Source: a virus
Virus record (IMG/VR): IMGVR_UViG_3300047564_006327
Coordinates: 1 to 49,185 of that record
Direction: 5' to 3' (one strand)
Length of the DNA stretch: 49,185 nt
Below the pieces are notes generated by a model. It was not told the origin of the DNA. It saw nothing but the letters and a program-made list of their open reading frames with translations, and did not search any database. The position numbers and the translations under genes were made by a program. Below, piece by piece: positions 1 through 49,185 of the stretch (position 1 is the first letter of the stretch; every line of letters starts with the position of its first letter).

Positions 1-160
1 TCCTTCTCGCCTTCACTTCGCCGGTAGGCATGAGAAGACAGAGGTAAGTTGTTCTTCCTTCATCCAGGGGAACGACCCGAGTGATGAGCGCGAGTGTCTC
101 ACCCTGACGCTTGAAGATGGGCGTGCCTTCCTTGAAACGGACGATGTCACCGGGTTTCAT
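1..160 (-). CDS. SH3/KOW-like small protein, cut by the window edge
   Basis: Reading from ATG at 160 the frame stays open to the window edge, starting MKPGDIVRFKEGTPIFKRQ. The M-K-P-G-D-[IL]-V start followed by alternating beta-type hydrophobic residues is shared with many small proteins in this window and looks like a small SH3/KOW-type barrel. The 3' end is missing. It lies 7 bp after the stop of the signal-peptide gene upstream and probably shares its transcript. Function is unknown. Confidence 0.7.
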   Translation of the reverse strand, partial: MKPGDIVRFKEGTPIFKRQGETLALITRVVPLDEGRTTYLCLLMPTGEVKARR

Positions 161-167
161 TAGTAAA

Positions 168-1172
168 TCACATCGAGAAATCATCCCACTCACCGGGTTC
201 TTTTCTATCTGCGCATCGACCAGGACCCCAGGCACAAATGTCTTTTTCTTTTTCAATCGGCTCTATGAGATTCCAATTCTCGCTTAAAAGGCTCCTAGAT
301 CCCCAGTCTTGTGCAGCCTCAATAAGCTTCATATAACCTACAAAAACGTTAGAAAGCTGTGTGCGATCAGACTCATAATTTGTGACAAGAAAGACTTCTT
401 CGTTCTTGTTTTTGAGAATAGATTCATCAAGAGGATAAATTGTTACATCTGGTAATGCTCCACCAGCACAATAATCAGCTTGATTTGCAGGACAATAGTT
501 GGGTTTAAACATTGGATGCATTCTCTTGAATTCTCTCTCCATAATGTCTTGCGCAGCTACTCCAGGTAAGCGAGAAGGATTTTCTAGATCAAGTCGCCAA
601 GCCTCGGTAATAAAGGGAAAGTGTGCACCGCCCCCGCGACCAGAAAAACCACCAGATCCAGCACCTCCTCCAAAGCCTCCTGAAAATCCTGATCCTGAAC
701 CCCAATACGTTGTTGAAGGATCTCTAATCATAAGCGTATCTCCTTTGTGTCTTATGACTAGCATGTGATAGCGCTGAAGTGAATTAGAGTCTTTATTCAT
801 AACGGCAAGTTCATATTTGCCAACCTTTAGCATGCGTTTTCCTGTTATTGCCAACGCAATCTCAATGTCAACAAAAGGAAGTGTATTAATAAAATCCAAA
901 TCTTCAACGCTTATTAACCTTTCAACAAGCTCATCATACGTGTGAGCAGTCAAATTTGACGTGTCGCCTCGTTCAAAGAAAGCGTGTAGATCGGGAATTG
1001 ATGCACGTGCTTGAATGCGAAGATCATCAAAATTGATATGTGTCTGTTCTGGTACAATACCCGCAACACCCCCATGATGTGAGCAAGTTCCGCGGCCAGA
1101 TGATTCACTTACTGTTCCATCATTACAAACGGTACCAGCAATAGCAGCTTGTACTAGGAGTGCAAGAAACAT
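168..1172 (-). CDS. Exported protein with DUF3761-like N-terminus and Gly-rich linker
   Basis: A 334-residue protein. Residues 1-12 form a short hydrophobic segment (FLALLVQAAIA) that looks like a signal peptide. It is followed at about residues 13-36 by VCNDGTVS...GTCSHHGGVAG, which resembles the Cys/His pattern of DUF3761 proteins (CxDGT...GxCSHHGGV). A Gly/Ser/Phe-rich low-complexity linker lies near residues 158-185. The C-terminal part has several Cys and no fold I recognise. The family role is unknown, and export to the periplasm or membrane of the infected host is inferred from the leader. A GTGCAA-type promoter lies about 85 bp upstream of its ATG. Confidence 0.8.
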   Translation of the reverse strand: MFLALLVQAAIAGTVCNDGTVSESSGRGTCSHHGGVAGIVPEQTHINFDDLRIQARASIPDLHAFFERGDTSNLTAHTYDELVERLISVEDLDFINTLPFVDIEIALAITGKRMLKVGKYELAVMNKDSNSLQRYHMLVIRHKGDTLMIRDPSTTYWGSGSGFSGGFGGGAGSGGFSGRGGGAHFPFITEAWRLDLENPSRLPGVAAQDIMEREFKRMHPMFKPNYCPANQADYCAGGALPDVTIYPLDESILKNKNEEVFLVTNYESDRTQLSNVFVGYMKLIEAAQDWGSRSLLSENWNLIEPIEKEKDICAWGPGRCADRKEPGEWDDFSM

Positions 1173-1222
1173 ATTAATATCCTTTTTTGTTTGATGCGAG
1201 ACCTAAGCTCAGTTTTCTTTTA

Positions 1223-1247
1223 GAGGTTTTATTTTAGGTTTAACCTC
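1223..1247 (-). other. Inverted repeat in the 5' leader of the exported-protein gene
   Basis: GAGGTT at 1223-1228 and AACCTC at 1242-1247 can pair with a 13-nt A/T-rich loop. The repeat sits a few bases after the expected transcription start of the promoter at 1255-1282, so it would form a 5'-terminal hairpin on the leader. No role is shown. Confidence 0.3.
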
Positions 1248-1315
1248 GTTTTATATCTTACCATGCTCAAGTACTCTTGCACGGGCTCAAAGAAGACAAT
1301 GTCACCCCGTTTCAT
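1229..1315 (-). pseudogene. 28-codon remnant of an SH3-like gene overlapping a promoter
   Basis: An ATG at 1315 opens MKRGDIVFFEPVQEYL and stops after 28 codons, so only the family N-terminus is present. It overlaps the preceding gene by 14 bp, exactly like its two upstream paralogue junctions. A promoter (-35 at 1277-1282, -10 at 1255-1260) now lies inside it. The simplest reading is a decayed tandem copy whose remains host a promoter. A real 28-residue peptide cannot be excluded. Confidence 0.35.
1255..1282 (-). promoter_or_regulatory. GTGCAA-class promoter P1
   Basis: On the minus strand, -35 GTGCAA (1277-1282), a 16-bp spacer, then TGG-TAAGAT with the -10 at 1255-1260. The -35 is preceded by CCC as in other members of the class. 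It points toward the exported-protein gene. Confidence 0.6.
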
Positions 1316-1529
1316 CGTTCCACTCCTCTTCACCTAAGAGTTCATTATAGCCCACTCGCCAGACTTCGGTTCCGACCATGACCTCGTAGGTGAATGATTT
1401 GACAGGTTGACCCATGTGGTCCCGCAGCCAGTCGTAGGTGGCGTTTAGCTCCTTGCCCACGACAATGCCGATCTTTCCGTGGGCACGCTGGTCGGGAATG
1501 TCGAGCTTGACAAGATCACCCAGGTTCAT
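1302..1529 (-). CDS. SH3/KOW-like small protein
   Basis: A 75-residue protein starting MNLGDLVKLDIP, followed by a GKIGIVVGKE turn and a YEVMVGTEVW strand. It belongs to the local M-x-x-GD family. ATG at 1529 overlaps the upstream gene by 14 bp: the upstream TGA stop is read out of frame from the Gly-Asp codons of this protein's GD motif. Its own stop is nested in the same way in the next copy. Function is unknown. A small barrel binding nucleic acid or protein is only a guess. Confidence 0.75.
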   Translation of the reverse strand: MNLGDLVKLDIPDQRAHGKIGIVVGKELNATYDWLRDHMGQPVKSFTYEVMVGTEVWRVGYNELLGEEEWNDETG

Positions 1530-1713
1530 CGATCACCTCCAGGAAGCTCGAGTCACATTCTTCAATGACCTGTCCGTCGAACATGAAGTCAACTGTCGCC
1601 CACGAACCGAAGGCATTTGGAGTATCACGCCAGGGATGCACCTTGACTATCATCACAATCTCTCCGCTGTGGATGCCGATATCCTTGAGACGGGCAAGAT
1701 CACCGGGCTTCAC
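1516..1713 (-). CDS. SH3/KOW-like small protein, GTG start
   Basis: A 65-residue protein starting (GTG) MKPGDLARLKDIG, then GEIVMIVKVHPW and AFGSWATVDFMFDGQ. It is a member of the M-K-P-GD family. The GTG at 1713 is chosen because it gives the family N-terminus and the same 14-bp overlap as the neighbouring copies. The protein ends with an acidic VIDEPG that parallels the NDETG end of the next copy. Function is unknown. Confidence 0.7.
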   Translation of the reverse strand: MKPGDLARLKDIGIHSGEIVMIVKVHPWRDTPNAFGSWATVDFMFDGQVIEECDSSFLEVIDEPG

Positions 1714-2077
1714 TGATCAGCTCCGTGAGGTCCTCGAGGTACCTGCAGGTCGTCCCAAAAATATTGCCGTCGCCGAGACAATGGCAAGATGACAGTGATT
1801 CGATACTGACAACCAAGAATGTTCCGGCCCGTCCATCCTTCCAACGGCGAAGCTCGCCTACCCTGACGGGCGTAAAGTCCCAATCCCAAGGATGGAGTGT
1901 GTGGACCACACCGTCGATGTCAGCTCTGGTCCAGTTGTAATCACGGGCGCTACTCTTGCCCGTTACTACACCACTTGTCCCACGCGGGATTTCCACCCTG
2001 TGCCTGTTGCAACGCCGGGTTACCCACGCGATTGCGCGAGAGCCCTTGGGAACTGCGGTGTAGCCTTTCTTGACCAT
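1700..2077 (-). CDS. Small unknown protein containing an SH3-like half
   Basis: A 125-residue protein with a basic N-terminal half (MVKKGYTAVPKGSRAIAW...) and a second half containing VRVGELRRWKDGRAGTFLVV, which resembles the M-x-x-GD barrel of its neighbours. It may be two barrels in tandem. The ATG at 2077 lies 6 bp after a TATAAT -10 box, so its transcript could be nearly leaderless. It is the first gene of the four-gene overlapping run 2077 to 1302. Confidence 0.7.
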   Translation of the reverse strand: MVKKGYTAVPKGSRAIAWVTRRCNRHRVEIPRGTSGVVTGKSSARDYNWTRADIDGVVHTLHPWDWDFTPVRVGELRRWKDGRAGTFLVVSIESLSSCHCLGDGNIFGTTCRYLEDLTELISEAR

Positions 2078-2083
2078 GGTAAC

Positions 2084-2112
2084 ATTATACCCTATGACGG
2101 GTCGGGTTGCAC
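2084..2112 (-). promoter_or_regulatory. GTGCAA-class promoter P2
   Basis: Minus-strand GTGCAA (2107-2112), a 17-bp spacer, then TATAAT (2084-2089). Only 6 bp separate the -10 hexamer from the ATG at 2077, so the start site should fall at or next to the start codon. Confidence 0.65.
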
Positions 2113-2124
2113 GTGATCGATCAC

Positions 2125-2799
2125 TCAGATCTCCAGCACGTTCCCGTGGCTCGTGACCACGCCCATTCGACCGTCGTCACAGCAGGACCCGTTGCTGAAG
2201 ATCGTGAGCATACCAGACACCGTCCGCGTTCCTGCATTGCGGATGTCATCAGTCGAGTGGACATGCCCGAAGAGCATGAACCGGGGTGGGACCTTGACGA
2301 CACGCTTCCGGAGCGCACTGCAGCCCACGAGCTCCACCTTGTTGTGCTGGGCATAGGTGGCATCGAGGACACCGTAGGGTGGGCCGTGCGTGATCAGGAT
2401 GTCGAGCCCCTCAGGAATCTCATCCCAGAGCCGGTTGATCGTCCCGCGGTCCTTCATGTAGGACCAGTCACCGTAGCGTGGCGTGAATGGGCTGCCCCAG
2501 ATCCGCAGTCTCTCGATCGTCTTCTCCTCGTTGATGAGGAGGTGGATCTTCCGGTGCTCGATCAGGTCACGGGTGATGAGTCCCTTCTCCAGAGATGTAT
2601 CGTGGTTTCCTGGGACGAAGACCTTGTGGGGAATCGGGAGCGTGGCAAACCAGTCGATGAAGGCACGGAGTTCCGACTCGTTACGATACGGGTCCCGCCA
2701 GTTGGAGGCATCACCGCTGTGGATCACCATGTCGATCCCATCGGGAATGACGAGCTGGTCGTGGTTCATGTGAGTGTCTGAGATGTGCCAGATCTTCAT
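2125..2799 (-). CDS. Calcineurin-like metallophosphoesterase
   Basis: A 224-residue protein with the full dinuclear-metal motif set: ISDTH (residues 6-10), SGDAS near 29, PGNHD near 64, ITHGPP near 136 and FGHVHS near 172. This is the metallophosphoesterase fold, closest in layout to small MPPED/YfcE-type enzymes that cleave phosphodiesters or phosphomonoesters. The substrate cannot be read from sequence. ATG at 2799 overlaps the upstream SH3-like gene by 4 bp (ATGA). It is one of two phosphoesterases in the window and differs from the second in size and spacing of motifs. Confidence 0.9.
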   Translation of the reverse strand: MKIWHISDTHMNHDQLVIPDGIDMVIHSGDASNWRDPYRNESELRAFIDWFATLPIPHKVFVPGNHDTSLEKGLITRDLIEHRKIHLLINEEKTIERLRIWGSPFTPRYGDWSYMKDRGTINRLWDEIPEGLDILITHGPPYGVLDATYAQHNKVELVGCSALRKRVVKVPPRFMLFGHVHSTDDIRNAGTRTVSGMLTIFSNGSCCDDGRMGVVTSHGNVLEI

Positions 2800-2996
2800 T
2801 GTGTTTCCTCAAGCGGCTTTAGATTGCGTCGTGTCGTGGTTCGTGTCTCACCGCCGACCAGAATAATATAGTCAAGCTCACGTTCCCGAGCGAGTGGATA
2901 CTCCTTGGGACGAATCTCAAGCAAGATCCCGATTGGATAGGGGACAGTCGAATTGCGCCGACGCAGTGTGTATTGCACAAGGTCACCGGGTTTCAT
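2796..2996 (-). CDS. SH3/KOW-like small protein
   Basis: A 66-residue protein starting MKPGDLVQYTLRRRNS, then IGILLEIRP and DYIILVGGETR strands. It is a member of the local M-K-P-GD family. It is first in the transcript from promoter P3, 19 bp downstream of the -10 box, with GAGGAG ahead of the ATG, and it is translationally coupled to the phosphoesterase by an ATGA overlap. Confidence 0.75.
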   Translation of the reverse strand: MKPGDLVQYTLRRRNSTVPYPIGILLEIRPKEYPLARERELDYIILVGGETRTTTRRNLKPLEETQ

Positions 2997-3015
2997 CGCG
3001 TCTCCTCGTCTCTAC

Positions 3016-3043
3016 ATCATACCACATTCGAGTCGTCTTGCAC
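3016..3043 (-). promoter_or_regulatory. GTGCAA-class promoter P3
   Basis: Minus-strand CCC-GTGCAA (-35 at 3038-3043), a 16-bp spacer, then extended TGG-TATGAT (-10 at 3016-3021). It partly overlaps the 3' end of the preceding SH3-like gene and drives the SH3-like and phosphoesterase pair. Confidence 0.65.
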
Positions 3044-3232
3044 GGGTGACACGAGCTCCAGGCCGCCCACAGTCATTGTCATAATGTTTCCGCGGGATGT
3101 GAGCACATGGTACATGCTACCCATCTTTAGACCACCCACATTCTCGTGTGTCACCTTTATGATGATCCCATTGTGCTGCATTCCTTTTGGGACCGCAGGT
3201 GTCCAGAACCTGACCAGGTCACCCACGTTCAC
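3017..3232 (-). CDS. SH3/KOW-like small protein, GTG start at 3232
   Basis: A 71-residue protein starting MNVGDLVRFWTPAVP, followed by NGIIIKVTHE and GNIMTMTVGGLEL strands. The frame also opens at GTG 3247, but GTG 3232 gives the family N-terminus, a GTGA 4-bp overlap with the upstream gene and an SD GAGGAG 5 nt upstream, so I prefer 3232. It is another M-x-x-GD family member of unknown function. Confidence 0.7.
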   Translation of the reverse strand: MNVGDLVRFWTPAVPKGMQHNGIIIKVTHENVGGLKMGSMYHVLTSRGNIMTMTVGGLELVSPVQDDSNVV

Positions 3233-3471
3233 TTGATCTCCTCGCACTCATAGGCCCAGACGTAACCGGTCTTTCCACCGACAAGGACACGCATGTAGGA
3301 GTCCATACCTGGACCGTCGTCCTTGTGGGCATTGAGTACTTCCAGGATCAGGACGATCGTCCCCGGTGGGTACTCAACGTCACCAAGCGTGTTCGGGGCA
3401 TCAATCTCTGGGACCAGCTTGATAGTTTGACCCATCCAGCTGGACAACTTGACGATGTCGCCTGCTTTCAT
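3229..3471 (-). CDS. SH3/KOW-like small protein
   Basis: An 80-residue protein starting MKAGDIVKLSSWMGQ, then GTIVLILEVL and YMRVLVGGKTGYVW. It belongs to the local M-x-x-GD family, with a slightly longer insertion after the first strand. It sits between an acidic small protein gene upstream and another family member downstream. Function is unknown. Confidence 0.75.
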   Translation of the reverse strand: MKAGDIVKLSSWMGQTIKLVPEIDAPNTLGDVEYPPGTIVLILEVLNAHKDDGPGMDSYMRVLVGGKTGYVWAYECEEIK

Positions 3472-3482
3472 TTTAGGTACCC

Positions 3483-3674
3483 CTACTCAGCCGCTTCTTC
3501 CCACCCATCAATGATCTCACTGTCGACGACTTCAACCATCTCGACGCTATCCCAATCCCAATCGACCTCGTCACCCAGCTTCTCAGGACGGTGCTCGTCC
3601 TCTGTGCATGTGACGTGCATCGTTCCGTAGACGATCCCTTTGACGGTGATCGCGTGTGTCACCATCTTTCCCAT
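3483..3674 (-). CDS. Small acidic protein, unknown
   Basis: A 63-residue protein with a short N-terminal half (THAITVKGIVYGTMHVTC) and an Asp/Glu/Trp-rich C-terminus (DEVDWDWDSVEMVEVV). The ATG overlaps the TGA of the AAA+ gene by one base (TGATG), which implies translational coupling. No family is recognised. A partner or regulator of the ATPase is possible from position alone. Confidence 0.65.
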   Translation of the reverse strand: MGKMVTHAITVKGIVYGTMHVTCTEDEHRPEKLGDEVDWDWDSVEMVEVVDSEIIDGWEEAAE

Positions 3675-4789
3675 CAGAATGCATCCCGGTCGAAGAAGCC
3701 CCAGCCATTGCCCAGCTTCTCCTCCTTGATGGTGACCACGAAGTTGTGACCTCGCTGCGACATCTTGAGGACCATCGTTCCACTCGTGGGATCGACCTTG
3801 TAGAGGTGCTCACTGCGGAGCGGAAGATCGATCTCCTCGTGGTCGTCATCCTCATCATCACCGATCTGCTTGACTCCCACCTCGAGACAACCATGACCGT
3901 GCCTGCCGACCTGCATGGTCATGAGTGGATTTCGGCTCTGTGTCTCTCCATAGGAGAACTTCCACTTGGCACTGGGCTCATCGGGAGTCGTGACACTGAG
4001 TGTCCACTTGGACCGGGCCGTTGCGATGGGCTTCACATTGAGGATCTCAAGCGTCTCCTCGAAGTCGCCGCCCCAGCGGTTGAGCTCATCGACCAGCGTC
4101 TGCAGCATGTCGAAGTTGAACTCGTCAGTTGTTCCAAGCAGCGTGAGGATGCTCTTCAGGTACTTGCGGTCCTGCAGCTGGTCATCACAGTACTCCTCCA
4201 CGAACTCCGCGGTGAGGCCTTCGAAGTTGATCGAGTAACGGAGGCGAGATGGCCGGTTGTGAAAGAACTCACGGACTGCCCACTTGTCGTTGCAGGTGAT
4301 GATCATGATCTTGTTCTGTGCCGTGTAAACGCCATCGAACAGGGTGAGGATCGACTCCTGATCTTCCTGGTTGTATAGCTTCTCGAACTCATCGAACAGG
4401 ACGACGGCCGGCTGCTCGATGCCCTGGATGGTGCGCATGAAGCGCTCGTCCGTGTAGGGTGTATTGACGATGATGATTGGAAGACCCGACTGGATTGCGA
4501 TATACTTCGCGAGGAGAGTCTTTCCTGACCCCTTCGTGCCGCTGAGAAAGACACCCACCTGTGTGCCCATCTGACGAGCCTTGAAGGTGCTGAGGATCCG
4601 CTCTCCGTGGCGCTCAGTCTTGCCGTAGAGCTTGATGGGTAGAGTGAAGTTCTCGCTCTCCTCCAGGAAGTACTCGCCAGTGAGAGGATTCTTGCAGACG
4701 GTGTAGTTGCCTGCGGGCAACGAGTCTCGCACATCCATCCGTGCGTTGGGGGTGAGGGACCAGGCGTTGCCGTGCTTAAGGAACTTCAT
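3674..4789 (-). CDS. AAA+ ATPase
   Basis: A 371-residue protein. The N-terminal 90 residues have no family I recognise. The ATPase core follows with Walker A GTKGSGKTLLAK near 105, Walker B VVLFDEFEK near 148, a sensor-1-like IMIITCND near 178 and an arginine-rich NRPSRLRYS near 193. The last ~110 residues are beta-rich with an acidic patch (GDDEDDDHEEID). Such stand-alone AAA+ proteins act as remodelling motors, but the substrate is not evident. The SD (GGAG, 5 nt from ATG) lies inside a 7-bp hairpin at 4795-4820. Confidence 0.85.
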   Translation of the reverse strand: MKFLKHGNAWSLTPNARMDVRDSLPAGNYTVCKNPLTGEYFLEESENFTLPIKLYGKTERHGERILSTFKARQMGTQVGVFLSGTKGSGKTLLAKYIAIQSGLPIIIVNTPYTDERFMRTIQGIEQPAVVLFDEFEKLYNQEDQESILTLFDGVYTAQNKIMIITCNDKWAVREFFHNRPSRLRYSINFEGLTAEFVEEYCDDQLQDRKYLKSILTLLGTTDEFNFDMLQTLVDELNRWGGDFEETLEILNVKPIATARSKWTLSVTTPDEPSAKWKFSYGETQSRNPLMTMQVGRHGHGCLEVGVKQIGDDEDDDHEEIDLPLRSEHLYKVDPTSGTMVLKMSQRGHNFVVTIKEEKLGNGWGFFDRDAF

Positions 4790-4794
4790 TTAAT

Positions 4795-4820
4795 CTCCTA
4801 GCGCAATAATAGTCTAGGAG
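4795..4820 (-). promoter_or_regulatory. Hairpin sequestering the AAA+ gene SD
   Basis: CTCCTAG (4795-4801) and CTAGGAG (4814-4820) form a perfect 7-bp stem with a 12-nt loop. On the minus-strand mRNA the 3' arm CTAGGAG is the ribosome binding site, 5 nt from the ATG at 4789. Folding would hide it, so translation may be regulated. Confidence 0.5.
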
Positions 4821-4837
4821 TGTATTATTTACAAGTC

Positions 4838-5236
4838 TTAGCCTACGCCGGCATGACCATTTGATCCAGTTATGAGCAGGAACTGTGAGGATGGAATGTT
4901 TGTCAGACCTGCAATGATCTGGTATCGGACGCTTGTTCCGCTGCTACAGGAGATGAAGAGCTGCACTGTTCGCAGCTCATCACGAAATGATACACCCTGA
5001 CCTAGAGTGAAGTAGTTGCCAACTGTCGAAGATAGACCGCGCTGGGTTACCGCGACTGCAATCTCATCTGTCGTCACTGTACCCACATTCTGGACGTTGA
5101 AGAAACGTGTGACCTGTGGAAATGTGATCGTGTGCACCTGACCGACGGAGATTATTGAGGAGGTAATGTAGGGCACTGATGACGCCTGGTATGCAGGCAC
5201 ATAGCCTTCATTGATAATAGGATAACTGAGACCCAT
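4838..5236 (-). CDS. Small beta-rich protein, probable virion component
   Basis: A 132-residue protein rich in Ser/Thr/Val with alternating hydrophobic strands (VHTITFPQVTRFFNVQNV, FLLITGSNG) and no charged helices, typical of small phage structural or decoration proteins. No named family is recognised. It is divergent from the plus-strand structural gene across a 43-bp gap and has a late-type GATAAGTA box 16 nt before its ATG with GAGG between, which supports late expression. Confidence 0.7.
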   Translation of the reverse strand: MGLSYPIINEGYVPAYQASSVPYITSSIISVGQVHTITFPQVTRFFNVQNVGTVTTDEIAVAVTQRGLSSTVGNYFTLGQGVSFRDELRTVQLFISCSSGTSVRYQIIAGLTNIPSSQFLLITGSNGHAGVG

Positions 5237-5279
5237 TCGTACCTCTTAGATATACTTATCATATAAATGGAGTTTGTTT
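5237..5279. promoter_or_regulatory. Divergent A/T-rich promoter region
   Basis: This 43-bp gap separates the minus-strand virion-like gene from the only plus-strand gene. It contains GATAAGTA on the minus strand (5253-5260) and TATAAATG on the plus strand (5262-5269). GGAG at 5269-5272 is the SD of the plus gene. Two outward start signals therefore occupy under 50 bp. Confidence 0.5.
5253..5260 (-). promoter_or_regulatory. GATAnnTA box (GATAAGTA)
   Basis: It ends 16 nt before the ATG at 5236, with six bases then AGAGG in between. Confidence 0.55.
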
Positions 5280-6824
5280 ATGTCGGGATTCTCATCTATC
5301 GCGAGAACGGGCGGTCAAGGAGCAGGCGGAACCAACACGGCAAACGCCTCGCAGACCTCACAGTTCGGTGAGTCACTCGTCGCGCAGCTCACTCCAGCAT
5401 CCCAGGCAACATTTGCCAAAGGGCTGAACCCCACCACCTTCCTGAGTCGCTCGATCGGTGACGGAGCCACGGTGACAGCCTCCAGTGGAAGCGCCTTCGT
5501 CAAGTCAGGAACCGCGACCACAGGGTCAGCCTCGGTCCAGATGAGGAGGGGCCTCTCCTATCGTGCAGGACAAGGCTCTCTCTTCAGGGGAACGGCAATC
5601 TTCGGTCCTCCGGTCGCGGACACCTACCAGCTGCTGGGATTCGGTAATGTCGAGTGCGGCTATTACTTTGGGTACCAGGGGACGAGCTTTGGGATCCACC
5701 ACTTCCCCGACGGTCAAAGGGAGGTGCGGAAGCTCGTCCTGTCGGCAGGAGTCGCGAGCTCGACAAGCGTCACAATCACATTGAACGGTCAGGCGAAGGC
5801 CTACACGATCGCAGGTGGTTCAAGCACCAACCAGACGGCGTGGGAGATCTCACAGCAGGACTGGACAAACGTCGGTGGCGGATGGGTCGCGGAGTCGTAT
5901 GACGGTATAGTCTACTTCATCGCCCTTCGAACGGGACCGAGATCAGGGGACTACAGCGCGACGGGCACAGGGCTCGGTGTGACATCATTCACGCAGTTCA
6001 AAGCAGGTGCATTTGCAAATGCGACCTTCGTCTCACAGTCTGCGTGGAACATCGACACGATGGACGGTAACGGGCCGAGCCGGTTCTCCCTCGATACAGC
6101 AAAAGGCAATGTCTACCAGGTCGGATTCCAGTACCTCGGATTCGGCAATGCGCGATTCGCGATCGAGGACTCACAGACAGGGCAGTTCCAGGCATGTCAC
6201 ATGATTGAGAATGCGAATGTTCGCCTCACGCCTGTTCTCAAGGACCCGCATGTCTCCGGAATATGGGCGGTGGCGAATGCGGGGTCGACGATAGGGACCC
6301 ACATGACCGGGTCATCGGGAGCGATCTTCTGTGAGGGCGAGGTTGTCAAGAACATCGGTCCCGCATTCTCGGCTGCTGGGGTGAAGACCACCGTAGATAA
6401 CGTACCCGAGCTTCCGATACTATCTGTCAGGTCTAACAGGGTGTTCAACAATGATGTTGGATACTCTGAGTTAGACCTCAGCACGCTGTCAGTCACCGTA
6501 GCAGCCGGCGCGGCAGCCGGGTCCAAGTACATGACAATCAGGGTCTACAAGAACCTGCGACTGAGCGGACCAGTCAACTGGACGTACGTGAATGAGTTGC
6601 AGTCCACCGCAGCCTACGATACAGGTGCAACAGGTTTCACTTCGAACCAGAACACGCTGGTAGCGACATACGTTGTTGGATTCCAAAGCTCGATCAACAT
6701 TGACCTGAAGGGTGATAACTTCTTCCTGTCGGTGGGAGAGTCATTGACGGTGACTGCGCAAGCAGGAGATGCCACTGCTGCAGACATCGTCGCCTGCGCT
6801 CTCACCTGGTTCGAGGACCAGTGA
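5280..6824 (+). CDS. Large virion-type protein, sole plus-strand gene
   Basis: A 514-residue protein from ATG 5280 (MSGFSSIARTGG), with GGAG 7 nt upstream. The frame also extends to TTG 5274 but has no SD there. The composition is Gly/Ser/Thr/Ala-rich and beta-dominated, with segments such as LLGFGNVECGYYFGYQG (near 120) and FQYLGFGNARFAIED (near 285) repeating a GFGN turn. This suits a capsid-surface, fibre or adsorption protein, but no named family is certain. It ends 4 bp from the convergent stop at 6829, with no terminator between. Confidence 0.75.
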   Translation: MSGFSSIARTGGQGAGGTNTANASQTSQFGESLVAQLTPASQATFAKGLNPTTFLSRSIGDGATVTASSGSAFVKSGTATTGSASVQMRRGLSYRAGQGSLFRGTAIFGPPVADTYQLLGFGNVECGYYFGYQGTSFGIHHFPDGQREVRKLVLSAGVASSTSVTITLNGQAKAYTIAGGSSTNQTAWEISQQDWTNVGGGWVAESYDGIVYFIALRTGPRSGDYSATGTGLGVTSFTQFKAGAFANATFVSQSAWNIDTMDGNGPSRFSLDTAKGNVYQVGFQYLGFGNARFAIEDSQTGQFQACHMIENANVRLTPVLKDPHVSGIWAVANAGSTIGTHMTGSSGAIFCEGEVVKNIGPAFSAAGVKTTVDNVPELPILSVRSNRVFNNDVGYSELDLSTLSVTVAAGAAAGSKYMTIRVYKNLRLSGPVNWTYVNELQSTAAYDTGATGFTSNQNTLVATYVVGFQSSINIDLKGDNFFLSVGESLTVTAQAGDATAADIVACALTWFEDQ

Positions 6825-6828
6825 CAAA

Positions 6829-7056
6829 TTAGTCGTTGCACACTTCTATAAGCGTCCACACTGATGTGTCATAGAGTTCGATCTTGCTCTTGTGCAGAAC
6901 TTTGACGTGCCAGTGCATCGGCCTGACGACTTCATATAGTGTGAGTGTGCCAGGCTCGATGATCTCTATGAAGATACAAAGGCCACTTGACGATCCGCGT
7001 TGGTCAAACACTTCGTACAGTGTTCCGGGTGTGTAGCGGTTCTTTGCCGACGTCAT
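6829..7056 (-). CDS. Small SH3-like protein
   Basis: A 75-residue protein (MTSAKNRYTPGTLYEVFDQ) with IFIEIIEPGTLTLYEVV strands and a closing SVWTLIEV. It looks like a distant relative of the M-x-x-GD barrel family with PGTLYEV in place of PGDLV. ATG overlaps the stop of the 29-residue membrane peptide upstream by 4 bp. Its stop converges on the plus-strand gene. Function is unknown. Confidence 0.65.
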   Translation of the reverse strand: MTSAKNRYTPGTLYEVFDQRGSSSGLCIFIEIIEPGTLTLYEVVRPMHWHVKVLHKSKIELYDTSVWTLIEVCND

Positions 7057-7142
7057 TTGATGAAGCCGAGGAGCCCACTAATCAGATAGTAGAAGAAGAT
7101 GATGAGGAAGGTCTTGAGTGCTGTGTCGGCTACGAATCTCAT
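7053..7142 (-). CDS. 29-residue single-pass membrane peptide
   Basis: ATG 7142 opens a 29-codon frame: a short basic/polar start (MRFVADTALK) then a hydrophobic stretch (TFLIIFFYYLISGLLGF) ending IK. The SD AGGAGG lies 5 nt upstream, and the stop overlaps the next ATG as ATGA. A helix of this length can span a membrane. Location near the endolysin candidate suggests a lysis role such as holin or antiholin, but this is inference. A promoter and palindrome lie directly upstream. Confidence 0.7.
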   Translation of the reverse strand: MRFVADTALKTFLIIFFYYLISGLLGFIK

Positions 7143-7159
7143 GCTCGCCTCCTAAAAGT

Positions 7160-7189
7160 GTCGCCACGATCATTATAGATCGTGGCGAC
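7160..7189 (-). promoter_or_regulatory. Perfect 12-bp palindrome around a -10 box
   Basis: GTCGCCACGATC (7160-7171) and GATCGTGGCGAC (7178-7189) pair perfectly with a 6-base loop that reads TATAAT on the minus strand. It may be a transcription terminator for the gene ending at 7213 (on the minus strand it is followed by ACTTTT), an operator covering promoter P7, or both. Confidence 0.6.
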
Positions 7190-7199
7190 GGGTTCGCAC
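7172..7199 (-). promoter_or_regulatory. GTGC-class promoter P7
   Basis: Minus-strand GTGCGA (7194-7199), a 16-bp spacer, then TATAAT (7172-7177). The -10 lies in the centre of the 7160-7189 palindrome. It drives the membrane peptide and the SH3-like gene. Confidence 0.55.
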
Positions 7200-7212
7200 G
7201 TGTTAGAGCGTT

Positions 7213-7398
7213 TTAGTCGATAGCGTGCTGTGCAACTTCAACTGCGAGCTTGAAGACCTTTGTGCGGATCACTCGGGCTTCCTCACGTGTCACGCGGACC
7301 TTACCGTCTGCGTCCTTCTTGAGTGCTTCTGAAATTGCCTTTACAAGATCGATCGCCTCGGGCGCGATGTCGATCAATTCGTCTGGTGTTAGTGCCAT
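7213..7398 (-). CDS. Small helical protein downstream of endolysin
   Basis: A 61-residue protein predicted largely helical (PEAIDLVKAISEALKK, REEARVIRTKVFKLAVEVAQ) with no membrane segment. GGGAGG is placed 6 nt from ATG 7398, and a GATAGATA box ends 16 nt upstream. Short helical proteins of this kind occur beside phage lysis genes, but I recognise no specific family. Confidence 0.7.
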   Translation of the reverse strand: MALTPDELIDIAPEAIDLVKAISEALKKDADGKVRVTREEARVIRTKVFKLAVEVAQHAID

Positions 7399-7414
7399 GT
7401 CTGCCTCCCAAGAA

Positions 7415-7422
7415 TATCTATC
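7415..7422 (-). promoter_or_regulatory. GATAnnTA box (GATAGATA)
   Basis: It ends 16 nt before ATG 7398, with GGAGG starting about seven bases after the box. Confidence 0.55.
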
Positions 7423-8124
7423 TCACACAATCTTGACACCGCGGACTGTGAGCGGTGTATTTAGCTCCCAATTGCCTGACCGCGCAATTTCGTTGAAGGA
7501 GTCCATGCGGTACACTGTCCGCTGAACAAGTGGATTCTTGTTGGCTGCAAGCCACTCTCTACGTGCCTTGATGTAGGCAAGGACCCAAGCCTTCTCATCG
7601 CCGCCATTACAGGGTGCAGGTTCTGCGAATCGAGCACGGATGATTGCCACCCCGCCGCTGCCACTGTGGATACATGTGTCATAGACAACGAGTGCGCCAA
7701 GCCCGGTCTGCAAGCCGATACGCTGGACATGACCCATCGCAGGCACCCAATAGTTGGCATCAAACACCTCGTCTTGAGCAGCTTGCATGACAGGGTCCTT
7801 ACCGGCTTCTTTCAGGACACCCATCAGGTACTTCGCCCAGGACGGAACGTTCTTAGGGTCCAGCTTCGCAGTCTCATTCAGCGCAAGCTTTGGGACGAAC
7901 TGCTTGAGTTCCTCACCATACTTACCGCCCTTGGCGATGTACAGGTCGACGATCTTGTCAAGAGAACCCGACCTGTCGGTTGATTGGTGCTTACCATAGC
8001 TGATACCTGCGCCATCTGTCAAAATTGCACATGTTGAATACGCGCTGGGTGTAGGAACTTTACCTGTCTCAAAGATCGACAGGACTGAATCGATCACTTT
8101 CTTCTGAGAATCGCTTACTGGCAT
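7423..8124 (-). CDS. Chitosanase/lysozyme-like hydrolase, endolysin candidate
   Basis: A 233-residue protein. Residues ~10-50 contain FETGKVP and then ILTDGAGISYGKHQST, a pattern resembling the GH46 chitosanase/lysozyme-like fold (an acidic residue on the first helix, then D-G-x-G-I-[ST]-Y-G). FDANYWVPAM and LGALVVYDTCIHSG follow in the helical lobe. Such phage enzymes cut cell-wall glycans. The family link is by motif memory, and the exact bond is unknown. It has no signal peptide, so a holin would be needed. GGAGG precedes the ATG and a GATACTTA box ends 16 nt upstream, consistent with late expression. Confidence 0.7.
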   Translation of the reverse strand: MPVSDSQKKVIDSVLSIFETGKVPTPSAYSTCAILTDGAGISYGKHQSTDRSGSLDKIVDLYIAKGGKYGEELKQFVPKLALNETAKLDPKNVPSWAKYLMGVLKEAGKDPVMQAAQDEVFDANYWVPAMGHVQRIGLQTGLGALVVYDTCIHSGSGGVAIIRARFAEPAPCNGGDEKAWVLAYIKARREWLAANKNPLVQRTVYRMDSFNEIARSGNWELNTPLTVRGVKIV

Positions 8125-8140
8125 GTGTGCCTCCTGCCAA

Positions 8141-8148
8141 TAAGTATC
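8141..8148 (-). promoter_or_regulatory. GATAnnTA box (GATACTTA)
   Basis: It ends 16 nt before ATG 8124 of the endolysin candidate. Six bases later the sequence reads GGAGG. Confidence 0.55.
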
Positions 8149-8151
8149 CCA

Positions 8152-8601
8152 TCACTTCTTGATCGGTCCGCCTGTGACCCAAGTGTCACATGTCCTCTTT
8201 GAGGCGCACTTAAAGTGGTGCATCTTGCAGTAGCCAAGCTTTCCTGCCTTGATCGTGTCCCATCCCTTCTCACTGGGATCGCCGCCTTCAAGACCCTTCT
8301 CAATGCAATTGAGAGTCTTTGGAGAAATGTCAAATGCTGCACAATTTCCACAAATCATCGACTTCGCCTCAGAGACGGGAATGTCATCCCACATCTCAGC
8401 TTTCTCTTCCCAGAAGTCACCAGGCTTTGCAGGGTTGGCAGGACCGTAACCTAGCTTCTTGATCGCTTTGTTACGGTTCTTTGTGTTGAGGACGGCGTCT
8501 TGTGTTGCCCTAGGACAGGAGTCGCCGTCCTTCTTGTCTTCCTTCACCTTCTCGTTGAGGATGACCTTTCTAATCTCATTGATGATGTATCTGCGTACCA
8601 T
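8152..8601 (-). CDS. Cys-rich protein with N-terminal helical tag
   Basis: A 149-residue protein from ATG 8601 (MVRRYIINEIRKVILNEK). The frame extends to GTG 8616, but the GATAGTTA box would then overlap coding sequence. The N-terminal 18 residues match the recurring tag motif of this phage. The C-terminal half carries paired cysteines: MICGNCAAFD, LNCIEKG, GYCKMHHFKCASKRTCDTW. Seven Cys plus His suggest a zinc or iron-sulfur site. I associate the CxNC...GYC...FxC...RTCDxW pattern with other phage proteins, but their role is unknown to me. Confidence 0.7.
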   Translation of the reverse strand: MVRRYIINEIRKVILNEKVKEDKKDGDSCPRATQDAVLNTKNRNKAIKKLGYGPANPAKPGDFWEEKAEMWDDIPVSEAKSMICGNCAAFDISPKTLNCIEKGLEGGDPSEKGWDTIKAGKLGYCKMHHFKCASKRTCDTWVTGGPIKK

Positions 8602-8606
8602 GCAGA

Positions 8607-8614
8607 TAACTATC
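8607..8614 (-). promoter_or_regulatory. GATAnnTA box (GATAGTTA)
   Basis: It ends only 5 nt before ATG 8601, with no SD between, a leaderless-type arrangement. Confidence 0.5.
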
Positions 8615-8807
8615 ACTCATCAACAGCTGGGTGCTGCACAAGCGCAAGGTCTTGCTCCCGACATGCTCTGACAAGAGATTTACCTTGAGGTAGCTTTACA
8701 AGAACCTCGTAGTATCCATCACCGTAACGACCCACAACTACACCCTCACGGGTCTCCCAGACGCGGACAAGATCACCTTCCCTGATCTCATCAGTCTTGG
8801 TGTCCAC
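8613..8807 (-). CDS. SH3/KOW-like small protein, GTG start
   Basis: A 64-residue protein with IREGDLVRVWETREGVVVGRY near residue 8 onward, then YYEVLVKLPQG. It is a member of the GD-L-V family with a seven-residue N-terminal extension. GTG 8807 is used: GGAG lies 8 nt upstream, and it overlaps the preceding gene by 17 bp. Function is unknown. Confidence 0.65.
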   Translation of the reverse strand: MDTKTDEIREGDLVRVWETREGVVVGRYGDGYYEVLVKLPQGKSLVRACREQDLALVQHPAVDE

Positions 8808-9309
8808 TTAGATCACTCCGTAGATTCATTGCACGCTCTAGCAACTCATTGCTGACGTGCTTGCCCTGTATCTTCTCCACTAGCTCTAGTGATGCCTGAC
8901 AGCCGCGCCTAAAACCCGCATCGTAGGATGGCTCATTCTGAAGAGCTGCCAACTTCTTTCTGAGATCCTTGTTGGCTGCTTCTAGCGTTAGGACTCTCTC
9001 TTCAACATCTGCGACAGTCGTTAAGATGTTTTGAGGTGTGCAATCCTCCGCGCCAGGGATCAGTGCTACCTGGTCGCAGATCTCGTGGATCGAGCGTCGC
9101 TCTTCGAGCTCTTGACGGACATAGACAGCAAGATCAAGGATCTCTTGATAGGCATCGACAAGAGCATCACGACCGTTATGGGTTCTTAAGGGTGTGCCGT
9201 ATCGCTGCCTGCCCAGCGCATCTCGCTCCTTCATGTCAGAGATGACTAGATCCCAAACAGGGGTGCCGTCTCCACGAGGCGCAGGCTGATCTTCAATTCG
9301 TTTAGTCAC
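8791..9309 (-). CDS. MazG-like N-terminal region plus coiled coil
   Basis: A 172-residue protein from GTG 9309. The frame extends to 9348, but GTG 9309 has GGAGAG 4 nt upstream and an 8-bp overlap with the upstream stop. Residues ~25-70 (KERDALGRQRYGTPL...RDALVDAYQEILDLAVYVR) resemble a phage family often labelled MazG-like nucleotide pyrophosphohydrolase, with the acidic helices E..LD expected for metal binding. A coiled coil (VADVEERVLTLEAANKDLRK) follows. The enzymatic assignment is tentative. Confidence 0.6.
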   Translation of the reverse strand: MTKRIEDQPAPRGDGTPVWDLVISDMKERDALGRQRYGTPLRTHNGRDALVDAYQEILDLAVYVRQELEERRSIHEICDQVALIPGAEDCTPQNILTTVADVEERVLTLEAANKDLRKKLAALQNEPSYDAGFRRGCQASLELVEKIQGKHVSNELLERAMNLRSDLSGHQD

Positions 9310-9817
9310 AATTCTCTCCAAGAATATAAAGTTTCCATCTATTGACAAAACCTAGCGTTCTGCTGAAATCATTTTCAAAGTGTAGCAGCTCGTCAAGGTC
9401 GTCTGGTAACACATCCTCACACAGTGCGCGGATTAGCTGCACGCTGCAGTCGAGCGGATAGATTGCTTCCTCGAAGTCTGCGTAACTTTTATCACAATCA
9501 GCGCCTAGATTCTTGTTGATAAAAGCACGGTAGGTGAGCACCTCGTCAAGACGAACACCGAACACACCTATGTTCGAGTCAAGCCACTTGTCATTGATCT
9601 CGTCAAGAAGCGGCAAAAGATCTTCCTTCACCGTCAGAAAAGTGCACCACATCTTGACGTGGTTGCATGCTAGCCCACCTGTCTGGTGATGTATGCGGTG
9701 CCACTCGCGCCCTTCCTTGAACGTGAAACGTGGATCATATCCATGATCCTTGATTGCCAGAGCTAGACGAGGAACAGCAAACTCGTGAAACTTCTCTTCC
9801 ATCTCAGTCGGTTTCAT
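9302..9817 (-). CDS. Hypothetical protein
   Basis: A 171-residue protein from ATG 9817 (MKPTEMEEKFHEF), with GGAG 9 nt upstream. An in-frame ATG at 9826 directly abuts that SD and is less likely. It contains HRIHHQTGG and CNHVKMWCTFL, then acidic helices (DVLPDDLDELLHFENDF). Its start overlaps the upstream SH3-like gene by 14 bp. No family is recognised. Confidence 0.65.
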   Translation of the reverse strand: MKPTEMEEKFHEFAVPRLALAIKDHGYDPRFTFKEGREWHRIHHQTGGLACNHVKMWCTFLTVKEDLLPLLDEINDKWLDSNIGVFGVRLDEVLTYRAFINKNLGADCDKSYADFEEAIYPLDCSVQLIRALCEDVLPDDLDELLHFENDFSRTLGFVNRWKLYILGENCD

Positions 9818-10031
9818 TATTCTCATCTCCTTTCAGTTTCACAAAGTCACCCATGAACCAGACACGCTCGACACCTTCAAGTAGAACAAAGGCAATTCTC
9901 ATTGTCTGATTGGCTTCCGAGAGCCTTGTCACTATGCCGATCTTGCCGTGATCTTCGTGTTGGCTGTTGATGTGTTCCACAAGATCACCGACTTTTAGGC
10001 GTCTGCGTCCTGTTTGTTTCTGTTCTACCAC
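9804..10031 (-). CDS. SH3/KOW-like small protein
   Basis: A 75-residue protein with a basic N-terminal extension (VEQKQTGRRR) and then LKVGDLVEHINSQ and HGKIGIVTRLSE, closely echoing HGKIGIVVGKE in the 1302-1529 paralogue. No clear SD was found for GTG 10031, so the start is uncertain. Function is unknown. Confidence 0.65.
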   Translation of the reverse strand: MVEQKQTGRRRLKVGDLVEHINSQHEDHGKIGIVTRLSEANQTMRIAFVLLEGVERVWFMGDFVKLKGDENNETD

Positions 10032-10049
10032 ATCAAAATATACACACTG

Positions 10050-10565
10050 TCAGGTCAGTGTATCAACTTCTGACATCTTGATTAGACGCTTATGTCGATC
10101 CCAGGCGACGTTGAAATGACCTGGAATGTTGGGTCGATCATCATGGATGTGACCGTGGATGACGAGCTTTGGCTTGATCTGCTCCACGAGGTTGATCACG
10201 TCAGTGTTCATGCTGGTAGCAGGCTTGTGGATGAACAGCTTGTCACCGACTATGAGCCAATCATGGACGTCGGCGAAGCCTGCTGCCTTGTACCAGCCGT
10301 CAGTCTGGTGGTCGTGGTTTCCTCGGATCAGGGTCTTGTGCCCACGTAGACGCATGATCAGGGCGCCGAGCGCCTCATAGCGACCCATCACACCCGCAGA
10401 GAGATCACCGACCAGGATCACACGGTCTGCGTCAGCCACAGTGCTGTTCCATGCGCGGACGATGTCGTCGTTCATCTCGTACTCGTCAGCGTGTGGTCGA
10501 CCGCAATAGACAATGATGTTCTTGTGGAACAGATGCAGGTCTGACGTAATCCAGGTCTCAGGCAT
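10050..10565 (-). CDS. Metallophosphoesterase (COG4186-like)
   Basis: A 171-residue protein from ATG 10565 (MPETWITSDLHLFHKN). The longer frame to 10661 only adds an Arg-rich tail overlapping the previous gene. It has metal motifs SDLHLFH, VGDLSAG, RGNHD, FIHKP and HGHIHDD. The SDLHLFHKNI start and GNHDHQTDGWYKAAGF are typical of the small COG4186 phosphoesterases. The substrate is unknown. The start overlaps the upstream stop by 8 bp. Confidence 0.85.
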   Translation of the reverse strand: MPETWITSDLHLFHKNIIVYCGRPHADEYEMNDDIVRAWNSTVADADRVILVGDLSAGVMGRYEALGALIMRLRGHKTLIRGNHDHQTDGWYKAAGFADVHDWLIVGDKLFIHKPATSMNTDVINLVEQIKPKLVIHGHIHDDRPNIPGHFNVAWDRHKRLIKMSEVDTLT

Positions 10566-10788
10566 TCTTCTTCCTCTTCTTGGGTTGATCTGTGAGGATT
10601 GCAGCTGCGCAAGCCTGCGCATCCTCGAGTGTCTTGAATCGGGACGCCTGGTGTGGTCCAAGCGTCAGTGTGAAGCCTTCAGTCTGACCGAACGTGTGAA
10701 TCGTCACATCTTCGTACCTGTCAGTTGCAGTTGCCAGTGTCCAGATCGTGATACCGCTCTCAAAACTACCTTCATGCTTCCAGTTCAT
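10558..10788 (-). CDS. Small unknown protein
   Basis: A 76-residue protein from ATG 10788 (MNWKHEGSFESG), with GAGGT 4 nt upstream. The GTG at 10794 is a weaker alternative. It has a beta-type middle (ITIWTLATATD), an Ala-rich helix (EDAQACAAAIL) and a Lys-rich tail (PKKRKKNA). It is first in the transcript from promoter P4 and coupled to the phosphoesterase gene. Confidence 0.65.
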   Translation of the reverse strand: MNWKHEGSFESGITIWTLATATDRYEDVTIHTFGQTEGFTLTLGPHQASRFKTLEDAQACAAAILTDQPKKRKKNA

Positions 10789-10803
10789 CGCCACCTCGAC
10801 TAC

Positions 10804-10831
10804 ATTATAACACAGTTTATCGTGGTTGCAC
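10804..10831 (-). promoter_or_regulatory. GTGCAA-class promoter P4
   Basis: Minus-strand CCC-GTGCAA (-35 at 10826-10831), a 16-bp spacer, then TG-T-TATAAT (-10 at 10804-10809). The ATG at 10788 follows 15 bp later with an SD between. Confidence 0.7.
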
Positions 10832-10834
10832 GGG

Positions 10835-11002
10835 TCACTCGTCGATGCTTAGGTCACCTAGGCGATCGTAGTCAGATCGAGTCACACGCTTAGTAGCGAC
10901 GAAGTCACAGCAGAAGATGTAGGTGGCGTAGCTGATCAGGACGTTCTCAGCGAATACAGACGCCCAGAGCAGACGCTGCTCCAGTATTGCACTCTTTTCC
11001 AT
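10835..11002 (-). CDS. Small unknown protein
   Basis: A 55-residue protein from ATG 11002 (MEKSAILEQRLLWASV), with a moderately hydrophobic middle (SYATYIFCCDFVATK). The frame stays open to 11164, but that extension has no SD and looks non-coding. The SD for 11002 is weak. No family is recognised. Confidence 0.5.
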   Translation of the reverse strand: MEKSAILEQRLLWASVFAENVLISYATYIFCCDFVATKRVTRSDYDRLGDLSIDE

Positions 11003-11015
11003 GACACACCCCACA

Positions 11016-11120
11016 TCAGTGTGATGCGCATGCTTGGGAGAGCATGCACGACCGAGAGTTCTGTGTGTCACCTGGGACACCGAAAACGAATTGCTGCGGC
11101 TTAATTGAGCTAATGAGCAT
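11016..11120 (-). CDS. Possible 34-residue peptide
   Basis: ATG 11120 (MLISSIKPQQFVFG...) has a perfect AGGAGG 5 nt upstream and runs 34 codons, ending ACASH. An inverted repeat, GCATGCT/AGCATGC (11028-11034, 11041-11047), lies within it, so the region may instead be a structured leader for the following gene. Coding evidence rests only on the SD. Confidence 0.35.
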   Translation of the reverse strand: MLISSIKPQQFVFGVPGDTQNSRSCMLSQACASH

Positions 11121-11144
11121 GCATACCTCCTGACTATAAATAGG

Positions 11145-11918
11145 TCAGTCAAAAGTGCGTGCACTCGGCAACGTCAACTTAGTCCATGCTATCAGGTGAT
11201 TGTAGGCCTCATCGTACTCTGCTTCGTTCAATGCATTCGCCGCCTGGAGATGATCGAGGTATCTAACAAGGACCTCATCGACGGTGCAGCGACGTTTCTT
11301 CGCCTCGTAGTATATACCTTGCGTGATTGGGCCCACTTCCTCGTAGCATGTCAAATAGCTGAAGATATTACCATCAATTGACCGATTTAAGCGGTCGACT
11401 TCCTCACGCCCCCACGAGTCTAGAGAATCGTAGCATTCACTGAACACCTTAGCGCGTAAGTTCAGAGTGTGCACTATCTTTCCCCACTTTGGAACATGGG
11501 GGACTAAATTGCGTTGTGGTGGCGCCAGACCTGCCAACGCGCCCTCATCAGAGATGTGCTCAATCTCGTGTCTAATGCTGCCACACAACTCATAGTACAT
11601 GTCCGACAGGTGATCCTTTCGGTTGGGATTGTGGTGGATCTCAACTTCAATGTGACTATTTCCAGTGTCATCTGCCCAGACAGACGCGAAGACGTCATAA
11701 CCTTTGCGCTTCCTGCGCACAACTTTTAGATTTACGTCAAATCCAATTGCTGTCGCAGGATTTCGTGGGATTTCTCCCCGCGCGCGGTCCCAAAGATAAT
11801 AGTAACCGGGCGCGGGGAGAGTTGTCTTAAACCGCCGCTGGTCAACGCTTCCGACCAGCGTGTGCATAATATTTCGTGAGACTAACCTAACAAGAGACCT
11901 GTACTTTCCACGAGGCAA
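11145..11918 (-). CDS. HExxH zincin-like protein
   Basis: A 257-residue protein with a basic start. Near residue 117 it carries SIRHEIEHISDEG, an HExxH zinc-metallopeptidase signature preceded by a long helix (MYYELCGSI) as in zincins. A third ligand is not obvious; candidates lie in the helices after 150. The substrate is unknown, and the C-terminal third is helical (YLDHLQAANALNEAEYDEAY). It abuts the Nudix gene with no gap. Confidence 0.65.
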   Translation of the reverse strand: MPRGKYRSLVRLVSRNIMHTLVGSVDQRRFKTTLPAPGYYYLWDRARGEIPRNPATAIGFDVNLKVVRRKRKGYDVFASVWADDTGNSHIEVEIHHNPNRKDHLSDMYYELCGSIRHEIEHISDEGALAGLAPPQRNLVPHVPKWGKIVHTLNLRAKVFSECYDSLDSWGREEVDRLNRSIDGNIFSYLTCYEEVGPITQGIYYEAKKRRCTVDEVLVRYLDHLQAANALNEAEYDEAYNHLIAWTKLTLPSARTFD

Positions 11919-12497
11919 TTAATCCTCCGCGAGCTCCTGAAGCCGCTCGATAAGTTCATGTGACTTGATACCGATCTGCATCGTCTCCACTGCCCACCTG
12001 ACACCGGGCTTCAAGTAGTTGTGAAGTGGAACCCGATCAATGTCGTCGATAGGAACCCAGACACCGTCGTCGTGCTCTCGAATTCCCTTGTCGTTGACGC
12101 CAATCTTAAAGTTGGCGCACTGTGTCTCTGCAGCGAACAAGATGACGTCCTTCTTGGGAGAGCCATCCTTGTTGAAGTTCCTGCAGACATAGTGCTCGTT
12201 CCCCCAGGACAGCCTGGCAATGCGCTCATCTGACGATAGCGTTGCATTTGGATCAAATGTGAGAGCGTAGCCGCACTCCTCACGCGCTTCTCGAACTGCT
12301 GTGTTCATGATCTGACCGATCGAGCCTGCCGGATTATCCACGTCAGCATCCTGCATGTCAACGTGTCCCTTGCAGATGTCAAATCGACCATACACTTTCA
12401 ATGCCAAGAAGCACCAACCCTTCTTATCATCGTTACGTAAGATGACTACGCCTGCTGACACCTCCGGTGCAGCCTGCACTCTACTCTTCTTAGCCAT
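11919..12497 (-). CDS. Nudix hydrolase
   Basis: A 192-residue protein. The Nudix helix is VREAREECGYAL near residue 68, matching the REUXEEXGU part of the Nudix box. The preceding Gly-Glu part is expanded by an acidic insertion (MQDADVDNPAGS). VSAGVVILRN near 14 and VILFAAETQ near 115 supply the flanking strands. Nudix enzymes hydrolyse nucleoside-diphosphate-linked compounds, and the substrate here is open. A TATGAT box lies 23 bp upstream of ATG 12497. Confidence 0.85.
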   Translation of the reverse strand: MAKKSRVQAAPEVSAGVVILRNDDKKGWCFLALKVYGRFDICKGHVDMQDADVDNPAGSIGQIMNTAVREAREECGYALTFDPNATLSSDERIARLSWGNEHYVCRNFNKDGSPKKDVILFAAETQCANFKIGVNDKGIREHDDGVWVPIDDIDRVPLHNYLKPGVRWAVETMQIGIKSHELIERLQELAED

Positions 12498-12546
12498 GAG
12501 ATACCTTCCTTCATGTTAGCATCATACGTGCTATGTTAGAAAAGTA

Positions 12547-12888
12547 TCACCGCTTGTAGTCATCCTGAAGTCTGACGACATCATCAAGTTCTGTCGTGGA
12601 TACTTCGACGATCACAACGTCGTGCTCACCTGCACCGAAACGATGGACAGTCAGCGGAGCAACGTGAAACGACTCACCAGCCTGCAGCTTCTTGTCAAAG
12701 ATGATGCCGTTCTTCTCCTGGAGTGTGAGATGCAGTGTCCCCTGCATGACACGGATTGTCTCCATCTTCCGCTCATGGTACTGAAGACTGAGACGGTGAC
12801 CCGCCTGAATGTACAGGATCTTGCCACAGTATTTGTCAGTCTCGGCCCAGATCTCCTCATGCCCCCAAGGCTTCTTCACAAGACGCAT
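12547..12888 (-). CDS. Mannose-6-phosphate isomerase-type cupin
   Basis: A 113-residue single cupin: VKKPWGHEEIWAETDKYCGK, then SLQYHERKMETIRV and GESFHVAPLTVHRFGAG. His/Glu metal ligands are in the expected places (QYHERKMET and the later H). ELDDVVRLQDDYKR is the standard end of type II phosphomannose isomerase domains (the C-terminal half of ManC-like enzymes). It likely isomerises a sugar phosphate or acts in sugar-nucleotide supply. It is one base from the nucleotidyltransferase upstream, so the pair is probably co-functional. Confidence 0.85.
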   Translation of the reverse strand: MRLVKKPWGHEEIWAETDKYCGKILYIQAGHRLSLQYHERKMETIRVMQGTLHLTLQEKNGIIFDKKLQAGESFHVAPLTVHRFGAGEHDVVIVEVSTTELDDVVRLQDDYKR

Positions 12889-12889
12889 C

Positions 12890-13366
12890 TTAACCTCCTC
12901 TCACAGCTTTAACTAGATCAGATGACGACTGGATCTTGCCACCGCCGATGCCGAAGTAGACGTGGCAGCCGATCTCCTGACACAGAATGAACTCAGGCAC
13001 GTTCTGCGCGCTGTCACGATCACCGCCCTTGGTGAAGATTAGCGGGTGGAGGACACCTAACGCTCCAGTCACTGTCTGGCTACCGTCATCCCAACCTACA
13101 ACATAGTCGACTCCACGGACACCTGCGATGATCTCCATCCTCTCGTCGTGAGGCATGAAAGCGAATCCCTTCTTGCGCTGAAGGAATCCGTCACCGTTGA
13201 CGATCACGACAAGGGGAAGCTTGTGGGCTGATGCGACAATTGCGCTCTCCTGCAAACAGCGAAGGTGGCCCACATGCATCGGATCAAATCCTCCACTAGT
13301 GACCACACATCCCTTTACGTCCTGTTGCTTGATGAGATCATAAGGATCTTTATAGATGTGCTTCAT
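12890..13366 (-). CDS. Cytidylyltransferase-like nucleotidyltransferase
   Basis: A 158-residue protein from ATG 13366 (MKHIYKDPYDLI); the frame extends five codons further. The nucleotide-binding HxGH motif appears as GGFDPMHVGHLRCLQES near residue 26, with the later FTKGGDRDS near 111 typical of the RfaE-C/glycerol-3-phosphate cytidylyltransferase superfamily. It should transfer NMP to a sugar or alditol phosphate, which fits the neighbouring isomerase cupin. ATG is 6 bp from a TATGAT box. Confidence 0.8.
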   Translation of the reverse strand: MKHIYKDPYDLIKQQDVKGCVVTSGGFDPMHVGHLRCLQESAIVASAHKLPLVVIVNGDGFLQRKKGFAFMPHDERMEIIAGVRGVDYVVGWDDGSQTVTGALGVLHPLIFTKGGDRDSAQNVPEFILCQEIGCHVYFGIGGGKIQSSSDLVKAVRGG

Positions 13367-13401
13367 AGAAGCATCATACAAAGCACCCAGCTATGTTTAC
13401 A

Positions 13402-13941
13402 TCAACCAGAGAGGTCGTCGCAAGCCCGCTGCTTGAGCAGGTAGTAGTAGCCCTCGTGGTCGTTGGCTATACCACCGATCTGGTCCTCAAGACCCAGTGT
13501 CATTGATCCACACTCATCCAGGTCGCTCTTCATGCACTCGAGGAACTCGATGAAGTCCTTGATGATCGCCATGCCAGCGGCAGCGATGCCAGCAGAGTTC
13601 AGCTTGTTAGGAGATGGGTACGCGCAGATTACCTGCGCTGCGCCAGTCGCGATGTGGCTTGGGCATGCGATGTCTGCACCGCAGAGCCCGATCGCCTTCT
13701 CGATCACACCGTCAATCGCTTCATCCACACCTGTGTAGATCTTGTCGTACAGGAAGGAGTGATCGCCTGAGAAAGAGACACCGCGAGTGATGTGGTGTGC
13801 CCCATGGAACCAGAGGTGGATCGCTCTCATGTAGCAGATCTGAGAGAACATGTAGTTGTAGAGCTTGCCGTCTGTCTCTGGACCGTAGATGTCCATGACG
13901 ACGAAGCCCTGACCTGTCATACGTGGTGTGTCGTGCATCAT
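13402..13941 (-). CDS. Dps/ferritin-like protein
   Basis: A 179-residue protein. Helix 1 and 2 carry RAIHLWFHGAHHITRG and SFLYDKIYTGVDEAIDGVIEKAIGL, resembling the Dps layout (LHWxxxGxxF...L...YxxxxxxxDxxAERxxxLG) with His, Asp and Glu in ferroxidase-like places. It is longer than usual between helices and has several Cys. Dps proteins bind DNA and oxidise iron. The role in this phage is unknown, with protection of phage DNA from oxidation as one guess. ATG is 5 nt from a GATACGTA box. Confidence 0.6.
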   Translation of the reverse strand: MMHDTPRMTGQGFVVMDIYGPETDGKLYNYMFSQICYMRAIHLWFHGAHHITRGVSFSGDHSFLYDKIYTGVDEAIDGVIEKAIGLCGADIACPSHIATGAAQVICAYPSPNKLNSAGIAAAGMAIIKDFIEFLECMKSDLDECGSMTLGLEDQIGGIANDHEGYYYLLKQRACDDLSG

Positions 13942-14264
13942 GTAGATACGTATCCTTCACCCTTGCGTGGAGACCGTCGGATGACTTGAGTCTGGGGTTG
14001 CTTGGTCTTCTGCACAGGTAGCGTTGGCTGCTCCGACTTAATCTGCCAGTCAAATGCCGTGAAATATGACTGCCAGTCACCTTTGGGCACGCCTGCCTTC
14101 CGGAGCTCTTCTTCCTTGTTCTCACGTGGCTTGACCGTGTAAGCCACACCCGATGAGAGGCGACGCACTTCAACGATCTCACACTTGATCTTCACACCAC
14201 AGTAAGTCTCAACTTCAACTAGGGTCCACAGTGGCAGAGCGGGACCATCATACACCTTTCTCAA
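13938..14264 (-). CDS. Hypothetical protein, SH3-like start
   Basis: A 108-residue protein with LWTLVEVETYCGVKIKCEIV (two strands reminiscent of the small SH3-like family), then a charged middle and a basic tail (VIRRSPRKGEG). The start is non-ATG (TTG at 14264) and not well supported by an SD. It overlaps both neighbours by 4 bp. No family is recognised. Confidence 0.55.
   Translation of the reverse strand: MRKVYDGPALPLWTLVEVETYCGVKIKCEIVEVRRLSSGVAYTVKPRENKEEELRKAGVPKGDWQSYFTAFDWQIKSEQPTLPVQKTKQPQTQVIRRSPRKGEGYVST
13947..13954 (-). promoter_or_regulatory. GATAnnTA box (GATACGTA)
   Basis: It ends 5 nt before ATG 13941 of the Dps-like gene, with no SD between. Confidence 0.5.
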
Positions 14265-14527
14265 TTTTTGCTTTCCTCGATGAAGGTATGTATCAGCTCC
14301 AACTTCTGCTTTCTCGTCAGACGCTTGATCCTCGCTTCCTCACGGAGCGCAGTAGATCTATCAGCTGCTGGCCAGCATGCTGCGAGCTGAACAGGTCGTC
14401 GGGACCGTGTGTATTTTGCACCTCGGGTTGTGCAATTGTGCTCATGGAGACGTCGCTCTACGTCGGTTGTGATGCCGGTGTAGAGCGAGCCGTCTACGCA
14501 TGTGACGATGTAGACATGATAAGTCAA
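14261..14527 (-). CDS. GIY-YIG nuclease (YhbQ/UPF0213-like)
   Basis: An 88-residue protein containing the whole GIY-YIG domain: YHVYIVTCVDGSLYTGIT, then DVERRLHEHN with the catalytic Arg, GAKYTRSRRPVQL, and the conserved Glu in ALREEARIKRL. Domain-only proteins of this type are DNA endonucleases or repair-associated. It is not obviously a homing enzyme here because no intron is seen. It overlaps the next gene by 4 bp. Confidence 0.85.
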   Translation of the reverse strand: MTYHVYIVTCVDGSLYTGITTDVERRLHEHNCTTRGAKYTRSRRPVQLAACWPAADRSTALREEARIKRLTRKQKLELIHTFIEESKN

Positions 14528-14536
14528 TCTTTACTG

Positions 14537-17500
14537 TCAGGGTAGCGGTTGTTGTCCAAGATTTTCGTCTGGAATCACAGGATTGACAGGCGCCTGATTG
14601 GCACTAAGATTTGAAATTATAGACATCATTTGACTTAATCTTTCAGATCTACCAAGACCTGGCTTTTCTGCACCAAGTTGACCAGATCCTGGTGCAATAG
14701 CTGCAACTGCGCTGTCAACGTAGTCAGGATCAAGCGACATGCAAAAATTAAAGAAATTGATAAAAGGACTTCCTTCCTGTGAGTCTTTTGTGATCTCAAT
14801 AGGTACTAAAATTTTTCTTGACTCGTCGAGTACGCTAAAACTAGCAGGAGGCACAGGTAACTTGAACTTTGAGCCAGACGTCAAGGCTGAAGTAAAGCAA
14901 TTCAACATTTCTTGAATTAAGTCTTTCGCAGCTTTGTTTAATCTCGCTCTATACGCAGGAGCATCACCCGATCCTATTGCATTTGCAGCAGCCGCTAACG
15001 ACGCTGCCTTTTCTTGAATCCCAGCAGGAACTTCACCTGCGGTTAGTGTTTCTGTTCTAGCTGCTGCTACAAGATCAGTAACATCGCCTAAGAGCTGTGT
15101 ATACGATGCTGCGTTAGCATCTCCCTTTATAGTAAAGAAGCTGGTTAAATCTGGAAAATAATCCTTATTAGCTGCTGCAAGTCTATACTGGAGGTCTTTA
15201 ATGATTCCCGAGCTAAGATCACCTCTATTCAAGTAGTACATTCCTGTTGCAAAATCATTTTCATCGACTCCTGTAGCCCAGTCTGCCAGAGAAATCATTA
15301 TAGCCTCTACGAACGGGTCAGGATCGGGTCGCCCGGGGACGTACTCACTTGCACTCTCAGCAACTCTATCGAAGAACTTTTCCCAAAAGTCACCTTTCGT
15401 CGAACCTGCAATGGGCGTGCTAAACCATAATGCAAATGCAATACCAAGTGTAAGAAGGTTGTTCACTGCCTTTGTCTCACCCCCCACCTCCATGGCTAAT
15501 CCGAGTGTCTTTAAGATACCTCTAACAGCAGCATTATCAAAAGTTTCAGCAGCGTACCGCATCGCTTCACCAGTCATTGCCAACTCGCCGTACGCGCCAG
15601 GCTTTGCGTAATTAACAGCCGCAGTTAGTGCTCGCTTTGTAGGATTAATTATAGCAGGGCCTCCTTCTGCTAACCATCTAAACCACCTTGATGTTCTAGG
15701 TGTAAGAGTGGCATAAAATTCATCTGTCAATCTTCCAGAAGCGCTGATGGAATAAATCTCGGCAGCTAATCTGATAGGTCCTGTCCTAGGTTTTACAACA
15801 CCTAATTTATTGAGCTGCACAAATGCTGTGGCTCCAGATTTTTGGATGACTTTTGCGTCCTGGACGGCTCGTCTAACATGTGACGAGACAGCTGCCTCGG
15901 ACACAGCAGATGTGACACCACCATCATTCAAGTCATCTGCGACTGTTCTAAAAAACTCTGTGTTAGTTTTGATCTCATCAATTTTTGCTTGATTAGCTTG
16001 AATAACAGCTTTTTTAGTGTCTATTTCTGTGAGTTTTGCGCGCTTATCAAGATCTGACATTCCTGGTGTGTCGTTAATCTCTCTTTGAAGATCAGCAATG
16101 CGTGTCCGAGCTGTAGCATTCTCTACATTGTAGCGTGCGTAATTTGTCCTATAAGGATCAAGAAGCTCAAATACAAATGGCCTTGGAAGTGCCGGATTGT
16201 GTTTTATGACTGCAATCGGTGAATTTAAAGTTTTGTTGAACGTGTCTAGTGCTTGACCAATTTGTACATTTGATGCTGCGCGTATCTCTGGGAGAGTGTT
16301 AATAGCAGTTAAAGCTCTTGGGCTGCCTAGGTTTTCTAGAATTGATATTCTATCGACAGCTTTCGCTAATTGCTCTGCAGGTATTTTACTTAAATCACCG
16401 TATGCCGCAACAGGAACTACATTACCTGCACGAAGTTCCTCAAGGTAATCGAGCGCTTGTCGAACAGGTACACTGTCAAATCTTGCTGCATCCGTGCTTC
16501 CAGCGTGTATTCTTAAAAGAAGATCTAGCGCCACCTTCTCGGGTATAGATGCTGTTGGTAGGACTGCGTTGACAACTGCCTCGCGAATTGTAGAATTTTC
16601 AAAAATTTCTTTGGCAACTCCTTGTACAGCAGCTGTCTCCAAATTGCTCTCTAGTCGTTTGAATGTACTCGACACGTTCTCAGTTGCTTTGACGCGCTTA
16701 AGTGTGTTTTCAATCGTTGTTCTAATCTTTTCTACATCCGCTGGGCTTGTTGTGACTGCACTGCTGTTGTAAAGACGAGACTTTACAATGGACCTACCTT
16801 CTTCGTATGCTTCGCTATATGACTTCCCACTGAGCTTGCCTGGACTAGAAAGCCTTTGCATAATTGTAGGTTTAACTTCTGGGACGCCTTCTCTTAGGGA
16901 TTCACGCCTCTTTGTCAGAGCTGCTCTGATTACTGATCTGATCTCGTTCTCAGACATTATGACGCGTGCGGGTGTTGTATGCAATCTACTGGCTCTTGCA
17001 CGACTCTCCTGAATTGATGTCGTGTAATCACCGCTTTCTAGAGATCCTGCCTGACTAAATGAAATTGCCCACTCTAACGCCATCGCGACGGCACCGGGTT
17101 CACCGTGCCGCTGCATTACCTCATACATGTAAGAATATGCCATGTAAAGCATGCTATAGGGATTTTCATTTTCAAACTTCATCCAAGAATCTGGAATTAG
17201 CGGTAGCAAGAAGCGGTCGTCAAATTCATCTGAATTAACTTCGGCGATAGCAAGCGCAATTTCATTTGATGCCTTGACTTGACCTTCGTTAGCTTGGTCA
17301 AAATTCGTCCTCACAGTTTCTTGAACTAGATTATCATCAGCGTAGTACCAGCGATCAGTGTCATCAAAATGTGAACTTGATGTCATTTTTGCTGCTAAGA
17401 CATCTTTCTTGCTGTTGACGACTGTGCTAGTAAGCGGTGCAAAAGTCGGTGATCCGTTTGCTGTTGTTAGTGTAGTAGTAATTGTAAGCTTTACACTATC

Positions 17501-18067
17501 AGTTGTATTATTAGCTGTGTAGACAGTAATTGCACTCGGCGTGCCCGTTATAAAGATGCAAGGTGCTGCTTTAGTCGGCTCAAACTTTTTGCCACCAAGG
17601 TCCGATGTCTTTCCAAGCATTGCTGCAGTTATAAGTGCTAGCAAGACCTTGTTTAGATCAGCTCCGGTCAACTTAACATTAGGAAATTTAATTCCTGTTG
17701 TATTTGTAGGATTAGAGTTAATGTCACTAATCATAAGCGCATCAAAGTTCTGCCGCCAGTTTTGCTGGAGAACCTTGTCAGCTATGATCAAGTAGTCTGG
17801 ATCTAGAGTGAAACTCCCACCGACGCCAACAAGACTCCCAAACGGGGAATAGAGATCATCGCCGCCTGCTTTTTTGAGACCAGCAGGCGGCGATGATGCT
17901 GTCGGTGTCGTGCCTGTCTTGCCAGATTGACTGCCTGCTTGAGGTGTAGATCCGCTAACTGCAGGTGCTTTAGTTGTAGTGCCAGGCTCCTTTGGAAGAA
18001 CACCTGCCTCATTAAGCGCCGCACCAATGATCTCTCTTAGTTCTTGATCAGTAACTTTGACTCTCAC
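14537..18067 (-). CDS. Very large presumed virion protein with two tag motifs
   Basis: A 1176-residue protein. Residues 1-18 (MRVKVTDQELREIIGAALNE) carry the recurring tag, and a second copy (MSENEIRSVIRAALTKRR) begins at residue 371, suggesting a fusion of two tagged units. A Thr/Ser/Pro linker follows residues 25-65, residues ~70-360 are mixed, and the remainder is mostly helical with an extended coiled region and one hydrophobic stretch (LLTLGIAFALWFSTPIAG) near 880. Base composition is more A/T-rich than neighbouring enzyme genes. It may be an ejected or internal virion protein. No family is recognised. Confidence 0.75.
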   Translation of the reverse strand: MRVKVTDQELREIIGAALNEAGVLPKEPGTTTKAPAVSGSTPQAGSQSGKTGTTPTASSPPAGLKKAGGDDLYSPFGSLVGVGGSFTLDPDYLIIADKVLQQNWRQNFDALMISDINSNPTNTTGIKFPNVKLTGADLNKVLLALITAAMLGKTSDLGGKKFEPTKAAPCIFITGTPSAITVYTANNTTDSVKLTITTTLTTANGSPTFAPLTSTVVNSKKDVLAAKMTSSSHFDDTDRWYYADDNLVQETVRTNFDQANEGQVKASNEIALAIAEVNSDEFDDRFLLPLIPDSWMKFENENPYSMLYMAYSYMYEVMQRHGEPGAVAMALEWAISFSQAGSLESGDYTTSIQESRARASRLHTTPARVIMSENEIRSVIRAALTKRRESLREGVPEVKPTIMQRLSSPGKLSGKSYSEAYEEGRSIVKSRLYNSSAVTTSPADVEKIRTTIENTLKRVKATENVSSTFKRLESNLETAAVQGVAKEIFENSTIREAVVNAVLPTASIPEKVALDLLLRIHAGSTDAARFDSVPVRQALDYLEELRAGNVVPVAAYGDLSKIPAEQLAKAVDRISILENLGSPRALTAINTLPEIRAASNVQIGQALDTFNKTLNSPIAVIKHNPALPRPFVFELLDPYRTNYARYNVENATARTRIADLQREINDTPGMSDLDKRAKLTEIDTKKAVIQANQAKIDEIKTNTEFFRTVADDLNDGGVTSAVSEAAVSSHVRRAVQDAKVIQKSGATAFVQLNKLGVVKPRTGPIRLAAEIYSISASGRLTDEFYATLTPRTSRWFRWLAEGGPAIINPTKRALTAAVNYAKPGAYGELAMTGEAMRYAAETFDNAAVRGILKTLGLAMEVGGETKAVNNLLTLGIAFALWFSTPIAGSTKGDFWEKFFDRVAESASEYVPGRPDPDPFVEAIMISLADWATGVDENDFATGMYYLNRGDLSSGIIKDLQYRLAAANKDYFPDLTSFFTIKGDANAASYTQLLGDVTDLVAAARTETLTAGEVPAGIQEKAASLAAAANAIGSGDAPAYRARLNKAAKDLIQEMLNCFTSALTSGSKFKLPVPPASFSVLDESRKILVPIEITKDSQEGSPFINFFNFCMSLDPDYVDSAVAAIAPGSGQLGAEKPGLGRSERLSQMMSIISNLSANQAPVNPVIPDENLGQQPLP

Positions 18068-18070
18068 GTC

Positions 18071-18268
18071 TCACTCCTCGCGCATCAGGTCTTGAACTCG
18101 ATGGATGACTATAGTCTTACCATCATCGAGAAGTACTTCGGCCAGAAACTCTGCAGACAAAGTTCCACCTACAGTGTTTGCCGTCACGTTTGACCGCTGG
18201 ACTTGGACAACACGTCCCTTCTGTCCCATATTGAAGTAGGGATAAACCCTATCACCACACTTAATCAT
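18071..18268 (-). CDS. SH3/KOW-like small protein
   Basis: A 65-residue protein starting MIKCGDRVYPYFNMGQKGRVVQVQR, then FLAEVLLDDGKTIVIHRV. It is a GD-x-V family member with the KGRVVQV turn typical of KOW motifs. It overlaps the upstream gene by ATGA and lies 3 bp before the 1176-residue virion gene. A GATAAATA box is 22 nt upstream. Confidence 0.7.
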   Translation of the reverse strand: MIKCGDRVYPYFNMGQKGRVVQVQRSNVTANTVGGTLSAEFLAEVLLDDGKTIVIHRVQDLMREE

Positions 18269-18531
18269 TCAGCACCTGATGTTGCATATCTATTTATCAC
18301 TACCGTGCGCCAACCTTCCCAATTGAGCGGTAGAAAATCACGGACAGCTCTCGAAAGCTTAGCCTCATTAACGTGAACTTCAAGGACACGACCACCGTCA
18401 TCCGAGGTAATCTTCACTTCGATCTCACGCTTTGGAAACTTCTTTTGGACATGTTTGGTCATCTTTGTGATGATGTCCTCATCACTCCCTTTCTTCTTCT
18501 TGACGACTTTTAGTTTAGAGTCAGTCGTCAT
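18265..18531 (-). CDS. Small basic protein, unknown
   Basis: An 88-residue protein from ATG 18531 (MTTDSKLKVVKKKKG); the longer frame only overlaps the upstream gene. It has a Lys-rich N-terminus, then KREIEVKITSDDGGRVLEVHV and a closing WRTVVINRY strand. A nucleic-acid-binding role is conceivable from its charge only. Confidence 0.6.
   Translation of the reverse strand: MTTDSKLKVVKKKKGSDEDIITKMTKHVQKKFPKREIEVKITSDDGGRVLEVHVNEAKLSRAVRDFLPLNWEGWRTVVINRYATSGAE
18291..18298 (-). promoter_or_regulatory. GATAnnTA box (GATAAATA)
   Basis: It lies 22 nt before ATG 18268, inside the 3' end of the upstream gene. It could serve the SH3-like gene and the 1176-residue virion gene. It is the closest match to T4-type TATAAATA. 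Confidence 0.5.
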
Positions 18532-18727
18532 TGCGGTCTCGTTCGGCACTGAGTGCGATGCCCCAGTTCCTCGCCACAGTCCGCAGACCCCGCTCAGCAG
18601 AGCGGTCGTCGAGCGTGTCAATCAAGTCAAGGAGCACAGCTCTTGGGTCCATCTTCTTGCCACCCAGCGTCTCCTCACGGAGGATGATGTCAACCATGTC
18701 ATACTTGTTCATCATGTCAAATCTCAC
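18521..18727 (-). CDS. Small unknown protein
   Basis: A 68-residue protein, GTG start with GTGA overlap to the upstream gene. It is helical (DMVDIILREETLG, AVLLDLIDTLDDRSAERGL) and ends with a charged ERDRNDD. No family is recognised. Confidence 0.6.
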   Translation of the reverse strand: MRFDMMNKYDMVDIILREETLGGKKMDPRAVLLDLIDTLDDRSAERGLRTVARNWGIALSAERDRNDD

Positions 18728-19266
18728 TTGCTCTGTGTTAGGTTGTCGTCTTCTATCTTCTGATTTAAGCGTGTTCTCGTAAAACGAGCACGTGTGTGTT
18801 TATCTGCAATTCCAGATGACGCCCAAGAGTCAGGCTTGATCTTGCAGTCCACACCGATCGACTTTGCATAACCAACCACTTGGTCGCTGAAGCTTCCTGT
18901 AGCATACTTCTTGTCACGATTGACGTCGAGATGGATCTCAACAGGTGCGTTTGGAATCACGCTCAAGATCGTCAGTGTGACGTCGATCGCTTCGGACGCT
19001 TCTCGAAAGATCCTCATCCTGAGGGATGGGAAAGTCTTGGTAGGCTCTCTGAACCGCTTGAAGTAGTACCTTCCACCTGCGCCTGGATTGTAGATACAGA
19101 CAGTCACCACAAAAGTGCAGTCTTTCTGCTCCTTGACGCTGTCACAGCCAACAAAGATCCTGTGTCCCTCTTTGACTGCAAATTGGACATCTGTCATGAC
19201 GTCATCCCATGTGACCTGTGTGCCGTCACCTGAGCACCAGGCGGGATCAATCATCTGCATCTGCAT
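18724..19266 (-). CDS. DUF458 (YkuK-like) protein, RNase H-like fold
   Basis: A 180-residue protein. HRIFVGCDSVKEQKDCTFVV near 35 and GGRYYFKRFREPTKTFPSL near 63 match the DUF458 pattern, as do EIHLDVNRDKKYATG near 110 and KIKPDSWASSGIADKHTR near 142. The acidic residues in GCDS, HLDVN and KPDS are in the arrangement expected of an RNase H-like active site. The biochemical activity of the family is not something I can state. Three ATGs are in tandem at the start, and the third (19254) fits the overlap best. Confidence 0.8.
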   Translation of the reverse strand: MQMQMIDPAWCSGDGTQVTWDDVMTDVQFAVKEGHRIFVGCDSVKEQKDCTFVVTVCIYNPGAGGRYYFKRFREPTKTFPSLRMRIFREASEAIDVTLTILSVIPNAPVEIHLDVNRDKKYATGSFSDQVVGYAKSIGVDCKIKPDSWASSGIADKHTRARFTRTRLNQKIEDDNLTQSK

Positions 19267-19426
19267 TCTTCGCCTCGTTGTTGGTCAGAAGGAACATGAC
19301 GACGAAATTCACAGTAAAGATGCTGTGCATGGCAACGTCTAACATGTGATCCAACTTATAGTTGTTGATTGCCAGAAAGACGTTGGTTGCTGCCATGATG
19401 GCATGAAAGACAGGTGAAAATCTCAT
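19247..19426 (-). CDS. 59-residue small membrane protein
   Basis: ATG 19426 follows the stop of the helicase gene directly, with AGGAAG upstream. The peptide has two hydrophobic segments (VFHAIMAATNVFLAI and HSIFTVNFVVMFLL) separated by NNYKLDHMLD, and an acidic tail. It is too short for default gene callers, but its overlap and SD support it. Function is unknown. Confidence 0.65.
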   Translation of the reverse strand: MRFSPVFHAIMAATNVFLAINNYKLDHMLDVAMHSIFTVNFVVMFLLTNNEAKNADADD

Positions 19427-21067
19427 CTACTTCCTAAGTGCTTGTTTAAAGCTGTCTGGAAAGATGTTGCTATGCTTGTTGTAGAAGCGCTGCCAGTCAG
19501 CATCTAAAATATACGTGACTGCCTGATCCTTTTCATTTCTAATTGATCTTCCTACTGCTTGCACGATTGTTTTAATCGTCTGCATCGGGTACCACCACGA
19601 CCAGCGGTGCATCCGCTTCTTGACCAGCTTGTCACCTAGAGAAGGGTAGGGTACCTTCATGATGATCTGGAAGCGTGACAGGTCATCCCGTAGGTCAACG
19701 CCTTCGGCCATGCTGGGTGAGACGAGGACTGTCGCTGTAGTCGAAGACATATGCTTTCGGAGCGCCTCCTCACGGTCGTCAGCGTCGTGGAAGATGAGGC
19801 GCTTGTCACGGATGTTCTTCCGGAGGAAGTTGGTGATCTTGTAGCTATGAGAGTGGATGATTCCCTTCTGACCCTTGTGCTCCTTCAGGATCTCCTTCAC
19901 AGCTTCTGCCAGCTTAGGTAATGAGGCATCAATGTGATCAGCACTCATCAGACCGACAGGTGAGAAGTAGATGGGGCGGTTCTCGACTGGGAAGGGAGTG
20001 GGCTTCGAGATCGCAGTGTACTGATCCTTGGGTAGCCCCAGCGACTCAGCGTAGATGTCACAGTTGATCACTGTTGCGGACATCAGGAGGACTCTCTTGC
20101 CCAGCCTGAAGAGGTACTGCTCAGCAAAGGGAGAGATGTCGATCGGCTTGAAGGTGATCTTGGCAGTGTTCTTGCCGACCGATGGCAGGTTCTCAAACAC
20201 CCAGTTGTCAGGATCTTGTAGTTGGAGGAACGTCTCCACCTTCTGAATGTGTCCATTGAGGATCTCGTATCGGCGAGCCATATCAGCGTACTCCTTCGAC
20301 TGCCCCTCGAGCTCCTTGTACTGCTCGAGGTCCGCCTCCATGTCACGCAGAACGCCACGTGAAGTGGGAACATACGTGTCGCGGATCCACTTTACAGTCT
20401 GCAAGTAAGTGCTCAAGTCGGGCCAATCAAGACCCACGGCACTCGCTGCCTTCTCAGAGATCGAGATCTCGATGAACTTCGCCAGCTCTGTCTCAGTGTT
20501 GTGACACTCGTCGAGGACGAGCAAGTTCCGCTTTAGGATCTTGTCGCCGTAGTTTGCTGCTGTTAGGGCGTAGGAGAAGTTGGTCACCGACTCGGGTGCT
20601 TCAAGGAATGCCTTCCGCTCCTGCTTGTAGCGGCAGCTGAACATGCACGCCTTCCAGAACTTTGAGCTCTTGTCTGCACCGCGGAGCATCTGCTGGCCCT
20701 CACTGCAGTTGTGCTTCTTGAGAAAGTCGCAAGTGTAGTTGGTTGCAGAGCGGATCGACCGCATGGCACCCAATGGGGCTCCGAAGTCTTCGCAGTACTG
20801 CTCCTGGAGGATCTTCTGGGTCGTCATGAACCACGCGCCTGGGGCAGCGTCGTCCGGTCCAGCAGGCGGTGAATGAGCATTCAGGTACCTCGCGACTGTC
20901 ACCGCGATCGCTGACTTTCCCACACCAGTGCCCAGGTCGGCAATGACGAAGCGCTTTCCTTCCTCGAGAAATGATCGGAGGATGAAATTAATCGCGTCGA
21001 CCTGCTCTGCTCGAGGTGCCTTGAAAGGAAAGTACTCGACCCATGTATCTACATTAATTGTGCTCAA
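19427..21067 (-). CDS. XPD/DinG-family Fe-S helicase
   Basis: A 546-residue superfamily 2 helicase. Walker A is ADLGTGVGKSAIAV near 45, and the Walker B motif LLVLDECHN near 182 is DECH rather than DEAH. Four cysteines between them (TNYTC, HNC, KAC, FSC) match the Fe-S cluster insertion of XPD/DinG helicases. The C-terminal helicase half has LLMSATVIN, SPSMAEGVDL and VGRSIRNEKDQ (motif VI). TTG start at 21067 with AGGAGA upstream and a 4-bp overlap. It probably unwinds DNA 5'-3' during replication, recombination or repair. Confidence 0.85.
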   Translation of the reverse strand: MSTINVDTWVEYFPFKAPRAEQVDAINFILRSFLEEGKRFVIADLGTGVGKSAIAVTVARYLNAHSPPAGPDDAAPGAWFMTTQKILQEQYCEDFGAPLGAMRSIRSATNYTCDFLKKHNCSEGQQMLRGADKSSKFWKACMFSCRYKQERKAFLEAPESVTNFSYALTAANYGDKILKRNLLVLDECHNTETELAKFIEISISEKAASAVGLDWPDLSTYLQTVKWIRDTYVPTSRGVLRDMEADLEQYKELEGQSKEYADMARRYEILNGHIQKVETFLQLQDPDNWVFENLPSVGKNTAKITFKPIDISPFAEQYLFRLGKRVLLMSATVINCDIYAESLGLPKDQYTAISKPTPFPVENRPIYFSPVGLMSADHIDASLPKLAEAVKEILKEHKGQKGIIHSHSYKITNFLRKNIRDKRLIFHDADDREEALRKHMSSTTATVLVSPSMAEGVDLRDDLSRFQIIMKVPYPSLGDKLVKKRMHRWSWWYPMQTIKTIVQAVGRSIRNEKDQAVTYILDADWQRFYNKHSNIFPDSFKQALRK

Positions 21068-21642
21068 AGTGTCTCCTGCTTGGTCTGGTTGAACCAGACG
21101 GGTTTTTCGCTATATGCCCATCGAGCCATTTTTACCTTGTGCATGCGATAGTAGCTGCGGTAGGATTCAACTGGGTCGTCAGGCACTTTACAATCATCGG
21201 GCATGCAGACAGCAAACTGCGTCGTACCGACTGGGTTCTCCACAGTTGCCGCGAATGTGGGAGGAATGTGTCGATTCAGCCAACGGTGCACTTCATGTGA
21301 CTTGTGCACCTTACCATAGCGCTCTGTGTAGACGTCGCAGAGCGCAAGGCCCAATCGACTGTGCCAGAAGTAGTTGCCCCACACCTGCTGTGTCCACTGC
21401 GTACAGGGGTGATTGACATGCGTCATCTTCCAGGGCGGCTGGAGATCCTTGGGCACATTGTCATAGAGCCACTGCTGAAGCTGCTTTGACTTCATGGGTG
21501 GTGCCTTGAGTAGGCGGGCCCAACCGAGCCAGTGCGCTGTGCACAGCATCTGTGCACTCTCGAGTATCATCTTGACGGCGTGCTTGTCGCAGTGATACTC
21601 AGCGGCACGACGAGGATCCTTATCCAGCACAAAGATGTTCAC
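21064..21642 (-). CDS. Conserved phage protein, pyrimidine-dimer-glycosylase-like label (tentative)
   Basis: A 192-residue protein starting (GTG) MNIFVLDKDPRRAAEYHCDK, then KMILESAQMLCTAH, NHPCTQWTQQVWGNYFW and VESYRSYYRMHKVKMARW. I recognise this set as a conserved phage family often labelled pyrimidine dimer DNA glycosylase/endonuclease V-like. The label is weakly supported, since the N-terminal Thr or Lys nucleophile of such enzymes is not evident. GAGGAAGG precedes the GTG. Confidence 0.65.
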   Translation of the reverse strand: MNIFVLDKDPRRAAEYHCDKHAVKMILESAQMLCTAHWLGWARLLKAPPMKSKQLQQWLYDNVPKDLQPPWKMTHVNHPCTQWTQQVWGNYFWHSRLGLALCDVYTERYGKVHKSHEVHRWLNRHIPPTFAATVENPVGTTQFAVCMPDDCKVPDDPVESYRSYYRMHKVKMARWAYSEKPVWFNQTKQETL

Positions 21643-22189
21643 TTGCCTTCCTCACATTTTGTTGGCGGTTGAACTCGAAGAGAATTATATTTGCGGTCTG
21701 CGCAGTGTTCAAGCAGAACCCAACACCGGGCATTGGAATGTAGACGACGTCGCTGTTGTGCAGGATCTCAGAGGGAACACCACTGTGCTCATTGCCCACA
21801 GCGATGCAGACTTCGCGTGTGGCGTCGAACTCGTAGCTGTGAATTGAGACGGCGCTGTCATCTAATTCTGCTGAGACAACAGACACATTTTGCTGTCGCA
21901 TCATCTCGAGAAAGTCGTGTGGGTTGCTGTGCTGCACGATCGTGACGTAGTCTATCAAGCTACCCGACACAGGCACGAGATACTTGCGATCTGGAACATT
22001 TCCAATCACGTGTACAGCATCGACACCAAAGCAAGCTGCAGCTCTGATCAGATAACCTAAATTTTCATCACATCCAAAGTTGACGGCGCAGACAGAGATG
22101 TTACTCCGCTGCGCCGCCTTGGACTTCAGATCGTAGCGCTGTCTACGTGTTTGAGTTCGATGTAGTGACAAAGTGGCTGACACCGACAC
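21620..22189 (-). CDS. SPOUT (TrmH/SpoU) RNA methyltransferase
   Basis: A 189-residue protein with the three SpoU motifs: NFGCDENLGYLIRAAACFG near 38, VCIAVGNEHSGVP near 130, and VYIPMPGVGFCLNTAQTANI near 150, the last forming the trefoil-knot SAM site. It should 2'-O-methylate a tRNA or rRNA ribose. The start is uncertain: the frame opens at GTG 22189 inside greA with no SD, and no internal ATG precedes motif 1. It is embedded in the transcription operon. Confidence 0.85.
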   Translation of the reverse strand: MSVSATLSLHRTQTRRQRYDLKSKAAQRSNISVCAVNFGCDENLGYLIRAAACFGVDAVHVIGNVPDRKYLVPVSGSLIDYVTIVQHSNPHDFLEMMRQQNVSVVSAELDDSAVSIHSYEFDATREVCIAVGNEHSGVPSEILHNSDVVYIPMPGVGFCLNTAQTANIILFEFNRQQNVRKASEHLCAG

Positions 22190-22646
22190 TGTTCACCTCG
22201 TAAGGGACGACAGATCCATTGGGCATCTCAATCTCAATCGAGTCACCGGCGCGTCGACCAGCTAGGCCTATTCCAATGGGTGAGTCAATGCTGATGATAC
22301 CCATCTTTACATTCGAGTCGTACTCGCTGAGTAAGATGTAGTCCTTTGTCTGGTTCGTGTCAAGGTTGGTGACATTCACTCTGGTCCCAAAGTCGACGAC
22401 GCCCGTGAAGTCGATCTGCTCAACAATCTCGAATCGATTGAGCTCTGCAGAAAGAGAGCTAATCTTGGTCTCAAGCTGATTCATTCGAACCTTCGCAAGG
22501 AGGTACTCATCGTTCTCCTCTACGCTTTTACCCTCAAGCGCCTCAGCCATCTCTTGCGTCGCTTGATTGTGCTCGCGCTTGAGATCATTGATCTGATTAA
22601 CTACACGGTCGTGGCCGACCTTTGTCACACGGATCGTGTCACTCAT
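22143..22646 (-). CDS. greA: GreA-type transcript cleavage factor
   Basis: A 167-residue protein, close to bacterial GreA (about 158). Residues ~15-75 form the coiled coil (QINDLKREHNQATQEMAEAL...VRMNQLETKISSLSAEL), and the C-terminal FKBP-like domain carries MGIISIDSPIGIGLAGRRAGD and VPYEVNSV. The tip reads KSVEENDEY versus GDLKENAEY in bacterial GreA, so the Asp of the DxxE acidic pair appears to be Ser while the Glu is kept. This may alter cleavage activity. It acts in the RNA polymerase secondary channel. ATG overlaps the previous stop by one base. Confidence 0.85.
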   Translation of the reverse strand: MSDTIRVTKVGHDRVVNQINDLKREHNQATQEMAEALEGKSVEENDEYLLAKVRMNQLETKISSLSAELNRFEIVEQIDFTGVVDFGTRVNVTNLDTNQTKDYILLSEYDSNVKMGIISIDSPIGIGLAGRRAGDSIEIEMPNGSVVPYEVNSVGVSHFVTTSNSNT

Positions 22647-22861
22647 TACTTGTTTTCCAGTGCATCGAGGATCGTGTCAAGCTCAGAGCTATCAACGTTC
22701 TCTCGAAGCTTGATGATTCGCATCGCAGCCTTGAATGCCTTGATGTCGAGCTTGTCCTTGTACTCCTCGAGGAGCTCCTTGCGATCCTCCTGGAGGAGCT
22801 TAATCTCATTGTCGATGTTTGTGATCTTCTCGATGAGTTCTTGAACGATTTCCTTAGTCAT
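22646..22861 (-). CDS. GapR-like (DUF2312) nucleoid-associated protein
   Basis: A 71-residue protein with a helical coiled-coil layout matching GapR: LIEKITNIDNEIKLLQEDRK, then EYKDKLDIKAFKAAMRIIKL, then LDTILDALENK. GapR proteins of alphaproteobacteria form a clamp on overtwisted DNA ahead of polymerases. It lies directly before greA with a one-base overlap, so both could affect elongation. Assignment rests on pattern, not a search. Confidence 0.7.
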   Translation of the reverse strand: MTKEIVQELIEKITNIDNEIKLLQEDRKELLEEYKDKLDIKAFKAAMRIIKLRENVDSSELDTILDALENK

Positions 22862-22878
22862 TTTTTATTTGTTCTCCT

Positions 22879-23106
22879 TTAGCTATAATCTTCGTCTTTC
22901 TTCTTAATTACAAATTCTTGGTACTCATTGCCGTCTTCGTCTGTCACAGTTCCAAGTTCAAGCTCTGGGTCCTCCAGCATGTCCTGCTGCAATTCTCCGA
23001 TCATGTCGTAGAAGTCCATGAACTCCTCGGCGGTGACCATGAACACCGTGCGTCCCACCTGAATGAAGGAGGCCTTCTGCTCGTCGTCATACCAGCCGCT
23101 AAACAT
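22879..23106 (-). CDS. Small acidic protein
   Basis: A 75-residue protein from ATG 23106 (MFSGWYDDEQKASF); the upstream in-frame extension lies inside the previous gene. It has RTVFMVTAEEFMDFYDMIGEL and an acidic DEDGNEYQEF end. The 8-bp overlap with the previous stop supports the start. No family is recognised. Confidence 0.65.
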   Translation of the reverse strand: MFSGWYDDEQKASFIQVGRTVFMVTAEEFMDFYDMIGELQQDMLEDPELELGTVTDEDGNEYQEFVIKKKDEDYS

Positions 23107-23377
23107 GTGCTGCCTTCTTCTTGCGCTTAGGCTTGACCTGCTCTTCGGTGGGGGCGGCAGATGCAACTTCTTCGATAACTTCTGCCGGTGCTTCTAGGAC
23201 ACGTGTCTTAGTTGCAAAGAAACCTTCGAGCTCAGCGACGTCATTTTCTGTGGGTGCAACTCCAAGACCTCTAACGTAACGCAATACGTCATCAACAGTT
23301 TGTGCGCCCGCTTTAGACGCCAGCTTCTCATGTGTGAAGCCGCGTTTGATCATGAAGAATTTTAGTGTGATGGACAT
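23099..23377 (-). CDS. Small protein with helical N-terminus and Lys-rich tail
   Basis: A 92-residue protein: MSITLKFFMIKRGFTHEKLA, then VDDVLRYVRGLGVAPTENDV, an Ala/Glu linker and a KPKRKKKAAHV tail. The first 60 residues could form a small helix-turn-helix-like bundle, and the basic tail suggests nucleic-acid contact. Both are guesses. GAGGAG lies 6 nt from the ATG. A one-mismatch late-type box (AATAAGTA, 23394-23401) ends 16 nt upstream. Confidence 0.65.
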   Translation of the reverse strand: MSITLKFFMIKRGFTHEKLASKAGAQTVDDVLRYVRGLGVAPTENDVAELEGFFATKTRVLEAPAEVIEEVASAAPTEEQVKPKRKKKAAHV

Positions 23378-23392
23378 GCTATCTCCTCGAGA

Positions 23393-23668
23393 CTACTTAT
23401 TGAGGATCTCATACAGACCCGACTGGAAACGCGGGTCAGATGCGATGCGCTTCACTTGCGCCTCATCTGGTGCAGCACCGTATGCTGTGCAAACGCCGCC
23501 GGCGAGCTTCGACAGTGCCGAGACGAGAACGTTTCGTGCGGTGGAGTGATTCATCTTGTGACCTCGAGCAGACATCGCTTCAGCGATCTCTCGGTAACCA
23601 AGACCACCTTCGATCTCGGCGACAGTGGAATAACCATTCTCAGACTTGTGACCAGTGGGCATTGCCAT
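23393..23668 (-). CDS. Sigma region-4.2-like HTH protein
   Basis: A 91-residue protein. GLGYREIAEAMSARGHKMN and STARNVLVSALSKLAGG (residues ~22-58) resemble the region 4.2 helix-turn-helix of sigma-70 factors (LTLEEIG..LGVSRERVRQIE..AL.KL). The polypeptide starts 16 bp after the stop of the sigma gene, which lacks exactly this part. It therefore may act as a separate -35-reading or beta-flap-binding subunit. Two ATGs (23668, 23662) follow GGAG. The C-terminal 35 residues are unfamiliar. Confidence 0.65.
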   Translation of the reverse strand: MAMPTGHKSENGYSTVAEIEGGLGYREIAEAMSARGHKMNHSTARNVLVSALSKLAGGVCTAYGAAPDEAQVKRIASDPRFQSGLYEILNK

Positions 23669-23684
23669 GTGTTATTGGCTCCTA

Positions 23685-24419
23685 TTAGGCCTGAAGGGCG
23701 TTGGGATAGTTGTCGAGATCATCGAGGTCAGTGATGCCGAAGCGGAGTCGAAGAACTTGCTCCTCGCGCGGCGACAAGAGGTGCATGCAGCGTTTGACGA
23801 TGTCGAAGACCCGGGCACGGTCAAGAAGCTCATCGATGTGCGTTCCCCGATCATCAACGATCGTCTCCATCAGCGTGCGGTCAGAGTCATCAGAGACAGG
23901 TGTATCGAGCGAGATCGTCGAAGTGAGTCCAGTGTTGTAGAGCGACTCTGTAACTGCATCCTCGGTGACACCCAGCATCTCTGCAATCTCAGCATTGCTA
24001 GGCTTGTTGTTGAACTCCTCTTCATAATCACGAATGAAGTTGGAGATCTTGTATGCCAGAGACACAGCGTGTGAAGGCATCCGAACGTCAGACATCGAGT
24101 CAGTCACGTGACGACGGACTGCCTGCTTGATCCACCAGGACGCGTAGGTGCTGAACTTGAAACCTCGGCGCCAGTCGAACCGATCAACCGCCTTGATCAG
24201 GCCCACGTTCGACTCCTGGATGAGATCCTCCAGGTTGCAGCCGCTCCGCTGGTACTTCTTAGCGATTGAGATCGCCAGGCGAAGGTTGGACTCGATCATG
24301 ATCCGACGTGCGTTGCTGTCACCTGCTTCGATTCGCTGCGAGAGCTCAATCTCCTGTTGGTGTGTGAGAAGCTTGCCAGTTGCGATCTGCTTGAAGTATT
24401 GGTCGAGTGAGTCATTCAT
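23685..24419 (-). CDS. Sigma-70 family factor lacking region 4.2
   Basis: A 244-residue protein. Region 1.2 is DQYFKQIATGKLLTHQQE. Region 2 is RRIMIESNLRLAISIAKKY, NLEDLIQESNVGLIKAVDRF and KFSTYASWWIKQAVRRH (2.1-2.4, including the -10 recognition helix). Region 3 is KPSNAEIAEMLGV, and 4.1 is LSPREEQVLRLRFGITD. It then ends DLDDLDNYPNALQA with TAA and TAG in tandem, so the 4.2 HTH is absent. It should direct RNA polymerase to phage promoters with -10-type specificity. Expressed from promoter P5, with AGGAAG 5 nt from the ATG. Confidence 0.92.
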   Translation of the reverse strand: MNDSLDQYFKQIATGKLLTHQQEIELSQRIEAGDSNARRIMIESNLRLAISIAKKYQRSGCNLEDLIQESNVGLIKAVDRFDWRRGFKFSTYASWWIKQAVRRHVTDSMSDVRMPSHAVSLAYKISNFIRDYEEEFNNKPSNAEIAEMLGVTEDAVTESLYNTGLTSTISLDTPVSDDSDRTLMETIVDDRGTHIDELLDRARVFDIVKRCMHLLSPREEQVLRLRFGITDLDDLDNYPNALQA

Positions 24420-24444
24420 CTTTGCTTCCTTGCCTCCTGTCTCT

Positions 24445-24472
24445 ATTGTACCACGTTTCGCTGTGCCCGCAC
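24445..24472 (-). promoter_or_regulatory. GTGC-class promoter P5 of the sigma operon
   Basis: Minus-strand GTGCGG (24467-24472), a 16-bp spacer, then extended TGG-TACAAT (-10 at 24445-24450). It follows a strong terminator and precedes the sigma gene by 25 bp. Confidence 0.65.
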
Positions 24473-24478
24473 GAGAAC

Positions 24479-24507
24479 AAAAAGGGCGCCCATAGAAGGG
24501 CGCCCTT
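24479..24507 (-). terminator. Rho-independent terminator after Hsp20
   Basis: AAGGGCGCCC (24482-24491) pairs perfectly with GGGCGCCCTT (24498-24507) across a 6-base loop. On the minus strand the stem is followed by TTTTTG. It isolates the hsp20 transcript from the sigma operon. Confidence 0.9.
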
Positions 24508-24516
24508 AGAGTGAGA

Positions 24517-24873
24517 TCAGCCGATCTCGATGCGACGTGTCTCGAAGACTGAATCGGTGCGGTAAGGCATCGTCAGAGTGAGAATACCTGCATCGTAAGC
24601 TGCTACGATCTTATCAACGTCGATGGACTTTGGAAGTGTCCATGAGCGCGTCAAGGATCGTGTATTGAACTCCTGAATCCGATACTTCTCCTCGGGTGCA
24701 TCAGAGCGCTTTGCAGTTACTGTCAGTGTTGAGCCCTTAGACTCGACAGTGATGTCACTACGGCTGAACCCGGGTGCTTCAAGCTCAATCGTCATACCCT
24801 TGTCATTGCTTAGGATATTAGCACGCGCGATGTCGTAGTCGTATGCCAGTTGCTTATAGAATGAATATGCCAT
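24517..24873 (-). CDS. Small heat-shock protein (Hsp20/alpha-crystallin)
   Basis: A 118-residue protein from ATG 24873 (MAYSFYKQLAYDYDIAR), with GGAGG upstream; the longer frame lacks support. The alpha-crystallin domain reads MTIELEAPGFSRSDITVESK, LTVTAKR, RSWTLPKSIDVDKI and YDAGILTLTMPY, with the conserved G-x-L in GILTL. A short RIEIG tail follows. It holds unfolding proteins. Phage Hsp20s are known from cyanophages and others. A strong terminator follows. Confidence 0.92.
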   Translation of the reverse strand: MAYSFYKQLAYDYDIARANILSNDKGMTIELEAPGFSRSDITVESKGSTLTVTAKRSDAPEEKYRIQEFNTRSLTRSWTLPKSIDVDKIVAAYDAGILTLTMPYRTDSVFETRRIEIG

Positions 24874-24920
24874 GTTATTTCCTCCTGCGTTTGATTTAAA
24901 CACCGTTTTGACGGTGAAAA

Positions 24921-25142
24921 CTACTCTTGCTCACTTTTTGCAACATTATGCTGGGCGAACCACTCAGCACGCTTTACACGATCAGTAAGCTCACGCTGGA
25001 CGTAAGTGAGGTCGATCTCAAGTGGGATGCTACTCTCCTTACGACGGCGGGTCTGGTTGATGCGATCCTTTAGAATCGCCTGGAGCCGCTCGAGGTCAAT
25101 AGTTTCCATACGAGCGAGGTCGTCGCTTGTTCCAATGTTCAT
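24921..25142 (-). CDS. Small helical protein, unknown
   Basis: A 73-residue protein, mostly helical and charged (LERLQAILKDRINQTRRRKE, VQRELTDRVKRAEWF). No family is recognised. It lies between the hsp20 gene and a pair of overlapping small genes. Confidence 0.65.
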   Translation of the reverse strand: MNIGTSDDLARMETIDLERLQAILKDRINQTRRRKESSIPLEIDLTYVQRELTDRVKRAEWFAQHNVAKSEQE

Positions 25143-25188
25143 CTTCTAACTTCTCTTGATATTAGCTTGTTGTTGATGTTAATGCACC

Positions 25189-25392
25189 TTATGGTGCGAC
25201 CTTGACGTAGTGTCCAAAGCGATCAGTGAGAACCTTTTGCACCTCAGACCTATTCATCTTAGACCTGATCGTGGCAATGTACAAGTTGCCTTGTTTCCTT
25301 TGCTCGCTGACGTCTGTGATTACTTTCTTTAGACGAAGCCAGTTCAGAGCCATTTCTAGATCCGTCTGATATCCTGCGACGATGTTCATCAT
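25189..25392 (-). CDS. Small unknown protein
   Basis: A 67-residue protein from ATG 25392 (MMNIVAGYQTDLEMALNWL), chosen for the ATGA overlap with the upstream gene. NLYIATIRSKM and VLTDRFGHYVKVAP form beta/alpha elements. No family is recognised. Confidence 0.6.
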   Translation of the reverse strand: MMNIVAGYQTDLEMALNWLRLKKVITDVSEQRKQGNLYIATIRSKMNRSEVQKVLTDRFGHYVKVAP

Positions 25393-25733
25393 ATAACGAT
25401 TGGTCGTCCCTTGAAGATCACTGGACGGTTGCCAACAGCGACGACGCGGACGACTCGAACTTCGGGCAGTGACTTGATCAACTTGCACAGGTTCATCAGG
25501 TTGTAGAACAAGCTGCCAGGATTTGGCAGGAACTTGACGTAGACGTCCATCACCGTTCCACCTGCTGATGAACGCTCTACACGGTCTGATTGACCGACGA
25601 CTGCCACTGTGGGAAGAACGCGGATGCGTGTCATCGTGTCAGGAACGTGCGCGTCCTGATTCATCTTGACGGACAGCGTCACCTTGATCATCTTCGATGC
25701 AAGATGCTTGTTTTCCTCATTGATCAGGCGCAT
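25389..25733 (-). CDS. Conserved-looking protein, unknown
   Basis: A 114-residue basic protein with alternating strands: MIKVTLSVKMNQDAHVPDTM, TRIRVLPTVAVVGQSDRV, VMDVYVKFLPNPGSLFYNL and VRVVRVVAVGNRPVIFKG. The regular beta-alpha-beta layout suggests a compact ferredoxin-like domain. No name is recognised. GGAG lies ahead of the ATG and GATAAGTA 17 nt upstream. Confidence 0.65.
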   Translation of the reverse strand: MRLINEENKHLASKMIKVTLSVKMNQDAHVPDTMTRIRVLPTVAVVGQSDRVERSSAGGTVMDVYVKFLPNPGSLFYNLMNLCKLIKSLPEVRVVRVVAVGNRPVIFKGRPIVI

Positions 25734-25750
25734 TGGATGACTCCACCTAA

Positions 25751-25758
25751 TACTTATC
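25751..25758 (-). promoter_or_regulatory. GATAnnTA box (GATAAGTA)
   Basis: It ends 17 nt before ATG 25733 and overlaps the groEL stop region. GGAG follows the box by about seven bases. Confidence 0.5.
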
Positions 25759-27352
25759 CTGCTGTGGAAGAATCATCCTCAACCAGCGCACAACCAACCG
25801 TGAGCATCATGCCTGCTGCTGAAGCAGCATTCCTCAGCGCACACTTGACGACTCGTGCTGGATCGACGATGCCAAGTTCAAGCATGTCGCCGTATGTGCC
25901 TCGGAAGGCATCATAGACGTGAGTGCTGCTCATCGTGTTGAGAGCATTCTGCACGATCTCTGGCGTTCCGCCGCTGTTAGTGACGATCTGCCTGAAGGGT
26001 GCGAGGCAAGCTGTCTTGACAACCTGGTAACCTGCGCGGACAGGAGTAAAATCACCTTCTGGAAATGGAACTGCTGCCGCTGCTCTCATGAGAGTCGTTC
26101 CGCCACCTGGGACAACACCCTCCTTCATCGCTGCTTGGACTGCGTGGAGTGCATCATCAGCACGATCCTTGCGCTCCTTCAGCTCAGCCTCAGTCGCCCC
26201 TCCGACACGCAGGATTGCCACACCGCCTGAGAGACGGGCGAGGCGTTGCTTTGTCTGTAGGCGCTCACCCTCATCAACTGCTTCAGCGTACTGCTTCCTG
26301 ATCTCTTCGAGTCTTTCGCCTACACGGTCGCGGTCGGCATTAGCACCCACTAGGACTGTCTCAGTGCGACCGATTAGGGCACGTGTGCAAGTTCCAAGGT
26401 CAGTCAGCTGCAGCTTTGACAGCTCATCAGTGTCCGCTGCTGAAAAGACCCGTGTGCTCAGTAGCACCGCGAGGTCCTGCATCTGATCATAGCGACCTGC
26501 GCCCGCGCCCGGCGCGCGGATAGCACAGACATTCAGAGAACCGCGAACTCGGTTGAGGACCAGTGTCTGCATCGCCTCACCGTCGATGTCGTCAGCAACG
26601 ATGAGGAGTGGGCGCTTTGCTGCCAGGCTCTTCTCCAGCAGACCCACAATGTCCTTGATAGACTCAATCCTGCGGTTCAGTAGAAGGACTGCGGGCCTGT
26701 CCATCTCACAGACCATCTTGTCCTGGTCAGTGACAAAGTAGGGTGATGTGTAACCGCGATCGATCCGCGTCCCATCCACGACTGTCAAGCTACTGCTGTA
26801 ACCCTTTGCTTCCTCGACAGTGACGACACCGTCCTCACCCACTGTTCGGATCGCACTCTCGATCAGCTCACCCAAACTCTCCTCACCGTTCGCTGAGATT
26901 ACTGCGACACGGCGGAGGACCTCCGGGCTTCCTGCAGGAACTGCAATGTCATCAATCCTGCTGATGATCTCATCAACTGCCTGGTCGATGCCAGCCTTCA
27001 GGTCTGTGGCCGGAAAACCGCTGAGGACGAGCTTTAGACCTTCACTGAAGATCGCCTGAGTGAGGACTGTCGCGGTGGTTGTCCCATCACCTGCTTCGTC
27101 AGCACTGCGAGAAGCTGCCTCCTTGATCATCTGCGCGCCCAAGTTCTGCAGCTTGTCGCGAAGATTGATCGACTTCGCGACAGTGACACCGTCCTTGGTG
27201 ACGATCGGGTGCTGACCGCGCTGCTCGATCAGGACGTTGCGTCCTCGCGGACCCATCGTTACACGGACAGCGTCAGCCAAAGTATTAACACCCGCGAGTA
27301 GCTTCTCACGAGCAGCTGCATCAAAGACGACCAACTTGTCTGTCTCTTCCAT
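25754..27352 (-). CDS. groEL: GroEL chaperonin (HSP60)
   Basis: A 532-residue protein, close to bacterial GroEL (about 548). It has [16 protein letters not shown] near 30, [16 protein letters not shown] near 85 with the catalytic Asp, [19 protein letters not shown] near 385 with the second catalytic Asp, and [15 protein letters not shown]. The C-terminus ends EDDSSTAG and lacks the GGM repeats. It likely forms a folding ring for virion or replication proteins, perhaps with host GroES, as no phage GroES is visible next to it. It is 1 bp after the 62-residue gene. Confidence 0.95.
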
Positions 27353-27353
27353 C

Positions 27354-27542
27354 TCAACCTCTCAACAGGCGCTTGGAGCTCTCGAAGAGTGGCTGGACAG
27401 TTGCAACTTGCAGTGTCCGTCGTTCACGGGTGATGACGTTCTCAACGACTAAGAGGTCGCCGGCTGCATACGCAACCTCGTTTTCCCTCATTAGACCGTT
27501 CTCTCTCAGTAACTTCTGCTTATCGTCGGGTAGTGGATTCAT
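27354..27542 (-). CDS. Small protein preceding groEL
   Basis: A 62-residue protein containing GLMRENEVAYAAGDLLVVEN and ERRTLQVATVQPLF strands. It resembles small phage proteins of similar pattern (ENEVAY..GDLLVVENV). It is too short for GroES (about 95 residues) and has no mobile-loop motif. Function is unknown. Tight spacing to groEL implies one transcript. Confidence 0.65.
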   Translation of the reverse strand: MNPLPDDKQKLLRENGLMRENEVAYAAGDLLVVENVITRERRTLQVATVQPLFESSKRLLRG

Positions 27543-27565
27543 ACCCTAAAAGTAATCACCGCATG

Positions 27566-28381
27566 CTACTTGTATACCGCGTCGAACGTCTTGCAGTACT
27601 TGGGCCAAGAGGTCGTGTTGACGATAGAGTAGAACCCAAGGTCTGTGAAGGCCTGCTTGAGTGCGTCGTAATCCACTGTCGGTGTCACCCTGCTGTACCC
27701 AGGATCATCGAGGGGCGTGTACTTGAAGGCAACCAAGGTGAGGTTGCGCTCGAGCAACGGCGCCATCTCTGGGTCATCCCGTAGATTTTTTAGGAGGCGC
27801 TCGTCGGCACAGATCTTAGTCGCCTTGCCGTCGGTGATGCCTGGAAGGCCAGGAATATTGTCCGTCTTGTCGCCACGGAGTGCCTTCCAGAGGACGTAGT
27901 CGTGCGGTGCTGGGTCGACGAAAGCCTTCCGAACTGGGTTGTAGAGCTTGACGTTCGGGTGACCAAGGAGCTGAATGAAGTCGGTGTCGGTCGAGACGAC
28001 AACACACTCATCCTCATCACGGTGAGCCTGCACCCAGCTACCGATTGCGTCGTCACACTCGAGGTGGTCGTGCTTAACTAGATCCACAGGTAGGTGCTGG
28101 AGGAGCTCGAGGATCACGCGCTTCTGCTTGCGGAACTCGGCAAGCTCAGCGTGCTGCTTTGTGCCCGGTTCAGCAACGCGGTTTGCCTTGTACTCACCGT
28201 CCAAGTTGATCCGGTGCTGCGGGACGCCCTCCAGGAAGAGCGTCACTTTGCAGGGTGCGAACTGCTCAACCAGTGGGCGGAGCGACCGGAAGAAGTTGAA
28301 GATGACGTAGTGGTCCCCGTTACGCATGCCGAAGCGTGCACGGTGCATGAGGTTGTAGCCGTCGAGAAGTAGGTGTCGCAT
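27566..28381 (-). CDS. 5'-3' exonuclease / flap endonuclease (FEN)
   Basis: A 271-residue protein from ATG 28381 (MRHLLLDGYNLMHRARF), with GGAG 5 nt upstream. Catalytic acid clusters are LLLDGYN, VTLFLEG, DGEYKANR, LECDDAIGSW, VVVSTDTDFIQLL and LRGDKTDNIPGLPGITDGKA (helix-hairpin-helix with metal-site Asp). It matches T4 RNase H and the Pol I 5' nuclease layout, for removing RNA primers or flaps during replication. Promoter P6 lies 16 bp ahead. Confidence 0.92.
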   Translation of the reverse strand: MRHLLLDGYNLMHRARFGMRNGDHYVIFNFFRSLRPLVEQFAPCKVTLFLEGVPQHRINLDGEYKANRVAEPGTKQHAELAEFRKQKRVILELLQHLPVDLVKHDHLECDDAIGSWVQAHRDEDECVVVSTDTDFIQLLGHPNVKLYNPVRKAFVDPAPHDYVLWKALRGDKTDNIPGLPGITDGKATKICADERLLKNLRDDPEMAPLLERNLTLVAFKYTPLDDPGYSRVTPTVDYDALKQAFTDLGFYSIVNTTSWPKYCKTFDAVYK

Positions 28382-28397
28382 CGTATCTCCTGCAGCC

Positions 28398-28425
28398 ATC
28401 ATACCACACCCCTGTGAGTGCGCAC
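28398..28425 (-). promoter_or_regulatory. GTGC-class promoter P6 of the exonuclease gene
   Basis: Minus-strand CCC-GTGCGC (-35 at 28420-28425), a 16-bp spacer, then extended TGG-TATGAT (-10 at 28398-28403). ATG follows after exactly 16 bp containing GGAG. Confidence 0.7.
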
Positions 28426-28428
28426 GGG

Positions 28429-28743
28429 TCAGGCGGCGTCGCTCTGTGAGCTGCCCATCAGTGCACGAGCCAGGGCTTCTGAACGCTTGATTGTTCCCTC
28501 AATGGACGCAGTGACTCGCTCCAACATCACCTCACGCACCCTGTTCAGGTCGTTGTAGGGTTCAGCGTCGAGCTCTGTCAGATCCATGACTGACCTGTCC
28601 TTGTCCGGCAGCTGGACCATGTAGGTGGTTGCCACTCCCTCAAGTGTCTTGCGGGTGATCGCCTCGACCACCCGTGTGGGAATGACCTTCATCTCGCCCT
28701 TGACGAGTAAATAGACAATTTGACCGACTTCGTAGTTCTGCAT
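28429..28743 (-). CDS. SH3-like N-terminus plus helical tail
   Basis: A 104-residue protein (MQNYEVGQIVYLLVKGEMKV) with YMVQLPDKD strands, then a long helix (REVMLERVTASIEGTIKRSE). The first half is a distant GD-L-V-type barrel. ATG is 6 bp from a TATGAT box (leaderless geometry). Function is unknown. Confidence 0.65.
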   Translation of the reverse strand: MQNYEVGQIVYLLVKGEMKVIPTRVVEAITRKTLEGVATTYMVQLPDKDRSVMDLTELDAEPYNDLNRVREVMLERVTASIEGTIKRSEALARALMGSSQSDAA

Positions 28744-28749
28744 AGTTGC

Positions 28750-28778
28750 ATCATACGAAGTCGGTCAGACTTGTTCAA
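28750..28778 (-). promoter_or_regulatory. Sigma-70-type promoter
   Basis: Minus-strand TTGAAC (28773-28778), a 17-bp spacer, then TATGAT (28750-28755). Unlike the GTGC class it has a near-consensus bacterial -35. Only 6 bp lie between the -10 and ATG 28743. Confidence 0.6.
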
Positions 28779-28790
28779 ACAGAGTTTTGA

Positions 28791-29150
28791 TTACTTGAAG
28801 CCGATGCCGAGGCCACCGCGGGAGATCTGTCCCATGCGGCTGTTGCGAGGCTGGTTCTCCTTCGTGCCGTAGATCCATCTACTGCCGTGCTCGAGGCCGT
28901 TGAGGATCTGTCCGATCTCCTCGCGGACTGCCATGCGGAAGTCGTGCTCGACGAGGTTCTTCTCGGCGCGCTTTGCCTCAGCCATGAGCTCACGGTCGTC
29001 AATCTCGTAGACGACGTCGAGGTCACGGTTAGCTGACTCATTGACAAGCTTACGGGCAGCAGGGCTGCGACTCTCGCGGATGACGTTGGAACCAGCAGGT
29101 GCCTCAAGGCCGGCGAGCTGGCAGATGCGGTTGATATCGAACATAGGCAT
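28791..29150 (-). CDS. Presumed virion-block protein, unknown
   Basis: A 119-residue protein starting MPMFDINRICQLAGLEAPAG, with NVIRESRSPAARKLVNES, a charged helical middle (ELMAEAKRAEKNLVEHDF) and a Gly-rich end (GQISRGGLGIGFK). GAGG precedes the ATG, and a GATACATA box lies 13 nt upstream. No family is recognised. Confidence 0.65.
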   Translation of the reverse strand: MPMFDINRICQLAGLEAPAGSNVIRESRSPAARKLVNESANRDLDVVYEIDDRELMAEAKRAEKNLVEHDFRMAVREEIGQILNGLEHGSRWIYGTKENQPRNSRMGQISRGGLGIGFK

Positions 29151-29163
29151 GATCCTCTTCTAT

Positions 29164-29171
29164 TATGTATC
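29164..29171 (-). promoter_or_regulatory. GATAnnTA box (GATACATA)
   Basis: It ends 13 nt before ATG 29150, with AGAGG between. Confidence 0.5.
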
Positions 29172-29535
29172 AGCCTCGACGAGAATTTTCCACGTTGGAC
29201 CGCACGTTGTCAGTCAGGGACTTTCCCTTTCTTGCTGCGTCAGCACGTGACTCGAGACCCAATGCAGCACGGACCTTGTCGAAGTCCTCAGACGACAGCT
29301 TCTCCTGCAAGCGCTGCATGTCGACGTACTGGTGGAGAGTCATGTCGACGACGGGGACTTCCTCACCCTCTGCTCCGGGCTCAACCTCACCCGTCTTTCT
29401 CGTGAGGAAGATGAAGAGGAGGGGTGGATCATCCACATCGTCAGGAACGTGGATGAATGGGATCTTGGATGAGCCGCCGCCCTCCATCTCCTCGTAGACG
29501 ATCTCTGGTAACCAATTAGACTTCTTGCTTGACAT
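29170..29535 (-). CDS. Presumed virion-block protein, unknown
   Basis: A 121-residue protein from ATG 29535 (MSSKKSNWLPEIVYEEMEGG), with GAGG upstream. It has FIHVPDDVDDPPLLFIFL and an acidic linker, then a helical end (LHQYVDMQRLQEKLSSEDF). A TATGAT box ends 16 nt ahead of the ATG. No family is recognised. Confidence 0.65.
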   Translation of the reverse strand: MSSKKSNWLPEIVYEEMEGGGSSKIPFIHVPDDVDDPPLLFIFLTRKTGEVEPGAEGEEVPVVDMTLHQYVDMQRLQEKLSSEDFDKVRAALGLESRADAARKGKSLTDNVRSNVENSRRG

Positions 29536-29589
29536 GTGTAACCTCTGAAAAATCATACACATAACAGGCGCAAGTTTAAGTTGTGGCAG

Positions 29590-30375
29590 TTATTTTATCT
29601 TACTAATGTCAGTTTTTGCGACAGCTGTGATGTCCTGAATAACCGACGTGATGTACGCAACTGTAGGTTTATTAACGCCGTTGACCGTAATATTAGCAGG
29701 AAGATTAGGTGCTGAGGAGTGGGCTGTAAGTTGCGATACGGCACCTTGGTAAGCAGCGTCAGCTATCAACTTTAAGCGTGGAATAGCATCGCTCCTACTC
29801 TGAAATTGGTTCACAAACGTAGAAAAATTGCATCCTGTTGCGGGAGCTTTTGACATGGCAGTGAGTATCTCTCCCCAGACTACATCGGCGTCGCCTCGTA
29901 CATCCGTGCCTTGGGGTGAAGACGGTAACGTGGAGCTCGCGGGCCTTGTGAAAGGATACTTTTTATTAATACCTGTAACACCAGTAAGTGTTGCGCTATT
30001 GCCCCATGATTCCGCTATTGCCCTACATTTGTGTATAACTCCAACACAACGAACAACAATATCACTTTGTACTGCATCAGCATAACCGCCACTAAAATTT
30101 GCGCCTGATTCGACTATTGCAGTTGATGAAGCCATCGGCCAATTCTGCTCATATCTGCAATTACTACCAGCCCAGACGTCAACGACACCCATCGCGCCCC
30201 TGAATGCATCCATGCCTGATCCGAGTGCGACGCCGGCCAGCAATTTGAAGGGCTTGACATTGCCTGTAGCTGGAATTACCGTCTGTGTTGTTGCGCCTTG
30301 TGACTCGTGGAGCATGAGCTTGATGTGCGCTCGTAGAACACCCTCCTCGACAGGACTTAGTCTATATTTTCTCAT
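29590..30375 (-). CDS. Presumed virion protein with helical N-terminal tag
   Basis: A 261-residue protein. The N-terminus (MRKYRLSPVEEGVLRAHIKL) resembles the recurring tag. The remainder is Ala/Ser/Gly/Thr-rich with little charge (KLLAGVALGSGMDAFRGAMG), and ends in a helical part with several Lys. Base composition is A/T-richer than the metabolic genes, as for the other large tagged proteins. ATG overlaps the previous stop (ATGA). No family is recognised. Confidence 0.65.
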   Translation of the reverse strand: MRKYRLSPVEEGVLRAHIKLMLHESQGATTQTVIPATGNVKPFKLLAGVALGSGMDAFRGAMGVVDVWAGSNCRYEQNWPMASSTAIVESGANFSGGYADAVQSDIVVRCVGVIHKCRAIAESWGNSATLTGVTGINKKYPFTRPASSTLPSSPQGTDVRGDADVVWGEILTAMSKAPATGCNFSTFVNQFQSRSDAIPRLKLIADAAYQGAVSQLTAHSSAPNLPANITVNGVNKPTVAYITSVIQDITAVAKTDISKIK

Positions 30376-30587
30376 CCGTCCTCCTCAGCGATCAATCCTA
30401 ACCGCACACCGTGCCGCTTTGCCTTCCCGCGCAGGTGTCTGATGCTGTCCATCGCTCTCGACACAGTGTACCGCTCCTTCCTCTCATCACGTCCCATGCA
30501 GTGACGCAGATCGTCCAATTCTCTGAGGATTTTATCCATCTCCTCGAGGTACTTGATCGACCCGTAGTGCTCAGGGCGCCGGGGCAC
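30372..30587 (-). CDS. Small basic helical protein
   Basis: A 71-residue protein, GTG start: YLEEMDKILRELDDLRHCMG and a basic C-half (SIRHLRGKAKRHGVRLGL). No family is recognised. It is linked by overlap to the next gene. Confidence 0.6.
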   Translation of the reverse strand: MPRRPEHYGSIKYLEEMDKILRELDDLRHCMGRDERKERYTVSRAMDSIRHLRGKAKRHGVRLGLIAEEDG

Positions 30588-30593
30588 TTGCCG

Positions 30594-31328
30594 CTACCTG
30601 TTGGACCGGATCAGTTGACGGATCCGATCGCGGAAAGCTTCCGTCATGGGTGAACCCACCTGGATGGGACCTGCGGGTGCAGGAGCTTCTTCAGGGGGAG
30701 CCTCAGCGCCGGGTGCAGCACCTTCAGGAGGTGCTTCGGGCGCAGGCGCTTCGGGTCCGGGTGCAACTGCACCTTCCTCATCACCAGCGCGGGTGATGGA
30801 GATGCCGTGAGGCTCGTCGCCAGGCTCAGCAGCCTGTGCGCCCGTCATCTTGCCGGTGACGATACCTGATAGGGCCCGGAGGAAGATGATCATCGCGTAA
30901 CGCTCAGCGTCTTGGAGACGGTCATAGTAGGCCTCAAGCTCTGTCTCGATCGCGCTGTCCTTGACAGACTTGCCGCTGCGGAGGTCGAGGATCGCACGAG
31001 TCATTGCGTCGAACGAGGGCTCGAGAGGATCCTGCTCACCGGGTGCAGCAGCTGCAGGTGTGGGTGCAGCAGGCGGCTTTGCCTTCGTGTCGGGTGCTGG
31101 CTCTGTGGCGAGGTCAGTGGGCGGAGGTTCAGGTGCAGGTGGCGCAGCAGGATCTGTCTCCTGCTCGCGCATGAAGCGCCCCAGATCACGCTTGGCAGCA
31201 TTTGCCACCTTCTTCTGGTGTGAGCGCTCAGCATCGACATCGACGACCGCGGCATTGACGCTCTCCTCGGCGAGGACACGGAGGAACTGAGCGAGCTGAT
31301 TAGCGTTCTTGATCTTGACCGTGCTCAT
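30594..31328 (-). CDS. Pro/Ala/Glu-rich protein with C-terminal tag
   Basis: A 244-residue protein from ATG 31328 (MSTVKIKNANQLAQFLRVLA), with GGAG 6 nt upstream and a TGATG overlap. Two low-complexity blocks of Pro/Ala/Glu (about residues 60-100 and 185-225) flank a helical centre (ELEAYYDRLQDAERYAMIIF). It ends TEAFRDRIRQLIRSNR, a C-terminal version of the recurring tag. It may be a scaffold or linker protein. No family is recognised. Confidence 0.65.
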   Translation of the reverse strand: MSTVKIKNANQLAQFLRVLAEESVNAAVVDVDAERSHQKKVANAAKRDLGRFMREQETDPAAPPAPEPPPTDLATEPAPDTKAKPPAAPTPAAAAPGEQDPLEPSFDAMTRAILDLRSGKSVKDSAIETELEAYYDRLQDAERYAMIIFLRALSGIVTGKMTGAQAAEPGDEPHGISITRAGDEEGAVAPGPEAPAPEAPPEGAAPGAEAPPEEAPAPAGPIQVGSPMTEAFRDRIRQLIRSNR

Positions 31329-31498
31329 CAGCGACTCCACCGGGTGCGATTCTGTGGAAGCTCACGGTAGAGTCGATTGTAGATGCGCGCTGGGTGCTGA
31401 TCCTGATCACGCTGCCAATCGATCACACGTTCGGCTTGGGTCTGCTCTCTGACGACGATGTCCTGCATGAACTTGTCAAAGTCAAAGTCCTTGCTCAT
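31328..31498 (-). CDS. 56-residue conserved-looking protein
   Basis: ATG 31498 (MSKDFDFDKFMQDIVVRE...) runs to ...YRELPQNRTRWSR. It overlaps both neighbours (ATGA before, TGATG after), with GGAG ahead of the ATG and a GATAGATA box exactly 16 nt upstream. It is acidic at the start and basic at the end. Function is unknown. Confidence 0.7.
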   Translation of the reverse strand: MSKDFDFDKFMQDIVVREQTQAERVIDWQRDQDQHPARIYNRLYRELPQNRTRWSR

Positions 31499-31839
31499 TG
31501 GTTACTCCTAATCTTATCTATCTTACTAATTATCGTGCAGTCCTGCTTTCCTTCCCTACTATCCCATGTGACATCTGGGTTGTGGAGGTCGTAGTCGAGC
31601 ATGTGTTGACCTGCTGTTAAGATGCACCTCACGCCTGCCTTTGTCCCCAAAGTCACTGCAAGTGAGGGCACGCAAGCAAATGTGAATGAGATGCAGTCAG
31701 CAGAGAACTGCATACGCCTGATTGGGCACGTGCCGATCACATCGGCACCGAGGTAGAAGGTGACAGATGCTGTGCTAGGATCTGTTGTCTGTTCCTCGTC
31801 TTGCTCAATGATGATTCGATCTGTAAGATCATCACTCAT
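31495..31839 (-). CDS. Small beta-rich protein, unknown
   Basis: A 114-residue protein from ATG 31839 (MSDDLTDRIIIEQDEEQ) or the earlier ATG at 31848. It has TFYLGADVIGTCPIRR and CISFTFACVPSLAVTLG strands. A small beta sandwich in the virion block is likely. No family is recognised. Confidence 0.6.
   Translation of the reverse strand: MSDDLTDRIIIEQDEEQTTDPSTASVTFYLGADVIGTCPIRRMQFSADCISFTFACVPSLAVTLGTKAGVRCILTAGQHMLDYDLHNPDVTWDSREGKQDCTIISKIDKIRSNQ
31515..31522 (-). promoter_or_regulatory. GATAnnTA box (GATAGATA)
   Basis: It ends exactly 16 nt before ATG 31498 of the 56-residue gene, with GGAG in between. It lies inside the coding end of the upstream gene. Confidence 0.5.
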
Positions 31840-32182
31840 TAAGATCATTGCGCAGCGTCTCCATCCTGTAGTATCCCTTCACATCCTCGTAGAGTGCATC
31901 GCAGAACCTTGACAGCTCAAGATCAAGCTCTGACACGTCATCTATGACGTGTGTCTGAAGCGTGACCATGATCTTCATACCCATAATCTGCAGCTCAGGA
32001 TCGTGCTGCATCGTCCGTGCTTTAACCAAAAGTTCTGACACAAAGGAGTGAAAGGGCTTAAAGCGTGTGAACTCGTATGTCTTGCGGATCTTGCGACCGT
32101 CGTCAACGTGTGCCCATGTGCTCTGCTCAACTTTGATTGGGAGGCCTTCCTCTCGAAAAGGCAGTTTAAACGCAAAGCTCAT
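31832..32182 (-). CDS. Pterin-4a-carbinolamine dehydratase-like protein
   Basis: A 116-residue protein. RKTYEFTRFKPFHSFVSELL, MQHDPELQIMGMKIMVTLQT and the following H, then DDVSELDLELSRFCDAL match the PCD fold (F..F..A..F...........HHP........V.V.L.TH......T..D..LA..ID). The catalytic His in the H-D-P and Q-T-H positions are present. PCD enzymes dehydrate 4a-hydroxy-pterins and also act as DNA-binding dimerisation cofactors. A pterin role is not obvious in the virion block. Confidence 0.65.
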   Translation of the reverse strand: MSFAFKLPFREEGLPIKVEQSTWAHVDDGRKIRKTYEFTRFKPFHSFVSELLVKARTMQHDPELQIMGMKIMVTLQTHVIDDVSELDLELSRFCDALYEDVKGYYRMETLRNDLNE

Positions 32183-32196
32183 GAGTTTCTCCTAGG

Positions 32197-34470
32197 TCAG
32201 CGAAGTGCACGCCTGATTATACTGCGCAGGATTGCAGCTTCACTTACAGGATCGCCCTTTTTCTTCTTCTCTGCCTTCTTCCTGACAAATCCCATCCCGC
32301 TGTCCTCGATCATGTCCTCGATCTTCTTGATCAGCTTGATGGAAGTTTGATCACCGTCCTCGACACCGTTGATGATGTCTTTCTCTAAGTAGTCACCGAA
32401 TGCGTTGACGATGTTGAACTCATCATCACGTGACTTTCCAGCGAGGGTGTGTGCCAATACAGGCTCACGAAGCTTTGCCCTGGCATAAGCAGCAGCCATG
32501 TTGATGATGAAGACGAGTGTGATGTCCTTATCAAAGAATGCTGTTGTCGCGCGCCCAAGGTCTGATATGCCTGTTGCACCCGTTTTTTCCTCAACGAACT
32601 TCTTGAAGTTGGGATCCTGTAGGATCTTTTCATACGTCTTGAAGAATTTTGACACCTGCATCTTCTTATTGCTACCAAACATCTTAAGAACATCTGTGTA
32701 AAGGTTGAAGACGGGATCCTTGTCACCGATCTGCTCAAGTGGCTTCATTGCTGCGTCTTGAAACTCTTGACTCACTCTTGCGCTGTCTTCAAATGCGTCT
32801 GATGCAAGGAAGATTGCAGGTGCAAAGAATTCTTCAAGGAACGTCTGGTAGAGGCGTGTACGCATCTCAAAACGCTCTCTGCTGAGGACATCGGCTGCAA
32901 AGAGCGCATCAAACTGGCGACGCTCAATCTCTGCTGGGCTCTGGCCTTCTTCCTCGCCTGACTGTCTAATGTCACTGATAAACTGGTGGACAGTCTCGGC
33001 AGGAATGTCAGATCTTGAGCCGCCCATTCGACGAAGAATATCAGATGCGAGATTGCGCCCCTCTTCGCCCGGCTTAAACTTGCTCTTCCTGACTTTGATG
33101 TACTTGTCAAGTAGGCCTTCAGCTGTGCTGATGATAGCATCTCCGATAGATTCTCTGAAGAAAGCAGCTGTATCAACTCTTGAGATCTGCTTTTGACCTA
33201 TCACAGTGCCGAAGCCTCTTGAATAGACACCTGCTTGAGTGGGTAGATTTCCAATATCTGCCATGACGCTTGCAAAGTCGATTGAGACCTGCTGTGTGTT
33301 AGATGGAACGTCGTCGTCGTCCGCATCAGGTTCAGCCTCCTCTGCACCTTTCTTACCTTTCTTGGGCTTTGCAATGATTAGATCGGTAAATGTAAAAGAA
33401 AATGATGTGTTATCTGGTGCTAGAGAGTTTTTAACGAAATCAGAAGCTTCATCTGCGAAACTACGTAATGTTGCCTCAGGAATCTTCGATCCCATTGGAA
33501 GTTGATTGCCAAGCTGTATGAATGTCTCTTGAGCAACATCACCTGCTTCTGTACGCAGTGTGCCCTCTTTCTCGCGCTTAATTCCGCTATCGGGATCACC
33601 CATTAGATGACCCGTGGTGTAGTATTCAGCAAGCTCATCGAAGTAGTCATTAACTGCCTGCTCGGCGGCAGCTTGAAGCTCTGCTTGTGTCAGATTATGT
33701 TGTGCGACTGCTAGACCCCGCTCAACCTGCGTAACACCCATTGCTTTCAAAGTCAACGTGCGCTTGTCAGGTGAGACGACGAGGCCGCCTGGCGCTAAAA
33801 GCTCTGCCTTGACAGGATTAAGCTCATTCTGGCGACGGAACTGCATGTCACGCTTCTTTGAAATTCCATCAAGTAGCGCATATACACCTGCAATCGTAAG
33901 CGGAGCCATACGAGCACGGCTCGTGTTAGGGTGCTGCTCACGGTCGTGCTTTTCAAGCTTATCCATGAAAGCAACCAAACCCGCATCAGCATCTTTTATC
34001 ATTGTACCAACCATATCAAGATCTGACCGATCTAGATTAGGATTAGCTTTCTTGCCACGTGCCTCACTAATTTTAACAGGGCGATCGAGCAGGAAGGAGA
34101 GAATGCGCTGCATTTTCTTCTCACTAATCATAGATTCTTCTCCGCCGCTATCAGACTTATCCTGCGTGTTCTGCGCAAGGTCTTTGAGCTGCTTGTAGAA
34201 CTGCTGGACTTTATCCTGTGGGATTTTTTCAGCAACAACAGCAGCTGCCTTGGTTAGCTCAGAAGTGTTGACAGGTCTATACGCCGGATCATCGACCTTG
34301 GGCTTTTGCTGCTCAAGCTGTGTAGCCATGCGCTCGTCGGGAACGATCTTGTTGTCATCTTCATCTTTGGCTGGAATCTCATCGATCCTAACACTGTGGA
34401 AGGAGCTGACCTCTCGGACCACCTGGTCGATCATCTCCTCAAGAACCTTCTTCTTGACTACAATCTGCAT
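32197..34470 (-). CDS. Large presumed virion protein, tagged at both ends
   Basis: A 757-residue protein. The N-terminus (MQIVVKKKVLEEMIDQVVRE) and the C-terminus (SEAAILRSIIRRALR) both match the helical tag, the C-terminal one closely. Between them are long charged helices, an acidic Lys/Asp insertion (KKGKKGAEEAEPDADDDD) near 375, and a second helical half with EKTGATGISDLGRATTAFF. It could be a scaffold, portal-associated or ejected protein. No family is recognised. AGAGG precedes the ATG. Confidence 0.7.
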   Translation of the reverse strand: MQIVVKKKVLEEMIDQVVREVSSFHSVRIDEIPAKDEDDNKIVPDERMATQLEQQKPKVDDPAYRPVNTSELTKAAAVVAEKIPQDKVQQFYKQLKDLAQNTQDKSDSGGEESMISEKKMQRILSFLLDRPVKISEARGKKANPNLDRSDLDMVGTMIKDADAGLVAFMDKLEKHDREQHPNTSRARMAPLTIAGVYALLDGISKKRDMQFRRQNELNPVKAELLAPGGLVVSPDKRTLTLKAMGVTQVERGLAVAQHNLTQAELQAAAEQAVNDYFDELAEYYTTGHLMGDPDSGIKREKEGTLRTEAGDVAQETFIQLGNQLPMGSKIPEATLRSFADEASDFVKNSLAPDNTSFSFTFTDLIIAKPKKGKKGAEEAEPDADDDDVPSNTQQVSIDFASVMADIGNLPTQAGVYSRGFGTVIGQKQISRVDTAAFFRESIGDAIISTAEGLLDKYIKVRKSKFKPGEEGRNLASDILRRMGGSRSDIPAETVHQFISDIRQSGEEEGQSPAEIERRQFDALFAADVLSRERFEMRTRLYQTFLEEFFAPAIFLASDAFEDSARVSQEFQDAAMKPLEQIGDKDPVFNLYTDVLKMFGSNKKMQVSKFFKTYEKILQDPNFKKFVEEKTGATGISDLGRATTAFFDKDITLVFIINMAAAYARAKLREPVLAHTLAGKSRDDEFNIVNAFGDYLEKDIINGVEDGDQTSIKLIKKIEDMIEDSGMGFVRKKAEKKKKGDPVSEAAILRSIIRRALR

Positions 34471-34512
34471 CTAGAAACCTCTGCAGATAAATATATCGCG
34501 TCTAAAGTAAAG

Positions 34513-34803
34513 CTAGTTTATGAAATCATCGCCTTTTGACGATGACGTGTGTGTGAAAACGGCGCGGGTCTTCTTGGTACCTGCTGTCTTGATCGCGCGT
34601 TCCATCTCAGAGAGTAGATTAGCTTGGATGGATGCAATGGCAGCGATCGTCTTGTGGTGCTCATAGAGGACCTGCTCATAGTCAGTAACTTTCTTCTCAA
34701 GCAGTGATACACGCCCTTTCGTCTCTTTGAGCTGTTGTGTAAGTTCTTCAACCAAGTTACTTGTGTCGTCTTTGGCAAAAATTGACTTCAAAAGATTGAA
34801 CAA
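34513..34803 (-). CDS. Coiled-coil small protein, TTG start
   Basis: A 96-residue protein (MFNLLKSIFAKDDTSN...) with a heptad coil (LVEELTQQLKETKGRVSLLE, YEQVLYEHHKTIAAI). TTG 34803 follows AAGGA by 7 nt. No family is recognised. Confidence 0.6.
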   Translation of the reverse strand: MFNLLKSIFAKDDTSNLVEELTQQLKETKGRVSLLEKKVTDYEQVLYEHHKTIAAIASIQANLLSEMERAIKTAGTKKTRAVFTHTSSSKGDDFIN

Positions 34804-34807
34804 GCTG

Positions 34808-35110
34808 CTATCCTTCGGAGAGTGGGTTATTGTTCTCTATGATGTTGAATATAGATTCTGCGTCTGATGCTGATAGGCGTTTTATGGATGCATCACGCTT
34901 TTTCATCGATAAATTTGACATCATCTCCAACGCCTCAGGCTCTTCTGCAGCAATCATCTGCGCGAGTTCCTCAAAGATGTCCTGCATCGTCAGATTGTAC
35001 TTAAAGCACTGTGATCTGACAAGTGCATGTGTCTCTCGTGGAATGTTGATGTGGACGGACTTCTTGGTCTCAAAACTGATCAGACGCTGTGTGTCGATCT
35101 GCTTCTTCAT
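34808..35110 (-). CDS. Ribbon-helix-helix-like protein
   Basis: A 100-residue protein. ETKKSVHINIPRETHALVRS and NLTMQDIFEELAQMI (about residues 14-52) form the strand-helix-helix pattern of Arc/MetJ-type DNA-binding proteins. The strand KKSVHINIP would insert in the major groove. The tail is helical. It may be a phage transcription regulator. The sequence is too divergent to name. Confidence 0.6.
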   Translation of the reverse strand: MKKQIDTQRLISFETKKSVHINIPRETHALVRSQCFKYNLTMQDIFEELAQMIAAEEPEALEMMSNLSMKKRDASIKRLSASDAESIFNIIENNNPLSEG

Positions 35111-35739
35111 GCAGTGCCAGTACCGCCAGTGGGCTTTCCTTCTGAACCTGGCGCATCGGGTGCGTAGAAGAAGTCTTCCTTGTCCATGTTGAAGTCGAAC
35201 TGGGTCTCCAGGACTTCCTTCAGTCTATCAACGTACTCTTGACTGTAGTTCTTCTTTAGGAAGAGGATGGCACGGTTGATGATGACTGACTCTACGTCAA
35301 GCATTCTCTTGTTGTTCATGACCAGGCGCACAAGCTTCTTAGTGAAGAGGTCAATGTCCATTGGAGACTTAACGAGAGGTGCAGGCTTGAGCTCAGGTTT
35401 CATGTCAGCACTGTCTTCTGGCGGAGGAGCTTCGTCATCTGCAGGTGGTGCTTGCGTCGGATCACCTGTGAAGAGATCTGTTGGTGCCTCATCCTGCTCA
35501 TACAGGAGGCCATAGAGCGATCTGCTGCGCAACGCCTCAAAGATCATCTCCTCATCTTTTTCAAGTGCTTCAGCTGCTTCAGCTTCGTACTTGATGATGT
35601 AAGAGTCAATCTGGTCATCGACAGAATCTAAAGAGAGGCGTGTTGTACTTGTCATTGTGTCTGCGACAGACACATTCTCAATGTCACTCTCTTCAAATAG
35701 GCGTCGCCGTTGTGGGCGTCTCATATTATTGCGTCTCAT
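35107..35739 (-). CDS. Presumed virion-block protein, unknown
   Basis: A 210-residue protein with an Arg-rich start (MRRNNMRRPQRRRLFEES), acidic helices, a Pro/Asp/Glu linker (PPADDEAPPPEDSAD) near 95 and a conserved-looking helical C-half (DLFTKKLVRLVMNNKRML, VESVIINRAILFLKKNYSQE, RLKEVLETQFDF). The FEES element also occurs near the starts of other proteins here. The start overlaps the SOD-like stop. Unknown function. Confidence 0.65.
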   Translation of the reverse strand: MRRNNMRRPQRRRLFEESDIENVSVADTMTSTTRLSLDSVDDQIDSYIIKYEAEAAEALEKDEEMIFEALRSRSLYGLLYEQDEAPTDLFTGDPTQAPPADDEAPPPEDSADMKPELKPAPLVKSPMDIDLFTKKLVRLVMNNKRMLDVESVIINRAILFLKKNYSQEYVDRLKEVLETQFDFNMDKEDFFYAPDAPGSEGKPTGGTGTA

Positions 35740-36425
35740 GCCGCCCTCATTGCTTGTGCTACCCGCTCAGACTGCTTAAACCTACCCTCAATTACAGACC
35801 AGTTGAGCTCCTTCATCATTGCGATCGAGTATGTCTTCACATCACGAAGGTAGTCCTTATAGTAAGCGTGCTGCCAAACATCCATCACGATGACAGGAAG
35901 GCAGCCTACAGGAACTTCAATGCTGTGGAGATCAACGACGGCATTCATGTAAGTCTGTGTAAATAGGTTGTAGTAGGTAACAGCCCAGCCGCACCTTGAC
36001 GCTTGACAACAAGCAAGGAAGTCCTCCTGCCACTTATCAAAAGAGCCGAAATCACGTTGGAGACGCATGTAAGCGAGTGAGTCCATCGTGATCTTGCTGT
36101 GCACATCGCTGATGTTGGCGAAGTAAAGCTCGTGGAGGAAGATCGCGTTCATATTGTAGGTCTCGTCAATCTTCAGCGAGCGGAACTGGCTGTTGTTTGA
36201 ATTGACCTCATTCTTATTGACACCGTCGAGCTCAGCACTCACACGGTTGAACGCCTTGATGTAGTTCTCATATAACTCAAAGTGCGACTTCTTTGCTGAG
36301 GCGCTTTGAAATTCTGTGTTGAGACTAAAAGGTTTAGGATCGGTCACTAGCGCTTCGTTGAGGTGCTGCGACTCACGCTCAATCCCTAGCGACTGGCGCA
36401 CAATCTTCGTGATGTCTTTATTCAT
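35736..36425 (-). CDS. Fe/Mn superoxide dismutase-like protein with N-terminal tag
   Basis: A 229-residue protein. Residues 1-16 (MNKDITKIVRQSLGIE) match the recurring tag. NAIFLHELYFANI near 95 and VIVMDVWQHAYYKDYLRD near 181 match the second-His and DxWxHxYY signatures of Fe/Mn SOD. The first-ligand region HFELYENYIKAFN lacks the usual HH pair (the aligned ligand position appears to be Leu/Tyr), so activity is doubtful. It could be a tagged antioxidant or a structural repurposing. It lies among presumed virion genes. Confidence 0.75.
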   Translation of the reverse strand: MNKDITKIVRQSLGIERESQHLNEALVTDPKPFSLNTEFQSASAKKSHFELYENYIKAFNRVSAELDGVNKNEVNSNNSQFRSLKIDETYNMNAIFLHELYFANISDVHSKITMDSLAYMRLQRDFGSFDKWQEDFLACCQASRCGWAVTYYNLFTQTYMNAVVDLHSIEVPVGCLPVIVMDVWQHAYYKDYLRDVKTYSIAMMKELNWSVIEGRFKQSERVAQAMRAA

Positions 36426-36434
36426 TATGCCACC

Positions 36435-36728
36435 TCATGCTGGATCATAGCTGTCAAAGTCGTCTTGTGTTATTGTAGCCTTGATAGTCTTAAGAGTGTG
36501 AGTTTTATCATCCATCACCACACGCTCAATGTCAAGACGCAGACCGTTGTCAACTACTCTGATTGGGCTAGATACAGTGTACTCAACACCTGATTCCTTG
36601 CTTTTAATTTTAAGACCAGGTTGAATAACATACTCATCACCAACTTTTACAGTCAGCTTCTCAAGAACAATCTTTGTCAGAGACCGATCAACCAACTTTT
36701 GTATTTCGTTTGGAGTTATCTTGCGCAT
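36435..36728 (-). CDS. Small protein with N-terminal tag
   Basis: A 97-residue protein starting MRKITPNEIQKLVDRSLTK, the best N-terminal example of the tag, then beta strands (VKVGDEYVIQPGLKIKS, VEYTVSSPIRVVDNGLRL). A GATACATA box is 6 nt from the ATG. It is probably a virion component. No family is recognised. Confidence 0.65.
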   Translation of the reverse strand: MRKITPNEIQKLVDRSLTKIVLEKLTVKVGDEYVIQPGLKIKSKESGVEYTVSSPIRVVDNGLRLDIERVVMDDKTHTLKTIKATITQDDFDSYDPA

Positions 36729-36734
36729 CGTCTA

Positions 36735-36742
36735 TATGTATC
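36735..36742 (-). promoter_or_regulatory. GATAnnTA box (GATACATA)
   Basis: It ends 6 nt before ATG 36728 with no SD, a leaderless-type arrangement. Confidence 0.5.
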
Positions 36743-36750
36743 CCTCACTT

Positions 36751-37167
36751 TTAAGTCGTTTTTCTAACTTTTATTCCTGCAGAAGACAATACCTCAAGAC
36801 CACTTGCATCTCGATATTCTGCGTTAAATACGACTTCAGAGATGCCGCCGTTCACGATTGCCTTTGCGCACTGCCTACAAGGTGAAAGTGTTAGATACAT
36901 CACCTTGCGCTTTGGGTTATTATAATCGCACTTGATGAGTGCATTGATCTCTGCGTGGATGAATCCACTGCAACCTGGCTCTTCTGACTCAACTTGGTTA
37001 GAACCGCCACGCTGGTCACCGTTATATCCTACTGCGAGAACCTGTGTATTATCATCTGTGACTATGACTGCGCCAACTTGAAATCGTGGGTCAAGCGACC
37101 GACGCGCCAAAGCCTGTGCCGTCGCCATCCAAACTTCATCCCATGAGGGTCGAATGTGCATGATCAT
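36751..37167 (-). CDS. dCMP deaminase-type cytidine deaminase
   Basis: A 138-residue protein. HAEINALIKCD (His and catalytic Glu) and TLSPCRQCAKAIV (two Cys) form the zinc site of dCMP/cytidine deaminases, and VGAVIVTDD and VGYNGDQRGG are typical of dCMP deaminase. It should convert dCMP to dUMP for dTTP supply, working with the kinases downstream. ATGA overlap with the DHH gene. Confidence 0.9.
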   Translation of the reverse strand: MIMHIRPSWDEVWMATAQALARRSLDPRFQVGAVIVTDDNTQVLAVGYNGDQRGGSNQVESEEPGCSGFIHAEINALIKCDYNNPKRKVMYLTLSPCRQCAKAIVNGGISEVVFNAEYRDASGLEVLSSAGIKVRKTT

Positions 37168-38000
37168 TCCTTGTCGAAGATGGTCTCGATGGCGACGTCA
37201 GGTGGAAGGCTGAATCCTGCTGCCTTCCTGTGGCCCCCACCGCCGTAGCGCTTTGCAACTTCACTAACATCTGCATCGTCGTGGTGCGCGCGAAGGCTCA
37301 CTTTCACTTGACGTGTGTCGTGATCCCAATACCAGATCACTGCGAAGTCACAGCGCGGTCCCAATGTGTTACCGATCTCTGACATCCAATGGGGAGAATT
37401 AACGACTAGGACGTCTTTTCCCTCCAGCTTACGTGGTGTTGCATGCTTAGCAATCTTAGAGATCACTGTCTTCGAGTAAGCGAGGATGTAGGCACCCCGC
37501 TCCTGAGCATCATCAACTGCCGAATCATCCAGGTACTTGTCGAACTCCTCGAAGTCGAACTTCACCATGTCGAATGCTGCCGAGAACTCCTTCGAGTAAG
37601 GGATCTCCCACTTCCAGAGGTCCCGGTCCTCGATGAACTTGATGAGGCGAGGAGCCTCCTTGCCTGGGTGGAAGAAGCGCCACGAGAGCATCGCACCGCT
37701 GTGGTTCATGTCAAAGTGTGTGCAGCTGACGTCGTGGAGTTCAACCATTGCTGACTTGTGGTGGTCGATGACGAGGAAGCCTTTGGCTTCCTTCATCAGG
37801 AGCTTAGTCGTTGCATTGTCATAGGAGAAGTCCAGGACGACAACATTCTTTCCCTTCACATCGGGAGGTGGCTCTCCGTACTTTGCGGCGTGGTACTCGG
37901 CACGATCTCCGAGCAACTTCCACGCTGAATACGCTGCGCCGAAACCATCAGTACAGTTCGCGTGGTAGATGACCAGATTGATGCTGTTTGGGTCTAGCAT
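37164..38000 (-). CDS. DHH-family phosphoesterase
   Basis: A 278-residue protein. HANCTDGFGAAYSAW near 14, VVVLDFSYD near 53 and FLVIDHHKS near 73 (DHH motif) are followed by RYGGGGHRKAAGFSLP near 250 (the DHHA1 GGGHxxAAG). This is the NrnA/RecJ-like arrangement for small oligonucleotide or nucleotide phosphodiester hydrolysis, or single-strand exonuclease. GAGG precedes ATG, and a one-mismatch GATACATT box ends 16 nt upstream. Confidence 0.9.
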   Translation of the reverse strand: MLDPNSINLVIYHANCTDGFGAAYSAWKLLGDRAEYHAAKYGEPPPDVKGKNVVVLDFSYDNATTKLLMKEAKGFLVIDHHKSAMVELHDVSCTHFDMNHSGAMLSWRFFHPGKEAPRLIKFIEDRDLWKWEIPYSKEFSAAFDMVKFDFEEFDKYLDDSAVDDAQERGAYILAYSKTVISKIAKHATPRKLEGKDVLVVNSPHWMSEIGNTLGPRCDFAVIWYWDHDTRQVKVSLRAHHDDADVSEVAKRYGGGGHRKAAGFSLPPDVAIETIFDKE

Positions 38001-38022
38001 TTTACCTCACACAGGTAATGTA

Positions 38023-38577
38023 TCACGCTTCTCGCGCAGACGCATGATGTGACCAGCATCGAGGCTCATACAGTTCTGCACCGCCCACTGTGATCTCTGC
38101 GAGATCGCTGACCTTCCGCTGGGTGTATGGCGCATCCTCTCCACAGACAACACAAACTGCCGTGCACTTCTCAACTTTTGTAGCCCAAGGCAGAATCTGC
38201 TCAATCTCTGGAAAGACCTTACAGCTTGCAGACATCTCGATGGAAGAGACTACAACTGACACGCCGCGCCGGTAGATCTGGATGAGTGCATCAGCAGCAC
38301 CATCGATCATGAACGCTTCATCTACGGCTACAACGTCTGGTTCATATAGATCAACGCTGCGTAGTATCTCATCACCAGACCCAACATTAAGCGCTTCAAG
38401 TTTTCCACCGTTGTGTGTGCTAATCTCATCATTTGTGTATCTCTTGTCCATCTTGGGCTTGAATGCTAGAACTCGCTGATTCTGGTACCTAAAACGATCA
38501 ACAGCACCAATCAGACGGGTCGTCTTTGACGACATCATTGGACCGCAGAAGACAGTAAAAGTAGGAGGAATCTTCAT
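38023..38577 (-). CDS. tdk: Thymidine kinase (type II)
   Basis: A 184-residue protein from ATG 38577 (TGATG overlap). The P-loop CGPMMSSKTTRL near 12, VVAVDEAFMID near 86 (DEAQF-like with F) and the zinc Cys pairs VCVVCGEDAPYT near 143 and a later Cys in PRCWSHH fit bacterial/phage TK1. It phosphorylates thymidine for salvage. It lies between DHH and epimerase genes. Confidence 0.92.
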   Translation of the reverse strand: MKIPPTFTVFCGPMMSSKTTRLIGAVDRFRYQNQRVLAFKPKMDKRYTNDEISTHNGGKLEALNVGSGDEILRSVDLYEPDVVAVDEAFMIDGAADALIQIYRRGVSVVVSSIEMSASCKVFPEIEQILPWATKVEKCTAVCVVCGEDAPYTQRKVSDLAEITVGGAELYEPRCWSHHASAREA

Positions 38578-39569
38578 CACTTAAGACCCCACCATGCGAG
38601 TGTCTTCTCAAGGCCATCCCAAAACTTGACTAGTGGCTTGTAACCGAAGTCACGATTTGCTGCCGACCAGTCGCCCTGTGTGTGCATGACGTCACCTGCC
38701 CGCCACGGTGCGTGACGGACCTTTGCAGTCGGGTATGCGCCACGAATAAACTCCAAGATCTCGTTATTTGAGGTCCTGTCACCGCAGCAGATGTTGTATG
38801 CCTCACCCATCAGCTTTTTGCTAGTCTTGGCAGCAAGGATGTTGGCACTGACAACATTGTCAACATAGCAGAGGTCACGTGTTTGCGTCCCATCTCCATC
38901 AGAACGAAGCTCCTTGTCGTTCATCAAAGCATCACACCATGCCGACACAGCTGTAGAGTAGGGTGAATCACCGTACTGACCCGGTCCGAACACATTGAAG
39001 TACCTAAGACAGACTGTGTCAAGGTTATAGAGGTTACCGAACATCCTGCAGTAGTCCTCGAGGACGCTCTTTTGTAGCGCGTAGGGAGACTTTGGATTCC
39101 TCGGTTCTGATTCAGTTGTGGGTAGAACATCTGCGCCGCCATAGACTGACGAAGAAGATGCTACGACCACCTTTTGAACGTTATCCACGCAAGCGTGCAG
39201 AAGAGCAACACTGCGAAGAAGATTCACGTCAGTTGTGTGCACTGGCTGCTCCACTGAGTATGACACTCGAGGGACTGCAGCTTGGTGGAAGACGACATCG
39301 TAAAGCTTCTGTGTGATCCTGGCAAGGATGATAGGGTGTGAAAAGTCACACTCGTGCACAAAGACTTCCTTCTCGCTTCGACGCTTTTGTGTCTCATAGA
39401 TTTCTGCCATGCCAGGCAGGAAGACACGATAGCTAAGACCTTCTAGCAGATTGAGATGCCCGTTCGACATGTCGTCAACGACATCAACTTGCCAACCGTC
39501 TTCAACAAGCGAGCGTGTTAGGTTTGAACCGATAAATCCTGCGCCGCCTGTGACTAATGCTCTCTTCAT
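38577..39569 (-). CDS. NAD-dependent sugar-nucleotide epimerase/dehydratase
   Basis: A 330-residue extended SDR. TGGAGFIGSNL near 8 (NAD site), VVDDMSNG, the catalytic Ser in SSSVYGG, and YALQKS near 150 (YxxxK) are complete. NICCGDRTSNNEIL near 255 is the substrate loop. It fits UDP-glucose 4-epimerase-like enzymes, converting a UDP- or dTDP-sugar. It may serve glycosylation of virion or DNA. It ends one base from the thymidine kinase start. Confidence 0.85.
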   Translation of the reverse strand: MKRALVTGGAGFIGSNLTRSLVEDGWQVDVVDDMSNGHLNLLEGLSYRVFLPGMAEIYETQKRRSEKEVFVHECDFSHPIILARITQKLYDVVFHQAAVPRVSYSVEQPVHTTDVNLLRSVALLHACVDNVQKVVVASSSSVYGGADVLPTTESEPRNPKSPYALQKSVLEDYCRMFGNLYNLDTVCLRYFNVFGPGQYGDSPYSTAVSAWCDALMNDKELRSDGDGTQTRDLCYVDNVVSANILAAKTSKKLMGEAYNICCGDRTSNNEILEFIRGAYPTAKVRHAPWRAGDVMHTQGDWSAANRDFGYKPLVKFWDGLEKTLAWWGLK

Positions 39570-39586
39570 TTTTACCTCGATGTAAT

Positions 39587-40495
39587 TTAATGTGTTGGTT
39601 GAAAGATTACATGTGCCGAGTCAAGTGTCAAGCTAAACTTGACCGGCGTGTTCTCGTCTAAGCCGATGTGCTGTCTAGCAATCTTACCCAAGTGACCAAT
39701 AAAATGGACATCATTTGGAAAGATGCGTGAGACCTCAGAAGATCTACAGACAATGTTGGCGTAGAGCACACCTGATCGATAGAGAAAGTGTGCGTAAGAA
39801 ATGCAACTTTCCTGTGAAAGGATGAATCGACGTGACTCAACAGACTGTGGTGATTCATACTCATTCAATCCTGCAAGCTCGTCCTTGATCTTCTTGATCA
39901 GCTTCTCACTCGTGGTGTTGTAGTACTCGATCTCGGGCTCATAGTGGAGTGCTTTGGTCCGAAGTGTGTTAAAACCCGCGTCTTCCCAAGCTGCCTTCAC
40001 GAAGACAGACTCACCACCAATGTGCCGCCGCGCAGTCGCATGGATCATATCAGCGATTCTAGTGTATGACTGCCGCTCATAGTTTAGCAACCACTTTGCA
40101 ATCTCTGCATAGTCAGGAACTGCACGACGGACAACGAGAACGTTTGGGCAATCAAAGAGGCACGCGACCTCGCGCTCAAAAATATCATAAAGCTTGACAA
40201 TAGTCTCTTGGTCTTGAAACTCATCGCCTCTGATGGATAGGCGCTCTTTGATGACATCAACTGGCGGCATCATGATAACGACAACGTTGTTGAGATCGTT
40301 GATCTCCTCCTGCAAGAGCCCACGCCAGTGGGCAACGTCGCGATTGTACATCACAGCGTAGCAGAGCATTGACAATGTGCTCCGATCGTGGATGTTCCAC
40401 TTGAAACCCGTGAGCTTGTGGATGTTCCTGAATGCTGTGGTCTTGCCACTGCAATCCACACCTTCTAGTACGACAGTCTTTAGGTCAAACTTCAA
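39587..40495 (-). CDS. dNMP kinase fused to a thymidylate-synthase-like region
   Basis: A 302-residue protein. VLEGVDCSGKTTAFRNI near 9 is a P-loop, with the DRSTLS lid-like residues and VVIMMPP typical of deoxynucleotide kinases (residues 1-150). Residues ~225-295 (QESCISYAHFLYRSGVLYAN, IVCRSSEVSRIFPNDV, LDSAHV) resemble the C-terminal half of ThyA (PC..., QRS.D...PFN, D.H.Y), with a Cys in the catalytic position. The N-terminal part of a normal ThyA is missing. TTG start with GAGGTG upstream. Catalysis by the second domain is unproven. Confidence 0.6.
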   Translation of the reverse strand: MKFDLKTVVLEGVDCSGKTTAFRNIHKLTGFKWNIHDRSTLSMLCYAVMYNRDVAHWRGLLQEEINDLNNVVVIMMPPVDVIKERLSIRGDEFQDQETIVKLYDIFEREVACLFDCPNVLVVRRAVPDYAEIAKWLLNYERQSYTRIADMIHATARRHIGGESVFVKAAWEDAGFNTLRTKALHYEPEIEYYNTTSEKLIKKIKDELAGLNEYESPQSVESRRFILSQESCISYAHFLYRSGVLYANIVCRSSEVSRIFPNDVHFIGHLGKIARQHIGLDENTPVKFSLTLDSAHVIFQPTH

Positions 40496-40496
40496 A

Positions 40497-43400
40497 TCAC
40501 ACCTCGATCTTTCGCATCTTCATTGTTGAGGACGACATGCCCCAGTTAGCGTCATATTCTACCTCAGCGAGCCACATAGTGTATCGCTCAGGCTCTTCTT
40601 TAAATGTGCCCCACACACGGATCCTTGCAGTGTCGCTGTTGTTATCAACTGCGTGCGCAGTGTAGAACGTCTTACCGTTCTTTGTCTGCTTCTTGACCCA
40701 GTCCTGGGCACAGAACCAAACGACGGCCTTTGTACCCGGTGAGATCTGCATTGCAGACGGGACATTGGAGCGCTCGATCTTTGCCATCACTGCGGGTGGG
40801 AATAGCAGTTCTTCTGAGGCCGTGGTCAAGATCTCCACAAAGTTCTTGATCTTCTCGTATCGGTTCCAATCTTGCACATCTGCCGTTGTCTCGATCAGCT
40901 GGTCAATGATCACAGGCTCCTTACCGTGCGCCTTTACCCACTTCTTCGTGGCTGTCTTGGTCATTCCTGTACGTCCTTTACGGAGCGTGTCATAGTTCTC
41001 AATGATCATCTTGTGTAGCTGATTATGGTTGTTGAGACGCTCATCCTTGAACTCTTGCAGTGAACCTAGGCTCTCAGTAAGGATCAGTGACTCAAGGCAG
41101 CTCTTGTTCAGCTTGGAGTGTCGCCACTCGCCTTCTGCATCGAACAGGAGGTCATCCAGCGCACGATATGGCCTGTTCTCCATGATCTCACTCACTGCAG
41201 AGTCACCCAGGCCCTTAACAGATGTCAGCGGTGGAACGAATGCCTGGATCTCCTCAGAGTATGTCCACTCGGTGCCTGAGTAGTTGATATCGACCTGCGA
41301 GAACTTATAACCGATTGCCTTGATCTCGGCAATAGCCTTTGCCAGGCCCTTTGGATTACCCGTCTCGGACTGCAGGATCGTTGCCAGCCACTCCTTCTCG
41401 TAGTGGGTGTGGAGCCAACCGGCGTAGTAGGAGTCGATCGCGTAGGACACGGAGTGTGACTTGTTGAAGCCGTACACCGAGAACGCCTCGATCGTGTCCC
41501 AGAGTGGGCCTGTCACCTTCTCGGGAACGCCGTGAAGAGCTAGTGCGCCGTCGATGAACTGCTTCCGTGCTGCCTCCTTCTCAGAAGACTTCTTGCCCAG
41601 TGTGTCCAGCGACTTTTTAACCAGTGTCTTTCGGAGTTGGTCAGCCTCGCCAGGAGAGAACCCTGCCAGCTTCTGCGCCAGCATCATGAACTGTTCCTGG
41701 AAGACGACGTAACCGAATGTCGGGCCTAGAACATCCTGGATGACTGGGTGATCGTACTTGATCTTCGAGGCATCCTTCTTTGCCTGAACATACAGCTTGT
41801 GGACGTTTGCCTTGAGAGGTCCAGGCCGGTAGATTGCAGTCAGCGCTGCCAGCTCACCGATGTTTGTGGGCTTCGCATCGAGGCAGAACTTACGTGCACC
41901 GTCCGCTGTGAACTGGAAGACACCGACGAACCGACCCTCGTGATAGACATGCTTCCAAACCTGCTGATCATCCTGCTTGACCGTTCGGCAGTTGAGATGC
42001 TCATCGAAGAAGTCCTTGATCTGGCTGAATGTTGGGTTCTTGACGCCCTGCTTGATCAGGATCCGCTTGATGCAGTTCTCTACGTCCTTGAGCAGGGTCA
42101 GACCGAGGAAGTCGAACTTGAGGAAGCCGTTGTCCTCCAAGTTACGGAAGTTCATACCTTCGGTCCACGGCGTCTGCAATTCACCGCGAACACCGATGAT
42201 AGGCATGCCTTCGGCTAGTGCCTTGGGTTCTGCGACAAGAACGCCGCCTGCATGACGTCCGATTGATCGGTTCTCCATGAAGAGCGCATTAACGTGCTCC
42301 TCCACTTCTGGATACTTCGTCATGAATGCATTGTAAGCAGGTGAGTACTTCATGCAGTCATCGTGCTTGAGGACAAAGACCGACTTCTCCTGGTCGTCAT
42401 CCTTCGCGTGAGGCATGACTTCATCCTGGAGCGGTCCTGTCACCGCATTGACCTCATCGAACGGGACGTTGAAGAACTTCGCGACGTCCTTCACCAGCGA
42501 CTTCAGCTTCAGGGTGTTGAAGTTTGAGACGGGAATGACAGCATCGTCACCGAAGAGCTCACGTGCCGCGTCAATAAGAACGTCACGATCACCAGCATCG
42601 GAGTCAATATCAGGCCAAGACACACGATGCCGACCAAGGAAGCGATTCCAGAGGAGACCGAACGGAAGTGGATCAATCTGTGTAATCCCGAGAATGTAGT
42701 TGACGAGAGAGCCGGGTGCAGATCCACGGCCTGGCCCGAGGAGAGTCCGCTCCTTGGCACGGTGGAAGATCTTGTACATCGTGAGGAAGTAAGAGGCGTG
42801 CCCCAGGTGCTTGATGTCTGAGAGCTCCTCCTTCACGCGGGCCATGTACTCGGGATTTTCATGCAACCCCATCTCGCCCATCCGTTCCTTGACGAGATCA
42901 ACCAGCTGCTGGAACTCTGACTTCTCAGGCGTGGCAAAGACTGGCAGCTTGGCGCCTGTATCGACCCAGACGTCCTCGCACTGCTGCCAGGTGATGTCGT
43001 GTGTCCGCTCGATCGCATCGCGGACCAGTTCTTCATTGCCTTGATAGAATGAGTAGGCATCAGTGTGCCGATTGAACTCCTCCCACATCTGCACGGCATT
43101 CTTTGGGTAGAGCTCACACTTCAGTTCATCAAATGCTGGGAGGGGCTTGGGCTCCTCCTTCGCGTTCATCCACGCCAGCTTCTTGTAGAGCTCGCGGGTC
43201 TTCCACTTGTCAGGTGTGGGATAGTGGCTGTCACAGGTTGCAACCAGCGGAACACCTGTGCTCTTGTGCAGGTCAATCAGGTGCCGATTGACATCGTGCT
43301 GTGCCTGCAGCTTGTTGAACTGGAGCTCGAGGTTGAAGTTGTCAAGACCGACTGCGTCGACGAATCGATCAGTGAGATTCTTGAGATCACGCTGGATTTC

Positions 43401-44060
43401 GGCATCTGACTTATGCATCGCCTGACCGCGGAGGACACGGTTCGCCATGATGCCACCGATGCAAGCAGTGCTGACGACTAACCCTTCACCGTGCTCCTTG
43501 AGCATGTCAAAGTCAATCCGCGGGAACCGATAGTACCCCTCCTTGAATGACCGCTTAACCAGTGTGAAGAGGTTTGACAGGCCCTGCCTGTTCTTGGCAA
43601 TCACAACCAAGTGGTAGCGACGCTTCCACTCGTCATCCTTGATTTCAAGTGCCGATGCATCCTTTGTCTCATCCTCATTCTCGATGATGTGACCTGCGCC
43701 TGCCTCATCGTCAGCATCAATATCAGTCGCCTCCTTCGACTTCTTCTCAGAACGGGCAGCAGCGACTGCATCCTTGTGGTCCTGGTACTGCGCTGCCCAG
43801 TTCTTCAGCGATGGAACGAAATAGAACTCTACACCGTTCAGCTGGCGGTACTTCTGGCCTGCCTTCTTCATCTTCTTAGCATGGGACTGAGCGTGGGCAA
43901 GACCACTGCCGTTGCCGTGGTCAGTCAGCGCCCAGGCATCCATACCGTTCTTGAGCACGAAGTCGATGTGCTGTGCAGGATAGCCGAGGCCGTCCATGGT
44001 CGAGAAACCGGAGTGGGCATGGAGGCCCACAAACCGGTCCGGAGGTCGAATGATACTCAT
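40497..44060 (-). CDS. dnaE: DNA polymerase III alpha subunit (C-family replicative polymerase)
   Basis: A 1187-residue protein. The PHP domain starts at VGLHAHSGFSTMDGLG near 11 and TDHGNGSGL near 46, with an acidic insertion (DIDADDEAGAGH, about 110-140). The polymerase core has LLGPGRGSAPGSLVNYILG near 440 and WPDIDSDAGDRD near 480, the PDxD-type active site. Fingers VYGFNKSHSVSYA lie near 870. The tail has KGLGDSAVSEI and a late domain. It is close to the bacterial DnaE length. Phages using a C-family polymerase rather than family B are uncommon. It is the largest gene here. Confidence 0.95.
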   Translation of the reverse strand: MSIIRPPDRFVGLHAHSGFSTMDGLGYPAQHIDFVLKNGMDAWALTDHGNGSGLAHAQSHAKKMKKAGQKYRQLNGVEFYFVPSLKNWAAQYQDHKDAVAAARSEKKSKEATDIDADDEAGAGHIIENEDETKDASALEIKDDEWKRRYHLVVIAKNRQGLSNLFTLVKRSFKEGYYRFPRIDFDMLKEHGEGLVVSTACIGGIMANRVLRGQAMHKSDAEIQRDLKNLTDRFVDAVGLDNFNLELQFNKLQAQHDVNRHLIDLHKSTGVPLVATCDSHYPTPDKWKTRELYKKLAWMNAKEEPKPLPAFDELKCELYPKNAVQMWEEFNRHTDAYSFYQGNEELVRDAIERTHDITWQQCEDVWVDTGAKLPVFATPEKSEFQQLVDLVKERMGEMGLHENPEYMARVKEELSDIKHLGHASYFLTMYKIFHRAKERTLLGPGRGSAPGSLVNYILGITQIDPLPFGLLWNRFLGRHRVSWPDIDSDAGDRDVLIDAARELFGDDAVIPVSNFNTLKLKSLVKDVAKFFNVPFDEVNAVTGPLQDEVMPHAKDDDQEKSVFVLKHDDCMKYSPAYNAFMTKYPEVEEHVNALFMENRSIGRHAGGVLVAEPKALAEGMPIIGVRGELQTPWTEGMNFRNLEDNGFLKFDFLGLTLLKDVENCIKRILIKQGVKNPTFSQIKDFFDEHLNCRTVKQDDQQVWKHVYHEGRFVGVFQFTADGARKFCLDAKPTNIGELAALTAIYRPGPLKANVHKLYVQAKKDASKIKYDHPVIQDVLGPTFGYVVFQEQFMMLAQKLAGFSPGEADQLRKTLVKKSLDTLGKKSSEKEAARKQFIDGALALHGVPEKVTGPLWDTIEAFSVYGFNKSHSVSYAIDSYYAGWLHTHYEKEWLATILQSETGNPKGLAKAIAEIKAIGYKFSQVDINYSGTEWTYSEEIQAFVPPLTSVKGLGDSAVSEIMENRPYRALDDLLFDAEGEWRHSKLNKSCLESLILTESLGSLQEFKDERLNNHNQLHKMIIENYDTLRKGRTGMTKTATKKWVKAHGKEPVIIDQLIETTADVQDWNRYEKIKNFVEILTTASEELLFPPAVMAKIERSNVPSAMQISPGTKAVVWFCAQDWVKKQTKNGKTFYTAHAVDNNSDTARIRVWGTFKEEPERYTMWLAEVEYDANWGMSSSTMKMRKIEV

Positions 44061-44066
44061 GTTATT

Positions 44067-45047
44067 TCACCGGTTGAAGAATTGTGTGAGGTCGATGCCG
44101 CGATTCTTTGCATCTTCCAGATATCGCAGGGGATTATAATCCGTGGAACCCAGATTACGCTGGATGTCTTTCCATGACTTTTCCAAGCCACCATATAGGT
44201 CGAACTTTGGAGTCCAACCAGATGCATCCCTGAACTTCTGTGAGCTTAGTCGGTGGTTACCCAAGTAGTCGGTTCCTGGGTGCCATTTTACCACACCCTT
44301 TAGATCCTTGCACGAGATCTCGCTCATCATCTCGACGATCTTGCCCGTGTTCTCTGGTGTTTCAGCAGCGACGTTCCAGTCATCGTTCCAGAGCTCCTTG
44401 TCCACGACAGTTGCCACAGCATCGCAGAAGTCCTCCACGCGCATGTAGTCCTTGATCTTCTTCGGATCGAGGAACATGTCGATCTTCTCCTTGCCGTGTG
44501 CTGCGCCGAAGAACCCCTTCGCGATCAGTGAGTTGTTGTCACCCACACCACCGTAGCAGAAGAGGGGCCGGACGATCGACCACTTTGTACTGTGTGCTCG
44601 GACGATGTGCTCACCTGCCAACTTCAGTGAGCCGTAGAGCGTCTGCGGTCCATTAACAGACCGCTCAGCGATCCAGGAATTCTGATACAGATCAGTGTTG
44701 TAGATTACCGTTGTGCCGAGGTAGAGGACTGCTGCGCCTGCCTTCTCAGCAGCACGACTGATGTTGTAAGTTCCTGTCACATTGGACAGAGTTGCTCCAC
44801 TAGGATTTAGTGCAACAACATCAGTGCCCACTGCCGCAGCATTATGGACCACGACATCGACACCCAGGCGCTTTATCTCACGTGCCCAAGCATCTTCTGC
44901 GTTGAGATGGACACATGGCTCCCCTGTTGGCAACCTATGAACCAAGTTCAGCTGATTGTGATCAATGACCTCGTGATCGAGGTCCTCGAATGCAGGTGGA
45001 AGGTTGGATGCAATGAAACCTCGGTGACCAGTAATGAGTATCTTCAT
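44067..45047 (-). CDS. NAD-dependent epimerase/reductase of sugar-nucleotide type
   Basis: A 326-residue extended SDR. ITGHRGFIASNL near 5 (NAD site), VVVHNAAAVGTD, LGTTVIY and YGSLKLAGEH near 138 (YxxxK) are complete. The layout suits GDP-fucose synthase or UDP-epimerase-type enzymes. It could work with the other epimerase (38577-39569) on a sugar nucleotide. ATG is 6 bp from a TATAAT box. Confidence 0.85.
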   Translation of the reverse strand: MKILITGHRGFIASNLPPAFEDLDHEVIDHNQLNLVHRLPTGEPCVHLNAEDAWAREIKRLGVDVVVHNAAAVGTDVVALNPSGATLSNVTGTYNISRAAEKAGAAVLYLGTTVIYNTDLYQNSWIAERSVNGPQTLYGSLKLAGEHIVRAHSTKWSIVRPLFCYGGVGDNNSLIAKGFFGAAHGKEKIDMFLDPKKIKDYMRVEDFCDAVATVVDKELWNDDWNVAAETPENTGKIVEMMSEISCKDLKGVVKWHPGTDYLGNHRLSSQKFRDASGWTPKFDLYGGLEKSWKDIQRNLGSTDYNPLRYLEDAKNRGIDLTQFFNR

Positions 45048-45053
45048 AAACTC

Positions 45054-45082
45054 ATTATAGTACCGAGGTCTCTATTTTACAC
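45054..45082 (-). promoter_or_regulatory. Promoter (GTGTAA / TATAAT) with adjacent palindrome
   Basis: Minus-strand GTGTAA (45077-45082), a 17-bp spacer, then TATAAT (45054-45059). Six bases separate it from ATG 45047. CACCAGC/GCTGGTG (45080-45086, 45091-45097) with a 4-base loop abuts the -35 and may be an operator or a weak terminator stem for the gene ending at 45109. Confidence 0.55.
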
Positions 45083-45108
45083 CAGCGACCGCTGGTGATC
45101 TAACTTCC

Positions 45109-45828
45109 TCAACCGCGCTTCTTACCCTTCGACTTGGGTGCCGGGTAGTCAGTGCCTTCTTCGTCCTCGAAGAACATAATACCTGTTGATTGGCGGAGGG
45201 GCTCCCAGCTGTCGTTCTCGTCGAGGTCGTCGTCCTCGTCGTCGCGGGACATTGGCTTTCCCTTTGCAACAATCTTCGCTGCCTGAACGACGGCAGCAGG
45301 CTCATCAGCCCACTTGGCGAGCTTTGCGAGCTGATTGTAAGATGCACCCTTCTTGACTGCGCTTACCATCGCAGGTGTCGCGCGGTATTCCTTGCCCTTG
45401 TACTTGCGGCTCTTGGAGCGACCGCCTTTCTTCTCGTGTAGGTCGTCCTTAACCATCTCGTACATGAGGTAGTCGTGAACTGTGTCAATCATGTAAGAAG
45501 CGACAGCGATCTTCTCCTGGACCCATTCAGGCATGTCATCACGATCTCCGACAGAGTCATGAAGCTCGTGTGCCTTCTTAGACAGCATGAAGAGGTTTGA
45601 CTTGATCATCCCAGTCTCTTCGTAGACGTTCGAATCCTCGTAGTCGAAGTTACCCTCTTCATCTACGTCGGTGTCGTAATCTTCCTCTGGAACATCTTCG
45701 TCTTCGTGCTCTTCATCTTCCTCATCGTCGATGATCTCAGCTTCGATCTCTGGCATGTCCTCATCTTGCATGTGATCATGCATCTCTCTGAGGATCATCT
45801 TACGTAGGGCTAATCTATTCATACGCAT
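45109..45828 (-). CDS. Acidic presumed virion protein with N-terminal tag
   Basis: A 239-residue protein from ATG 45828 (MRMNRLALRKMILREMHDHM). The tag-like basic helix is followed by a very acidic stretch (EIIDDEEDEEHEDED), then the conserved-looking IKSNLFMLSKKAHELHDSVG and MPEWVQEKIAVASYMIDTV pattern, which I recall from several marine phage proteins, and a Lys/Gly-rich end. The ATG follows AGGAG by 5 nt inside a hairpin. Role unknown. Confidence 0.7.
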   Translation of the reverse strand: MRMNRLALRKMILREMHDHMQDEDMPEIEAEIIDDEEDEEHEDEDVPEEDYDTDVDEEGNFDYEDSNVYEETGMIKSNLFMLSKKAHELHDSVGDRDDMPEWVQEKIAVASYMIDTVHDYLMYEMVKDDLHEKKGGRSKSRKYKGKEYRATPAMVSAVKKGASYNQLAKLAKWADEPAAVVQAAKIVAKGKPMSRDDEDDDLDENDSWEPLRQSTGIMFFEDEEGTDYPAPKSKGKKRG

Positions 45829-45866
45829 GTGCGCTCCTAGCAGATAACTATCCACCAGGAGCGCAC
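45829..45866 (-). promoter_or_regulatory. 10-bp hairpin sequestering the SD of the acidic protein gene
   Basis: GTGCGCTCCT (45829-45838) and AGGAGCGCAC (45857-45866) pair perfectly across an 18-nt loop, and the pair is directly 5' of ATG 45828. The SD lies within the stem, and the loop holds the GATAGTTA box. Transcription from that box would start after the 5' arm on the mRNA, so the hairpin would form only on transcripts from further upstream. Confidence 0.6.
45845..45852 (-). promoter_or_regulatory. GATAnnTA box (GATAGTTA)
   Basis: It ends 16 nt before ATG 45828, inside the loop of the hairpin. Six bases later AGGAG begins. Confidence 0.55.
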
Positions 45867-45875
45867 AATATCCTA

Positions 45876-46319
45876 TTACTCGATCAAGCCGCTGTAATTG
45901 CGCGTGATCAGCTTGCCCTCGCGCTTGCTGTGTGCCAGGTACTCACGGAGGTCATCGAGCGACGTGCAGACTGCAACACCGCTTGCTGAGAGCATGAGAT
46001 TAAACTTGGCACCTGGTGGAAGGCCGGCGCAGAAGTAGACGATGGGCTTGTTGCGTGCATAGAAGTATCCTGCTTCCCAGATCGAACCCATGTCTTTGTT
46101 TCGGGTGTTGCAGATCATCCAGTCACACTTATCAAGGTGCTCGACGTTTCCGTCAAAGATCTGCTTCTGTGTGTCATTACTTGCAGTCGCCTCAGCGATT
46201 GCGTAATCCTTGGGTGAGAAGTAATCAAGCTTGAGATCCTTGAGGACACCCTTGATGTCCTCGACTTCCTGGAGCCATTCTGGAGAAAACCAACCGCTTG
46301 CGATGTAGACGTTGTTCAT
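45876..46319 (-). CDS. Nucleoside 2-deoxyribosyltransferase-like protein
   Basis: A 147-residue protein from ATG 46319 (MNNVYIASGWFSPEW), with GAGG upstream. VYIASGWFSP, the catalytic-type region CDWMICNTRN with MGSIWEAGYFYARNKPIVYF (D.GT.WE.G.A.A..KP), and KFNLMLSASG match the nucleoside deoxyribosyltransferase family. It may exchange bases on deoxynucleosides or hydrolyse dNMPs, feeding modified or salvaged nucleotides. A TTGAAC/TAGTAT promoter-like pair lies upstream. Confidence 0.75.
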   Translation of the reverse strand: MNNVYIASGWFSPEWLQEVEDIKGVLKDLKLDYFSPKDYAIAEATASNDTQKQIFDGNVEHLDKCDWMICNTRNKDMGSIWEAGYFYARNKPIVYFCAGLPPGAKFNLMLSASGVAVCTSLDDLREYLAHSKREGKLITRNYSGLIE

Positions 46320-46361
46320 GTTATTGCCTCTAAGCAATACTACAATGTCACTGTGAGGTGT

Positions 46362-47063
46362 TCAAGTAATCCTGCGACGTTCTTGCATCATCTTGCGTGC
46401 TCTATTGCGGACATCATCTCTAGATCCTGGATGCATCCCGGACGCATATCTGACACTCTCAACGATCTGCTCATCAGTGACATAGAGCCATCCGTTTCTT
46501 CGACACAGCTCTTTAATCACTTCGACGCGCTTTGCTTCATCAGCGTGCATCCACAGCCACTCAACTGAGCTCTTGACTTGCTGAATCTGGAGCTCAAGTG
46601 CTTTACTACGTGTCAGCAGCGACGCAACAATCTTTTCAACTTCAAGTCCTGTGTCGAGCTCGAGGTCGAGCGCAATCTCCACAAGATTGTCTCTATCGGA
46701 TGCCTGGAATGCCTTGACAGCGTCCATATACAATTTGACGCGCTTCTCACGCTCTTTCTGTCCGTGATCTGACTGTGCCAGCTTATCAGGATGTGTCTCC
46801 TGAACGATCTTCTTGTAGAGCTTCTTGACGTCTGCAGCAACATCATCTGGAACAGGAGGCTTCTCTGGCTCAGCAGGCTGCTGCTGTGGTGGTGTGCTCT
46901 GTTGCTGATTTTTCTGGTGAGGCTGAGCGTTTGGATCGGCCTTCACGTACTTCAACGCCTCGAGAAGTTGCTGCTTTCCACGTTCAAGCATCTCGATGTG
47001 GTGAGCATGCTCTTCTCTAATGTACTTAAAGAAGAGCGTCGCGCGCTGGAGCTCGCGGCTCAT
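46362..47063 (-). CDS. J-domain (DnaJ-like) protein
   Basis: A 233-residue protein. An N-terminal helix (REEHAHHIEMLERGKQQLL) and a Gln/Pro linker precede VKKLYKKIVQETHPDKLAQS (about residue 98), with the HPD tripeptide between helices II and III, then KRVKLYMDAVKAFQASDRD as helix III. J-domains stimulate Hsp70 ATPase. No phage DnaK is visible in the window, so the host Hsp70 would be the partner. The C-half is helical and basic. Confidence 0.75.
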   Translation of the reverse strand: MSRELQRATLFFKYIREEHAHHIEMLERGKQQLLEALKYVKADPNAQPHQKNQQQSTPPQQQPAEPEKPPVPDDVAADVKKLYKKIVQETHPDKLAQSDHGQKEREKRVKLYMDAVKAFQASDRDNLVEIALDLELDTGLEVEKIVASLLTRSKALELQIQQVKSSVEWLWMHADEAKRVEVIKELCRRNGWLYVTDEQIVESVRYASGMHPGSRDDVRNRARKMMQERRRIT

Positions 47064-47067
47064 GGTG

Positions 47068-47313
47068 TTACTCTGTCTTCAACCAGGCGAGTGCTGTCTT
47101 TACCTTGTTGGGAAGGTGCTTGATCCAGAGCAGATCACTCTTGAAGCCGCCCTTCAACACAAGTGCATGGGCTCTGATATGTGACTTCTGCTCGCGTGAG
47201 CGGATGAATGTGTATTCTTCATGAAGATCACTGATTTTCAGTGTGCGCTTGACTACAAGCGTGGCCGCGACGCCGGCGTAGACACCGACGACTGCGCAAA
47301 TTGCTGCTAACAT
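47068..47313 (-). CDS. Small single-pass membrane protein
   Basis: An 81-residue protein with an N-terminal hydrophobic segment (MLAAICAVVGVYAGVAATLV, residues 1-20) and then a basic soluble part (RTLKISDLHEEYTFIRSREQ). It may be a signal anchor. Function is unknown. It lies between the J-domain gene and a presumed virion gene. Confidence 0.65.
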   Translation of the reverse strand: MLAAICAVVGVYAGVAATLVVKRTLKISDLHEEYTFIRSREQKSHIRAHALVLKGGFKSDLLWIKHLPNKVKTALAWLKTE

Positions 47314-47315
47314 CT

Positions 47316-47837
47316 TTACCTCCTAGTGGATCTGATTAAACTACGAAGGTCATCAGCAGTGATCTTGCGGCCGTCGACTTCTGCAATAAAGTCATCTTCC
47401 CGAGCTGCTACCTTCTGCTGTGGGCGAGGAGCAGCTCGTGGTGCTGACTCAAGCACTGGGCGTGCAGCCTCAGGAGCACGAGCTGTGACGATAGAAGCTG
47501 TGACGGCCGGCTTCTTCTGCACAGGTCGGGACACAGCCTCGGCTCTAACTTTAACTGATTCCTCAAACGTCGCGTCGAACGACAAGGGCGTAAAGTAACG
47601 GTCATCGATCATAACCTCGAGGTCGGCGTGGTAAGCGCCCTCCTTGATGAGGTTCTTCATGGTCGGGATCGTGAAGGACACCTCACCAGGAGCCGTCTGC
47701 TGGCCACTGAAGGTGTAAGAAAAGTTCTTACCCTCAAAAACAAGGCGGTACTTGGGCGCGCCGGGCTTTGATCCCTCTATCGCCACGTTGAAACGGAGTT
47801 CATTGTCCTGGTCGAGGTAAAGTGCTATATCACTCAT
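47316..47837 (-). CDS. Presumed virion protein with C-terminal tag
   Basis: A 173-residue protein. Residues 1-105 are beta-rich (KYRLVFEGKNFSYTFSGQQ, GEVSFTIPTMKNLIKEGAYH, LEVMIDDRYFTPLSF), followed by an Ala/Pro/Arg-rich linker and the C-terminus DGRKITADDLRSLIRSTRR, a clear C-terminal tag. It could be a neck, scaffold or decoration protein. A GATAGTTA box is 30 nt upstream. Confidence 0.65.
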   Translation of the reverse strand: MSDIALYLDQDNELRFNVAIEGSKPGAPKYRLVFEGKNFSYTFSGQQTAPGEVSFTIPTMKNLIKEGAYHADLEVMIDDRYFTPLSFDATFEESVKVRAEAVSRPVQKKPAVTASIVTARAPEAARPVLESAPRAAPRPQQKVAAREDDFIAEVDGRKITADDLRSLIRSTRR

Positions 47838-48207
47838 CTGTCTCTCTTATGATGCGGTGCTCCCCTATAACTATCCTGTACGGTTCGCTCTTTCGTGCTT
47901 TCTGCTCGACAAGCTCGGCGTCGATCTGCACCTTCTTCTCGATGATCAGCCGCGTCATCTTGTTGTATAGGGGATTGGCAAGTGGTCGGCGATTGACTTC
48001 AGTAAGCAGTGCAACAATCTTGTAAATGTTGATGTCGTCATCAAGCTGAGGTTCAGCGCTGTCGCCACGAAGTGCCTTCTTGACAGCTTCGACGACGATG
48101 AAGTACTCAACAGTTCCAGCGACAGCCATCGCAGGTTCTGTCAGACCCTCTTGACCCATGCCCATCGTCACAATGAGTGGGTTGCCAAGCGGTATTAGCT
48201 GCGACAC
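47830..48207 (-). CDS. Small protein, unknown
   Basis: A 125-residue protein (GTG start, MSQLIPLGNPLIVTMGMG) with helical AVAGTVEYFIVVEAVKKALR and a basic end (VEQKARKSEPYRIVIGEH). No family is recognised. It overlaps the following gene by 8 bp. Confidence 0.6.
   Translation of the reverse strand: MSQLIPLGNPLIVTMGMGQEGLTEPAMAVAGTVEYFIVVEAVKKALRGDSAEPQLDDDINIYKIVALLTEVNRRPLANPLYNKMTRLIIEKKVQIDAELVEQKARKSEPYRIVIGEHRIIRETDE
47868..47875 (-). promoter_or_regulatory. GATAnnTA box (GATAGTTA)
   Basis: It lies 30 nt before ATG 47837, inside the upstream coding sequence. This is the loosest spacing of the set. Confidence 0.35.
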
Positions 48208-48208
48208 T

Positions 48209-48694
48209 TTAAGTCACTCTGTTACGATGGAACACAGACAAGAAGCTTGGGTCATTATTCTTATCACGAAGGTCAAACCTTGCAACCTCAGTCACATTGT
48301 CGTGCTTATAGAAGATCATCTGGAAGTTCTCATGATCAATTCGCCAACGACCGCCGAGCATGTCCTTGACAAACGTGAGATCCGCATCAAGCGCTGTCTT
48401 AATTGACGTGATATCACCCGACAGAGATGACGCAGAGTCTGTAAAGTTCTGCTCTTCCGTTGCATAGACAGCGTCTGCTCCCTGTCCTGTGTCCCACAAG
48501 ATGGACCCGGCAAATCCATCCGGAAAAATTATAGACGCAGCGTAGATGCCTGTCATGATGCCAACTTCATAGACGCCTAGCGCACTACGGGAAGTGATCT
48601 CAACACCCGTATTGTCAAACAATGTGTAACCGACAGTACCAAGATTGGATCTTGTCTTTCCAAAGTTTACTGTCTTGACGACGGTGAGAGGCAT
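48209..48694 (-). CDS. Presumed tail or neck virion protein
   Basis: A 161-residue protein with VGYTLFDNTGVEITSRS, VGIMTGIYAASIIFPDGFAG and SILWDTGQGADAVYATEEQN, then GGRWRIDHENFQMIFYKHDN and VTEVARFDLRD. This beta pattern and the final RWRID...FDLRD unit are typical of phage tail or baseplate accessory proteins. No exact family is named. A GATAAGTA box is 5 nt from the ATG. Confidence 0.65.
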   Translation of the reverse strand: MPLTVVKTVNFGKTRSNLGTVGYTLFDNTGVEITSRSALGVYEVGIMTGIYAASIIFPDGFAGSILWDTGQGADAVYATEEQNFTDSASSLSGDITSIKTALDADLTFVKDMLGGRWRIDHENFQMIFYKHDNVTEVARFDLRDKNNDPSFLSVFHRNRVT

Positions 48695-48698
48695 ATTT

Positions 48699-49181
48699 TT
48701 ACTTATCTGTCTCTACGTAGTTTCTAATATCGCGCAGCTTCTCTGGACGAGTTCCAATTTTACGTGGCTTATCTAGCTCACCTGCTGCTGCTTTATCTTG
48801 TAAATCATGTGCTTTAGATAGCTCATTGGCACAAATTTTAGGTAATTCTTTTAACTTTTCAATCGCTGAATCAAAAGCAAACACAGATCCCTGCGTCTTA
48901 ATGCTGTCATCTCTAATAGCACTAATTCCTTTATTAAGGCGTCCTACGAGCCCGTTTAGTTCCGACTCATAAAATTCACGAGTCGGATTTTCCAAACTCC
49001 TTCCTTTTATGAATATTTCATTTATAGCATTTGTCACTTGAATTGACACTTCAGTGTAGTATCTCTCTCGCAAAGCCTGTGTTGCTGCGCGCTCACGTGC
49101 TTCTTTTACTTGGCTATTAAAATGATCAACAACATAAGCAGTTGACGTCTCAAAAATTTTCTTAATGGTGTCATCAGTCAT
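48699..49181 (-). CDS. Hypothetical helical protein
   Basis: A 160-residue, highly helical, charged protein (MTDDTIKKIFETSTAYVVDH, REFYESELNGLVGRLNKGIS, FDSAIEKLKELPKICANELS), ending KLRDIRNYVETDK. It is A/T-rich like the large virion gene. The start at 49181 is near the window edge, so any upstream signal is only partly seen. No family is recognised. Confidence 0.65.
   Translation of the reverse strand: MTDDTIKKIFETSTAYVVDHFNSQVKEARERAATQALRERYYTEVSIQVTNAINEIFIKGRSLENPTREFYESELNGLVGRLNKGISAIRDDSIKTQGSVFAFDSAIEKLKELPKICANELSKAHDLQDKAAAGELDKPRKIGTRPEKLRDIRNYVETDK
48700..48707 (-). promoter_or_regulatory. GATAnnTA box (GATAAGTA)
   Basis: It ends 5 nt before ATG 48694 with only A/T between, leaderless-type. 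Confidence 0.5.
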
Positions 49182-49185
49182 AAAG

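Follow-up and report, generated by a model that had tools for sequence, protein, structure and literature searches.

Three successive junctions between small genes in an uncultured virus record overlap by the same length, and the locus raises the question of what sets that length: copying of one coupled gene unit beside itself, the geometry of a shared start motif, or a joint with a role of its own. The window analyzed here is a 49,185-base IMG/VR virus record, with positions counted along the whole stretch. We call its small genes A to D and refer to the row they belong to as the array.

The window locus

The features of the locus are collected in Table 1. Each of the three overlaps is exactly 14 bp, as had been claimed from the sequence alone, and at all three joints the TGA of the upstream gene indeed lies within the GGT-GAY of the downstream M-x-x-G-D motif. 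The similar DE[PT]G endings of two upstream proteins are present as well (DEPG in B, DETG in C), but their likeness is forced by the overlap itself, because those codons are the start of the next gene in another frame. Read from its first base, GATGAAACGGGGTGA gives D-E-T-G-stop.

Table 1 Features of the array locus in the window.
Feature	Position	Strand	Description
Gene A	1700..2077	minus	125 aa, first gene of its array segment
Gene B	1516..1713	minus	65 aa, GTG start, SH3-like barrel predicted
Gene C	1302..1529	minus	75 aa
D	1229..1315	minus	28-codon remnant, begins with array start sequence (MKRGD)
Junction A/B	1700..1713	minus	GTGAAGCCCGGTGA, 14 nt; A ends in it
Junction B/C	1516..1529	minus	ATGAACCTGGGTGA, 14 nt
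Junction C/D	1302..1315	minus	ATGAAACGGGGTGA, 14 nt
GGAGGTGATC	1531..1540	minus	within the LEVI codons at the 3' end of B; full-length Shine-Dalgarno of C
GGAGCTGATC	1715-1724		counterpart Shine-Dalgarno for B
AACCCGACCCGTCATAGGGTATAAT	2084..2108	minus	promoter-like element immediately before the ATG of A
ORF 168-1172	168..1172	minus	334 aa, 43% GC, between D and next array gene
Next array gene	1..160	minus	beginning of gene (MKPGDIVRFKEGTPIFKRQ...), truncated at contig end
Array-type gene	2796..2996	minus	MKPGDLVQYTLRRR, upstream group; 20-nt gap to preceding gene, no overlap
Array-type gene	3017..3232	minus	VNVGDLVRFW; overlaps preceding gene by 4 nt (3229-3232)
Array-type gene	3229..3471	minus	MKAGDIVKL

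D had been described as the last copy of a duplicated gene, a 28-codon remnant overlaid by a promoter. It is a 28-codon remnant, but a decayed chimera rather than a last copy: the array start is joined to the decayed 3' end of a VNVGD-type gene, and the array resumes at window 160. The match lies between window 1255-1285 and positions 8547-8577 of the relative IMGVR_UViG_3300031857_024892 (L018/L029, 164 kb; L029 below), with 27/31 bases identical and an alignment score of 23 (300 shuffles reached no more than 16). The promoter over D was not recovered, with none on that strand there, and no terminator-like site or fitting promoter-like site was found near the joints in 1229-2077. A second, independent 28-codon array remnant occurs in another contig (L042 519-605), where both joints, one of 4 nt and one of 14 nt, are intact.

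The promoter-like element AACCCGACCCGTCATAGGGTATAAT is present in a single copy in the window. It is kept before the A orthologs in L029, L022 and L031 even though their upstream genes differ; a transcript from it would have no leader, because the element is so near the ATG of A. On the other side of D, the ORF at 168-1172 ends immediately ahead of the next array gene's start sequence. It has a signal-peptide-like N-terminus, a weak DUF3761 match and a Gly-rich stretch, no relatives of it were found in IMG/VR, and it has the appearance of foreign DNA inserted into the array. Insertions respect the joints too.

Directly upstream of A, L029 carries two 42%-GC genes (10304-11878) that the window lacks, encoding a 232-aa protein of no known kind and a D12 DNA adenine methyltransferase, possibly a restriction-modification pair. 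Between array genes of the window lies a metallophosphoesterase gene (2125-2799, minus strand) that matches the PADLOC model PDC-S10 (2e-61), and further along is a phage-encoded GroEL-type chaperonin (25754-27352, minus strand; phrog_5725, E 2e-147).

Distribution of the arrays

Relatives of the locus were reached through the metallophosphoesterase and an AAA ATPase that adjoin the array, and further contigs through pattern scans for two start sequences at gene distance. Arrays of M-K-P-G-D genes occur on over 20 IMG/VR contigs of up to 369 kb, with up to 12 genes in a row; contigs from the pattern scans include records of 200, 257, 278, 284, 298 and 369 kb. In L029, twelve array genes stand in a row; ten of their junctions are 14 nt long and two are 4 nt. 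Of the 21 array contigs tested, 14 carry a DNA polymerase with 37-98% identity to that of the window, and the arrays are therefore a trait of a single broad group of uncultured phages.

There is no close isolate, the best isolate DNA polymerase being 29.5% identical. Among INPHARED phages, the region had no DNA match and C no tblastn match; a match to one other array protein was at chance level only. Three pattern matches in GTDB (85,000 bacterial and archaeal genomes) fall in unrelated genes and were read as coincidences. We found no description of such an arrangement in the open-access literature searched.

Overlap lengths and the start sequence

Among 136 genes that begin with the start sequence, for which simple ORF rules defined both the starts and the upstream genes, the overlap with the upstream gene was 14 nt in 54, 4 nt in 50 and 1 nt in two, and no other length was seen; the remaining genes had a gap (24) or no detectable upstream gene (6). 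The start sequence ATGAARCCNGGTGA puts stops into both shifted frames, at exactly 4 and 14 nt. In the 4-nt class, ATG followed by a codon starting with A gives a TGA in one shifted frame (nTGA), and in the 14-nt class GGT-GA gives a TGA in the other (ggTGA). Where Gly4 is coded GGC, GGA or GGG (21 genes), a 14-nt overlap is never present. Both shifted frames are closed within 14 nt at 112/136 array starts versus 14/116 control ORFs, the controls being long ORFs of the same contigs. It is this start sequence that exceeds chance, not the three 14-nt overlaps of the window: since such a start allows only 4 and 14 nt and the two are about equally frequent when pooled, three of three at 14 nt is weak evidence alone (about 1/8).

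Several contigs were found with a pattern containing GGT, and those reached by synteny only agree with them, having overlaps of 14 nt (23), 4 nt (8) and 1 nt (2). The comparison with related phages that the original prediction had proposed thus came out in its favor as to gene type, which is kept, and as to the 14-nt overlap, found in 23/33 of these synteny-only cases; the length is not fixed, but takes 4 or 14 nt. In nine pairs with a shared downstream gene, the same gene has a 14-nt overlap in one phage and a 4-nt overlap in another. We also considered whether the upstream gene sets the overlap class and rejected this as a trend only, the concordance of overlaps showing no significant difference between pairs with a shared upstream and a shared downstream gene (p 0.15). 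In prokaryotes, overlaps of 4 nt make up about 45% and those of 1 nt about 15% (PMC3887535). In one annotated Vibrio phage stretch, overlaps of 4, 1, 14 and 17 nt numbered 14, 3, 1 and 1.

Composition of the joint

The consensus of the 54 junctions in the 14-nt class is GGAGGTGATCRRTGAARCCNGGTGATCT, and the upstream codons read L-E-V-I-[DNSG]-E-[TA]-[RG]-stop. Within the LEVI codons of B, GGAGGTGATC is complementary to the 3' end of bacterial 16S RNA. The downstream start lies at or before the upstream stop, and the ribosome-binding site lies inside the upstream gene. The start motif runs into the first strand of the barrel and LEVI makes up its last; from these two points we infer that both protein ends also serve as translation signals. 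Ribosomes would be coupled or reinitiate across the joint. A 27-nt joint pattern, GAGGTGATCRRTGAARCCNGGTGAYCT, matches only 7 stretches in IMG/VR, all of them on array contigs.

Exchange of neighbors between phages

The neighbor differs between phages in 36/40 shared-gene junction pairs, ortholog junction pairs not being independent of each other. Pairs that share the downstream gene have an identity of 0.26-0.39 before the ATG, which rises to 0.96 over the opening 5 nt; in pairs that share the upstream gene, identity runs to about +19 and then drops to background. The repeated element marks the borders of genes exchanged between related phages, the switch in identity falling at the start sequence in 36/40 pairs.

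The window and L029 illustrate this directly. B has orthologs at L029 12908-13105 (95%) and L031 3009-3200 (66%), and C at L029 13289-13516 (88%), where C overlaps its upstream gene by 4 nt instead of 14. The A/B joint of the window matches L029's A on the left and L029's B on the right, with three intervening L029 genes absent, and at B/C one further L029 gene is absent. The overlap with C is 4 nt for this absent gene in L029 and 14 nt for B in the window; the start sequence of C has closed two upstream genes in two frames. Both are direct chimeric joints at which DNA identity switches at the start sequence. For the array gene at window 1..160, with its ortholog at L029 13925-14119, identity to L029 likewise sets in exactly at the ATG, ATGAAACCCGGTGA. 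Between the window and its relatives, whole-gene deletion, insertion and context exchange all occur at joints.

Recombination may take place at the joint itself, the joint serving as homology. Joint switching is no proof that the joint directs recombination, because in a gapless array viable recombinants need joints there, and selection after random recombination is a live alternative to joint-directed exchange. A RecA-family recombinase is encoded in 8 of the 11 tested records, these being every one with a length of at least 140 kb; no RecT annealing protein was found in the records searched.

Array proteins

In a profile of 101 members, M1, G4 and D5 are invariant and L6 almost invariant. 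The original prediction of SH3-like proteins is supported by the AlphaFold model of B (pLDDT 85), in which strands 6-9, 19-25, 40-45, 48-54 and 58-60 form a five-stranded SH3-like barrel with a short helical turn before the last strand, as expected of this fold. B is the sole array protein modelled confidently. Its top Foldseek matches in the PDB are mostly SH3-like folds (TM about 0.5-0.68, best E 0.09), including the individually weak matches nitrile hydratase beta, PsaE, Spt5 KOW, Tudor and PWWP domains. Gene A gave a low-confidence model (pLDDT 62); its C-terminal half (VRVGELRRWKDG...LTELISEAR) resembles the array family, and A may, with some uncertainty, contain two SH3-like domains judging by its sequence.

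Scans of the 101 members found no Pfam match below E 0.002 and no PHROG match below E 0.0025, and none that was consistent across members. The 'transposase' Pfam and PHROG matches on B (E about 0.007) were judged to be chance. Array orthologs have dN/dS of 0.13-0.27 (about 0.2; 0.25 for B and 0.20 for C), and the array genes are therefore real, selected proteins under purifying selection. They may constitute a changeable set of host-interaction or counter-defence factors.

Explanations for the joints

The locus is probably part of a gene-cassette array that is shuffled and in which every joint is a translational adapter. Each cassette would consist of a single small SH3-like gene. The Shine-Dalgarno for the next cassette would be encoded by the final strand of the upstream protein (LEVI), and the downstream protein would supply, in its opening strand (M-K-P-G-D), the start codon and a TGA for either shifted frame (at 4 and 14 nt). 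Because of this two-frame TGA, an out-of-frame upstream cassette would be ended at once and coupled to the next. Recombination between phages at shared joints of 14-28 nt, whether homology-driven or merely selected, would then add, remove and exchange cassettes, and foreign genes would enter the array as well. The claim that coupled units can join the row with no new start or stop signal is supported in this form, with the coupling deduced from the joint.

The overlaps could instead be a by-product of dense packing, with M-K-x-G-D starts leaving TGA at 4 or 14 nt and exchange being ordinary mosaicism. M-K-x-G-D is a common SH3 first strand, and the likeness of the start sequences is partly a protein constraint. 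The pooled 14:4 ratio of 54:50 is the expectation from a free choice of upstream frame, a codon 2 beginning with A yields nTGA anyway, and inside array genes Gly before Asp/Glu is already GGT in 57% of cases. Geometry by itself is a serious possibility on these points, and we lean against it on others: the full Shine-Dalgarno and start are conserved together, the 27-nt pattern is restricted to these phages, and 14-nt joints dominate 23:8 in the close lineage, so that the joint seems inherited as a unit. GGT is also retained in 76% of the 4-nt joints, where it is not needed (ascertainment bias possible), an enrichment at Gly4 that we take as weak because of the 57% baseline and the GGT in the search pattern. 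Selection for translational coupling and equal dosage alone, with exchange incidental, fits the uninterrupted same-strand runs but is unlikely, as it does not account for one start sequence following unrelated upstream genes that end in different frames, and 4-nt overlaps would do equally well for coupling.

Tandem duplication, in which a gene and its overlap are copied in place and the copies diverge, was the process originally proposed. The start motif and fold type are common to all members, and true tandem copies exist in L051 (7222-8552, reverse-complement coordinates of the locus), where adjacent copies are 54-66% identical and one pair is fused in frame. This fused double gene (7500-7991), with an internal MKPGD, is the third reading-frame outcome; we do not regard it as a common one, since it is clear in L051 only. 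As the main process duplication did not hold up and is quite improbable: apart from the start motif B and C have little in common, neighbors in the window and L029 are without detectable likeness beyond it, and near-identical orthologs sit beside other neighbors in other phages. In-place duplication is a secondary process. For the shuffled cassette array, a broader formulation has close to an even chance, namely that the end motifs of one fold act as a frame-independent universal adapter allowing any gene order via ~28 shared nt, and with it an open-ended exchangeable set without integrase or intergenic signals. Any order of joining would work, since LEVI brings the ribosome site and M-K-P-G-D stops either shifted frame.

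Comparison with known systems

Integron gene cassettes are rows of exchangeable small genes that share a joining element. The array is likewise a row of exchangeable small genes with a common element, but its genes overlap without gaps and no att-like intergenic site was seen; overlaps of 4-14 nt leave no room for an attC-like site between array genes. The predicted fold of B is like that of other SH3-like barrel domains (KOW, Tudor, PsaE), whereas the array proteins have no sequence family match. As in prokaryotic pairs with 4-nt (ATGA) or 1-nt overlaps, array genes overlap on the same strand and are presumably coupled, and the 4-nt class is identical (PMC3887535); unlike in those pairs, the 14-nt class is as frequent as the 4-nt class, and one start sequence accepts either upstream frame.

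In lambdoid phages, conserved short flanking sequences have been proposed for module exchange (PMC2327257). The array shares with them a short border sequence that could serve homologous recombination, but its borders are overlapping gene ends, many of them repeated in tandem in one genome. The nearest precedent, as far as the reports are described where cited, is the PeSL system of T4-type phages, in which promoter-terminator cassettes act as shuffling points (Arbiol 2010, Comeau 2014; cited in PMC4503421). In both, a short composite expression signal is repeated between small genes and is a proposed shuffling element among related phages. PeSLs are, by the titles of those reports, transcription motifs, whereas the array signal is translational and is contained in the coding ends of the two proteins. 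The array has no conserved promoter and stem-loop terminator between genes, because its genes overlap and leave no intergenic space.

Implications

How phages exchange small genes without breaking operons is an old question, and here the joint itself can be read: a coding element that serves as ribosome site, start and two-frame stop simultaneously. Related phages supply natural before/after pairs, and the rule is testable, in that array overlaps must be 4 or 14 nt. The arrays also bring to light a family of SH3-like proteins in huge phages that had not been described, and they offer a compact principle by which genes could be stacked with tolerance of reading frame.
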